From NCBI RefSeq assembly GCF_965363235.1, contig NC_134844.1:23232646-23296645 (forward strand): a DNA stretch of 64,000 nucleotides. Direction: 5' to 3'. Within the stretch, counting starts at the first letter, position 1, and the number at the start of each line of letters is the position of its first letter. Positions 1-64,000 of the stretch are shown in pieces. This stretch comes from Mytilus galloprovincialis. Lineage: Eukaryota > Mollusca > Bivalvia > Mytilida > Mytilidae. The position numbers and the translations under genes were made by a program. The notes under the pieces were generated by a model that saw only the letters and a program-made list of their open reading frames with translations, had not been told where the DNA came from and did no database searches.

Positions 1-1052
1 AGTTAAATCTACAATGTCTACCTTAAAAAAAAACCAACAAGATATTCAGCACTAGGATAATAATAACTGCATCTACAACCCCACCCCCAGCCATTGAACA
101 TGACCTCCATTTCCTCGATTGAATCATGGGATCACATTTGTAAAATCACAAAAATACTGAAATCCGAGGAAAATTCAAGAAGGGAAAATTTATCTGTAAA
201 AGCTACAATTTATATCATTTTTTTTTTGGATAAATTATATCATCAAAGAAAAAAGTCATCAAAAAGTCGCTGAAGTTCTGTTTGAAAGTGTTGAAACAGA
301 AATCGTCATTATAATAAGTTTACTTTTCTAATAATGATTACTTCAAATTTTAGGTTCTTGTATAGGTTCTGGTAGATATATAAATATCTTGATCTATTTT
401 AATCCATTTATTGAAATGTTAATGACATGTTGTCCTTAAAAAGTTTGTTTAAATATGTACTTCAAGTCTCCAGTTGGTAGAACGATTCTTGAATACTTAA
501 AACACCTAAACAGCATAACACAAGAAAACGCACTTGGCTTAATACAAACAAAATAAGCATTTTGAAAAAGACTTTTGCACAATTAAATCAACTCAAAATC
601 AATAAAAAAAAAATAGTGACTGCACTTTACATTAATGTAAGTGAATATCAAAATTAGACTTTCTTAAATATGTGTCTTAAACTGTCTTTTTAAATCGTTG
701 TGAATTGGATTGTTTGTGTTTGCTGGTTAAAATACGATACAATTTGGATATTCTGAATTTTTTAAACAATACAAAAGTAAGCCCCAAGTACTGCAATTAC
801 ATGTAGTTATTGCATAACTACAGATATTATTTTTAACGTTGTTTAAGTTAGATTAATTGTGTCTTTGATTGCTGTCTATCATATTTTTGTGTCTTGTTTA
901 TTGTTTAAACATCAATTGCCAATCATTCAACATCTTCGTATTTCTTATGCTGATGATAATATTTCAGATGAGTCTTAATTCATTTATATAGATATTTAAC
1001 AGCAATAATTTTTTTTGTTTGAAAAGGAACATTCAAATATACAGTGATGAAT
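1..1052. other. AT-rich intergenic stretch
   Basis: No coding region, RNA gene or clear mobile element was recognised here. Only homopolymer runs and chance open frames are visible. Confidence 0.6.
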
Positions 1053-1142
1053 GAAACACAGTATACATGCATGTGATCCATACAGATATCATCATCTGAA
1101 ACACAGTATACATGCATGTGATCCATACAGATATCATCATCT
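1053..1142. repeat. 45-bp tandem duplication, two copies
   Basis: Two identical 45-bp units follow each other directly, each starting GAAACACAGTATACATGC. Perfect identity suggests a recent local duplication. The short open frames across it are chance. Confidence 0.9.
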
Positions 1143-2049
1143 GAAAATAAGACCTTGCCTGGTACTTGTTCCTTATCAATTTTAGAAAACATTGGCGTAG
1201 TTTTGATGTGACAAATTTCATTTAGTTTGCTTTAACTGTTCTAATGGTGCTTGAGGACATTTTTACATACAACATTCACATAATCCATAAGTTTTAGAAC
1301 GATAAAAATATAACACCCTTTTCGGTACAAATCTGAGGTTCGTCAGTGATGACCGAGGACAAACTACCATATTTGAAAATCCAAAACAATAATGATACAA
1401 ACTTTGAAAATCGGATTAAACCTTAAAAGGCCAAGAGAAATGACAAATCGTATAAAACATGTATTAGACATTTGACAATGCTTTCAATATTATGGGCCTT
1501 ATCTTATTTCGTATAAAAAGAGATGCTTAAGATACTAAAGGAATGCTCCGACCAATTAAAGCTTTCTAAGTTGAATACGAACTGACAATGCCAGGGCAAA
1601 AAGTAAAAACGACCAAAAGACGCACGTAAGTCTTTAAAACAAATCATGAAAAATTGAAGACCCACCACAATCTGGGATGATGGCCAGTCTTAAAAGGCAA
1701 ATAGATCCTGCTCCTTAAGTGGCATCCGTTACGTTGCTTATGAAATTACATTTCCGGTGACAAATCTTATTCGTTAGGTCACATTTGACGTTGCTCAACG
1801 TCCAGTTGCAAATATTTAATGCATGTTCAGGACGAAAACAAGGTAGTTCCTGTAAAAGAGGTCATCCGGGATAAAGGTTGGAAAAAATTGATCTGCTACT
1901 GAAAAATGAGGATATATTGCATAGGGACAAACATTTTGACTTGAGACAAGTCACTTACGGACCCCTTAAATATTTTTACTAAGGGTTCTTAACGTACAAA
2001 AAGCGCAGGTAAATTTCACTCTCAAAGATTTCACGTAAATTGAGAATGG
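1143..2049. other. Intergenic, nothing recognised
   Basis: No gene is seen. The stretch near 2041-2060 (GAGAATGGAAATGGGGAATG) matches the edge of a dispersed mussel repeat whose other orientation appears near 28.40 and 42.12 kb. Confidence 0.45.
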
Positions 2050-2453
2050 AAATGGGGAATGTTAAATTCATGTTAATCTCATGTCAAATTCAAGTGAATT
2101 TCACCTCACACGAGCTTAATGTATGTGAAACTTATAGAAATCAGTTCATATGATTTTCACGTATATCTTATATGTGAAACTCATGTTCAAAACACATGAC
2201 TTTATTCAAATGAAATTCACGTGAATTTAAAAAACAAAGTAGTTCAAACAACATCTAAATTCGCAAATTTATATTGAAATTATGAAAAATACCATTTTTT
2301 TTTGTCAAGTTCACGTGAACGAAATTCATGTAAATATGTTCACGTGAGTTTCAGGAGAATCTCAATTCACGTAAAAACATAAAACTTTTACGTGAGTTTC
2401 ATGTATGCTCGTTCAAGGTGAAATTCACGTCCCGATTCAACGTCCCCATTCTA
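2050..2453. repeat. Array of TCACGTGAATT-like words at about 11-bp spacing
   Basis: Variants of TCACGTGAAWT and its near-palindromic complement recur through about 400 bp, commonly 11 bp apart and sometimes 13 bp apart. The ends are weakly inverted: ATGGGGAATGTTAAAT on the left against the complement ATGGGGACGTTGAAT on the right. It looks like a small non-autonomous foldback element. It holds many CACGTG E-box-like sites, but nothing shows that they regulate a gene. Confidence 0.6.
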
Positions 2454-3351
2454 ACCAGATACAAGTCACATTCGAGGATAGACAATAGGATTGTGGTTTC
2501 GACAATTAGAACATATCCGTCGTCATCTGTGCAACAGTTATTCCAAAGCAGTCACTGCAACCAACTCGCAATGACTGTTTAATTTTGCAAATGGATGATT
2601 TCAACTTGGAACTTTTGGCTTTCTAAGTCTTGTAAGCAACGACTCCCTTTGAAAGGAATCATAACAGGGAATGCTAGCTTTGGAATATCGTATCAGCTGG
2701 GAGATATAGATTATACTCCATATGCAAGCCTTGTTGGAATGTTGCTTCATCTCTTATATCGTACAGTGTTCTCAACTGAACCACTATCAATTTATAGATG
2801 AAAGTCAAGACATGTGACAGAATTACATGTATTTGGTGTATCCTTTATATGATGTTCAATTGGATAGATGCGTTCAACACAGTCACTAAACTTTGCATTA
2901 TTCATTCAGAGGACATCTTTTATTTATCGAAAAATGAAAATAATAAAGATGTCCTCTGATTGTGTAATCTTCAGAAATTGCACGAAATTATTTTTTTTAT
3001 TTGATGTCTCTGATTGTTTATCTACATTAACACTTAGCTTTAAAATTAATATAATAAGTTTTCAAAATCTTAATATCTGTAATACGCAAACTCCATAAAG
3101 GCCATACGTAGCACAGATACTTATGTTCTCATTCGCTTTGCTCGTACGAACATAAAAATTGTCTTAATGATGCGTAAATAAAACAACAACTAACGTTACC
3201 TTGATACCATTTTTACTTTGAATTATCAAGAACTATACTACTAAAAGAAACTGATATATGAAAACTAAATATAAACAGCAACAACTGTCTTTTTTCTTGA
3301 ATGTCCAGTAACATATATAGTAAACCCTATACAAAACGATCGATAAAATAG
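2454..3351. other. Intergenic, nothing recognised
   Basis: AT-rich sequence with short chance frames lacking any domain-like pattern. No repeat structure stands out. Confidence 0.5.
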
Positions 3352-3998
3352 AAGATTTGTATGCCCCACCTACGATAGTAGAGTGGCATTATGTTTTCTG
3401 GTCTGTGCCTCCGTTCGTCCGTCCGTCCCTCCCACTTCACGTTACAGTTTTTGGTCAAGGTAGTGTTTGATGAAGTTGAAGTCCAATCAACTTGAAACTT
3501 AGTACACAAATTCCCCATGATATGATCTTTCTAATTTTAATGCCAAATTATAGTTTTGACCCCAATTTCATGGTCCACTGAACATAGAAAATGATAATGC
3601 GAAGTTCATGTTAAAGTTTTGGTTAAAGTTTTTGGCCAAGGTAGTTTTTGATGAAGTTAAAGTCACATCAACTTGAAACTTAGTACACATGTTCCCTATG
3701 ATATGATCTTTCTAATTTTAATTCCAACTTAAAGTTTTGACCCCAATTTCACAGTCCACTGAACATAGAAAATGATAGTGCGAAGTTCAGGTTAAAGTTT
3801 TGGTTAAAGTTTTTGCTGAAGGTAGTTTTTGATGAAGTTAAAGTCACACCAACTTGAACCTTAGTACACATGTTCCCTATGATATGATCTTTCTAATTTT
3901 AATTCCAAATTAAAGTTTTACCCCAATTTCACGGTTCACTGAACATGGAAAATGATTGTGCGAGTGGGGCATCCGTGTACTATGGACACATTCTTATT
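3352..3998 (-). mobile_element. Non-autonomous element with 181-bp tandem body
   Basis: Three copies of an imperfect 181-bp unit (anchored by AACTTGAAACTTAGTACAC) lie between short inverted ends (ATGCCCCAC and GTGGGGCAT). A (CCGT)n-type run sits just inside the left end. Orientation is taken from the related layouts at 17.6-18.5 and 26.9-28.2 kb, where a GACGGACGG-type run precedes the 3' end. No coding capacity is seen. I recall such units as abundant in mussel DNA; the superfamily is unknown to me. Confidence 0.65.
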
Positions 3999-4450
3999 TT
4001 ATTGTAATTTCCATTTTTCTGTTCCTTTTGTCTCTTCTTACGGCAGGTACACTTTTCTAATACAGCTTTTGTATAAATAAGTAATTAACTTTATCAAGCC
4101 ATAGGTTTTGTTACCACAAATAACTTGCACTTAACCATGTTAACTAAGTAAAGCATAGATTATATATGTACAAAAATTTGACTAAAGTTCGGCTTTACCA
4201 TAAAACACTTAATACAAACAAGGTCAGCGGTATTACATACCAGAGGTTCTTCAGTTCTATGTAAGACTTAGTCAATGCATACAATGTAGATGCAATTTCT
4301 ACGCTGAATTATTTTGAATTATTTCGTGGTCGCACGTAGTAAATAGCATTAAGAGCTTTTAAATCGAAACATTTTAAATTGTATTACTTTACTTTATTTA
4401 ATCATTATATTTTAAACACTCAGTAAATATGTTGACACGTATTATTATGT
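3999..4450. other. Intergenic, nothing recognised
   Basis: No gene or repeat with clear boundaries was seen. Confidence 0.5.
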
Positions 4451-5830
4451 TGAATGAATGAATTCTTTATTTGCAAAGCAGTAGTTACATGCTATAGCAA
4501 CACAAACATATTTACATTGTGACACACAATAAACAACAGAGAACAATATAATAAGATATTACAATAGACAAATGATCAGCTTATTAGATGTGATCTAATC
4601 TGCCATGCAGATTTCAAATAATTACATAATTTTCCAACTAAAGATCTACATTTGGCCACGAACAGTAATAATTTGGTAAAAACTGCAGCCGTACATGTCT
4701 ATACACAGGACACACTAAAGTAAAATGATACTCATCTTCAACACTTTTCATATTACAGCAAGTACATAATCTGTTTTCTCTTAGTATATTTGTATAACGC
4801 CCCACCTCAACATTTAACTTCATAGTACCACTACGTAGTTTTTGTGAAAAAATGTGAATTATAGTTATAATCTACGTAATCTTCAAAACAAAAATCTAAT
4901 TTTAAAATTCTGTACATAGTAAGTTTCTCACAATCCTGTATAGATGCAAACCAACTTTGAATATATTGATCTTTTAACCTAGTTTTTATTACATCTAATG
5001 ATATATTTATACCAGACTGCTGGTACCATACAAAGTTTAAACCAATACTAAACAAGAGGTCACAAACATTAGAAACCCAATTAGTTTTACCAGTATTTGC
5101 ATCTCTGAGTAACAATATATAGATATCATACACAATAAGTGGTTTATGAGTTACAATTTTTAACCAGTATTTCAAAACTTTTTGTTTTCTAATTACATTC
5201 ATTGGCAAACGCCCTAGTTCGCCATATAAAAAAAACATTTGGCGTACATTTACCCAGTTTCAAAATAGATCGACAAAAACGGTAATGGATAATTTCAACA
5301 TCATTTCCACGATGGAAACCCCAAATTTCCGAAGCATAATTTATCACAGACGCAACCATACGATCGAATAAATCACATTTCTTTTTCTTCGTCAAGTATA
5401 AACCATTTGTTGAATTATTCAGAGCTGCCAAAGATCGTGAACCTTGTAAGGCCAATCGCTTCTGTGTTTTTAAAAATTTTCCGTTACAGTGTATCAGCAT
5501 ACCAAGATATATATACGAATCGACAATTTCTAGTTCTTCGTTGTTGTAGAAAAATTTTGCAGTTACGGGTTGCCAGCCATTTTTGAATACAACAACTTTC
5601 GTTTTGTTAATATTCACTTCTATATTCACTTATTACAATAAATAAGTAGTTTATCAAGTAGTTCCTGTAGAATTTCAGGAGATTTCCCAAATAATATAGT
5701 ATCGTCTGCAAATAGTATTAAGTATATCAGAACTTCGTTAATATTAACTATGTCAGCTGAAGGACTAATATTCATGTCTTCAATCAAGTCATTTATAAAA
5801 AATAAAAACAGTAGAGGTAGTATGTTACAT
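4451..5830 (-). mobile_element. 5'-truncated, decayed LINE (reverse transcriptase C-terminal half)
   Basis: Read on the minus strand, the segment enters within the reverse transcriptase palm (FADDTILFGKSP near 5675-5715, with the catalytic FADD). It continues through a KTKVVVF block and a thumb-like region to the C-terminal Cys/His patch (RLCTCCNMKSVEDEYHF, near 4710-4780). The frame is split over at least three overlapping open frames (5629-5189, 5238-4831 and 4823-4638), so it is dead. The 3' end is an AATAAAG box followed by a short (ATTC)n tail rather than poly(A). The endonuclease and the first half of the RT are missing. Confidence 0.8.
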
Positions 5831-5843
5831 ATCTATGAGTAGG

Positions 5844-6290
5844 TAGAATGAAATTCAAAACAGTGTAGCTGTGGCCATTGATTGACACATTAAAATCATC
5901 CATTGACTGGGACAATTTACGTGAACGTTTGTCTGTAACGACCACTGTTCACGACGTACCTACGATAGACATTTAAACTGTGGGGTCACCAAAGGTTTCT
6001 TAACGCCTTTAATTATAAAATAATTCGAAAAATTAATCAGGAATAACCTTTGTGTTTTGATTTATATAATTGATATAAATCAAAATATCGTGTTATTTCT
6101 GATTAATTTTTCGTATTACTTTATTTAGGTGTTGAAAACCTTTGGTGACCCCATAGTTTAAGTGTCTTTAAAAAGTACATAGTGAGCATTGGTCGTTACA
6201 TACAAACGTTCACCTAAATTATCCCAGTTAATGGATGATTTTAATGTGTCAATCAATGGCCACAGCTACACTGTTTTGAATTTCATTCTA
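5844..6290. mobile_element. 447-bp foldback element
   Basis: The left arm (from TAGAATGAAATTCAAAAC) and the reverse complement of the right arm match over nearly their whole length, about 210 bp per arm, with a short AT-rich centre near 6065. It is a MITE-like palindrome inserted beside the truncated LINE. It has no coding capacity. Confidence 0.85.
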
Positions 6291-6582
6291 TTAATTGCAT
6301 GTAAGAGATTAATCTAAATCAATACTTACGTTGAAGAGGTCTGATTTTATAAGAATATTCAATAACAATTGTAGGCATTAAGAAAATTTGGCACGACTCT
6401 TAAGTAAACTGTGACACGAGTTTGAAGATTATGCTGTTGGATTGTATATTGGGGTAATACATGTATGGTGTCCTTCTTATCTTGACAATCAGTCATGACC
6501 ATTTAGAAAGCTGCAAGAGGTGCATGTTTGTCCAAACTGGAATAGATCAACGGAATGAATACTGAACGATAATGTTTATTTG
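6291..6582. other. Unique intergenic stretch upstream of the channel exon
   Basis: This is the place to look for a small first exon of the Cys-loop gene. No convincing signal-peptide exon was found by reading. Confidence 0.4.
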
Positions 6583-7167
6583 GAAAGGAGTAGGGGCAAT
6601 AAGGCCCTTATTTGGCCCAAAAATTACTGCAAATTTTAGAGTTATCATACATATTCTTAAATTACTGAAAACTTGTCTAAGGTATAAGGTACTAATAAAA
6701 ACAAAACAAATTCGACATCGAACAAGTTACCATGGCAACAAATCATAACCTAATTTGCATATTTTGTTAAATTTCGTGATTTTCCTTGTTTATTCATCAA
6801 ATTTTAAGTATATTTTAGACTGAAAAAGTATGTGCGCACCCAAGAAACAACTTTATATTCGGTGAGATAATGCCAATAGTTATAATAAAGCTTTAGTTCA
6901 ATTATTTTGTTGTTTCTCGCCTGCGCAGGATGTTTCCACAACGGACTTAAAGTCAGAAAACTGCATAAATTCTGTATTTTTCATCGTTTTTGTGAAAACA
7001 GTACATATTATGACGTAATTGTGACGTCATCAGATAAAAATCGTTATGTTTTTCATTTATATTTCTTGACCCTATGCATTTCTAAACATTATGTGCCAAT
7101 TTGAAATAGTTTTCAAATATTTCATTTTCTTAGGCCAAAACTAGGCCTTAATGCCCCTACTCCTTTC
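6583..7167. mobile_element. MITE ending 18 bp before a splice acceptor
   Basis: Terminal inverted repeats (GAAAGGAGTAGGGGCA on the left, its complement on the right, extending into a GGCC block) enclose about 585 bp of non-coding DNA. The right end, CCCCTACTCCTTTC, is followed directly by the acceptor of the channel exon and forms part of its pyrimidine tract. Confidence 0.75.
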
Positions 7168-7185
7168 TTTTGATACTGCATTCAG

Positions 7186-8330
7186 TATCTGGGATGAACT
7201 ATCAGTTTTCAAGGACACTTTACGACACAATTCTCTCGAATTATTCAAGACACATTAAACCACGAGAGTTAAATGCTGATGTTGTCAACATTAATATAAA
7301 TTTTGATATAAATGCTGTTATTGATTTTGAGGAAAAATCTGGAATTTTCACGTTTCTAGGAAAATTCACATTGAAGTGGTGGGACGAGATTATTATGTGG
7401 AATCCAATAAATTATGGAAATATTGATATGATACAAGTTTCTATACACGATGTGTGGGTTCCGAAAATAGTAATCGGCAACACGGTTGATTACCATTCAT
7501 TATATAAAATGGACAATTATTTTGACAGTAAGATGACGTATGTTACATTTACTAACGATGGATCAGCCTTTTTTGAAAGTTCCGGTGTTTGGCAGACAAT
7601 ATGCAACGTTGACGTCACGGATTTCCCTTTTGATGTCCACGAATGTGATATACTTCTTGAAGCAATGCACCCGTCCATGGATGTTAAACTGATGTCAATA
7701 ACTGATTACGTTCACACAAACTCCACAACAATGCATAGCGAGTTTAAAATACAGAATACTTTTGTAAAAACAAGACAACTAATTGCAAACACCACTTGGT
7801 CCAAGCTAACCTATACAATCAATTTAGGGCGAAGACCGCTTTTCATGACGATGAACCTTGTGGTCCCAGTTTTTCTCATAAGTTTTGCAAATGTGCTTGT
7901 TTTTCTTCTTCCACTGGACTCTTCTGATCGAGTTGGATATGCTGTTACAATGGTCCTCACCTTCACGGTCTTCATGACTATGGTCTCTGACCTACTTCCG
8001 GCTACGGACCCATTATCAAATTTCAACATACTGTTACTACTACAATTAGCCTTTAGTACTGTCGTTACGTTGGGTGTTTTGCTAGTCCATTTCATTTACA
8101 ACAAAAATCCTTCAGACAACGTTCCGCATTGGCTACGATACTTATGTTTACGAAAAATAAACCAGCAAGAGGAACCTATCTGCAAATTAGGTAAAGACAA
8201 ACCGTATCCATGGAGTGATTGTGACAGCAAAATTTGGAAACACGTGTCAGGAATAATTAACAAATGCATTCTGTTCGTATCAGTTGTCATCATTACCATC
8301 GAGATCATTGTTTTCTATAGCTTATTATAA
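7186..8330 (+). CDS. Cys-loop ligand-gated ion channel subunit (nicotinic receptor-like), main exon
   Basis: The single open exon encodes nearly the whole subunit. Counting from the ATG at 7194 (378 residues), the extracellular ligand-binding domain covers about 1-215, with the signature Cys loop C137-C151 (13 residues between, containing DFPFD). M1 is about 217-238, M2 247-266, M3 278-302 and M4 358-378; the M3-M4 loop is short, about 55 residues. M2 keeps Leu at 9' (255) and has Asp-Arg at -1'/0' with Asp at 20', the pattern of cation-conducting members. There is no vicinal Cys pair in loop C, so it is not an alpha-type subunit. No signal peptide follows ATG 7194, and TGCATTCAG ending at 7185 is a good acceptor, so an upstream signal-peptide exon is likely. 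An AATAAA lies at 8344. Ligand unknown. Confidence 0.85.
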
Positions 8331-8343
8331 ACTTGCACCTGAG

Positions 8344-8349
8344 AATAAA
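8344..8349 (+). promoter_or_regulatory. Poly(A) signal of the channel gene
   Basis: AATAAA begins 13 bp after the stop codon of the Cys-loop exon. It is very close to the stop, which would give a minimal 3' UTR. Confidence 0.55.
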
Positions 8350-9222
8350 ATCTTATAAACAGTATGTTTATTGACTTGATTAACCGATAAATCGGAATAT
8401 CTGCGTCATATTCTGACATTTGTAATTTACATTTGCTGTATTCCAATTTCCGTATAGTTTTCTTGTTTGTGCATAGTGCGTTTCTAATTTGCCAACAAAA
8501 AAAAAATTCTTCTAGATAATTAAAAATCGTTTTTAAACTGGTTATTTCCTGTTTTCGGTTAAAGTGCATTTGATTTGGTTCTATAAACAAGTGTAACAAA
8601 TTCAATATCCAATCAACATTTTTCGGCGCACTGAAAAGTAACAAAAGACGTTTGGTAGAGTACAAGGTAACTTGTTTGTTCAAAAGTTTGTATTTCAGCG
8701 AATGCTTTATGTTCACAAAAAATACCAAAACTATTTATAAAGAGCTTTATTCAGCTTCAAATCAACATTTTCTTTTACTTAAAAGTCCGGTAAATTGGCT
8801 TCCGTTGCAAAAAGGAAATTTTATACATAGTTTCCATACTAGAGCCGAAAACACACACTTATACAATGCCATGTTAAAAAGAACCAAATAAAGATTGTAA
8901 CGAATAGTTACAAAAATAACAAGGTATATGGTTGTACATGACACGACTATTCACAGTATATATATTGTGTGTTTTAAGTAAAATTATGAAAATTTAGAAT
9001 TCTCGTGCTGTATATGGTATCAATGTGAGCTTTGAATGTAATGGTATTTATAGAATATACCTAAAATGTTATGGTGTCTATAGAATTTACGTATGACGTA
9101 TTGTTACATGCATCTATCTTTGGTTTATATGTTGTTTTAATATTATTATTGTCTGTATTTCAGTGGATCACGCCTCTATTGTGTTCTTTCCAATAAATAT
9201 TGAATTGAATTGAATTGAATAT
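8350..9222 (+). other. Downstream region, possibly ending in a LINE 3' tail
   Basis: No gene is recognised. The last about 60 bp (GTGTTCTTTCCAATAAATA followed by four TTGAA units) resemble the AATAAA-plus-microsatellite 3' ends of the LINEs at 4.45 and 30.2 kb, here on the plus strand. A (TA)n run follows at 9221-9234. No RT coding was identified upstream, so the call is tentative. Confidence 0.35.
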
Positions 9223-9234
9223 ATATATATATAT

Positions 9235-9482
9235 TAGAGAGAGAAACGTTAAGATCTGTTACCAACATTACACCTTTCAAATCCGAAACATTTCAGCAAG
9301 ACCAAAGCTAACGAGGGCGAGCTTATCGATTGCCAAATGTATGTACCCACGCACGTAAACATATCTCGGGTTAAAATATATTTTTTTTTAATACTCAACT
9401 CATTCTCGGTCGGTCATATAACAACATATACATAGAAGAACATACTTAAATTATTTGTTCATTTCTGATTGTCTTGTTTATT
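9235..9482. other. Intergenic, nothing recognised
   Basis: No feature supported. Confidence 0.5.
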
Positions 9483-9636
9483 TAAGGAATGACTGTAATA
9501 TTTTTTCTGTCTATGAAGAAATAACATAAAAAATGTGGTGCACACTGAATAACGCGCGTAGCGGGTTATTTACAGTGTGCACCACATTTTTAATGTTATT
9601 TCGAATAGACAGAAAAAATATTACAGTCATTTCTTA
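9483..9636. mobile_element. 154-bp hairpin MITE
   Basis: The left arm (TAAGGAATGACTGTAATATT) is matched by the complement at the right end, arms about 60 bp. The CpG-rich loop contains CGCGCGTAGCGGG. The outer bases suggest a TA or TTA target site. Confidence 0.8.
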
Positions 9637-10289
9637 TAATTTAATTCTAAATTCCATGAAAAAACGTTGATGACGTTACGGTCACATGACTAAATTATGT
9701 CTATGGGCTCATAACAAAATAACGTCAGCCAATCAGAAGACGCGTTACATCCAAAATTAAATTATTAGTTTTTGGATTCTGGTTTCCATTCTTTTTTGTA
9801 TAGTCTGATCTGTTTACAACTCTAAAATAGTGCTTCAGTACCTTAAGTTACAAGTATAAATAGTAAATTTTCACCAGTTGCTCAAGGTCATGTTTTCTCT
9901 GAGTGTTTAAATAATGACGTCTTTACACTAAATCCATTGAATGGTGGATGTGTACTAATTGATAGTTTAATTTAATTTTAGTGGTTTTTTTTATTAGTTG
10001 TTTAAAATAACTGATCGTACTCTCAGATCTGTACTTTCCGTATTTTTTAGGGATGTATAAATTCCCTGGGATTCTCGTGTGTCTGTGTGTTTTTTGTTTT
10101 TCTGATTTGTATCGATCTGGTGAATTAAGACCTTTCATTTGTTTTTTTTTTATAGTTTAATCTTGTGTTGTAGTGTTTGTTACACATCTGTCCAGGTTAG
10201 AGTGATGGTTTGGCACTAGAAAAAGATGTTATTACTTTGGTTGATAGTTGTCTCATTGGCAATCATACCATATTTCTGTATTTTTATAT
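9637..10289. other. Intergenic with a dispersed repeat fragment
   Basis: No gene. At about 10239-10280 the words TAGTTGTCTCATTGGCAATC mark the 3' part of a common mussel dispersed repeat. Confidence 0.45.
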
Positions 10290-10560
10290 TGACCCTGTCA
10301 CAGTATGTATGTGCCTGTCACAAGTAATTGAGTTGCTGTTGTTTGCTGTTGTTTTTATATGTTTTTTTTTCAATCAATTTTATCCATAAATCATGCCGTT
10401 ACCTTTCTCGTTTGAATTGCTTTTGATATATGTCCTTTTGGGGTCTTTAAAAGCTGACCATGTGGTATGGGTTTTACTCAATGCTGAAGGCCGTACGGTG
10501 ACTATTGTTGCAAACTTCTATGTTCTTTCATTTTTGATGGAGAGTTAATTGTCTCATTTG
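10290..10560 (+). repeat. Dispersed mussel repeat (GGCCGTACGGTGAC family)
   Basis: It contains CTCGTTTGAATTGC, GAAGGCCGTACGGTGAC and GTCTCATTTGTAATC in order, the same order as at 22455-22716. A reverse-strand copy lies near 50.82-51.03 kb and fragments near 17.2 and 20.4 kb. It has no coding capacity. Confidence 0.65.
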
Positions 10561-10858
10561 TAATCGATCTAGATCGTTTTATTCAGTATCCATTCTGAAA
10601 ACATATCCAAAGTACATGGCAATAAAAATAATAACACTGTCTGAACGGTATCTAACATAATATAAAACGAAACACGTTCTGTCATCAAATATTGAATGAT
10701 GTGCTACAGGTTTTATTACAAAACACACACAAAGACGAACGTAGTCAAAATTACAGATAAATCGATATATACATGTAATAATAAAAATTATTTGTTTTTG
10801 AATATCAAATTCGTATGAGTATCAATGTTTTACAAGGTGTGCTGAAGTGTATTTCTGT

Positions 10859-11390
10859 TCAAAAATACAAATTATTAATCAGTATCTGGATGACAAGTAT
10901 GTAAATTAAACACAAAGCGAAATTCTGGACGTGGTAGGAGGTTGCATGGTTATTGTTGTCGGTAGCAGAATATCCCGATGCAGGAGAAATAGCTATGTCG
11001 GCGCATCCATAAAATTGTTCCTGGGGACCGCATCCGATACAACATTTGTTATTTTGATCACAGCCATACGAGTTACCTATAATAAAATAATAGTATGTCA
11101 GATACCCGTAAACTAAATAATTGAAATAAGAAACCAATAACAATGTAATTTTAAAAGATGTTCCGAGGGACCTGGATTGCTGAGTAGTCTAAATAGTTGA
11201 ACCACTATATCACTAGACTTGTAAACACTGAGGTTGTAAGTAAAAAACTTGCACATGGTAAGTGAGCGATTCCAATCTTAATTGATTAACTTTGTCATTT
11301 ATCCTACCGAATGTCGATGGTTTCCTCCATCTCCTGCTTCCTCCGCTTATAAAAACTGAGTGCCTCAAAATAGCGTTTAAACACCAATCG

Positions 11391-11459
<69 letters not shown>

Positions 11460-14400
11460 CCATTCAATTAATCAATCAATCAATCAATCAATCATGAAGG
11501 TCTAACTTTAATCATCAGCGTGCTAAATTTGTATACTATAATAAGTATCGAATTATAGGCACTGAATGCTTATATTAACGAATGGTGATCCGTATACATG
11601 TATTTCCCATTAGTGCCAGTTGGCTAAAATTGATATACAAATTTTTATAGTATGTATTGTATATACTGCCCATGTGTTTTACGTATATTCTATGAAATAG
11701 TCGCAAAGTAAAGTTTTACCATTATAGTTCTGTAGAATGTATCGTTTATTTTCTTCAGATCAGGAAACAAAATGTGCCCAACCTCTTTGGATTGGAATTA
11801 TGATAGTTTTTAAATGTATAATCAGACCTAGAAAGAACTGAAATGAAATGAAAAATTTATACTCTGCAATACTATGTGCAGCCAATTGCAGAAAATACTT
11901 GTGTAAAAAATAAAGAAATATAGTTTTACGGATTTAAAAAAAAAACATCAACTCTAACAAAAGGTGAATTTAAACAATCGTAAGAAAAATCCCCCTCCCT
12001 ACCCGAATAGCAAATGTTCGACCCCAAATGGTCTATCATGTTGGTTTGTTATTGTGACAGTTTTAAGTACTAGTATAAAGTACATATAATATTAACACAT
12101 CTTGAAATAAAAAAAAATATGCAGTATTTTAATGGAGATATTGACATGACATTTTTCATTCCAAATATATTATCTACCCTCGGTCATTATCAGTACTCGA
12201 GTCATTGACCTCTGGTTCTTATCATGACGAAGGACGGAGAAAATATCTGCAATGTCACGTAATAATGACTTTATAATATGAGTTTTACCTGTATTCCATA
12301 TCCATTGTAGCACACATTGTGTACATGATACATCTCGAGGAAGAACAAGTGTGACTGCATATGTCCCAACAGCTCCTGGCTCATCAAATTTTGTTTGCCC
12401 GTTTGGTTGATGGAGTATATGTGCATCAAAGCATGACTGAGTGGCTCGTACACTGGGGTTATTAACAGGACAAATACGAAATTCGTGAAAACCTTTATGA
12501 GAAGCTGTTATTTCTAGTTTCACTTCCATTGTGTTTCCGGCACTATAATTTCCTGCTATAGTGCCAGTCGCATATTTTCCTCCTGCCTCGTTCTCGCGTG
12601 TACCGTCCCATGGATCTCCACATAGTCCACACTTTCCTTTGTTTAAAGTCCATTGTTTCTGAAAGTACCATTTTATGTAAATTTATACGTTAATCTCTTT
12701 GATTTACTATACATGCTATATATGCAGTTGGTACATTTAAATTGTTATGAAGCCAAAATGATTAGCTCTATTCATATCATACGGTAATATCCTTCCAAAT
12801 TGACTAATACTGTGCTTCTTGGTTGCCAAATTTTGTATTACAATTACAGTATTTAACAGCCAATTTTATGGGAGCATTTACTATAGTAGGGGTTGCTAGC
12901 TATAAAACTTTATTAAACCTAGTATCTTTTATGAAAGGCTGTCCCAAAGTCAGAAATACTATTATAATAGTTGTTTTCTATTGGTTTCTTTGGTTGATCT
13001 AGTCTAACGTTTGAATGTGGCAGGGTTTATGGATTTCCCCCATTTGAATTTACCTCCAAATCAATATTTTTATTAATACTTATTTGGATAGATTTATAAA
13101 TGACTTTTAGAACCAATAAGTTATTTAAGCTAATGATATTCTGTATTAAATTGAAATATTCATCTGAGAAAACGCGGGAAATACCCAAATATCAAGATTC
13201 GTTCAAGCGTTGTTATCTGTAAAGGTTTCGAGCTACTGAAAACAGGGCCGTAACTAGGGTTCGAATTCAGGGGAGGCAGGGGTTTGGGGGCCGCCGATTG
13301 AGGACCCCTTGAGAGGGGGGTTGGGGGCGCAGCTCCCCGCCGATTTTTTTCTCTCGGTAAAATGGCTAAAAATGACCCGTTTTCCTTCGATTTCCTTACT
13401 TTAAGAAACACCAGTATTGCTTTAACCTGAAAGCAATTTTTATGCAAAACAAGCTGAGATTGCTGCTCGGGTGAGTTAAGGCTCCGTCTTGAAGGCCGTA
13501 CTTGGACCTATAATTATTAACATTAAATACATTGGGACCGCTGATTTTTTTTCTGAATATAGCTAAAAATGACCCGTTTTCCTTCGATTTCCTTAATTTT
13601 AAGAAACATCAGCTCATTGCTGGATCCTGGAAGCGTTTTTTTATGCAAACAATTATTATCTGTATTTAAAGATATTTTTATTAGAAATCAAACAGGTAAG
13701 TTAAAAAAACATATAAAGCAAAATCATAGAATGCAAGATTTTGTTTTATATATATCTAGGACCTTGAATTAACGTAATTTTAAGTGTACTTTTTTGTATA
13801 TAACGACATGTATATAACTACAACCAGGGACCTATATATAATAGTATATACTTAGTATAGAAAGTCCCTGCTACAACGAATGGGAGTGTTTAACTACTAA
13901 GGCATTGACCAGATTGTTCTCGTACGATCGGGAGACGTTAAAACAAATTTAATAACCCAACAGCTCATTTAGCCGGTAACGAATTTCCGATATCATAAAA
14001 GATTCACAATACAATGGAAACTTCCTCTACTTAATTGAGCACCTAAATAAAAATGAATAGTTAAGTTTTATTCAAAATTGTCGAAAGCAAAGTTTCATAT
14101 GTGTTCTCGTACGAATACTGAATAAAAGACGGACGGCCACACGAAAAAAAAAAATAAAAATACTTAAACGGTTTACTTTCGATCAAAAATCCGGAAAATG
14201 ACAGATATATCACGTATCATGATGACACTGTTAAAACTGTACTAACTTGTGTTGTTTTTAATATAAATTCAAGTTCTTCGTGTACATATTGTCAATATTT
14301 CATTATAAATAACTTCAAAAAAAATGTTGTAGAAAATTCAGGGGAGGCATTTGCCTCCCCTGCCTCATAGGTAGTTACGGCCCTGGAAAAGAGACACATG

Positions 14401-15264
14401 GATAGATAACTGATATCGTGTTGTCGTCGTCCGCGTTAAACTTTGCTCTAGAAATTAATTCATAAAAGCCATAGATTTATTAAAATATTCACAAGGCCTC
14501 GGTTGTTACACATTTGAAGTTTATTCCAAAAATTATCGATTAAAAAATTAAAAAAATACAAACAAAATACTATAGCCCAGACTTTATGAAGATGGCATCA
14601 AATCTTCAACTTGCATGACTTATTTAGATTCTATTTGTCCAACTATCGAAATAACAAAAATAAAAATTCGCGTGCTGGTGTTCTTCACTGGGTTAAAGTT
14701 TTGCTACACATATTTCTAATTTCATGTTCAGAAATAATCTAATATTCGAAACATGATAATACATAAATCATTGAAACAAAGAAAATAAATCTTAAGGTAC
14801 AAGTATAAATCGACTTTAAATCCATTATAACGATGTCTTATTGCATTGTACACTACAGACAACACCTTACAGTTTCACACCTTATACACAATAGTTAGTA
14901 TATAGGTTTATATATCGTGGCAGGGAGGAGTTTAGGAAAGATTGGCCGTGCTAACATTTACGTGTGTTTGGTGTTTCAAACAATTTTGGCTTTTACAAAT
15001 ATTTACGTCGCAACAAAACTACAGAAAGAAGCACTAAACAAACATGAAATACTCAATTAAATAATAAAATGTAAAATAGACGAATAGAGAGATATCAAGT
15101 ATACATACGTAAAAGCCGCCACATGAAACTTGGTTGTCGTTGTAATTCTTAGGAGTGTTATATCCAAGCCGCCACATCGTGGATCTACCTGGAGGTAAAA
15201 TTAGTCTTCCATGCCCATAAATACTGGTAAATAACGATGCTAGTGTCAAAATTGTGATCATCAT
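10859..15264 (-). CDS. AA15-type copper polysaccharide oxygenase, gene A, with a hydrophobic C-terminus
   Basis: Minus-strand exons 15264-15109 (156 nt), 12658-12289 (370 nt) and 11076-10859 (218 nt) join with GT-AG introns in phases 0 and 1 to give 247 residues. A 17-residue signal peptide ends just before H18, which becomes the N-terminal copper ligand of the histidine brace (HGRLILPPGRS). H106 (ASHKGFHEF) is the second ligand, and the Tyr of EQFYGCADI the likely axial residue. The family oxidatively cleaves chitin or cellulose outside the cell. Unlike gene C, it lacks the Cys-rich end (WC..C..CPP type). After CADIAIS it has a polar linker and a roughly 20-residue hydrophobic tail (FALCLIYILVIQIL...), suggesting a GPI signal or membrane anchor. 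Intron 1 carries a 1.14-kb TIR element and intron 2 a SINE. No promoter was located. Confidence 0.85.
11168..11494 (+). mobile_element. tRNA-derived SINE with (ATCA)n tail
   Basis: The head resembles a Leu/Ser-type tRNA (A-box-like TTGCTGAGTAGTCTAAATAG, then a degraded B box near GAGGTTGTAAGT). A tRNA-unrelated body follows (GTCGATGGTTTCCTCC...) and ends in about 110 bp of ATCA repeats (11384-11494). It lies in intron 2 of oxygenase gene A, opposite to the gene. I recall bivalve SINEs with this body and tail; the exact family name is not claimed. Confidence 0.7.
13243..14385. mobile_element. Non-autonomous TIR transposon, 1143 bp
   Basis: The ends are inverted repeats (CAGGGCCGTAACTA and TAGTTACGGCCCTG) flanked by a 5-bp direct repeat GAAAA at 13238-13242 and 14386-14390. 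Inside the ends are GGGGAGGCA and TGCCTCCCC. The block CTAAAAATGACCCGTTTTCC occurs twice about 200 bp apart, a partial internal duplication. No transposase frame is present. It sits in intron 1 of oxygenase gene A. The superfamily is uncertain; the 5-bp flank could be part of a longer decayed target site. Confidence 0.8.
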
Positions 15265-15612
15265 GCTGCTTTACATAAACTGCATATGAAAAAAAAATAA
15301 AAAAATAAATAGTTTTTGATTTTGATTTTAATTTAATTTAAATGGAGCTCAACTATTGAGTTTAACTTAAAAAGCAAATTTAACAACTTGCCCATGACTA
15401 CATCTGTATGGTTATGGTATTTTATTTTCTTAAAAATACACGAACTATCTTATTCATTAAGACAAATAATAATTTGATATAATGAAACGGATAAAACAAA
15501 GGAATAAAGCAGATGAGACAAGCAACCCACAGACAAACACATGTTTCGCTTTTGTATTATCATTTTGTTTAAATAGTTCAATACAATTCGCCATTTCAGG
15601 AGATTCACTTGT
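15265..15612. other. Upstream of oxygenase gene A, AT-rich
   Basis: The promoter block seen in genes B and C (CTATAAATAYGGAAGCA) was not found here. A TATGCAG acceptor-like site just upstream of the ATG suggests a 5' UTR intron, as in B and C. Confidence 0.35.
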
Positions 15613-15874
15613 TGTCGAGTTGTGAGTTGCGATTATCGAGTTACGAGTTACAAAAGTCGAGTTACGAGTTATGAAAGTCGAGTTGCGAGTTACGAAAGTA
15701 GAGTTGCGAGTTACGAAAGTAGAGTTGCGAGTTACGAAAGTAGAGTTGCGAGTCACAAAAGTCGAGTTGCGAGTAACGAAAGTCGAGTTGCGATTTAAGA
15801 CAGTCGAGTTGCGAGCTACGAAAGTCGAGTTGCGACGGTTAAGAAAGTCGAGTTGGGAGTTAAGAAAGTCGAGT
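15613..15874 (+). repeat. 21-bp minisatellite, about 12 units
   Basis: The unit begins GAGTTGCGAGTTACG and repeats every 21 bp with point variants. Because 21 is divisible by three, it reads open in several frames on both strands; the resulting heptad peptides (VELRVTK, TRNSTFV) are by-products of the period. Related arrays occur at 20148-20340 (inverted) and 20847-20952. Confidence 0.85.
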
Positions 15875-16742
15875 TGCTGCTTAAAAATATGGAAACGAAA
15901 TATTTTTTTATATATTTATAATTTTTGTTTTTGGTGTAACTGTTTCACATTTTGGAATGATGATTGATTATAGAATTGTATACAGTATTGTTGATTTTTG
16001 TTGTTGTTTGGACCTCATCTGAGTCTCTTGTAAAAGTTAAATAGATTGCTTACATAATCACAACGTATAGTATTTTCTGAAGAAGCAGATAGCCTTTTGA
16101 TGGCTTGCAGTTTAATTATTATCAAATTTCATAGCTAGCACCGTCATATTAAACGTAAAGGGAGATAGCAACCAAATTATAGTACATATGTATATGTAAA
16201 AGACCCCTCCTGCAGATTTCATTTAGAGTGGGCTTTTTGGGGCAGCTGCAGAGCCTGGTAATATTCGTTAGGGACCGCAAAATTTATTCTTTGGCAGTGA
16301 CACTCAAAATTGCGGACGTTAACATTATATAGGTCTACATTGACTAGAGATGAAGGGGGAAATGATTGGCGTACATAAAACCAGTTTAAACCCGCCGCAT
16401 TGTTGTGTCTGACCAAAGTCAAGAACCTTTAGCCTTTGTTGCTCTTGTATATTTTTTGGTTCATCTTTATAGGCATAGAATGGCGTCGATATTCTTGATC
16501 TAATGAACATTGTGTTTCGGGGCCTGCTCGGAGCTCCCTCTAGGTGTATGATTTCTCGCTGTGTTGAAGACCTATCGGCCTTTGGTTGAATTGTATATTA
16601 TGGTTGGGTTGCTGTCTTTGACTCATTCCCCGTTTTTATTCTTAAGTCTATACATGTAGCTGTCAAAGACACTATTTAAAAAAAAAAACTACATTTTGCG
16701 CCATTTTGTAGGTAAGATTCAATTGGAAAGTTTAAAATGTTT
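15875..16742. other. Dispersed mussel repeat fragments, no gene
   Basis: Around 16.2-16.65 kb lie fragments ending in TTGGTTGAATTG and GGTTGGGTTGCTGTC, words shared with other mussel repeats near 28.4 and 42.1 kb. The short open frames lack domain patterns. Confidence 0.45.
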
Positions 16743-16971
16743 AGGCACGACATCAAAAGTTCAATGTAGGATAAAAAACTTAATTCATATACTTTTTTCA
16801 ATGACCCCCTACGCCCCTCCTTACTTAATTTGGGAAAAATTGATTGACCAATGAGGATGTATATGAAATCGATTTCAATTAAACAAAAATTGCAGCAATG
16901 TTGACCCCCTTACAAACTTTTTGAATTAAGTTTTTTTTTTATCCTTCATTGATGTTTTGATGTCGTCCCTT
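16743..16971. mobile_element. Imperfect hairpin MITE
   Basis: The left arm GGCACGACATCAAAAGTTCA and following block GGATAAAAAACTTAATTCA recur as reverse complement in the right arm, ending TTTGATGTCGTCCCT. A TA flanks both sides. About 229 bp, non-coding. Confidence 0.65.
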
Positions 16972-17157
16972 ATTGCTACATCGTGAATAAGATTTTTTTA
17001 AAGTATTCCTCCTGGGTATTGGGTAACTTTTAAAACTAAGTCACTTAGGTTTAGAATTAAATAGTGTTCACATGTTTGAGATTGTCAAATATGAGTTAAA
17101 AAACGGTTTCCGTTAGTTTTCTAAGAATTCAATTTGGATTGTTTCACATTTTTTATT

Positions 17158-17290
17158 TTTCGGCCGTTTAAAGCAAACTACAAAGAAAGGATTTTGAAGG
17201 CCATACGGTTGTCTATGGTGGCTTTAATCCACTTCATTTGACCTTGACAGTGCATTATTGCCAATCATACCACATCTCCTTATTTTCATA
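17158..17290 (+). repeat. Fragment of the GGCCGTACGG dispersed repeat
   Basis: GAAGGCCATACGGTTGTC and GCCAATCATACCACATC appear in the same order as in the fuller copy at 22455-22716. Confidence 0.55.
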
Positions 17291-17409
17291 TAGAGGAAAT
17301 GATTCTGTAGCTTTCTAGGACCACACATATATGCTGTTATCCAGTGTAAATTAGAACGTACGACCCGTTGCTTTCAAGTCTTGTGCTAATACAAACTTTT
17401 GGTTTAACT

Positions 17410-18728
17410 ATAGTGTATAGTGCTTTCTTTTAGTTTTTATGATGTCATTTTTATCAGTATCTATTACATTAACTTATAAATTTTTAAATTGGTCTAATGA
17501 TGTGATAGGTTCATTTGGAGGTCTATTAAAACATACAACTAAGAATCTACCAGTTTTTGTTGTAATTTTTAATAAACAGCTTCGCCATGAGCGCATGATA
17601 CGCCCTACGTCTTGTGTGGAAGTTTTATGCAATACTCATCAATAGTTTCTGAGAAAGTTTTAAACAATAACCATTTATTGTTTTTGAGACACGGCGGGAC
17701 ATGTAAAAAAAAAGATCCCCTTTTTTTATAAAATACTCAATAACTCAAAAATAAAATTTTAAGTCATCACCAAAAAGTATACAGATCTTTACAGTAATAT
17801 AACAAAGAAGTGTGTAAAGTTTTAAGCAATAATCATAATTTGTTTTTGAGATACGGCACGACATGTAAAAACCCCCTCCCCCTTTTTTACAAAATACTCA
17901 ATGACTCAAAAATGAAAATTTGAATCATCACCAAAAAGTATACAGATCTTTAGATTAATATAACAAAGAAGTGTATAAAGTTTTATGCAATAATCATAAA
18001 TTGTTTTTGAGATACAGCGCGACATGTAAAAAAACCCTCCCACTTTTTTACAAAATACTCAATAACTCAAAAATGAAATTTTGAATCATCACCAAAAAGT
18101 ATACAGATATTAAGACTAATATAACTAAGAAGTGTGTAAAGTTTTAAGCAATAATCAAGAATTGTTTTTGAGATACGATGCGACATGTGAAAAAAAAAAA
18201 CACACCCCTGTCTTAGTTACAAAGTGCCGTAACTCAAAAAGTTTAAATCCTATTTTCACCAAAAAGTATACAGATCATTTGACCATTATAAGAAATAACT
18301 ATATTAAGTTTCATGAAATTTGGATAAGTCGTTCTTAAGTTATGGTGCGACATGTTTACGCCGGACAGACAGACGGACAGACGGACAGACGGACGGAACG
18401 ACGGACGGACACCGGACATTTGTATACCATAATACGTCCCGTAAAAATTTTGACGGGCGTATAAAAACGATGGATTGAATACGAAAAGTAAACATAGATT
18501 CCGCTATTTTTGGATCATCTTCTAAATCTATAAGTTCTATTTCTTTGCTGCAAATCCTCATCTTCAAATGCATTGACCGTTCGTTATTAAGCGATTGTCC
18601 ACACACATGTCTTTGTTAAAATGACTTGTGATGTATAAGTATCAGAACCAAAAAAAAAAAAAATATTAATAAATCCATACGAAATTCCAATGAACAAACT
18701 ATTTTCTCCGTGATTTTGCAGTGTGTTA
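17410..18728 (+). repeat. Left arm of a large inverted duplication (interrupted)
   Basis: The flanking parts 17410-17570 and 18465-18728 are the reverse complement of 21690-21275. They are interrupted here by the element at 17571-18464. The arm continues beyond the foldback element at 19928-20020, matching 21275-21190. The opposite arm supplies empty sites for both insertions. Confidence 0.85.
17571..18464 (+). mobile_element. Non-autonomous element with about 161-bp tandem body
   Basis: Four to five units with 161-167 bp spacing (anchored by GAGATACGGCACGACATG) precede a (GACGGACA)n-type run and a terminal hairpin (CCCGT...ACGGG; ATACGTCCCG...CGGGCGTAT). The inverted-duplication arm at 21.5 kb reads GTAATTTTTAAAAACGATGG without it, so the borders are known to within a few bases. 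It is non-coding. Confidence 0.8.
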
Positions 18729-19927
18729 AGCCTCGGTCACACCTTACCGGACTAGCACGAACGGACGCCTTACGGATGAAAATAAAAGTTGTCCGTTGAC
18801 AAAATTGTTATCCGTTGGGAGTCCGTTGATGTACTGACCGAATAAAACGGACGTGTAACGGATGCATAACGGACACACACCGGATATACAACGTACGAGA
18901 AACGGACACGTACCTGACAGAACGGATGTCGAACGTACATCCAACGGACGAGTAACGCATAAAACGGACACCTAACGGAAGCGTACCGGATAAAACGGAT
19001 GAACAAGATATACGGACAAAAATCAAAGGCGACAATAATAATACATGTAAATCGCATAAATATTCAAAATGTTTCTGTGTAACTGCTTTTGGTTTGTTCT
19101 TCAAAATTCCGCCAAAGGGCAGTGTCTGGCCTGAATAAGAACTGCTTGATTGTGAAGACGTGCCTATACTCTAAGATCGATTATGAATAATAAGAATTCA
19201 TGAACCTTAAGAAACCTGACATACCAATAATTTTCATTTCTGACGCGAAATTTTCAATTGGCATTTATCCGTTTCAGATTCGTTCATCATCCGTTTTATC
19301 CGTTATACGTCCGGTAGAAGTCCGTTTCTCATCCGTTCAACATCCGTTTTATCCGTTAAACGTCCGGTAGAAGTCCGTTGGTGAATTTATCTTCCAGACC
19401 TCTAACGGATGTATAACGGACACGTAACGGATACAAAACGGAAAAGAAACGGACGAGTACCGTACAAAACGGACGCCTAACGGACGTTCAACGGACATTT
19501 TATCCGCTGAACGTCCGTTCAAAGTTTTGAACATGCTCAAAATTTTCCACCGGACAGAACGAACGTCGACGGATAAAACGTTCGCTTAACGGACATCAAA
19601 CTCCGGACAGTGATCGTTTCCGTTCCGGAACTATTTTCCTTTACTCCATCAATGTAGATTAGTATGCGGACCCGTATTCGGACATCAAACTCCGGACAGT
19701 GGTCGTTTCCGTTCCGGAACTATTTTCCTTTACTCCATCAATGTAGAGTAGTATGCGGACCCGTATTCAGATCGGAATGGAACCGCCGGGGAGTTTGAAC
19801 GGACATGCAACGGATCAGAACGGACGTCTAACGGATAAGAACGGACGTCTAACGGACATGAACGGATTGAAAAAAAGTTATCCGTTAGACGTCCGTTCGA
19901 ACTATCCGGTAAGGTGTGACCGAGGCT
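18729..19927. mobile_element. Foldback transposon filled with 11-bp AACGGAC words (family 1)
   Basis: The ends are long inverted repeats starting AGCCTCGGTCACACC. Both halves are packed with AACGGAYNNNN words, mostly 11 bp apart with 9- and 10-bp variants, in either orientation. The TTA at 18726-18728 is repeated at 19928-19930, and the duplicate arm near 21.26 kb has one TTA at this site, which fixes the target-site duplication as TTA. A central palindrome TTTTGAACATGCTCAAAA lies near 19522. An 89-bp unit is tandemly doubled from about 19591. There is no transposase frame. TTA is the target of PIF/Harbinger-like elements, but this class is not proven. Confidence 0.85.
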
Positions 19928-20147
19928 TTATATATAGTCTGCGCGAGATGCAAATATTCCTTTACTATTCCATTTTTAGGATTATTTGTTTACGAAATAT
20001 AAGGTAATATTGGTCATACCGGTTCTTTTTAGGTTGTAGTGTAAACGCACTGGATAAGATAAGATCGATCTCGTCCTTTAAGGATACATTATTTTTTTTT
20101 TCAAATACTTCAAGAACTTATATTAGACTTTTATAAAAAAAAAATGT

Positions 20148-20340
20148 AAATCGCAACTCGACTTTTTTAACTCGCAACTCGAAACTTTTGTAACGCGCAA
20201 CTCGACTTTCTTAACTCGCAACTCGACTTTCTTAACTCGCAACTCGACTTTTGTAACTCGTAATTCGACTTTTGTAACTTTCAACTCGACTCTTGTAACT
20301 CGCAACTCGACTTTCGTAACTCGCAACTTGCAACTCTACG
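20148..20340 (-). repeat. 21-bp minisatellite, inverted copy
   Basis: The same unit as at 15.6 kb on the opposite strand (AACTCGCAACTCGACTTTC), about nine units. Confidence 0.85.
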
Positions 20341-20846
20341 ATAAGAAATCCTCCCATTTCAGGGCCCTAATTTAGTAAATACTCTAAACGATGGCATGGG
20401 GTTTTGCCATTTTGAAGGCCGTATAGTGACCTTTAGCTGTTTAGATCCTCGCTCGGATTACATACACACTGTTTAATTTCAACTGGATATCTGCATGCGT
20501 AGCGATATATAAAGTACTAGTAAATGGTTGTATAGTGGCGGCAAAACTACGTACGACAAATAGAAACAGAAACGTAAACAAACGTCAATGGATATCGCTT
20601 TTTATTCTAGAGTTTCATATAAATGTTCAAATATAATAAATAAAAAGCTCAATAATATGTTTTATTTCGAATCTATGTTTGAACAATAACGACCCGAAAG
20701 GTGGACACATGGGGTCCTATTCCGTGTTCAAACATGTATCTGTGCTTCAACCAATTCGGACAGGCTTTCTGGGTCATATTCAATTGTTCGTATTTGCTTT
20801 TCTTTGTATATACTTCTAGAATTCCCCTTTTCACAACACTTAAGTT
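20341..20846. other. Intergenic, nothing recognised
   Basis: A short fragment near 20.41 kb (GAAGGCCGTATAGTGACC) belongs to the dispersed mussel repeat. No gene is seen. Confidence 0.45.
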
Positions 20847-20952
20847 GTAATCAAGTTGCGAGTTACAAGAGTCGAGTTGAAAGTTACAAAAGTCGAGATG
20901 CGAGTTAAGAAAGTCGAGTTGCGAGTAACAAAAGTTGAGTTGCGAGTTACAT
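20847..20952 (+). repeat. 21-bp minisatellite, third array
   Basis: About five units of the GAGTTGCGAGTTACG repeat, direct relative to 15.6 kb. With the array at 20148-20340 it forms an inverted pair about 0.5 kb apart. Confidence 0.8.
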
Positions 20953-21051
20953 TTTTATTGTTTATTTGGTCATAATTTTCGTGAAGTTTGTTTCTGCACA
21001 AATGCTTTTTTTTACAATTTTAATTTGGTTTTAAAAAAATGTATGATAAAC

Positions 21052-21192
21052 AGAATAATACATGGCAAAATCCGTATCACACGCCGTATCACCCTCGACC
21101 AATATCATCCCTCGGGCCAGAAGGCCCTCTGGCTGATAATGGTATCTCGGGATGATACGGCATATGATACGGATTTTGCCATGTATTATTCT
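21052..21192. mobile_element. 141-bp hairpin MITE
   Basis: The left arm AGAATAATACATGGCAAAAT and the complementary right end frame a near-palindrome with inner GTATCA/TGATAC and TCATCCC/GGGATGA pairs. It lies next to the end of the inverted-duplication arm. Confidence 0.8.
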
Positions 21193-21690
21193 CTATATAT
21201 TTCGTAAACAAATGATCCTAAAAATAGAATAGTAAAGAATTTCTGCATCTCGCGCGGATTATATATAACACACTGCAAAATCATTGAGAAAATAGTTTGC
21301 TCATTGGAATTTCGTATGGATTTATTAATCATTTTTTGGGGGTTCTTATACATCACAAGTCATTTTAACAAAGACATGCGTGTGGACTATCGCTTGATAA
21401 CGAACGGTCAATTAATGCATTTGAAGATGAGGATTTGCAGCAAAGAAATAGAACTTATCGATTTAGAAGGTGATAAAAAAATAGCGGAATCTATGTTTAC
21501 TTTTCGTATTCCATCCATCGTTTTTAAAAATTACAACAAAAACTGGTAGATTCTTAGTTGTATGTTTTAATAGACCTCCAAATGACCCTATCACATCATT
21601 AGATCATTTTGAAAATTTATTAGATAATGTAATAGATACTGATAAAAATGTCATCATAAAAACTAAAAGAAAGCACTAATATACACTAAT
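21193..21690 (-). repeat. Right arm of the inverted duplication
   Basis: Reverse complement of 17410-17570 plus 18465-18728 plus 19928-20020, but without the two insertions found there. Point differences show the duplication is not recent. Confidence 0.85.
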
Positions 21691-21699
21691 AAAATTGAA

Positions 21700-21975
21700 T
21701 TTTGTCTCACACAATTGACTTTTGTGTTTTAATTTCCATATTAGATAACAAAAGTCAATTTTGTATGCAAATAAGTTTATATTTGCATACCTTTTTGACA
21801 AAATTGACATTTGTCATGACAAAAATGAATTTTGTCTACAAAAATGAATTTTGTCATGACAAAACTGAATTTTGTCATCACAAAATTGAAGTTCTCATAA
21901 AACAAGTCTGTATCACATAGTTTTGTAAGACAAAACTGAATTTGTTATGACAGAATTGAACTTTGTACAAAACCA
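21700..21975. repeat. Palindromic array of TGACAAAAYTGA / TTTTGTCA words
   Basis: Near-palindromic units of about 21 bp (TGACAAAAYTGAATTTTGTC) recur several times with short variants. Like the 21-bp minisatellites, the spacing is about two helical turns. It is non-coding and AT-rich. Confidence 0.6.
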
Positions 21976-22454
21976 CAAGAGTCCCATTCGGCGCCCCGTA
22001 GGTAGTGGGTTCGAAAGTTCGAAAGGGAAAGTTATCGAGAATGATATACCATAATGATTCCTGTCAGTAAAAAATCATTAATAGCAACATACTTTTGAAT
22101 CTAAATGGTTTATTTGTTTTGGTTAAATTTTGTAATGCGTTAACTTATTCATCGTGTTAAACTGGAAGCTAGCCTAATGGTCATTGGTTTTAGAGAAAAC
22201 GTCCAAACCAATATAACTTTTAAATAAGTTTAAAGGGTGCCGTGAGTGAGCATACAATCGACAAAAGCACCCTTTAATGAACACAAAAAAACCCCAATAT
22301 ATCTAAGAGGAGCAATATAAAAAATCTGGAACACCTAGTATTTCTTCCCACAAAAAGTGAATCAATTTATCATTCCTTTAAAGGGATTTGAAAAAAAATT
22401 AAAAATTTTCTTTTGATATTTTTTTCTTGATCTAGAATATTTCAAGACAATATG
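21976..22454. other. Intergenic, nothing recognised
   Basis: A B-box-like GGTTCGAAAGTTC near 22.01 kb could be a SINE remnant, but no matching A box was found. No gene. Confidence 0.4.
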
Positions 22455-22716
22455 CCTGTAATTCGGTGGTTGTCGTTTGTTTATGTGTTACATATTTGTT
22501 TTTCATTCATTTGTTTTTACATAAATAAGGCCGTTAGTTTTCTCGTTTGAATTGTTTTACATTGTCGTATTGGGGCCTATAATAGCTGACTGTGCGGTAT
22601 GGGCTTTGCTCATTGTTGAAGGCCGTACGGTGACCTATAGTTGTTAATGCCTGTGTCATTTTGGTCTTTTGTGGATAGTTGTCTCATTGGCAATCATACC
22701 ACATCTTCTTTTTTAT
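22455..22716 (+). repeat. Dispersed mussel repeat, fullest copy
   Basis: Runs from TTGTCGTTTGTTTATGTG through GAAGGCCGTACGGTGACC to GGCAATCATACCACATC. It serves here as the reference for the shorter copies at 10.3, 17.2 and 50.8 kb. Confidence 0.7.
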
Positions 22717-23439
22717 ATTAAGGTTTTATAAATTGAGCATGTAAAACAATTAATTGCGTAAAGAAGAGTCCGGCTATCTGTCTATCAGAAAAGAACAGAA
22801 AAATGAACGAAAACAAATGCTTTCAAAATTTTAGCTTTAGACATTTGTCATAGAAAAAGCTTCTTCGGCATTTTCATAAAATTCGATGAAGGTTCGACAA
22901 GTAGTTAATCATGTTAATGTAATTGAGAAATAACAAAATGTAAGCCCAAACTGCGACCACTTATTAATTGTAGAAAGAAATACATTTTGTCCTTAAAATG
23001 CGGGAAAATTAAAGATATAATTGTATTATTATATTGCTCTGAATACTCTTTTGATCATAAACAGTTTCTGTCCAACTTTCGTCAAATTTCACGGAGAGTC
23101 ATTCAAAAGACTTTATCCACATTCGGAACCTAAATATTGACGCCGCTTTGTCTCGCTTTTGGGACATAATTCACAGGCTCGACAAAAATACAAACAGCAT
23201 ATCGATTCTAAGCAGATAGTGAATTGCTGTAAATAGACGAAAAGTACGTAGAATTCATAGTAGATTCAGACTATTACAAAAGATTCGAACAAATATATTA
23301 AATGATCTATTTGAGTAAATTTAGTCCCTTTTTATTCAAAATTACAATCCATTGAAAAAAGAAGCACAAGGCTGATGTGCTTTAGAGCAGTTTTTCTTAT
23401 TCTATGTCAATTATTTGTTTCATTTTCAAAATTCAAGTG
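22717..23439. other. Intergenic, nothing recognised
   Basis: No coding pattern or repeat with clear limits. Confidence 0.5.
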
Positions 23440-24120
23440 CACGCCCGGGCGTTTTGACGTAAACGTAGCTACGCGCATGCAATTTTATATAAAACAATGA
23501 TTTTTTTTTCTAGAAAAGAGCCGGATTTGAAATTCACCGCCAGTTCTGACCAAGTCTCAATTCAGCTTACTTGGATCAAGGTCAAGGAATCAGATACTTC
23601 ATCTATGAAACCTGAGCCGGCCCTGAAAAGTGAGAACAAGCCACCATCTACCAGGAGATGCATCGCTAACCGTTACGACCAGTTGATGGCCACAAAACAG
23701 CCGTTGTATCCACTGCAGAATAACCACAAACCACAAGCTTAGACCACAACACTCAGACGGAAGCTAGAGACACCATGGTCGGTCAAGTACTAACACCAAC
23801 AAAGTACAAAAGGAAACCAGTTGGAGTTGTAATAACCAGGGATATTATCACCAGTCCTTATAACCCCAACAAGGTATGTCATCGCCTGATCTACTACACC
23901 TCCACAACACCCAACAAAGCAGCCTTCTTGGCAGAACGGCCTGATACTCCGTACCAGCCACAACATTGCAGTCGGAGTAAGATGAAAGCCAAACGACAGA
24001 CAGACCCAAATCTGTAGATAGGTATATTAGACCGCAATATCCAGACTGGACAGCCGGACAGTAAAACACACACATCATCATTATCGTAAGTGTGTGTGAA
24101 AAGACTCCTTGGAATTCGAA
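23440..24120 (+). other. GC-rich island with two unrecognised open frames
   Basis: Base composition rises clearly above the surroundings. An acceptor-like TTTTTTTTCTAG at about 23513 leads into an open frame (to 23742), rich in Lys, Pro and Gln, followed by another (23775-24017). No domain, signal peptide or membrane segment is recognised. It may be the tail of a decayed gene or element; codon content differs from the neighbouring AT-rich frames. Confidence 0.3.
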
Positions 24121-24192
24121 TCCCTCCATGGTTTCGAGTATGGATATCCGGTGTGCTATTATACACTCTCTCATTTCATTTTTTTTATTTAA

Positions 24193-24346
24193 GAATTGAA
24201 TGCTTCTTTTTGTAAATTCATTGGGGTGTAAAAGCGTTGACCGAAGTACATTTTGTATGAAGCGCGGAAGCGCTTCATTCTAAAAATGTACGCACGGTCA
24301 ACGCTTTTACAACCCTATGAAGTTACAAAAAGAAGCATTCAATACT
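24193..24346. mobile_element. 154-bp hairpin MITE
   Basis: The arms start GAATTGAATGCTTCTTTTTG and end with the near-complement; the inner part pairs GTAAAAGCGTTGACCG with CGGTCAACGCTTTTAC. The centre GAAGCGCGGAAGCGCTTC is itself palindromic. Confidence 0.8.
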
Positions 24347-25907
24347 TATAATTACATTTTTTAGCTATGATCATCAAAACAAGAATTTTATATTATTTTT
24401 TGTTTAATTCACCTGTGCACTTTATTGTGGGACCACGTGTTATCATGGATGATAAGTTTTATTGAGTGATGCAATTGCTGAAGGAATAACACGTGATGTG
24501 CAATTAGCTAATCAGAATAAAGTATTATAATGAAACATACATCTAATGTAATTATTCAACTTAAATTCCTCATTGTCGTTTTACGGTCGTGTTATTTTTT
24601 TACGACTATCACAAGTCACATGGAATTTTATTGATATTTTAACCTAGATCGATTAATCTACGTTTTAAATAATGTTTGCGACAGCGTAATCTTAAAATAT
24701 AAACAGAAACAATACCATATACGGAAACACATAATCCGAAAGTTATTTAAAAAGACCATATACGGAAACACGTAATTTGTTATTATTTTCATATTTCAGA
24801 CAAAATTTCGATATTAAAAATTCAAGTTATGAGCTTGGTAATAGAAGAGGGGGGAAACGGATACCAGAGGGATAGTCGAAAATAATATTGTTCAGTTAAA
24901 TGCTTTAGAAAGGTTTAAAAATAACTAGTAAGGTGGATTTGAATAACATTTTTTTTCTTTTTCTGTATACATTATTCTTTATACATCAACATGATACTAC
25001 AACGCATTATCATTTTATACAAGAATTGTACTACACTTACTACACACTTGACACAATTGTTTTTATATTGTTAATTTTCCTTTCGTTGATTGGGATGTTT
25101 AGCCCTTTTTTTCTATTTCTCAGTTGTTTAGATTATGTGAGTGCTGGAATGGCATCTCAAATATTGAACAAAATAGCGTCATTTCAGTTATTTCACCATA
25201 AGCCTTAACCATTTGCGGATATTGAACATTATTCATTGGCTCATGATAGTTGTACAAATTCGAATATATCAAAAGTGATAAATTCAAAAAGTCATCATAA
25301 AAGGCAAAATAAATTAATTTTCAGCACCAAATTATATAAAAAAATGACAAAAATTCTTTAATTTGAATGTAAAATATGCTACAAATTAAGGAAAAACAAA
25401 TTCTTACTTGTTTGTTCCTCTCACGCGTGTTGCTGTTTAATATTCTTGTGAAAACCAAGATAAATATGTTGACTCCTCTGAATCAGATATAGTAAAATAA
25501 CAATGTTACTGAGGTGTTATTATAAATAACTGATATAATTACGTATCTTCCGTATCTTAATATTGTTTATAATTTGTCTTGGGGACACTGGATAATAAAC
25601 CATTCCTTCCATTTGATAAAATATTATAACTACTGTATTAAAAGATTTAATTTGTTTGTTTATATAACGACACCGAAAATGACGATGATAGTTTCGAAGG
25701 TATGTAAACAGTCGTGAATCCTCAAACCAAATGTAACATAGTTTTGTAAAGAGAAAAAGTCATTATTTTGTATGAAATAGATGATATTAATTTAAGTAGG
25801 CGTTGTGGGTAAAAACACAGCGTTGACTAGATGTTGATATTGTAAAAGTATGCATTGATAAGAAATATGACTGTGCCCATTTTTAAACCTTACATATTTG
25901 AATGTAG

Positions 25908-25913
<6 letters not shown>
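24347..25913. other. AT-rich intergenic stretch
   Basis: Only chance open frames, including a Phe/Leu-rich one at 24933-25208 without an ATG start. No gene or repeat with clear boundaries. Confidence 0.5.

Positions 25914-25967
<54 letters not shown>
25914..25967. repeat. (TA)n microsatellite
   Basis: About 26 uninterrupted TA dinucleotides. Confidence 0.95.
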
Positions 25968-25968
<1 letters not shown>

Positions 25969-26220
25969 GAATTTGAATGCGAGTGTATTAAAACTCGAAT
26001 GAAACAGTTACGTTTTGAACCGACTGAGACAAAAAACCAAGTTGATGTGTTTTAGTTACCGGTACTGAAAAATATAATTTCCCAAGGTTTTAACAGTCTC
26101 TTAATGGATCTTAATGGGAACAAACTGACAAAACTCATGTTTACATTAGTTTATTTGTGAAGTACTGTCGTTTAGCTAGGTATAAATAAAGAAGTGACAA
26201 ATATCAAAAGAATAACTAAA

Positions 26221-28886
26221 ATCAGTCGACGAAAAGCTAACATTGTCACTGCAAAAACGAAAAAAAAAAAAAATTGAAGAAAAACCAAAAGCCTATACAC
26301 GGTTAGTTGGTGCTCTGACATTGTGCTTTCGAACAACACGATGTTTTATTACACAATATCCTGTTTGTTTTGATAAACATATACACCTGTACATTTAACA
26401 GAAGTTTGCTTCATAATGGGTTAAGACGTCGACACAAGTGCCTCTGGTAATCAAATATTAAAGCAAAACAAAGTAACGCTCACGTGTTTTATGAGAGATT
26501 AGTTCAGAAACACTTAGAAACACGAATTCGGGTGCACAACAAGTGTTTCTGAAATAATCATAGTTGATCATGATTAAAACATTAAACACTGATTAATTTC
26601 AAACCGTCGTAACCTAGCTCTTCTTTTATAATTATCAGAATGTCGCTTAAATGCTAGTAAGGAGCCTTCTCAATCTTTCAGTAAAGTGAGAGTTTTTTTT
26701 TCTGTTACTCTGTGTTAAAGACCTCACAGTGACTTTGAGATAAAGAACAATGATGAAAGTGCAATTTCTTTGCTTTATGTGTGTTTTTGTTTTGTTTTTC
26801 ATGTACTGATTTTGTGTCATGAATGAATAGCCCATATCCTTTATTTTTTTCTACTTTTAAGCAGATCACAAGGGTCAGTCAAACAAAAAGTCTACTAAAT
26901 TCAACCAGCATAATATCAACTAGAGGCTCTAAAGAGCCTGTGTCGCTCACCTTGGTCTATGTGAATAATTAACAAAGGAAGCAGGTGGATTCATGACAAA
27001 ATTGTCTTTTACATATATCTTTACTGAACATTCTTGCTGCTTACAACTATCTCTATCTATGATGAACTTGGCACAGTACGTAGTTTCAGTGGAAAATTTT
27101 AGTAAAAATTTACAAATTTAATGAAAATTGTAAAAAATTGACTATAAATAACTCCTTAGGGGATCAATTGACCATTTTGGTCAGTTGACTTAATTTTAGG
27201 TCTTACTTTGCTGTACATTATTGCTGTTTACAGTTTATCTCTCTCTATAAAAAATATTCAAGATAATAACAAAAATAAACGGCAAAATTTCCTTAAAATT
27301 ACCAATTCAGGGGCAGCAACCCAACAACCGGTTGTCCAATTCATCTGAAAATTTCAGGGCAGATAGATCTTGCCATGGTAAACAATTTAACCCCGTCAGA
27401 AATGCTCTAAATGCTTTGGTTTTGGGGTTATAAGTCAAAAACTGCATTTACCCCTATGTTTTAATTTTAGCCGTGGCAGCCATCTTGGTTGAATGGCCGG
27501 GTCACAAGACACATTTTTGTAAACTAGATACCTCACCCCAAAGATGATTGTGGCCAAGTTTGGATAAATTGGGCCAGTAGTTTCAGAGGAGAAGATTTTG
27601 TAAAAGAGAACTAAGATTTACGAAAAATGGTTAAAAATTGACTATAAAGGGCAATAACTCCTAAAGGGGTCAACTGACCATTTCGGTCATGTTGACTTAT
27701 TTGTAAATCTTACTTTGCTAAACATTATTGCAGTTTACAGTTTATCTCTTTCTATAAAAATATTCAAGATAATAACCAAAAACAGCAAAATTTCCTTAAA
27801 ATTACCAATTCAGGGACAGCAACCCAACAACAGGTTGTCCGATTCATCTGAAAATTTCAGGGCAGATAGATCTCGACCTGATAAACAATTTTACTCCTTG
27901 TCAGATTTGCTCTTAATGCTTTGGTTTTTGAGTTATAAGCCAAAAACTGCATTTTACCCCTATGTTCTATTTTTAGCCATGGCGGCCATCTTGGTTGGTT
28001 GGCCGGGTTACCTGACACATTTTTTAAACTAGATACCCCAATAATGATTGTGGCCAAGTTTGGTTTAATTTGGCCCAGTAGTTTCAGAGGAGAAGATTTT
28101 TGTAAAAGTTAACAGACGACGACGACGACGACGACGGACGACGGACGCAAAGTGATGAGAAAAGCTCACTTGGCCCTTTGGGCCAGTTGAGCTAAAAACG
28201 AAATAAGACTAAATGACAATAACATACATTAAAGTAATGAACAGAAAAAAACCCAATTAACTTGTGAGCAAAACAACAACTTCAAAATTGGAAGTGAATT
28301 TAGATATTCAACGAAGAAGTTTTCTGTGTTGACGACCAAAAATGATTTCTTGCCTTCGGCTGTTTTCTGCTCTATGTCCGGGTTGTTGTTTCTTTCAAAC
28401 ATTCCCCTTTTCCATTCTCAATTTAAATCTGCAAGATTGTATGCAGATTTTCCCTCAGTGGTACATACGCAAATAAATGATTATACAGTATAAATAGTTT
28501 TGACATTGTAAGTGAGAAAAATGTATGCCCTACCTATTTAAGTGTTTCTAATGATGAGAAAGATTTGTGTCCCTTTATCTTCTAAAATGAAGGAATCTAT
28601 GTTTACTGCTTGAACAATGCAATAATTCTAACTGAATTGTACGGAAACAGAGGTTATTCCATATTGTAAATTGGTGATTCATTTTCAGAAGATGTAATCA
28701 AAATTAAGGGTATATTTAATTATCAAATGACTGACAGGAAATCTGTACTCTTATAAAGATGCCCTACTTACATTAGATCTTCTTCTACATATTTAACTAG
28801 TCCATACAAAAGTGTTAGTTTATAATCAGAAGATATGAAATTTCTCAAAAAAGTAGAAATTTTGAAATAAAAACCAGGAGGTTTTA
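26221..28886 (+). repeat. Tandem segmental duplication, unit 1
   Basis: From ATCAGTCGACGAAAAGC the sequence aligns with unit 2 (29341 onward). It differs by the insertion at 26920-28194 and by about 215 bp at 28287-28503, which includes a mussel repeat fragment and is absent from unit 2. Confidence 0.85.
26920..28194 (+). mobile_element. Non-autonomous element with 506-bp internal duplication
   Basis: The left end CTAGAGGCTCTAAAGAGCC forms a small hairpin. The right end AGCTCACTTGGCCCTTTGGG pairs within itself and with GTCGCTCACCTTGG at the left. Two copies of a segment about 506 bp apart (anchored by ACCATTT-GGTCA and CAGCAACCCAACAAC) make the body, followed by a (GAC)n/GACGGACG run. Unit 2 of the duplication lacks it (ATATCAAAAATGAAATAAC), so the limits are firm to a few bases. 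It is widespread in bivalves as I recall. No protein is encoded. Confidence 0.8.
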
Positions 28887-28994
28887 ACTCGTAGAATGCG
28901 CTCAATTGCCTTGGAGACCTTTAGAATAATTAATATAAAATGTCCTTTATTTATTCAAGATTAAGTTGTAATAAAAAACAATTCATATAATTTC

Positions 28995-29246
28995 AGGTAT
29001 GTAAACACTGCTGAGTTACCTAGACCTAGAACCTCAAGCTATGGTAAAAGATCCTTTAGATTTGAGGCAGGACAAGTATGGAACTCACTTCCTAATGAGG
29101 TTAGACTCATGACTTCTTTTGATCAGTTTAAGAATTATATGCATTCCTGGTGTGGGGGTCAAAAATGCTACTGCAGTTCATGTCGTTTCCACCCAGTGCT
29201 GTCTCAGTCGACTTTTATGGCAGAGCCTGCTTATTGGATTTATTAA
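28995..29246 (+). mobile_element. LINE C-terminal fragment, 5'-truncated
   Basis: An open frame of 83 codons ends at TAA 29244-29246 and contains YGKRSFRFEAGQVWNSLP and EVRLMTSFDQFK, the pattern found at the extreme C-terminus of many CR1/jockey-type LINE reverse transcriptases, then a Cys cluster (CYCSSC). The rest of the element is missing. A partial second copy of its end is at 33416-33520. Confidence 0.6.
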
Positions 29247-29340
29247 TCGCTCTCGTCTTGATTATGAATGTTATATTTGCCGTTTCGGCATTAATCAAAT
29301 AGCAAGTAAACAACCGATTAAATGAATCGGTCGCTGTTCA

Positions 29341-32315
29341 ATCAGTCGACGAAAAGCTAACATTGCCATTGCAAAAACGAACATAAATTGAAAAAAAACC
29401 AAAAGCCTATACACGGTTTGTTGGTGCTCTGACATTGTGCTTTCGAACAACACGATGTTTTATTACACAATATCCTGTTTGTTTTGATATACATATAAAC
29501 CAGTACATTTAACAGAAGTTTGCTTCATAATTGGTTAAAAACGTCGACACAAGTGCCTCTGGTAATCAAATATAAAAGCAAGCCAAAGTAACGCTCACGT
29601 GTTTTATGAGAGATTAGTTCAGAAACACTAAGAAACACGAATTCGGGTGCACCACAAGTGTGTATGAAACAATCATAGTAGACCATGCTTAAAACATTAA
29701 ACACTGACTAATTTCAAACCGTTGTAACCTCAGCTCTTCTTTTATAGTTATTAGAATGTCGCTTAAATGCTGGTAGGGGCTGTCGCAATCTTGCGGTAAA
29801 TTGAGAGGTGTTTTTTCTGTTACTCTGTGTTAAAGACCTCACAGTGACTTTGAAATAAAGAACAATAATCAAAGCGCTATTTTTGCTTTTTGCTTTATAT
29901 GTGTTTTTTGTTTGTTTTGCATATACTGATTTTGTGCCATGGATGTATAGCCCATATCCTTTATTTTTTTTATACTTTTAAGGAGATCACAAGGGTAAAT
30001 CAAACAACAAGTCTACTAAAGTCCAACAGCATAATATCAAAAATGAAATAACTTTAAAGACTTTATGACAATAACATGCATTCAATTAACTTGTGAGCAA
30101 AACAACAACTTAAATTGACATTGTAAGTGAAAATATGTATACCCTACCTATTTTAGTGTTTATAGTAATGAGAAAGATTTGTGTCCCTTTATCCTCTAAA
30201 ATGATTGAATAGAATAGAATAGAATAGAATAGAATATTTTATTTACCAAATTAGGGCCCCAGGAGGGCATATGATACAGACAATATTATTATAAACAATA
30301 ACATATGCAATACACACACAGTAAAGATATGTAACAAGTGTTATAAAAATAATAAAATAAAATAATATAACACAGAAAATACACTCAACGAAATAGTAGC
30401 AATGTATTATTATTCAATGAATACTATGTTGAAAATGACTCAAGTGCACCCGGTAAGTGTATCTTCACTTTGCGAAGACAAACATGAGGCATTAGTAGTT
30501 TGTGCGGAGAAATGTCAATATATAAAAATACAAAAAAATACAAAAAGAACCCAATAAAAAACAAAGCAATTAAGCACTCCCACATTTGACTATGAGGTAT
30601 ACTGCAAATAACAAAGTTTATTTAATAAAGGATATTTAATATGACTTATCTGCAGAAAGCACCAAGAGTCGGTGCTTAAAGGGGAGTCCTTACTTGTACT
30701 TAATGCAGATGAGTCAAGCTCCTTAATTATTGAAAATATATTTTTAAAACATATTTCTAAGATTATAGATTCTGTGTCCAGCCAGCAAAGATCATCAAGG
30801 GACGGTGCCAAAGAATTTGAAATTCTTCTTATGATCTGTGCAGGCTTAACAGGGTATCCAAATTCATATTAAAGAGTTATAATGAATTAGTTATTGCAGA
30901 TTAAGTTGTACTTTAATTCTTAAGTATCTTCTATATATTTGTAAAATGCAAATAGTACATTAGGATCCTCATTATTCATTATCCAAATTAATTTGTTATC
31001 AATATTTAAATTTTGAAAGTTTGGACATGATTTTAATATATTTTGCATCATTTCCTCTCTTTTTAATAAATGAGTGTCACATTTAAATAAAAAATGAACT
31101 TCATCCTCAACCTCACCTGAGGTGCACCTGAGACAAATTCGGTTTTTTCGAAGAGTACCCTGGTATCTACCAGATTCAATTTGCAATTTGTGAGCAGATA
31201 TTCTTAATCTAGTAATACATTTCCTTTGCTCAAAATGTCGAATTATTGACAAATAATTTTCAAAACCATAGTTGCACTTGAATGTTACATAAGTTCGTAG
31301 TTTACCATCTTTATGTTTGTCTAGCTGTTTTTTCCACAATGCAGTATAGTATCCCTTAACTATCTGACCACAGTGTAGTTTAAATGTTGAGTATTTTTCA
31401 AGAATATGTTTTTCTATGCCTGACATTTTTTCCCTTAAAATATTAATTGATCCATACCAAGAGTTTTTTTTTGTTTCAAATAGCTTTTTAGAACAATTAT
31501 ATGCAGCTTTTAACAAGAGAAATGATGAGCCAATATTTTCTAAACGATGCCAATATCCTAAAACATGTTTGACTATATCATAGTGAAGTGGAAAACGGCC
31601 TAATTCAGACAAAACTGCAAAGTTTGTACTCTTCCTATTAACGCCTAAAATATATTTGCAGAATTTAATATGAAGTTTTTCACAAAGTATCCTTGAGTAA
31701 ATTGTATCCACTGTTATGTTTTCTTTTTTTAAACGTGCAGTAAAGGGATTGAAATATCCCCAAATTTCACACCCATATAAAAGTATAGGCTTTATTGTAT
31801 GGTCAAAAACATGAATTGCATTTTTAACAGTAGGATTATGCACTAAAAAATCATTACATAGTTTGAAGTATGCTTTTAAGGCTCTTTGGTATAAATCATT
31901 CTGAGCATATGAAAAAGAACATGATGCATTAAATTGGATACCCAAATGTAATGAACATATATACTTCTCTATATAATATGCCTACTATACGGAAGTCTTT
32001 TAGGGCTATGCTAATTTACTTTTTACAATTGAATATATATTTATAGTATGAACAATGCAATAATTCTAACTGAATTGTACGGAAACAGAGGTTGTCCCAT
32101 ATTGTTGATTCATTTTAAGAAGATGTAATCATAGTTAAGGGTATAATTAATTAACAAAGGACTGACAGGAAATCTGTACTCTTATAAAGATGTCCTACTT
32201 ACATTAGATCTTCTACATATTTTAACTAGTCCAAACAAAAGCTAAGTTTATAATTAGAAAATATGAAATTTTACAAAAAAGTAGAAAATTTGAAATAAAA
32301 ACCAGGAAGTTTTAA
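29341..32315 (+). repeat. Tandem segmental duplication, unit 2
   Basis: Starts 3120 bp after unit 1 and matches it up to about 30204 and again from about 32035 (GAACAATGCAATAATTC) to 32315. The gap is the inserted LINE at 30211-32027. Lacks the 26920-28194 element. Confidence 0.85.
30211..32027 (-). mobile_element. 5'-truncated LINE, reverse transcriptase C-terminal part
   Basis: The minus-strand frame 31945-30920 (341 codons, open throughout) starts within the RT after the palm (HLGIQFNASCSFSY), continues through a GELGRFPLHYD-like region (SELGRFPLHYD) and ends in the Cys/His patch NRICLRCTSGEVEDEVHF. The 3' end has AATAAAATA followed by (TTCTA)n. ATTGAAT at 30204-30210 and 32028-32034 is the probable target-site duplication, judged against the empty site in unit 1. 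The first about 79 bp at the 5' junction are not LINE but a copy of nearby DNA (see 32527-32608). Related in clade to the copy at 4.45-5.83 kb. Confidence 0.85.
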
Positions 32316-32526
32316 AGATACTTTGTAATTCGTCGATTGTACAAAACCCCTCGAGAAGTCACGCGGAAAAATGTCCTCAATTAGATCTAATTCAGTCAGG
32401 TGTCTATTACCCATCATGGCATGATAAAACGTTTTGTCTTCAAATTAATGTCTCACTACATATTTAAACCTCTTTTTATTCATTCCAAAAAGTTTGAAGT
32501 TAAAACTTACTGAAACAGCTGGTGTT

Positions 32527-32608
32527 TAATGAACATATATACTTCTCTATATAATATGCCTACTATACGGAAGTCTTTTAGGGCTATGCTAATTTACTTT
32601 TTACAATT
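32527..32608 (+). repeat. 82-bp source of a duplicated junction segment
   Basis: Identical to 31949-32030, which forms the 5' junction of the LINE insertion. The second copy runs directly into the minisatellite at 32609. Confidence 0.9.
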
Positions 32609-32757
32609 TGATATAACAAATTATTAATTTTATATAACAAATTATTAATTTGATGATATAACAAATTATTAATTTGATGATATAACAAATTATTAATTTG
32701 ATATAACAAATTATTAATTTGATATAACAAATTATTAATTTGATATAACAAATTACT
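32609..32757 (+). repeat. AT-rich minisatellite
   Basis: Units of 20-23 bp based on TATAACAAATTATTAATTTGA, about seven copies. Chance open frame on the minus strand only. Confidence 0.85.
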
Positions 32758-33712
32758 ATACCTCATTATTTTCCAAGTTGCTTTTGTATCGATTTAATCA
32801 TTTTTTTTTATGTCAACCACACATCATCCCGAACAACATAATGTCATAAAAAGTCTTAGTTGTTGCCATACGGTCGTCATTCAAAAAAAAAAAAAAAAAA
32901 AAAAAATAAGTGCCAACAACGTATATATCAATCTCCAAATTGACCATGAAAACTACAGTACCTACCATTAATGTGCCATACATTTGAACACCAAATGATA
33001 AAGAGACAGACTACAAAGAGATAACAATTAGTGGTGAGATCCCTGACGCAAACAAATTCTTATTAAAATATTATAACTACGTAATTAGCTAAATTATTGT
33101 AAAAAAGACAGCGAAAACGTAGATTGAAACCGTTAGAAGAAAGCTACTTCAAACTAAATAATGGAATTGGCATTAGTGGCAAAACAGGCTTAATAACCAT
33201 ATTTGTTTGAGTTGAGCCATAGGTTTGACGTCCCTGGGCCCTGGGTTTGACGTTAGAATAGATTTTTAACAAGTGCTAGAGACGGACGTTTTTTCTGTTG
33301 TTTTTTTTTAGAAATGTATTTACGATACATGGCCATACAGGGTAAGAAGAGGGACTACACAGAAATTGAAACACTCAATGCACATCGTTTAAAAGAAAAT
33401 CATTTTTTTCATCTCTGTCGACTTTTATGGCCTGCTTATTGGATTTATTAATTGCTTTCGTCTTGATTATGCATGTTATATTTGCCGTTTCGGCATTAAT
33501 CAAATAGCAAGCTAACAACCTTAATTTTGGCACTCTTTTTACGATTCTTTTGTCATATAGTTTCTATTGTATTTATACATGTCTTCGAATTGTTTTGGTG
33601 TGGGTGTTTCTAATAAATGTAATGTGCTTTGATCGCACGCTTTTTGTCATGTGTTATTTTCATTTAGTGAAATAATTAATAATCATCATAAAAAATATAA
33701 AAACAAAACTAA
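32758..33712. other. Intergenic with LINE 3' fragment
   Basis: An A run lies at 32884-32906. Positions 33416-33520 repeat 29205-29320 (the LINE C-terminal fragment and its 3' flank), which suggests that the second duplicated unit extended to about 33520. No gene. Confidence 0.6.
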
Positions 33713-34114
33713 GATACAGTCTGTAAGTAAGATACAGTCTGTAAGTATAGTCTGGTTCTAAGATACAGTCTGTAAGTATAGTCTGTGGTTCTTAGATACA
33801 GTCTGTAAGTATAGTCTGTGGTTCTTAGATACAGTTTGTAAGTATAGTCTGCGGTTCTAAGATGCAGTCTGTAAGTATAGTCTGTGGTTCTAAGATACAG
33901 TCTGTAAGTATAGTCTGTGGTTCTTAGATACAGTCTGTAAGTATAGTCTGTGGTTCTTAGATATAGTCTGTTAGTATTGTCTGTGGTCCTTAGATACAGT
34001 CTGTAAGTATTGTCTGTGGTCCTTAGATACAGTCTGTTAGTATTGTCTGTGGTCCTTAGATACAGTCTGTAAGTATTGTCTGTGGTCCTTAGATACAGTC
34101 TGTTAGTATTGTCT
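33713..34114 (+). repeat. 33-bp minisatellite, about 12 units
   Basis: Units containing AGATACAGTCTGTAAGTATAG followed by a TCTGTGGTTCT-type segment; the second half of the array shares variants (GTTAGTATTG, GGTCCT), so it grew in blocks. The long minus-strand open frame is a by-product of the 33-bp period. Confidence 0.9.
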
Positions 34115-34129
34115 AACATATTGTTACGG

Positions 34130-34360
34130 GACGTAAATAATCTGTTTGACGGACGGATTCTAGCGATTACATGACGTACTGTTGTATTAATTATTAATAT
34201 GATCTTGTCCTTTATATTAATGACATATTTGTCACGGGACCTAAATAGTCTGTTTGACGGACGGATTCTAGCGATTACATGACCCTACTGCTGTATTGAT
34301 CGTTAATATGATCTTGTCCTTTACATTAATGACATATTTGTCACGGGACCTAAATAGTCT
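34130..34360 (+). repeat. 108-bp satellite, left part
   Basis: Two units with period 108-109 (anchor CTGTTTGACGGACGGATTC). The array is split by the BEL/Pao insertion and resumes at 39942. Confidence 0.9.
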
Positions 34361-34502
34361 TATCGTAAATACCGCACACTGGACGTTTACTATGTACCGC
34401 GCTTTATGTAACGTCACGTCACCTTGACGTGTTACTATGCTTTTCTAATACATCTATCAAATAGTCAAGACGTCTTTTATTTCTATCACCCACTTTATGA
34501 TA
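34361..34502 (+). repeat. 5' LTR of the BEL/Pao element
   Basis: 142 bp, starting TATCGTAAATACCGC and ending CTTTATGATA. By eye identical to the 3' LTR. Confidence 0.9.
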
Positions 34503-37500
34503 TTATGGTGCCGTAACCAAAAGGGAAAATGGATACGAAGATGAAAGCCGTCCGAGCGGGACACAAAGGTGCAGTAACGAAACTCCTGAAGAAATTTGAA
34601 GAAATTCAACAAAGTTCCGAAGCGGATCACGAGGAAATTTCAACATTATTAGAAGTAGTCACTCAGAAGAAAAGAACTTTAGAGAACATCAACGAGAAGA
34701 TCTTGGAGCAAACTTCGGATGAAGATGTAGCAGTGGAAATACAGGAATCAGATGAGTACATGTTCAATTTAGAATATAAATTACGGCAAATTACAAAATT
34801 GTCAAAGTCAGTTCAAAATCAGAGTATAACCGCAAATGAACCAATTTCATTGAATTTGAACCCTCATGCCGATAGTTTTATACAATCAGTTCCATCTACA
34901 TTTATTAGTCAACCTTCAACATCAGCAAACCAACAATATACGCATAGCTCAAATTCACGCTCATCGTCTAGCGAAAACAGCGAGTATCACAAGCTACCAA
35001 AGTTAAACTTACCTATATTTACCGGAGATATACTAGACTGGCAATCGTTTTGGGACTCCTATGTATATCCTGTCTGATATTCACCCATTCTTCGATCGTT
35101 GAGTCAGGTAGTAATTCGTCCCAGTTGAAGTTTTTCTCCCATATGTTTTGCATTAACATTTTACTGCGGACGGTTATAGGGCTTAATATTCCTAGCGGGT
35201 CATAAATCCTTGATGATTGTCTTAGTACTTCGTGTTTTGTTATTAGTTCTGATATATCCAGATTAGGCGTAACGAATCCTAATGTGTCAGTAGCTGTATC
35301 CCATCGTAATCCTAAGATTTTAATTAGTTGATCTTTGTCCATAACGTTTTCGGTTCTTGCTAATACTTGTAATAGTTGACTGTTCGAGGCCCATGAGCGC
35401 AAATTAAATCCTCCATCTGCAAATAAACTACGAACGAGTTTAAAGTATTTCAACAGTTCTTCTTCTGATTCAAAGCTTGATACAATGTTATCTACATATA
35501 AATCTTTGGTAAGTTTTTCCGTGAAATCAAATGGATGGTTATTCAAGTGCTTTGATAATACGGCGTTCAATATAAATGGCGAGCATGTAGCACCAAATAG
35601 TACGGACTTGAATCTGTATGTTGTTAAATCGCTGTTTGGGTCTGTTGGTTTACTCAACCAGAAAAACCTAGTTACGTCCCGGTCCTCAATGTCCAGTCCA
35701 ACATTTAGAAACGCCTTTTCGATGTCTGTAGATACTGCATACTTATTCAAGCGGAATCTGAGTAATATGGCGGTGACTTCATTTAATTTAGGCGGTACAT
35801 TCAGTAAGCAGTCATTCAAGCTAGCACTATCTGGTGTCTGTTTGCAACTACAATCATATACGATCCTGATTGGCGTCGTGACTGAATCCTTCTTTACTGG
35901 GTGATGTGGTATGTAATGCAGCTTGATATTTTGTTTGATTTCTTCGTTATCAACTATCTCAATGAACCCTCGCTTTTCCTGCTCATCAATTATTTCTCCG
36001 TATTTTAAAAGTAATTTTGGGTCCTTCCGTAAACGTTTAATTACACTCTCAGTCCTTCTGAAAGCAACAGCTTTGTTTGTTGGTAGCGGTGGATGTTCTG
36101 CTTTCCACGGAAGTTTGGCTATATACCTGTTGTTATTGTAAGATATTGCTGTTTCTTCGTACATTTTCTGAAATTCTTCGTTTTCAGTATTTGCGGTCTT
36201 ATCTTCAACTCCAAGCGATTCAATCTCCCAGAATTTCTTTAGGTTTAATTCTTCCGTCTTGTGTGATACGATAACATTAAGAATAGAGCTCCTACTTGTG
36301 GTACATGTACTTGTCATTGTGGGTCCTGATAGGAGGTATCCAAGCCTGGATTCAACGGCGGTTGGTCCTTCACCTCTAATAATGTCATCTCCAACTATAC
36401 TCCAATAATAATCTGCTCCGATTAGTATTTCAATTTCGAACATGCCGATACAGGATGTGCTAATTTTAGTCCTCGTAAGTGTCTCATGTTGGTAACGGAT
36501 TTCACGTGAATTTGTAGTGGCATTGCAATTTCAGGAATAATTAGTACATTTAGTGGTATATTTTCGCCTTCATCTGTTTGAATATAAACTGTTGCCGATT
36601 TCATGTGTCTTACTTGTCTATTTTGTTCTCCGAAACCGGAAAGGTGCACTACTTCGTTTCCGCTTGAAACTAAATCCAACTTCTCTGCAAGTGTCTCTGT
36701 TATGAAGGACCTCTGCGCACCTTCATCTAACAAAATATTGGCTTCTGTACTTTGTTTTCTCGAACTAACAGTAGCGACGGCTGTCTTTAACAGTACATTT
36801 GTAGTTCTTTGTGTTAGGGACGAATGTAATACCGTATTTTCGGTTTCATTGGCTGGCGGTTTGCTCGATTCCTCAGATTTCTCATCTTTACTACATATGC
36901 TAGTGTGATGACGTTTGTTACAATTTCGGCAGTTACTTTTTGATTTACAATCAACTAGTTTGTGGTGACCTAGGCAGTTGAAACACAGTCGTTCACTCTT
37001 GACTATATTCATCCGCGCGTTAGCGGTTTTGACTTTAGTGCAGTTGACGGGTGTGTGTCCAATTTCGTGACAAAATGGGCATTGCTTTGTGTTTATCTTT
37101 TTATCCGAATACGACCTTTCGTTCTTGTTGAATGATGATTTTGTACGTGATTTTGCGTTGGTCAAGAATGTAGCGGTAGCGAGTGGGCTTTCTACTTTTT
37201 CCGGTAATTTGCTGGCTTCCATAATATTAAGGTCTTCGAGAAGCGCTTTGCGTAAATCATGTAGGGTCCAGTTTGTGGATCTGTGTTCTTGTGCTAAATG
37301 TTGACGTTTCTCTGCGGGTAATTTATTTAGAATTACAGGGACTAGTAGTGATCCATACGTATCGTCTGTCTGTCCGAGTGACTCGAGACCTCTTACATAC
37401 GTTTCTGTCTTATCATAATAGTTACGGAGACCAGTAATTGTATTAATTGGAGCCTGTAAATCAAGTAAGGCCTGCATGTAGGTTTGGACGATTTTATGAG

Positions 37501-39799
37501 TTTGCCCGTATCTTTCCTGGAGTAATGAAATTGCTTTGTCGTAATTTGTGTTCGTACATTGTCGCAAACGGAAAAAGTTCTTTAATAATGGCAAAGAACA
37601 GAGTAGCACCTCTGAAACAACTGACAATACCCAGATTAGAATTGATGGCTGCCGTAATTGGAAGCAGACTTTTAGCACACATTAGGAACACTTTGCATAT
37701 AACCCGTGCAGTTTTATGGAGTGATAGCCAGATAGTTTTGACCTGGTTAAATTCAAAGAAAACTTTAAAACCATTTATTTCAAACCGCGTTAAAGAAATT
37801 ACAGAGCTAACAGAAGAGTTGACTTGGCGATACTGTCCAAGTGAGTCAAATCCGGCTGATTTACTGTCAAGAGGGATAACCATAGACAAATTCAAAGACA
37901 ACCGACTTTGGATGCATGGCCCAGATTGGCTCACAGTAGAAGATAATTGGCCAGAATGGCACACAGATGAAGCAATAATTTTATCCACTATTGCACAGCA
38001 AGAAGTCGTAGTAGATACCGTACAAGCTACACAGAACAAATTTACTATACACATGATACAAGGGATCGGAAATGTCATCGATTTGAATAAATTCAACTCA
38101 TTCAAGAAACTTCTTCGAATTACTGCTTACTTGAGAAGATTTATTACAAACTGTAGAACACGAGCTATACAAACAGGTATGTTAAACACGATCGAAATAC
38201 AAAACGCATCTATAACGTGGATACAATACACACAGAAAAAGCATTATTCAGAAATCATTCAAGATTTGCAAACAGAAGAGGGGAAAAACACAACCTTGTC
38301 AAACAACTCAAATTATACATAGCTAAAGACAAATTAATTCGCTGCGACGGACGCATTCATAATGCACCTCTTGAAGAATATACAAAATTCCCGATATTGC
38401 TACCCGCAAAGGACAAATTGACACAACTTATCATAATGGACGCACATGTAACTCATTTTCATTCAGGATTATCGAGTACCGTAACATTACTACGCCAAAC
38501 CTATTGGATTCCATCGATACGACAAGTTATCAAGAACATTATACATAAATGCGTGATCTGCAAGAAAGTTGCTGGTCGACCGTATGCCGCTCCAGATCCA
38601 CCTCCTTTACCTAAAGACCGACTAACAGAAGCACACCCGTTTACAGTAACCGGGGTAGATTTTACTGGCGCCTTGAATGTTAAAACCATAGATGGACTTA
38701 CCAGTAAAGTATACATTTGTCTATTTACTTGTGCAAACAGTCGTGCTGTACATTTGGAAGTAGTGATGAATTTATCTGAAGAGACATTCATATTAGCGTT
38801 TCGAAGATTTGCCAGTAGAAAATCATTACCAAAAATTATGATTTCAGACAACGGTACAACATTCATTGCAGCTGCCAAGCAATTAACAAGATCATCATCC
38901 GTTATAGACAAACTGAACACCTTGGGCACTACATGGAAGTTTATACCAAAAAGAGCACCGTGGTATGGTGGATTTTGGGAGAGGCTTATAGGACTAACGA
39001 AGGACTCTATCAAAAAGGTATTAGGGCGTTCATTGATTCAGATTGAACTATTAAGAACCATTGTTACGGAAGTTGAAGCTATACTCAAAGACAGACATTT
39101 AACATACGTATCATCCGACCCGTTAGATGAACCGCTCACCCCGTCCCACTTACTTTACGGGCGTAGAATAACATCACTACCTTACCCTACGAATCAGGAA
39201 TTGGAACATTCACAAAATGATATAACACATAAATCTACAAATAAACTGTTTAAGATGAAATCACAGATTATTCAAAGTTTTTGGTATAAATGGAAACATG
39301 AGTATTTAACAGCTCTACGAGAATATAATCGCAATACAGGGAACAATAAACAGCTGATTAGCATTGGAGACGTGGTACAAATCTATGAAGATTCGCCGAG
39401 GATAAAATGGACACTAGCCGTTGTCGAAAAACTCAATGTAGGAGGAGACGGACAAGCAAGATCTGCCGTCATACGGACAAAAAATGGACTAACATCGCGT
39501 CCGATCACAAAACTGTACCCACTTGAAGTAAGTTTGAATAGCGATGATGACAATACAGACGGTGCAACTAAAACATGTCGCAAAGCTAAAATGGTTGCCA
39601 TGGAGAAGATAAAGAAATGGACTAAGTGAATTATACAAAGACTTTAAATGTGTTAATAGCGAGATTCAATTTAGTTTTTCATGGACATTAATTCATTTGA
39701 GAAATGCTTAAAGTTTTCAGTTATTTTATTTTCTTAATGGCTAAATTCAATGTAATTTAGTAATTTTTTGCTAATTTCACTTTTGTGCGGCCCCCAGTA

Positions 39800-39941
39800 T
39801 ATCGTAAATACCGCACACTGGACGTTTACTATGTACCGCGCTTTATGTAACGTCACGTCACCTTGACGTGTTACTATGCTTTTCTAATACATCTATCAAA
39901 TAGTCAAGACGTCTTTTATTTCTATCACCCACTTTATGATA
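39800..39941 (+). repeat. 3' LTR of the BEL/Pao element
   Basis: 142 bp, same sequence as the 5' LTR, followed by the AGTCT target repeat at 39942-39946. Confidence 0.9.
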
Positions 39942-40612
39942 AGTCTGTTTGACGGACGGATTCTAGCGATTACATGACCTTTCTGCTGTATTGATCGTTA
40001 ATATGATCTTGTCCTTTACATTAATGACATATTTGTCGCGGAACGTAAATAATCTGTTTGACGGACGGATTCTAGCGATTACATGACGTACTGTTGTATT
40101 GATCGTTAATATGATCTTGTCCTTTATATTAATGCAATAGTTGTCACTGGACGTAAATAATCTGTTTGACAGACGGATTCTAGCAATTACACGACCTTAC
40201 TGCTGTATTGATCATTAATATGATCTTGTCCTTTACATTAATGAAATATTTGTCACGGGACGTAAATAATCTGTTGGACAGACGGATTCTAGCGATTACA
40301 TGACCCTACTGCTGTATTGATCATTAATAAGATCTTGTCCTTTACATTAATGAAATATTTGTCACGGGACGTAAATAATCTGTTTGACGGAAGGATTCTA
40401 GCGATTACATGACCTTACTGCTGTATTGATCGTCAATATGATCTTTCCTTTACATTAATGAAATATTTGTCACGGAACGTAAATAATCTGTTGGACGGAC
40501 GGATAATAGCGATAACATGACCTAACTATTGTATTGGTCGTTAATATGATCTTGTTCTGTACATTGATGAAATATTTGTCACAAGACGTAAATAATCTGT
40601 TTGACAGCAATC
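39942..40612 (+). repeat. 108-bp satellite, right part
   Basis: About six units continue the array interrupted at 34360. Each contains GACGGACGGATTCTAGCGAT or a variant, ATATGATCTTGTCC and TTGTCACGGGACGTAAATAA. Confidence 0.9.
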
Positions 40613-41587
40613 AATCTAGCGGTTACTAAACCGGTGGCAACACAGATAAAACGACACACTAAAAGACAACTTAAATTGAAATGCATAATTAAATTACTTT
40701 TTCTACAGAGTTATTCTATAAGTATATGCGCTGTATAACGTTCATACACCAATGACACATAGCTATTCGATAGATAGAAACCATATATATCGCTCATTCA
40801 CCAATGAGACAGATTTATCAGATGGGTATAAACCCTATATAACGCTCATACACCAATCTACATGTACATTGTAGCAAGATAGCAGCTGCCTTAATTTACA
40901 AATACACGATAGTTAGTAGTATCGGTTTAAGGGAAAAAGTAAAAGTTTGAAAGTTATACAATTGGTTCGTCCCTTCGACTCTTATCTGCTAGTACATAGA
41001 GGAAGAGAGCAAATTATGTTTGAAGACTCCAATCTTCATAAAAAAGAGTCAGATACTGATTGCCATCAAGAAAAGGAGAAGTAACACCAGGAAAATAAAA
41101 GTCGTCCCGTTTGTCATACAGCTGTAAAACTTTCTTTAAAAAAACCTCTTGCCTGATGTTTTCCGTGTTTCAGGTTTTTTTTTTTGTGTTTCTTGTTTTT
41201 AATGGGAATGAATCATGCAATGACTCTGACCATGAATACATATTATAAAATGTACTATTTAGTTTCTCTATCGGATAGTTTCGAACTTTGTTATTCTTGA
41301 GTCTTTTTATAACGTACTATACAGTTTTGTGTATTCTCATGGTTGATGTCACATGGTAATTGGTAGTTGTTTATATCCTTGTACTTCGGGCTTTAGTAGC
41401 AATGGCGATCATATCACATCCTGTCGTTTTATGTATAACATGATAATAAACAACTTACAATTTCTTAAAGCTGTATTTATTATAAAAAAGAACAAAAATA
41501 TTATGCAAAACAGTAAAAACATGTAGATAAATAAAAATGTAAAAAACAAATCATTAAATACAACAGTAAAGCTCAGAGTATATAAAG
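40613..41587. other. Intergenic between satellite and oxygenase gene B
   Basis: Short direct repeats of CACCAATGA-like words at 40.75-40.86 kb; no gene seen. Confidence 0.5.
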
Positions 41588-41730
41588 TTAATTATGTTTT
41601 CTACAAGCATCCGTGCAGTATGTACTTGGTGGACATTTATTCTGGTTGCATTGGGAGACACAAAATTGGTCGGCATACGGATTTCGACTCTTAAACAGCG
41701 GAGTAGCTTTGCATGTACCAATTTTATGAC

Positions 41731-43833
41731 CTAAATTTTATGACCTAAAATTGGTAGGAAGCTAAATGGGCGTCCTTGTTGAACACCGGTACCAGTACTA
41801 GAAAACTGACTGGTTCCTGACGATGAAATACCTATATCTGCACAGCCATAAAACTGTTCTTGTGGTCCGCAACCAATACAACATTTATGGTTGTTATCAC
41901 AATTATAGGAGTTCCCTGCAAAAAAATAAATAAATATTGGAATTTTACATTCATTTTTTTCTATCAATTTTACAAAAAATATATGTTTGTCTACATTGTA
42001 CATAACAATTTGTCAAAAACAATTGATGACAAAACACTATGTAATAAATTAGCCCAAAGTATCAATCTGTTTTCTGCTCGTTGCTGGGGTTGTTGTCGCC
42101 TCGACACATTCCTTATTTCCATTCTCAATTTTATTTTCTACGCCAGTATATATTGCAACCTGTGTAAATGGAGCACTTGTCAATGTTAAACAACGTATTT
42201 TGTTTTATAGGGTTTGATTTCAGCAAGTTTCACTGTAACTTTGACACTTTAAGAAAATACGCCGTCTGCAGTAACCCTCTTAATGTAGCTTTCAGTCAAA
42301 CGTCTAGTAACACACAGAAATATTGAAATATAAATACAAGACAGTAAAGATTGTTGTTCGCCATTATGATCAGTATGAACCGGATGCATATACGGATAGG
42401 AACATACTGTCGTCAGTTGCTGTAATTAATTGATTAATAAAACAGTGAGTTGAGTATTGTTACAATATAAAAATAAAAAGATTTGCTTTAAGGAAAAAGA
42501 AATTTCCTAAAATTGTATATAAATAGGTAGCGATAAAAGAATGTCTTACCCGTATTCCATTTCCACTGTAAAACGCACTGCTTGCATACCAACCCTTGAG
42601 GGAGTACCAAATGAACTGTATATGTACCAATTGCGCCTGGTTCGTAAAACTTAATCTGTCCACTGGGTTGTTGCAGTAGATATCTATCTAGACATGCTTG
42701 TGTAGCTGGTTGACGTGGATTATTTACTGGACAGAGACGGAACTCAAAGTATCCAAGATGAGTAGCAGTGACTTGGACTTTTACCGCAATTGTCTGTCCT
42801 GATTTATAGTGTCCCGTAACAATACCGTTTGCATATTTACCTCCAGCCTCGTTATCATGAGCTTCATTCCAAGGGTCTCCGCATACTCCGCATTTTCCAC
42901 CATTCACTGCCCATTGTTTCTGTAATATATAAGGTGTTCAGGTACATTTCAATAATGTACAATAAAAAAATGGGATTGATTTGATGTACTCATAATAAAA
43001 ACAGGAATGAAAGTTTAGTTTTCCTAAGAATACAGATAAAAGATATCGAAAAACTTGGAAGAAGATGAAAGATAATTTGAATTTTAAACCAACAAGTATT
43101 GAGTAATATGGTAAGCTACCGTAACATGATAATAACTATTTTCATTTGACAAAAATATCAAGAAATTGAATACTGCCATTTTGTTTTATCAGAAACAGGA
43201 GTGAAGGTAATACTACTTCATCCATTATCCATTTATTCTCATTCATGAAAAAACATGTTAAATGTGCCATTTTCTTATTTATTCTAGACCAAATACAACG
43301 AGCAAAACTATAAAAAATATCAAAATGGCATAGTAATGTTCAACTACCGGAGGACATGACCCTAAAACAACCGGGTGCACTACTCCAACTTTCTAAAACG
43401 TACCCATTCAATTTTTTCATGAAGATGTAAGTTTCTTTTTAAAATAACACGGTATATTTGAATAATTATCCCACAACTATTAAAACAGCATTGATGAAAC
43501 TGCTTATAGTTAACACATTACTGATCCAAAGATTTGTCTAGTATAACTCAGATGCTATATTTATCAGAGTTAAGAACTAGATGAAACAGTTCGTTTGTAC
43601 TGATTAGTTATTAATTTTCACTAACCAATTCCTGTACTTTGTATTGTATACTTTGATATATTTGTCTTGATACTTACATTGAACCCACCACAATATAACT
43701 GGTTATCGTTGTAATTTTTAGGTGTATTGTATCCATAACGCCACATCGTAGATCTACCGGGAGGAGAAATTAGTCTTCCGTGTCCCAAAACGGATGCAAT
43801 AAATGCGACCAGTACTGTGATTTGCAGCAACAT
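41731..43833 (-). CDS. AA15-type copper polysaccharide oxygenase, gene B, with a damaged 3' end
   Basis: Exons 43833-43678 (156 nt), 42919-42550 (370 nt) and a third exon from 41915 match gene C closely. The signal peptide ends in LG before the His of HGRLISPPGRS; the second copper His is in ATHLGYFEF and the probable axial Tyr in EQFYGCADI. In exon 3 a perfect 14-bp tandem duplication (TTTAGGTCATAAAA twice) shifts the frame and stops it at 41731. Without the second copy the frame would run to 41588 and include the expected Cys-rich end (CKATPLF... FCVSQC... CPP... DAC). The encoded protein therefore lacks about 45 residues and six Cys. It could be a young pseudogene, an allele, or an assembly error. 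A 5' UTR intron precedes the ATG (acceptor at 43843). Confidence 0.85.
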
Positions 43834-44113
43834 ATCGATATCCTGAAGAAAACCATGTAAAAGTAAATAAATACATTTTTTTCCATATTTTATAAAAAAA
43901 ATCTGTGCATGTTCACTGTCAAGATAATTTACAAGTGTTGACAATGTCAAAACCTTTTCTTATGTATTCACTGGTCTTCACGTCTAGTGAATAAGCAACT
44001 GTTTTCGTCTTATTATTTGGAAGTTATACAACTATGAAATGTTTTAAATAAATGTTTATTGCGTTAAACACAATATTGCTTGTAAAAACGAAAACGTATA
44101 TATTTTCACTTAC

Positions 44114-44190
44114 TTCTGTTAAATGCTGAATATTGCAACTTTTAGCTGTTTGTATACAATGGTCCAGATGCTTCCGTATTTATAGTAAAA
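44114..44190 (-). promoter_or_regulatory. Promoter and 5' UTR exon of gene B
   Basis: On the minus strand CTATAAATACGGAAGCA (TATA core on 44184-44177) is followed by ATTGTATACAAAC and an untranslated exon ending at the donor GAA|GTAAGT (intron from 44113). The same block order occurs upstream of gene C. Confidence 0.7.
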
Positions 44191-44534
44191 AACACGGATA
44201 TTCAAGATGATCAGTAAAGATTAATTAGTTTACTTTTAGATAATTCATACTTTAGTCTCTTCGAAACGTACGTATTTTTGGGAAAATAATTGATTGAACT
44301 TCTTTAGTGATCTGCACTTATATCTTTTCAAGGTTAAAGTGATCTCGGGCCATTATAATGGCGTATGTGACGTCCCATGCTTTGTGTTAACTTGAAACCG
44401 TTACGTTCATCGTATCACTGAACGTCACAAAACAAGGGATTAGCAATATACCCTTACAAATTGAAGAAAAGAAAAGGAAAATGTTAAAGAAACACTCGGT
44501 TTAATTATATCATTTTAACTTTACTTTCTACTAT

Positions 44535-45235
44535 ATATAGATGATAATTCAAAATTTGGTGACTATGTTATACACATCTATTCCATCGAACTATAGATAA
44601 AAGACACAGCAGCTACAGTTAAGTCTGTCTCATGTCTTGATTTACATCTAGAAATTGACAATGAGGGTCGGTTGAAAACAAAGCTGTTCGACAAACGAGA
44701 TGATTTCAGCTTCCCAATTGTGAACTTTCAATTTCTAATTAGCAACATTCCACAGTGCCTGCATATGGAGTATATATCTCCCGCTTAGTACGATATTCCC
44801 GCGCTTGTATATCCTATTATGATTTCTTGATAGACGGTTGTTTCTAACAAGGAAACTATTAAACCAAGAGTTCCAAATGATTAAATTGAAATAATCCCTT
44901 CGTAAATTGTACGGACGACATCACGAGTTGGTTGACCGTTATGTAAATAAACATTTCACAAATGTTATCGGATGTTTCTTACGTCGTAACTGCAATAGCC
45001 TACCCTTTTTGGTGAATGTGACCTACCGAATTAGACTATATATAGCTATTTACCGGGTTTGTAATATTATGTAAAGCAGGATCTGCTTCCCCTTCCGGGG
45101 CACCTGATATCACCCCAAGTTTTTGGTGGGGTTCGTGTAGCGAACATTCCAGAAGCACCTGTATATCGAGTATAAAACTCCTTGTTGATACAATTTACCA
45201 TTTTTCGTCATTTTTCGTCGTTTTTTGTTTTTTGT
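44535..45235 (+). mobile_element. Decayed retroelement fragment (Penelope-like reverse transcriptase end)
   Basis: The plus strand carries LEIDNEGRLKTKL and FDKRDDFSFPIVNF, a pattern I know from reverse transcriptase ORFs abundant in mussels and other invertebrates, followed by an untranslated tail (CTTCCGGGGCACCTG, TTTTTGGTGGGGTTCG). The copy is 5'-truncated and decayed, with several breaks. The Penelope-like placement is inference. It lies upstream of oxygenase gene B. Confidence 0.5.
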
Positions 45236-48200
45236 TTTGTTTTCCTTTCCCTCAATGAACTCTTATTGCCTGTTGATTGTATATCTTTTATTTAGAAATT
45301 GGTTGTTTGTCACAATTCCCTTACGAGTAGGTTACAGTAGCAACTGAGGGGTTATCATTACAACTATTTAAGAGACCAATTCATATATGTACTCAAAAAG
45401 AAGATAATATTTTCCCCACTTGTATTGTTTTCTTCAGAATTGACGTTTTCTTAGTGATCTTGACTTAAGTTCTTTTTTATTTATTTTTGGTGTTGCTTGC
45501 CCGTTTTCAGTGGCATGCTTAAACGCGAATACGATTACCGATACTTTACGAACAAATGGTAATCATTATATCTGCAATTGTTCGATATCTAATAAATTCA
45601 ATTTCTGTCTAAATTGAAACAAAATTTAAAACTCTCTTGATAACAATAGAAAAGAAAGACAAACGGAAAAATAAACAAAATATAGAATTATTACGAAAGA
45701 CTAAGTTATCAAACCCCATAATTAATTAACCGACCAAATGATTCAATTAATGACTGATAACCGCTTGTTTCATATTGTCTAAAAGAAAGGGAACTAGATT
45801 GTTTCTTGTGATCTGACCAGGATTAGGAAGTAAATATGTGTAAATCACAAACAAGATAAATAACAATTATTTCCTAATGATTTCTTTGCTCGTAGTCATT
45901 AAGAAATTTGTGTTAAAAACATGTCTGGATATGAAGAAATGAGGAAGTAATGTCCGACTTCTCGTTGAAATTTGAGACCAGAGAATTTTGAGACCTCCTT
46001 TATTTTACTGTTCTGCTCTAAATCGTTATAAATAAACTCATCATAGATACCAGGATTACATTTTGTATTTACGCCAGACGCGCGTTTCGTCTACAAAAGA
46101 CTCATCCGGTAACAAAATCTTTCAGCTTAAATTGGCATAAACATTCTTATATTGCAACAGCATGATAAATTTGTTCGAAGAGGATCATTATTCGGCAAAA
46201 CAATGATTTTTACGGCCAGGCTTTCCTATAAAATCCACCAGGGATCTGCCAAATGAAGAAAATTTCCAATGACTAGATGTTTACCCAGAAAGACAAACAA
46301 AAAGTAAAATCACAAAAATACTGAACTCCGAGAAAAATTCAAATGTTCAAAACGGAAAGTCCCTTATCAAATAGCAAAATCAAATGATAAAACCCATCAA
46401 ACGAATGGACTACAACTGTAATATTCCTGACATGGTACAGACATTTTCAAATGTTTGAACCTGGTTTAGGCACTCAATTGACCATATAGAATATCAAATC
46501 ACAACACACATTATCACCAGATAAAAAAACCTTTTTACTTATCAATAATAACATCAGGCGTAAGATGAATGCTCTGACCTTCAGATCAATGAGTAATGCA
46601 TGTATACAATAATTCATCTGGGAAACAACGGAACTATGTTGCTTTGTGGATGATGCTAACAGGATTTGGAAGTACTTGTAACTACACAAATATAATAATT
46701 CTCCTTTATCTTAAAGTATATAAACTTTACTCTGAATCATTAAAAATCTGCACCAAGACAAGTTCACCTTGTACTTAGATCTCTCAATACATCCAATATA
46801 TATTAAATTAAGTAGTGCAAAGTTTAAGGGGGTTCCATGCATAAAAGCTTTTATGTAAAACAAATACAATAAACTTCGTTTCTTCGACTATTTTATTTTT
46901 CAATATTTAATGATATTAAAACTGACTGTTTATGTTTATTGTTAACAAAGAGCAACATGATTGGTGCAGCATGACTGATCACAACATTATCCATCCCATA
47001 TTTAAGTGCCATTTTGTATTACAGATTGCTTTTTAAATAAAATGTTGATAAAAACCACTTCATACCAATTAAATACTGTGTTTCCTGGCTAATAGGCTAT
47101 AACAATTAGTCAAACCATATGTTGAAATCAAAAGCAATAAAAAGTAGAGGTCAATCGGGCTTACTCTGTTTTATTATAACATCAGGCCTGTTACGTCCAG
47201 ACATTGATCAATGTGTTATTTTATACACAAATTATTTTCTACTTTTTAATATCGTCCTAAATATGAATGAAATAATTGCAATTTGACATTAAATAAGCAG
47301 CAGCATCTAAATTAATTGATCTCTTATTTCTCTTGTTGGGGCACCCAAAGTAGCGGAAGTATTTATACCCCTGAACTTACATCCTTGGAGTATTCCTCTT
47401 CCCTCTGACACGTCATAAGTCAGAAAAAACAAATATTTGACTGAAGAATACCAAATCATTTTATCGTTTAACCTTAGTAGTATTTAGCCAATTCTGTTTC
47501 TTTTCTAGGGCACATAGCTCCTTACGTGTTAAAGTACATAGTATACAGCCTTGGCTTTCACATGCTTCAGTTCCAGTGATCCCGATGAAAGGAAAACTAC
47601 CAGCTGCAACGCCCCCAATATACAAAATTGTTCTACGTTTTCTAGCACTTTACTTGTAATACAGCTGTTGTATGACTGCTAGTTTCCGACGGTATCATCG
47701 ACTAGGAAGTCAATGCTTTGATACAAATATGATTGATAAGATTTGTAATTTGTATTCTTCCTTTTTGTGTTGAGATTTTTTCCTCGCACAAAGTCTACCA
47801 TACATTGATTTTGGTAACTGTTCATGCCCCTGTTTTGGCACATCGCTCCTAAAGTATTCAAAAACTTATAAATCTGTATACATTTTTATATATAATGGCA
47901 TTCAAATTTTATGATTTTGAGCGTTTGGACGAAGGTTTATCAAGAAATTCCTTCGATTTACCTACATTTATAAAGTGTTATTTTAATTTTATTTAATCAT
48001 ACAAGTACAGTTTGAACGAATCAGCAATATATTTTGTAAAGGGTTTTAGTACACAAACTAGCTATGAGTGTGCATAAATTCAGGATTTTTAATTTCTGTA
48101 AATATAACAAAACGACATTTGATATGTTGGGGTGAAAGTATGCATCTGCAGGATATTTTTGTTTTTAAACTTAGACCTTAATAAATATAGTTTGTTTATA

Positions 48201-49195
48201 CTCATGATATGCATCTGGATTTCTGCAAGATGATGATATACTTTTATTTTACATATTTGATACGATGTTGAACACAAAATGTTTTAGGATTTTTTTCAAA
48301 AGGAGGGCCAGTTTTGTTTGCTAAACATGAATTTACAACCTAGACCTGTTATATCAACTGAAAATTTAAAGATAAACTGCTGTACCCTATTTTTTTTTTA
48401 TATCTTCACCTATTATGTCTGTTTGTTTTGTTAACGTATCGTTGTCAATATAAAGGAATTTGATGCGACTGTCATACAAGTGAGAGGTTTATCTAGCTAT
48501 AAAACCAGGTTTCTACGTAATAAATGGCTATACCAAGTCCGGAATATGACAGTTGTTCAGAGGCAGTTACCGTATGGACAACACTACATTATGTTTTCTA
48601 GAAAGTCATTTATAGGGTATTCTCGAAAAACAAATTTTAAAAATACATAATTATACGAAGTATTACAATGACCTATTGAAATCAAAAAGCTTAAACTCGC
48701 ATCTGATCAATTTTGCGTTAGGAAGTTGAATGAGTATACATTTTAATAGCCTTTTATCAGTCCGTTATCACTCAATGAACCTTGTTTTACAATTCTTCTT
48801 CCACTTATATCATTTAATGTTATGACCATATTTGTAAATCTTATTTACAATTTAAATGTTAAGATAAGAAATTGAATGGTCGAAAATAAATCAGCAAATC
48901 GAAATATTTATTTGAAATTGATAAAGATAAAATAATGTAAATATTAAAACAAACAATAAAAACAATGGAAGTTATATGAACCACGTTAGTTTTCTTTTTG
49001 TGTTCAAAGCCTTTTGCGTATTTTCCCAGTCATAATACAATGACATGAAGGCGAACAAACGTCATACACCTGCTGGTCAACGACAGGGACTACCCTTTTA
49101 CACCATTGTGGGATTAACAGATGTATAGGTCACTTATCAATACTCAACGCAGTTTTACATTTTAAATACGTATGTTGCGAAGAGATTACAGAATG
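45236..49195. other. Long intergenic stretch between oxygenase genes B and C
   Basis: No gene recognised. A fragment of a dispersed mussel repeat lies at about 46030-46190 (CGCCAGACGCGCGTTTCGTC). Positions about 45770-45860 and 46600-46770 align with 62030-62110 and 62560-62720 as part of an old segmental duplication. A minus-strand frame at 47861-47679 has no recognisable family. Confidence 0.55.
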
Positions 49196-49256
49196 TGTTA
49201 TCTTATAGTAAACTTATTAATCCGCGTGTATTCACTGCTATATCCGTCACTTTTCC

Positions 49257-49313
49257 TATAAATATGGAAGCACATGTAACATTGTATACAAACAAAAGCA
49301 CGTGGAGAACTAG
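49257..49313 (+). promoter_or_regulatory. Promoter and 5' UTR exon of gene C
   Basis: CTATAAATATGGAAGCA (TATAAATA at 49257-49264) is followed by ACATTGTATACAAAC and an untranslated exon ending at 49313 before the donor GTAAGAA. It matches the gene B promoter in order, spacing and most bases. Confidence 0.7.
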
Positions 49314-49842
49314 GTAAGAAATAATAAGTTGATTTGCCTCTTAGCTTTATATATTACAATATAACATGTATTGTCATACTACAAGATCAAAAATTATATA
49401 ATGTAAATCATTTTTTTTTTAAATGTTTTTATATGTACGCTTTTTTTCGCACAACGATGAAATAAAGAAACTGGCATCCACGAATTAATCAAATTTATTT
49501 GTGCAACTTAGTTGACAAAAATATTTATGTGAACAACACATTATTAATAATATTTTATATACAGGTTAAGTACGCTTTGTATAGCTGCAATTTTCACTCA
49601 TTCTTTATCTTCAAAATAAGCTGATATCTTTCCCAGTATTGATGTAGAGCTCGATATGTTGCAATTTTGACATATGTCTAATCTGAACGGCCGTCTATTG
49701 AAGTCTTGATGTCTTCAGGTTTTAGTGATGTTCGGTCGCTGTCCCATTATTGTATGACACACACGATCTTCTTTCATAATTGGTGTAATTAGGGCTAGCA
49801 TTGGGTCAGGGTTTTAATTCAGTATGGTGATGCAGCATCTTA

Positions 49843-51621
49843 AAGCCCCAGTCCCACTAGACCACGATCGCACCACGCTCACCGCGATCTAAAATAAATT
49901 TAGATCGTGGTGAGGTCGCGGTATGAGCGGCATGAAAATGTTAATTTTCGTTGCTTTCACGATGCTACTACGTCCTAATTACGCGTCTACAACGATCCCG
50001 CTACGATTAAACCACGTTCTCACCGCGCTTATTCTGCGACCTCACTACGCTTATAAAGATCTTTCTACGCTCTTCACGTTCTTACTACGACCATACCACG
50101 AGTTATCCGATTGCAACACGATATTACTGCGATTATAGCACGTTCTTACCACGATTATACTACGTTCAAACCGCGATCTTACTCCGTTCTCAGCAATACC
50201 GTCAATATCGTGTTTCATATTAATATAGTTCCATTCCTTCTATTTCTGATTAAAACGGAGATTTCTCAAAAACAATACATTCATGCCACCAAAATCTACT
50301 AGAACACGTGGGCGTGGTGGTAGGGGTTGATGTAGAGGCAGAGGGAGCAAAGTATGAACGCCATACTAAACTCCAAATAGTACACAAAAAACTAAAATAA
50401 AAAATAGTACAAGACTAACAAAGGCCAGAGGCTCCTGACAGGCGCAAAAATAGTGGGGTTAAACATGTTTGAGAGATCTCAACCCTCCCCCCTATACCTC
50501 TAGCCAATGAAGAAAAGTAAACGCAGAACAATACGCACATTAAAATTCAGTTCAAGAGAAGTCCGAGTCTGATGTCAGAAGATGTGACTAAAGAAAATAA
50601 ACAAAATGACAATAATACATAAATAACAACAGACTACTAGCAGTTAACTGACATGCCAGCTCCAGACTTCAATTAAACTGATACTATACACATAAGTAGT
50701 ATAATACTTGTCATCAAGAGATGTCGGAACGACCAATCAAACCTAAATTACAACCTATTGCTGGTCCATAAAGCTCAAATGACGATATTTTAGAGAACGA
50801 TAGCAGAGATGACACAGATGTGTCAATATATGTAGAAAAATGTGGTATGAGTGCCAATGAGACAACTCTCCATCAACGTAAACATCTATAAAAGTAAACC
50901 ATTATAGGCTAAGGTACGGCCTTCAATGCGGAGCCTTGGCTCACACCGAACAGCACGCTATAAAGGGCTCAAAAAATACTAATTTTAAACCATTTAAACG
51001 GGAAAAACAAACGGTCTATTCTATATAAAAACGAGAAGCATGGTTGAGCCGTTAGAGCAAATGGATAAATACATTCAGACAAACAAAATCTAGGGAGTTT
51101 TTTTTATATATTTTATGGGAAAATGACAATAAAAACAATGGTCGTAGTGTGAACGTAGTAAGGTCGTGAGAAGAGCGTGATAAGGACGGCAAGGGCGTGC
51201 TAGAATCGTACTATGGTCGTGAACAGCGTGGTAAAGTCGTAGTGGAAGCGTAGTTGGGTCGCGGTGAGAACGTGATGGTCGTCGTAAGGTCGTGATAACG
51301 TCGCTGTGAGATCGTAGCGCAATCTCTCCGAATAGAATCACGCTTTCGCTACGCTCTCGCTACGATTGTACAGCGACCTTTGCGATCTTCCTACGATCTT
51401 AGTGCGCTCTCACAACGCTTCTACTACGACCTAATTTCGCCACGACCGCACCACGATTGTTTTGAACATGTTCAAAGTTGGCCACGCTCTTCACGATCTT
51501 GAAGACCTCACCACGACCGTGGTACGACCTTACTGCGACCTACACGATCGTACCACGATCATCAAAATTTGCATTTTTTTCACAGATCGTAGTGCGATCG
51601 TGGCCTAGTGGGACTAGGGTA
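49843..51621. mobile_element. Foldback transposon filled with 11-bp CpG words (family 2)
   Basis: The ends are inverted repeats: AGCCCCAGTCCCACTAGACC on the left, the complement (CCTAGTCCCACTAGGCC) on the right, with a flanking TTA on both sides. Both halves consist of words such as ACGATNNTACC or GGTCGTNNTAA spaced mostly 11 bp apart. The palindrome TTTTGAACATGTTCAAA lies near 51461. A second mussel repeat is nested inside at about 50340-51060. At 50283 an ATG opens an Arg/Gly-rich stub (MPPKSTRTRGRGGRG), perhaps the relic of an encoded protein. The whole sits in the 5' UTR intron of oxygenase gene C. Confidence 0.8.
50340..51060 (-). mobile_element. Mussel repeats nested in the foldback transposon
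   Basis: The first part (AAAGGCCAGAGGCTCCTGAC, then CTGACATGCCAGCTCCAGAC) belongs to a mussel repeat I recall as very common. The second, about 50820-51030, is the reverse-strand copy of the GGCAATCATACCACAT repeat. Borders are approximate. Confidence 0.55.
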
Positions 51622-51907
51622 TTAGTTTATCATTTTGCTCCACATAATTAGCTCCAGCCTCCTTTGAACAATAATTTTGTTCCGAGTTCCACCAATAAGG
51701 TTTGTGGCTACAGATGTTGTAATGATGGTTCGACAAAATTGCTTTGAGCCCAAAGGCAGCCATGGAACTAGTGCTTTACATATTATATATTTTTCTTATG
51801 TTGCTTACTTCTTGTTGAAAACAACCAAAACTTAATATATTTACTTCTATAATGAATTTGTAAGCATTTCATTTTATTTTATCACTTGTACTTTACAGGA
51901 AAAGAAT

Positions 51908-53781
51908 ATGTTGTGTCAGATTTTTACATTAGCTACATTAATTGCTGCCGTTTACGGGCACGGTAGGCTTATCTCCCCTCCTGGAAGATCCACAATGTGG
52001 CGGTATGGATACAACACACCTAAGAATTACAACGATAACCAGATGTCTTGTGGAGGGTTTTATGTAAGTTGTTATAGATATCTTATTTTTTAAACTAGAA
52101 ATTAACCACAATTTAAACGAAGAATTAATAAAGTTTTATTGTAACAAAGTAGATATGAGAAAAATATTCCCTTCATACTTATAATAAGGAAAATGTGCAT
52201 CGTTAATAAACTGGTATTATAATAGCTCCTGTTGAATGTTTATCAGCCTTGTCCATATACCAAGCATTAAATATACGTGTATTTCTTTCTTTCAGAAACA
52301 ATGGACACTAAATGGAGGACAATGTGGAGTATGTGGTGACCCTTGGAACGAGGCTCATGACAACGAGGCTGGAGGAAAATATGCAACAGGCAACATTGTT
52401 AGTCAATATAAGACAGGACAAAATATTCAAGTTAAAGTTCAGATCACTGCTACTCATCGTGGATATTTTGAGTTCCGTCTTTGTCCGGTTGACAATCCAC
52501 GTCAGACAGCCACTCAAGCTTGTCTAGATAGAAACGTGCTAAAGCAATCAAATGGACAGTCCAAATTTTATGAACCAGGAGCAATCGGAACATATACAGT
52601 GGATCTTATTCTACCTCAAGGTTTAACCTGTACGCAATGTGTATTACAGTGGAAATGGAATACTGGTAAGATAATTTGACTGAATTTGTGAACAGTTGTC
52701 TGATACATAAACATTAACTTTTTAATTTGATATATCTCTTAATTTTTCATAAAAAATTGCTGCTATTAAGTATTGAAATGTTTGACGATGGTAGATGTGC
52801 AAGAAGTTATAGCATGATGCCACAAAATTCATTTCTAAAATGTACACATACCGTGAGGTTAAGAGTTTCGTTAATACAGATAGTGTATCTATTATGTAAC
52901 AGCATAATGGGTAAAATCACTATATAAAGATCAAAATTGGGAATATATGTCCTTTCAATTTTTAACAATATTTTGACTAAGATCACACATCCATTAACGC
53001 AAAAAAAAAAAAAACAGGCCTGCATTTACAGGTTTTGACAAATTTGAGTATTTATCTATCTCTTAAATATATAAGAAGAACAACGTTAATCGATATAAAA
53101 TGCTATTGGTACTCATTTTAACGACTCAATTAAAGCGTTTAGTTGCCTTTTAATAACCTTATATTTATATATAACCTTGTCTGAAACACAAATATCTTTG
53201 TCTTAATGATATACAGTTGGTGCATATTAATCTCTGACGAGCTAATGTTTGCCTTTGTATTATTATATTTTGTTTCTGCAAATTCGGACTGTTGGTATTA
53301 ATTATTATTTTTAAGTATGCAACAATACTATTAGAAATATGTAGAATCCTTAAGGTAACACCCAGAACTAATAAGTTACGTTTTGCTACCAATTACAATT
53401 ATTTGGCATACTATAATGTGTTAGGATATGAAAATTGTTTTCCATACTTTAACAAATATTTATTTTCTTCTTGCAGGAAATTCATACAACTGTGATAACA
53501 ACCATAACTGTTGTATTGGCTGCGGACCACAAGAACAGTTTTATGGTTGTGCAGATATAGCTATTTCATCGTCTGGGACAAGTCAGTTTTCGAATACTGG
53601 TGTTCACCAAGTACGCCCAGTGGGGTTTTTACCCATTTCAGGACAAAACGTTGGAACATGCCAGGCAACCCCACTGTTCAAAAGTCGTTATAGATATGCC
53701 GATCAATATTGTGTATCTCAATGCAACCAGAACAAATGTCCACCGCGCATATACTGCACCGATGCTTGTAGATCTCACTAA
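51908..53781 (+). CDS. AA15-type copper polysaccharide oxygenase, gene C, complete
   Basis: Exons 51908-52063, 52296-52665 and 53477-53781 join in phases 0 and 1 to give 276 residues, the expected length. A 17-residue signal peptide (MLCQIFTLATLIAAVYG) leaves H18 at the mature N-terminus, first arm of the histidine brace (HGRLISPPGRSTMWR). H106 (ATHRGYFEF) is the second ligand and Y198 (EQFYGCADI) the likely axial residue. Paired Cys run through the core (CGVCGDPW, CTQC, CCIGC), and the C-terminal segment has CQAT... YCVSQC... CPP... YCTDAC. These secreted enzymes oxidatively cut chitin or cellulose. The start is fixed by the signal peptide and the acceptor TTTACAG nine bases upstream. Nearest relative in the window is gene B. 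Confidence 0.92.
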
Positions 53782-55117
53782 AAACTCTTTTTGCAAAATC
53801 TATACTCATTTTACTGAAATGTTATTTGATACAAACTATTTTTTTATAATTGTATATATTTCTATACAGATATTTATTTACTGTTATTGCATAATTATTG
53901 TGTGGTTTTTTTTTACATTAAAATCATAATTTTATAAACGCATTGTCTTTTTATATACTTTAGATAATTAGTTATTCTTTTTAAGTTTTCAGATATTTTG
54001 TTATTTACGTACATTGTATTGTCATCCATGAAAGCAGTTGAGATAAGAAAGACACATCTACAGTTCAGTTCGTATATGAACAACAAATGTATTTTACATT
54101 TTAATGTAAGTGTGCCAGAAATCATATCTGATATTCTTCCTCAGTCATAATAACCTTCCATCATTACCGAACTGAACAAAGAAATAAATCGACGGGTGCC
54201 GTATACGGTGCAGGAAATGCTTACCCTTACGGTGCACCTTATTTCCCTCCCGGTTTTTAGTGGAGTTTGTGTTGTTTCTTATTTCTTATTTATAACTGTT
54301 GGTGTAAATGTCCCTTGGTTTTGTGAGTCCTTGTTTACTCCTTGGGTTTGACTGTTATTGTCTTATTACCGATTTCGTCAGATGGAATACAAAAAAAAAA
54401 TAATTCCAAAATCACAAAACCTTTTCATGATGATTTTTTTTGTCATGACGAAATATACATTAAAACCAAAAGATATAACAATGAAAGCAATGTTTTGTCG
54501 TCTAGGATATAAGACAAATATATTTGTTTATGTAATAACATTAGGGATCATGTAGATAAAAGTATAACATTCACCTACATATATTAAAAACAACTGCAAC
54601 GTTGAATCAAAATATTAAGAGAACATATCCTATAACATAGTAAATGGATTATGATATGTCTGACTGATTTAAACTTGAGGAAATTTGGATTAAACCAGTT
54701 ATAAAGTACTAAAATGTATCCAGTACGTACAATTGAAACCATCGTTTTATTAACACATCACCCATTATGCGAATATATACATAAGTGAAGGTTTACAATC
54801 GCACGAAATCACAACGCTGGTCACCGTAAAACTAATGTAGTAAGGATTGGAATCGTTTGTCCTTACAACTTTGTTGTGGCAGTTTTTGTGAAAAGAGCAC
54901 GACCCTTTTACTGAAGTACATATAGTGGTTGCGTGCATCAGGGTAGCGTATTGTGATTACCAAACTTCATGCTCACTATCTAATATCAAAAAATGAAGAT
55001 TTATTAGATTTTCGTTTGAAATCGTAAATCTGTGTGAATAACGAGGAAAACATCAAGGTTCTAGTTTCAGTAATATTTGTAATTTCAAGTTCACGGGGAT
55101 ATATGAGATGCACTTAA
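53782..55117. other. Intergenic; retroelement 3' tail at about 54190-54350
   Basis: Between 54190 and 54350 the sequence (CTTACCCTTACGGTGCACC, GTTTTTAGTGGAGTTTGTG) resembles the untranslated tail of the element at 44.5-45.2 kb, so it is a heavily 5'-truncated copy. Otherwise nothing is recognised. Confidence 0.5.
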
Positions 55118-55346
55118 CTAAAGCTTGCACTTACTATAACCCACGCTCCATACACGATATTTAGCTCCAACAATTTAACTAATTTCAATTTTAACCAAAC
55201 TTTTCAAATGATTACTAGTATTCTATAGAATATGCTAATCTTGTAATCATTTGAAAAGTTTGGTTAAAATTGAAATTAGTTGTTTTTAAATTGTTGGAGC
55301 TAAATATCGTGTATGGAGCGTGGGTTATAGTAAGTGCAAGCTTTAG
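55118..55346. mobile_element. 229-bp near-perfect hairpin element
   Basis: The left arm from CTAAAGCTTGCACTTACTAT is matched base for base over most of about 100 bp by the right arm ending AAGTGCAAGCTTTAG. The short loop is near 55218-55240. Few mismatches indicate a young insertion about 0.45 kb upstream of the Toll-like receptor start. Confidence 0.9.
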
Positions 55347-55739
55347 ATAGTAAACTTATTTCAAAAACCTACAATTCAACTGTACAGCTTAAACTTATAT
55401 CCGCGTAAACAAAGTGTATTCTCATTAAAATTTAGCTACGGACAAAACAATGTAATAAGAGTTTATTTTTAATTTTTATCATTTTTTAAATAGAATCGCA
55501 CAAACGCTTGTCGACACGATATTACTTCAAACAAATAAAATTAATCAGACAAAATTTAGTTTTAAGTAATATTTTAGACGTCTCGATAGATGGTGTGCAG
55601 ATTAATAGTTGTCATGATTAAATGTTAAAACCACAATAGTCTAAATTGATAATAAATAGAACAATAGCAGTCAATTCCACGTCCTTGAATAATCTATTGT
55701 TAGTGTATTGAATTAAAAAGACAGCAATATTCTTAAAAG

Positions 55740-55749
55740 TATATATATA
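55740..55749 (+). promoter_or_regulatory. Possible TATA element of the Toll-like receptor gene
   Basis: TATATATATA about 55 bp before the ATG. It is plausible but low in specificity in AT-rich DNA. Confidence 0.35.
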
Positions 55750-55802
55750 CATGGTCGGAGTAACGTACAGTTTGTGTAATAAATATAAAAAAGGTGATCA
55801 GT

Positions 55803-58316
55803 ATGGATTACACAATTCTTCTGCTTGTGACATTTTGCATAATTAGCAAACTTGTATGTGCAGATTTATGTGAACTAAGTGCTTTATTTGCAAACTGCTC
55901 AAAGCGTGGTTTGTCGGAAGTTCCTCAGAATCTGCCGGATTATATAACTAAACTCGAATTATCAGACAATAACATTACAAAGATAGAACCAAAGGCATTT
56001 AAACGATATGGTAAGCTAGTAGTTTTACACTTAGCACACAACAAAATAAGTATCTTAGACAGTGATGCATTTATTGGCTTATGCGAATTAAAGGTGCTTT
56101 CTCTAACAGGAAATCTATTAGATCATACAAAATATCCGAACAATGTTTTCCGTCCGCTAAAGAACATACAAGAACTTTATCTGAATCGAAACCTGAGACG
56201 TACACCTCCGTCTAAGCAAGAACAAACTTGTAAATACTCCGACAAAGCCTTCAGCTGGATGGTTAATCTAAACATTCTGTCAATAGATTTATGTGGAAGC
56301 TCAGATTTTGGCATCGGATTTCTCAAATTGATACATTTGCAGAATCTTACATTTGATTATTGTCTAGCTTACAATTTAACTCGAAAAACCTTTAGTAATT
56401 TTCGAAATTCCAACGCCACTGTGCTGAATCTCAGTCGATGTGAACTGTATGAAATGAGAGAATCTATTGACGCTGGAATTTTAGATCCTTTTTCAAATGT
56501 GACAAGTCTGGATTTATCAAACTCATATTTTAGCCTGAAGCACGCCCTGAAGCTTTTGTTGCCATTCCGTAATAAGAAAATGGATATGATAAATTTTCAT
56601 CGTGTAAGTCGGAATGATAGAAGCAGTCCAAATAATCCATTTAAAGTTGTTATAACAAGTGAAATGATGCAGTTTCTTAGAACTATCTGTGTGAAATCTC
56701 TTATCCTGTCATACAATGGAATTGTAGATGCAAAACCCAACTCATTATTTGTTTTTGATCACCCAGAGTGCTTTGTGAATATTATAGTATCAGCAAATAG
56801 TTTATGGTTGGAATATCCTCTCCAATACATCGAGGTTCAAAAATTATTAAGAACTATGATTAATCTTCGACTATTCGATTATTCATACGTCCCGGTTAAG
56901 TTTACAGATATGAACTTTATACTCCCGTCAAATTCAGTGATCTCAAACAATCACATGTTATATACAGATAGAACCGTAACCAATGTAACGTTGTATCTTC
57001 CACCTAAACTGGAACAGTTGCGATTCAGTCATGTAATGGCGGCGTCCAAACTGTTCAGCGTGATAATTAGAAATACACTTGCACTGAAAATGTTAGATTT
57101 ATCGTATGTTTCCTTCAAAGAATTTCCTGATATTTTCATGCCTGAAGGTAACGTTATAGAACATCTAGATTTTTCAGGAATAGATTCTAGATTATATGTT
57201 GATAAAGGAGTTACTGAATTAATGGGAGAAGTAAAAACTCTCCTCGTACGTGATGCTAAATTAGACCTAACATTTAGAAAACGAAAAAATGTCTTTAAAT
57301 ATTTAAGAAATCGAACAATTAGTATTTATATTTCTCATAATCATATCTGGGCCCTTCCGAAAACATTTCGTGTCATGACCAATTTAGAACACATTGATTT
57401 ATCTTATAACTCATTCCGAAGATTTCCGAAGATATTGAAATCATTATATAATCTCAAAAAAGTAGATTTGAGATTTAACAAGTTACTAACCTTAGACAAA
57501 AAAGTTACACAGTGGGCTGACGATGTAAGGAAAAACCATAATTTGTCATTACTATTCGCAGGGAATGAATTTGCTTGTAGTTGTGAAAATCGACACTTTT
57601 TGAGGTGGTTAACACAAACCAAGGTTTTATTGGACAGAGACGGGCATTATCATTGCCGATTTCCTAATGGAACAAGAACAAATATTACTAATGTTATGGA
57701 ACAATTCCATGATACATTTTCAGATTGCGATGCAATCGCTTGGTTACGTATAGGTGTCATTTGCATCGTTTCGTCCTTTGTCATCATTTGTTTATCAGCT
57801 ATACTTTATCAGTTCAGATGGAGAATGGCATATTTTTTCTATCGAAAACTAAAAATGAACTATTCAATTGAATCGGACGATGTTGAATTCAGGTATGACA
57901 TCTTTGTTGCATATGCATCTGATAGCTGCGAATGGCTTAAAGGTTCATTAATACCGATACTTGAACAAGAATGGAAATTGAGTGTTTGTGTGAAAGATCG
58001 TGATTTTCCGGTAGGGGAAGACCGAGCAGATACTGTCATCAACAGCATGCGAAATAGTAAATTTATAATTTTTATAATTACACCAAAATTTATCAAAAGA
58101 AAATGGGGAAAATTCGAAATTGAAATAGCTAAATATGAAATGTTTGAACAAAGAAAACAGAAACACATTATTGTCATAATGAAAGACGGCACATCAAAAG
58201 AGGACGTTCCTATTGAATTTAGTCTTATATGGAAAGATGTCATAATGATCGAATGGCCAAGCGATGATGTGAATACCGAAAATGTGTTGTATGATCTAAA
58301 GTTACAATTGAGTTGA
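55803..58316 (+). CDS. Toll-like receptor, single exon
   Basis: 837 residues from ATG 55803. A signal peptide (MDYTILLLVTFCIISKLVCA) is followed by an N-terminal LRR cap (about 21-50), LRRs of which several are degenerate (LELSDNNITKIEPKAF, LVVLHLAHNKISILDSDAF and later ones), and one C-terminal LRR cap (about 588-642, CSCENRHFLRWL to C642). A single membrane helix lies at about 650-669, then a cytosolic TIR domain at about 697-837. TIR box 1 is YDIFVAYAS; the BB loop is RDFPVGE, with Val-Gly where many vertebrate TLRs have Pro-Gly; the C-terminal FW box is absent. With one LRR cap pair it is the single-cysteine-cluster type. Role: innate immune or developmental signalling through TIR adaptors; ligand unknown. 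AATAAA lies at 58347. The intronless form is common for bivalve TLRs. Confidence 0.93.
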   Translation: MDYTILLLVTFCIISKLVCADLCELSALFANCSKRGLSEVPQNLPDYITKLELSDNNITKIEPKAFKRYGKLVVLHLAHNKISILDSDAFIGLCELKVLSLTGNLLDHTKYPNNVFRPLKNIQELYLNRNLRRTPPSKQEQTCKYSDKAFSWMVNLNILSIDLCGSSDFGIGFLKLIHLQNLTFDYCLAYNLTRKTFSNFRNSNATVLNLSRCELYEMRESIDAGILDPFSNVTSLDLSNSYFSLKHALKLLLPFRNKKMDMINFHRVSRNDRSSPNNPFKVVITSEMMQFLRTICVKSLILSYNGIVDAKPNSLFVFDHPECFVNIIVSANSLWLEYPLQYIEVQKLLRTMINLRLFDYSYVPVKFTDMNFILPSNSVISNNHMLYTDRTVTNVTLYLPPKLEQLRFSHVMAASKLFSVIIRNTLALKMLDLSYVSFKEFPDIFMPEGNVIEHLDFSGIDSRLYVDKGVTELMGEVKTLLVRDAKLDLTFRKRKNVFKYLRNRTISIYISHNHIWALPKTFRVMTNLEHIDLSYNSFRRFPKILKSLYNLKKVDLRFNKLLTLDKKVTQWADDVRKNHNLSLLFAGNEFACSCENRHFLRWLTQTKVLLDRDGHYHCRFPNGTRTNITNVMEQFHDTFSDCDAIAWLRIGVICIVSSFVIICLSAILYQFRWRMAYFFYRKLKMNYSIESDDVEFRYDIFVAYASDSCEWLKGSLIPILEQEWKLSVCVKDRDFPVGEDRADTVINSMRNSKFIIFIITPKFIKRKWGKFEIEIAKYEMFEQRKQKHIIVIMKDGTSKEDVPIEFSLIWKDVIMIEWPSDDVNTENVLYDLKLQLS

Positions 58317-58346
58317 AATTGTGGTATCACTTTTAGGAAGTGGTGT

Positions 58347-58352
58347 AATAAA
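58347..58352 (+). promoter_or_regulatory. Poly(A) signal of the Toll-like receptor
   Basis: AATAAA 30 bp after the stop codon. Confidence 0.6.
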
Positions 58353-60641
58353 CTGTAAGTTTGATAGAGCTATCTTACTAACATGTTCATATATCAATGA
58401 AGAGTTATGAATATTGACATAAAGAGACGTTCAATTTACGTTTTGTCCTAACTTGACTGGTACAAAACTGAATTTATCTATTCTTTGCAAAACAATTGGG
58501 ATATGTTTTCCTTCGATTAACTCTTTTTATAAAAGAGAGACGAAAGATACCAAAGACACATTCAAACACATAGATCGAAAATAAACTGACAACGACATGG
58601 CTAAAACGAAAAAGAATACCTTACAAATAATAGTACACAAGACACAAGAAGTAAACCTATATAGACTAAGCAACACGACCCCATCAAAAACTGGGGGGGG
58701 GGGATCTCATAATCATGTATAAACATCTCGACAAACCTTAGTATGCTTTAATTTTGATATAAAGTATGTGCATGTGAATAACTTCAAAATTCTCTTTTTA
58801 AATATTGAAATAATTATTTTAACAATAATTTTATTTCCTGTTTATTGTAATTATTGTAATAACATATATCTATATCATGTTATTTTGCTATAGACATTCA
58901 TTCATTTAGTTCATAAACATAGGTTAATGTAGTCATGTATAGCTTTGGTGCATTATGTATGTAAATACATACTGCAATATTGAAGACATTATTAAAACAC
59001 AATAGGTGCGCATTGTATCAATATACAAAGACATTGTATAAGATGTGACATGTGAATACAACTGCAAATGTATATCAATTTAATAAAACAAAATTTATCA
59101 TTTATAACTTATGTAATGTAGTATTGTATGATGTCACGGTATTCCATTGACCTTGGATATAAACAGCGATGTATGTATTTTAGTTCCATGCCGATTGCAG
59201 ATCCAGTTTACTCCTAGCTCACACTCATAACTTCCTAAAAAATAAAATGTTGAACTTCAGAACTTTTAGGAATAAATACAGTATTAAGATATACAACTAC
59301 GAGTATTGATCGAGGATAGCCTTACAAGACAACGAACGTATCAACTTGACAATAGATGAAGATAACACAATATTTTTAATCAGCAGTGCAAATTTGACTT
59401 TTATTTATAATTTATGCAAATATTTATCTTATGAGTATATGTAATAAGGAAATAGTTTACGAATGATTTCGTCGCACAAGAAAACCCAAAAGCAAAAAAA
59501 ATTAAAAGGTCAAACTGCACTGAAGAAATTGTCATCGAATTATAAAGTTTTTAATATAATGGAGAATGAAGATTACATTACTACATGTACCAGTATACTT
59601 TTCATAGTATAAACAGATATTTGCAATTGTACGTAAATAAGTGTAAACATATGTATTGGTATACAGGTATAATGAGTGAAAACACAAAAGATTAAAGGGT
59701 AAAATATTACATGAAATAATTGATTATTGGTCAATACTGAATTATTTAGCAACAAGTGAGTTAAAAGGTAAAATATTGCCGCATAATATCAATATCAACT
59801 GATATAAAAACACATGTATTTTTATGAAATTTCGTATAAATAGTATCCACGATTACCATTAATACCGTAATTTCCACCTAAACTATCGATTCGTGAAAAA
59901 TTATAAGTATCGACTCCAAAATCTACTTATGTATATGTATTGCACAGTAAGACTATTACTCACTAGTTCCGTTACAACATTCAACCCCCACTTAACTGTC
60001 GTGTCGTGGGAAATTATAAGTATCAAACTAGAGAAATTTATTATATTATAAGTTCTTATCAATAAATACTATAATGTCTTTATATTTCCAATAACACAAA
60101 ACGATAAGCATAAGGTGTTTTCAATTTCCAAATGCCATATTTGCTTTAATTGATCTGAGAGTCGTTATTTTACCGCTGCAACTAACCCTTTGGGATAGTC
60201 ACCATTCTTAAGTAGGGAAATATTTGATAAATATTTCATATGCCATTTATACCTAATTAATTTTCGTGGTTATTTGACGTGTTATAGTGAGGTGCTATCC
60301 TGCAAGTTACGATGGACACCTTATCGTTGTTTGAAACTAGTTTACAATGATAAGAAATAATTCTATTTTTAATTGAAGTGATAATATGTGACGTCCCTTT
60401 CCGTATAAACAATTTGGTTCTGAGTACATGTTTTCACTTTGAGAAAACGTTTCAAGCATTCCAAATGAACGTTTTCAATTATATCATTTTTCCCATATCA
60501 ACAACAATAAAGGAGGATGGGCTTAAGAACTTACTCAACAGGTCTATCCGACATTTAATAGACATAATATGTGTTCTGTCCTTCTTCAGTGCTCCATACA
60601 TAGCTTTCGTTGCTATTTGTGGCAAATTTCTCTTGATTTGC
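58353..60641. other. Intergenic; possible exon 2 and 3 remnants of the fourth oxygenase
   Basis: No gene. Weak resemblance to oxygenase exon 3 (about 59195-59245, CTCACACTCATAACTTCC) and exon 2 (about 60170-60210, TTTTACCGC...ATAGT) on the minus strand fits the position of the relic at 60.64 kb but is not proof. Confidence 0.3.
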
Positions 60642-61100
60642 TTGAATGGGGGCATAGAATTATTGGCTGTAGTTGTGACTTTTACAATGCTGTGTCTTGT
60701 CCACCACATCGTAGATAGTCTGTGTCCAAAACAGATACAATAATTTAACTACTATGCTTCGCATCAACACATTATGTTATTGTTTTGCAAAAAAGAAATA
60801 TATCTGAAGTCCATTTTCACATTTTTGTCATTACTCTCTCCGTTGTGCATTTATGTTTATAAGCATTTGTTTTAAAGTATACACGTCTTGCAAATATAGT
60901 TACTTGTTTCGTGTTAAAAGTCGGATAATATATATTTTAAAGCGTTATGCATAAAACTGTTAAATTTTCAACTATTGTGGTGCATCATAACTTGTAAAAA
61001 ATAAAACACTTTATAAGTTTTCTTATAGTTTTGAAAGTCTGATATATCAAAGTGTTTCTCTTGGTAAACAATGCGCCGAATGCTTCTGTATTACGTTTTG
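60642..61100 (-). pseudogene. Relic of a fourth AA15-type oxygenase gene (exon 1 and promoter)
   Basis: On the minus strand 60772-60642 aligns with exon 1 of gene B: CCACATCGTAGAT and GTGTCC(C)AAAAC are kept in order, while the segment for PPGRS-LIS is deleted, with further small indels. The signal-peptide ATG and the catalytic His codon are no longer in frame. About 300 bp upstream, 61070-61130 aligns with the gene B promoter region (GAATGCTTCTGTATTA against GATGCTTCCGTATTT; ATATTCAAGAT shared), at nearly the same distance as in B (332 bp), but the TATA box is lost. The long plus-strand frame across 60378-60743 is chance. Confidence 0.7.
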
Positions 61101-63539
61101 TGAAAGTAAGTAACGTATATTCAAGATAATACTTAAGATATGGTGATTGATAAGTTTGTTTGTAGGTATGTCATACCTAAATCTCTTTGGCACATATATA
61201 TTTTAGAATAAATAATTGATTTATCTTCGCTAGTGATATGAACATATTACGTCTATTAGTATGTTAGATCAATATCTAGTCCTAACAATTATGTATGTGT
61301 CGTTGCATAGAGTGTGTGAATTGGACTTAGTTACGTTCTTTATCCTAAACAAAATCAAAAGTAAAAGACTGAGTTACCCTGCAAAGCCAATGATCATCAA
61401 TGCGGGAGTAAATCTTCAAAACCTCTTAACCAATATCAAATGAGTGTTAAAGATTATCTCCCGTATTGGTTTTTGCACATTTCGACTAAAAGGTATAAAA
61501 AGATTTAGTTTAAAATTCGAGTACTAGAAAGGCTTAAATCTCTTAGAAATAGTCGAATCAAGAAATAATCTATCAGTTTGGATATAAACAAAATGTATTT
61601 TTATCTCACGGAACACAAAATGATAAAATAACTTTGTGTTACTTTTTGCTATGCATCTTCCTCATAAACACAATAGAAAAATGCACTCTATATTTTCATC
61701 TTAAATATATTATTGATATTATAGATATTTTAACCAAACATCTTAATACTCTAAATGATGAAAAACTGCAATGGTTCTGTATACAATCCGTTCCCATTTC
61801 TAATTAGTTTGACGCTGAATGGGGAATGGTCTAGGTAACAAATATAGAAACTTCACATAGTTAAAAAGTAAAATCATTGAAATTCCAAAGATTGACAACA
61901 TTAACAACATAAACGAACCAAATCAAACCACCAAAAAATTACTCAAAGACTTTCAAAATTGTTCAATTTTACATACTAAACGTTCACACAAACAAATCCG
62001 TATTGTATTGGAGAATATTAAGCGCATGCAATATTTTATCTCGAAGAATAGGAACTATGGTCAGGATTAGGAAGTATATCATATAAATACAAACCATGGA
62101 GAAAATAACGCTTATTTATCTCTTCATTTATGTTTTACTGTTAAAGATAATTTAAAAATTTCCTCTTGAAACTTGTCTGTGTTTGTGACAAGAACAAAAC
62201 AAAAAACCAGCAGTTGATTTTCACATTGAATGAAAAGACTATGTTTAAGACACTTGCATTATGTAAAATGAGGTAAAATGAAATGGTAGCAAAAACTTAA
62301 AAAAAAACCAAAAAAACTGATCCAAACTACTTATTGAAAGCATTTAACTTGTATATGATTTTTATCACTATTCTGCACAGAAACACCTTCTTAGTGCTAT
62401 TTCTTTTTACACACATTCTACGGTGGAAGATGTAATAATCTTCCAATCTGGTGCAATACATTTGATACATGTTACCAAGCTGACATCTTGAAAAAAATCA
62501 TATAACAACACAAACTGGAAGATGAACTTTGTAACCTTCAATTTTCGGTGACTAGAACTAGAAAATATTATTTTATCTGGGAAACTGGGGAAACCGTTCT
62601 TTGTTGTGATACTACCCGGATATGAAAGAAGATTTTATACGACAAACGGAAACAATTATCTAGTATCTTATGATATATGTACTTTACTCAGAATCATTAC
62701 CAAACAATCTACTATAAGTACATTTCAGTGTACATTGGTTTGTTTTTATCATAGCCTCCAATATTTAAAATGCATGCAAAAATTATTAATAAAATGTGGC
62801 TGTCCTGAATACCTTTATAGGTCATATTACATACAAACAAGCGATTGGGATATTTTGATGTAGTGTGTATTCGCAAGTCGTTTTATTAATTTTTCCAGAG
62901 GACGCTTGGTAGACATCCCATCAGTTTCACGGTTTGATTCACGAACGGTTGACCGATACGATCAGCCAAACTCAAATCACAAGCACATGTTTTTTGCGGT
63001 CTTAAATCTTTGAATCCCAGTCATCTAATCTGTTAATTTAACCGATGTTAAAAATTCCTATGATACATATATAAATATTGTGGACAAGAATGATTTCACA
63101 TGGCCAGTAAAGCTTGCATAACAGGAGACGCTTAGCCTGTCTAAGCACCATGTTTTGGTTCGTTTAATTCCCTCAGTTTTTGTTTTTATCTTGATTTGTA
63201 CCTCTTTGATGGATTTATAACATTTCAATATCAGTAAACTGCTATTTTTGCTTATCATAACATTTCACTAAGTAGCATATTAAAATACCACTGATTTGTT
63301 CGGTTTGTAACAAGTATCGAGAAGTATGAAAGCTGGGTCTGGTGTAGACTGTACCTTAATTCTAAGGTTGTGGGTGGATTTTCGATTATAAGTGTGGTTG
63401 TGTATTCATAAAACACATTTTTATCAAAAAATGTAACAGATTTTTGACACACAACCCTCTATATGAACCACAGATGATTCCTTTATTAGTAAAATTCGCT
63501 AATACTGGTAAATAGTTACCAAAGGTACCAAGATTATAA
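61101..63539. other. Duplicated upstream region of the oxygenase relic
   Basis: Segments at 61195-61250, 62030-62110 and 62560-62720 align in order with 44270-44300, 45770-45860 and 46600-46770, so the region is an old duplicate of the gene B upstream DNA. No intact gene was recognised; the plus-strand frame 62606-62863 lies in one of these non-coding matches. Confidence 0.55.
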
Positions 63540-63880
63540 TTTAATACGCCAGATGAGCGTTTCGTCTACATAAGACTCATCAGTGACACTCTCAGATCAA
63601 AATTTTTATAAAGCCAAACAAGTACAAATTTGAAGAGCATTGACGACCAAGCATTCCAAAAAGTTGGGCTAAATACGACTAAGGTAATCTATTCCTGGGA
63701 TAGGAACATCCTTAGTTTTTTGAAAAAATCTAAGTTATCAAACAGGATATTTATGAAAATGACCATATAATTGATATTCATGTCAATACTGAAGTTCTGA
63801 CTACTGGTCTAGTGATACCCTTTGGGACGAAACGTCCACCACCAGTGGCATCGACCCAGTCGTAAGTGCATACAGAAAAA
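63540..63880 (+). repeat. Dispersed mussel repeat (CGCCAGAYGMGCGTTTCGTC family)
   Basis: Contains ACGCCAGATGAGCGTTTCGT, AAGACTCATCAGTGAC and GGGACGAAACGTCCACC; a shorter copy is at about 46.03 kb. Non-coding. Confidence 0.65.
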
Positions 63881-64000
63881 AACCTCATAAAAATCCCGCC
63901 ACAAATTATTTGTGCATGTTCCTAGCCAGGAGCCTGTAATGTTTGCTGTTTCTCATAATTTGTTTATAGCTTCTTGTTTTGCATTGTTTGTTATTTTATT

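Follow-up and report, generated by a model that had tools for sequence, protein, structure and literature searches.

The two word-filled elements in the window (the whole stretch of 64,000 nucleotides analysed here, part of contig 7 of a 1.385-Gb mussel genome to which all genome-wide counts refer) are, with near certainty, non-autonomous PIF/Harbinger transposons. With a probability of roughly 0.7, such elements carry arms that are helically phased binding arrays, probably for a MADF- or Myb-like protein. Four or more sets of words share a single type of end in one genome that also holds transposase-bearing relatives, so coevolution of protein and site can be tested directly, as can the requirement for helical phasing; in addition, the shared end sequence points most of about 2450 genome end sites to one superfamily. 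No published description of these elements was found in the available portions of the literature, although Repbase/Dfam or the library of a bivalve transposable element survey (PMC10294476) may hold them. The features of the two elements are as follows.

18729..19927, unstranded: family-1 element, 1199 bp, non-autonomous PIF/Harbinger, flanked by TTA at 18726-18728 and TTA at 19928-19930
18729..18777, forward strand: family-1 left terminal inverted repeat, 49 bp
18835..19020, forward strand: family-1 phased word array AACGGAY, steps of 11 and 9 bp
19125..19214, reverse strand: degraded N-terminal transposase coding relic of family 1, resembling the open frame of copy L026
19260..19530, unstranded: family-1 phased word arrays, TCCGTT orientation first, AACGGA after
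19525..19541, forward strand: family-1 core palindrome TTTTGAACATGCTCAAA
19880..19927, reverse strand: family-1 right terminal inverted repeat, the transposase-side end
49844..51621, unstranded: family-2 element, 1778 bp, non-autonomous PIF/Harbinger
49866..50200, forward strand: family-2 phased word array of ACGATC/ACGTTC type, steps of 11 and 9 bp
50283..50330, forward strand: possible gene-2 start relic in family 2, MPPKSTRTRGRGGRG, then a stop
50857..51040, unstranded: dispersed repeat within family 2, placed by reading
51140..51560, unstranded: family-2 phased word arrays, GGTCGT orientation first, ACGAY after
51460..51476, forward strand: family-2 core palindrome TTTTGAACATGTTCAAA

Ends, insertion sites and copies

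The preliminary description proposed an end consensus common to both elements, and a search of the mussel genome for the 15-mer AGCCYCRGTCMCACY located 2452 places (1233+1219), compared to 12 (4+8) for a reversed-pattern control. The consensus holds in general but not at the right end of family 2, which reads TACCCTAGTCCCAC or TACCCCAGTCCCAC from outside in nearly all of 30 loci. Element ends begin with AGCC, where PIF/Harbinger ends have A or G as first base, the exception being the same family-2 right end, which begins with T. Terminal inverted repeats measure 49 bp in the family-1 window copy and in copy L012, 35 bp in the family-2 window copy, 28 bp in L009 and 40 bp in L020, while that of L016 extends over 65 bp at 74% identity. 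With terminal repeats of 49 and 35 bp, the arms of the window elements share words rather than forming a long inverted repeat.

A flanking TTA had also been described for both window elements. It is present on both sides of family 1, but for family 2, cutting the ends at AGCC and GGGTA leaves TAA as the left flank and TTA as the right one. Across all families, 21 of 30 copies are flanked by TWA at either end, and the same triplet occurred on both sides in 12 of these 21, with 12.0 expected by independence; target duplication judged from flanks alone is thus no better than chance, and the flanks alone are uninformative because TTA dominates. Two nested family-1 insertions provide empty sites, where the joined flanks match uninterrupted family-1 sequence best with exactly 3 bp (TTA) removed, establishing a 3-bp TTA target duplication in family 1. 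L024 and L026 are nested insertions of family-1 copies within family-1 arrays, and nesting may be favoured because family-1 words such as CTAACGGA hold a TAA target. Family-1 ends repeated at close range were seen in L022, L024, L025 and L026.

Family-1 copies are mostly about 950-1200 bp long, with copies of 268 and 1643 bp also found. Eight of them (the window copy and seven fetched) are 90-97% identical position by position, the window copy sharing 95-97% identity with six of the seven others and 91% with the seventh. For family 2, 30 loci, window copy included, were matched by the 181-bp right end, and 24 of the 29 others align to the window copy over at least 1 kb at 92-99%, an identity biased upward by the choice of loci as best matches. 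Because copies are near-identical position by position, the words must already have been set in the parent element, and evolution of the words in concert within each family, as previously suggested, was not seen as an ongoing process in the copies. Family-3 ends (AGCCCCAGTCACACT) occur at 173 places, versus 1 for the control; family-3 copies are often 390-430 bp, though longer ones exist.

Several other repeats were observed in and around these copies. At L010 300-3150 (C1:33688856-33692304), two family-2 copies lie right end to right end in a 2.85-kb palindrome whose arms are 93% identical. A dispersed repeat is common to the window (22443-22721 and 10303-10564), to many family-2 interiors and to an autonomous family-3 element (L102 2177-2457); in many other family-2 loci, the stretch corresponding to 50857..51040 matched L102 2246-2458. 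The family-3 copy L009 contains a broken stretch (2870-3650) adjoining a AAGTAATT-type repeat; it resembles a Penelope-like reverse transcriptase, and the two pieces tried gave no Pfam match.

Transposases, second genes and the core palindrome

Family-3 copy L098 contains broken pieces of a PIF/Harbinger-type transposase, and a 45-aa piece of it matched 69 genome places; at four of the best matches the frame is open over 447 aa. The best 17 of these 69 places were compared for ends and arms. Within the part of the genome covered by the listed ends, the exact 15-bp family-3 end was found in eight of nine places, seven of them having it at a distance of 780-781 bp and the eighth, L098, at 755 bp; the ninth place, C6:53644690, belongs to another clade and has no family-3 end. 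Same-orientation right arms lie at 5852-5865 bp in five of the 17 places, at 5808 bp in one and at 1837 (L098), 3184, 6576, 15848 and 17232 bp in five more, with none among those listed for the remaining six. Two autonomous-type elements (C4:41970908-41988921 and C5:76322901-76339529) have arms about 16.6-18 kb apart, which suggests large insertions.

The longer, transposase-encoding member that the preliminary description proposed to look for is the family-3 element at C4:55822843-55829474, which spans 6632 bp by its coordinates and has TTA on both sides. It was read as a left part of 4.5 kb (L102) and a right part of 0.58 kb (L103), leaving about 1.7 kb unread, and it contains word arrays in both arms and a second gene facing the transposase. 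The 447-aa open frame of L102 matches DDE_Tnp_4 (7.1e-32) and Plant_tran (1.9e-10), and a search of the PDB with the transposase sequence returned no match. Four full-length transposase frames lack stops and are 98-100% identical, making recent activity plausible. A second transposase group is about 52-54% identical to the family-3 transposase.

Families 1 and 2 are connected to this system by different evidence. Over 61 aa, an open transposase N-terminal stretch in family-1 copy L026 is 44% identical to L102 (E 6e-12). The window relic at 19125-19214 (reverse strand) is 67% identical to the L026 open frame over 30 aa; at the DNA level the relic aligns to L026 with a score of 114, where the best of 200 shuffles reached 26. 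Judged by these alignments, the relic is a decayed version of the L026 transposase stretch. Pfam searches with short relic pieces gave nothing useful. Family 2 is linked to PIF/Harbinger by its ends, its core and a possible gene-2 start, the RG-rich character of which (50283..50330) resembles a start also present in family-3 copy L009. A direct search among 30 DDE_Tnp_4 loci of 150 listed (1041 candidates), with 1.5-kb flanks that are perhaps too short, revealed no arrays; one locus had a partial end match (L067) and one a weak AT-rich terminal pair (L078), and there were otherwise no shared ends.

The second gene of family 3 is spliced-looking and lies on the strand opposite to the transposase. 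Matches to a 51-aa peptide from it number 11, and every one adjoins one of these transposases on the opposite strand (compared by eye). No Myb domain PF13873 was found in family-3 elements among the 142 matches listed (150 of 263 candidates scored), so PF13873 was rejected as the family-3 gene-2 domain, and none of the 19 matches to the MADF domain PF10545 falls in a family-3 element. Of the 19 MADF hits in the genome, 14 have a relative of the family-3 transposase within 6 kb, and each of the 14 faces this neighbour from the opposite strand, a pairing expected about 0.005 times given the 29 of 95 transposase hits that were typed, or about 0.016 times given all 95. Two of these 14, C1:67379473 and C8:14974609, accompany core-bearing transposases. 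The family-3 gene-2 peptide found no place in the second transposase group at E 0.001 while the transposase did, and gene 2 thus seems to change faster.

The core palindrome reported for both window elements recurs in hundreds of copies: TTTTGAACATGYTCAAA has 1653 genome matches (822+831) compared to 0+0 for the control, perfect palindromes being counted on both strands. The core is off-centre: among measured copies its distance from one end is 146-200 bp (172-200 bp in family-1 copies L013 and L026, 146-161 bp in family 2 and about 176-193 bp in L104). This distance rises to 382 bp in the window copy of family 1, where an additional duplicated stretch is present. The core decamers GAACATGCTC/GAACATGTTC (window 19525-19541 and 51460-51476) fit the p53-family half-site RRRCWWGYYY. 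A single core for the class describes families 1 and 2 but not family 3, where L102 has a different palindrome, CGTTTGTATTG-N7-CAATACAAACG, at a similar place, 150-178 bp from that end. In L104 (211 bp), an end beside one of the transposases with the core upstream, TAA is followed by TGCCCCCGTCACACTAG / GCCCCCGTCACACTAG, the words and finally the core. When 55 of 95 transposase hits were compared with 50 of 59 palindrome sites, an exact 18-bp palindrome, TTTTGAACATGTTCAAAA, was found 234-404 bp upstream of the projected start in seven of the 55 hits, with 0.015 expected; some second-group transposases, for example C6:68134032 and C2:52749418, are without the exact palindrome. The palindrome's position ahead of the transposase gene points to a putative role in regulation or nucleation; it is probably a dimeric regulatory or recruitment site.

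It is possible, though we consider it unlikely, that the words are bound directly by an N-terminal helix-turn-helix of the transposase and not by a second protein. A helix-turn-helix is predicted in PIF transposases in the available part of one study (PMC9710019), and the palindrome and arrays adjoin the transposase gene. However, the terminal ends, which the transposase has to recognise, are nearly constant while the words differ between families, and the binding activity reported in that available text is that of the Myb-like protein (PMC9710019). We therefore favour an accessory protein as the putative binder.

Word spacing and helical period

The described words are seen in both window elements, and CG autocorrelation confirmed the mostly 11-bp spacing described for each by a peak at lag 11, with 40 versus 9.2 expected in family 1 (z 10.8) and 49 versus 6.4 expected in family 2 (z 18.1); none of 500 dinucleotide shuffles matched the lag-11 value of either element. 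Across three control stretches of the window, every listed lag held at most 3 CG pairs, and when the window was scanned at 300 bp with 6 as the lag-11 threshold, the two elements alone were picked out. The ratio of observed to expected CpG is 1.59-2.0 in the arms, compared to 0.77-1.05 in the three control stretches. As a general rule or class mark, however, the 11-bp peak fails in family 3, in which steps are mostly 10 bp, the best lag is 10 in six of eight entries and lag 11 is weak. The steps of the word chains are 11, 9 and 10 bp in family 1 (29, 6 and 3 steps), 11, 9 and 12 bp in family 2 (43, 10 and 1) and 10, 11, 12 and 9 bp in family 3 (35, 13, 5 and 2).

Spacing near one helical turn, by comparison, is supported. 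The best period over a spectrum of 7-16 bp is 10.1-10.9 bp in all 12 arm entries (arm borders were set by eye and two entries are subsets), indicating that the shared feature is about one helical turn and not 11 bp. Seven of the 12 entries exceed 95% of shuffles, all at 10.1-10.6 bp, and the other five peak at 10.4-10.9 bp. The family-1 arm at 18835..19020 taken alone has a spectral peak at 10.5 bp that was equalled by 53 of 500 shuffles, the power of the family-2 arm at 51330-51560 divides between peaks near 10 and 11 and all but vanishes at 10.5, and the period of the short L104 is not significant (206 of 500 shuffles). For word chains, a mean near 10.4 bp is partly built in, since the chain finder accepts only steps of 9-12 and 18-22 bp. 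Shuffling the order of the 11- and 9-bp steps significantly lowered coherence in only one of 15 word chains, so a phase-correcting placement of the 9-bp steps is not shown.

The idea that families with different words share one type of end proved correct for families 1, 2 and 3. The word consensus is AACGGAY in family 1, RCGAYCTTA-like in family 2 and TACGTTTY-like in family 3, while a fourth word set (L104, only 9 units) is ACGTCCTT-like. An A before the CG is the commonest letter in all four word sets, and the remaining letters differ.

The arrays might instead be selfish short tandem duplications with no binding role, in which case the spacing would be a by-product of a duplication unit of 10-11 bp. 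The order of the 9- and 11-bp steps is not clearly arranged, as this explanation would allow, and the window family-1 copy plainly contains a duplicated extra stretch at 19600-19790 (recognised by reading). Nevertheless, several patterns render it doubtful: step length varies between families (11 with 9 versus mostly 10) while the period stays at 10.1-10.9 bp, an element whose transposase frame is open has arrays in each arm and in either orientation, and no arrays were detected by period score in the 30 DDE loci of other Harbingers, whose ends may lie beyond the 1.5-kb flanks that were scored. Period scores at those loci had a median of 2.15 and a maximum of 8.0 (L070), while 15 background chunks of the window reach 6.3; L070 was rejected as an array since, despite its high score, none was seen on reading.

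A further alternative is that a CG rhythm of 10.5 bp serves to place nucleosomes or keep them out, or to make the ends easy to bend, with no specific protein involved. The nucleosomal dinucleotide period is 10.2-10.6 bp, and the period of the arrays is near it. This explanation is nonetheless improbable, as the family-1 word is specific, with as many as 1.85 bits at positions next to its CG, beyond what a dinucleotide rhythm needs, although the other families are weaker in this respect (0.3-1.6 bits). Arrays of words bound by a second protein remain the preferred reading.

Proposed mechanism and known systems

In the proposed mechanism, the window elements have retained the parts required by the machinery: near-identical ends, which the transposase would cut, with insertion at TTA/TAA, and subterminal words centred on ACG. 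These words follow at about one per helical turn, so that many copies of a DNA-binding protein could align on one face of the DNA. We infer from sequence that the likely binder is the MADF- or Myb-like second protein encoded by the autonomous element, whose role would be to recruit the transposase to the ends. The palindrome may contribute as a putative dimeric regulatory or recruitment site; it sits about 150-190 bp inside the transposase-side end and, in relatives, upstream of the transposase gene. The transposase and the ends would both change slowly, the ends staying constant because the transposase does, and words would differ between families because the gene-2 proteins differ, consistent with coevolution of protein and site. 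A more specific version, to which we give somewhat less than even odds, is that the tips cut by the transposase are constant while the accessory MADF/Myb-like protein assembles in a filament-like manner along one DNA face on a phased array of tens of related words, with words and protein switching jointly between families, step length free to vary (11 with 9, or 10 bp) and only the helical face conserved.

End recognition in PIF/Harbinger transposons is described as little characterised in the available part of PMC9710019. According to the same portion, Harbinger transposition requires both proteins, end binding was shown for one element, and a subterminal motif of 9 bp is the target of the Myb-like gene-2 product in zebrafish Harbinger3_DR (PMC9710019). 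The accessible text of a second study reports that the Myb-like protein binds at the terminal repeats and leads to excision by the transposase, and that in fish Harbingers gene 2 diverges faster than the transposase (PMC9179366). Each mussel word may be a putative gene-2 motif like that of Harbinger3_DR, repeated tens of times and phased.

The mussel elements resemble PIF/Harbinger transposons, represented by Harbinger3_DR and its relatives in the available sections of three papers (PMC9710019, PMC9179366, PMC4482050), in their DDE_Tnp_4 transposase and in having a second gene, which runs on the other strand and encodes a MADF domain in relatives. They also share the 3-bp TTA target duplication and short terminal inverted repeats starting with A, and the autonomous member is 6.6 kb long compared to a published PIF/Harbinger average of about 4.1 kb. 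Galileo, a Foldback-like element of the P superfamily, is similar in having many sites near its ends, multiple binding sites having been shown in its repetitive arms, but as far as the available text indicates it differs in its inverted repeats of over 1 kb and its THAP-domain transposase, and it belongs to another superfamily (PMC3688188). Long inverted repeats form most of a Foldback/Galileo element; here they are 28-49 bp (65 bp at 74% in L016). The separate foldback transposon class of the preliminary description, suggested by arms full of inverted and direct words, is refuted for families 3 and 1, and for family 2 through its ends and core, by terminal inverted repeats of just 28-49 bp in five elements, the linked DDE_Tnp_4 transposase with its MADF partner and the TTA duplication.

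Transposons of the En/Spm-type CACTA group have many short CG-containing motifs near their ends, in both orientations, that are bound by an accessory protein encoded by the element. The mussel elements resemble them in their CG-containing subterminal motifs in both orientations and differ from their CACTA ends and their transposase; we know of no helical phasing in the subterminal repeats of that group. Where the gene-2 protein of a known PIF/Harbinger element binds a subterminal motif (shown in the available text of PMC9710019), the mussel elements have phased words whose binding is putative, by analogy. Unlike known PIF/Harbinger transposons, each mussel element holds tens of words, about one per helical turn, and the words switch between families while the ends stay.
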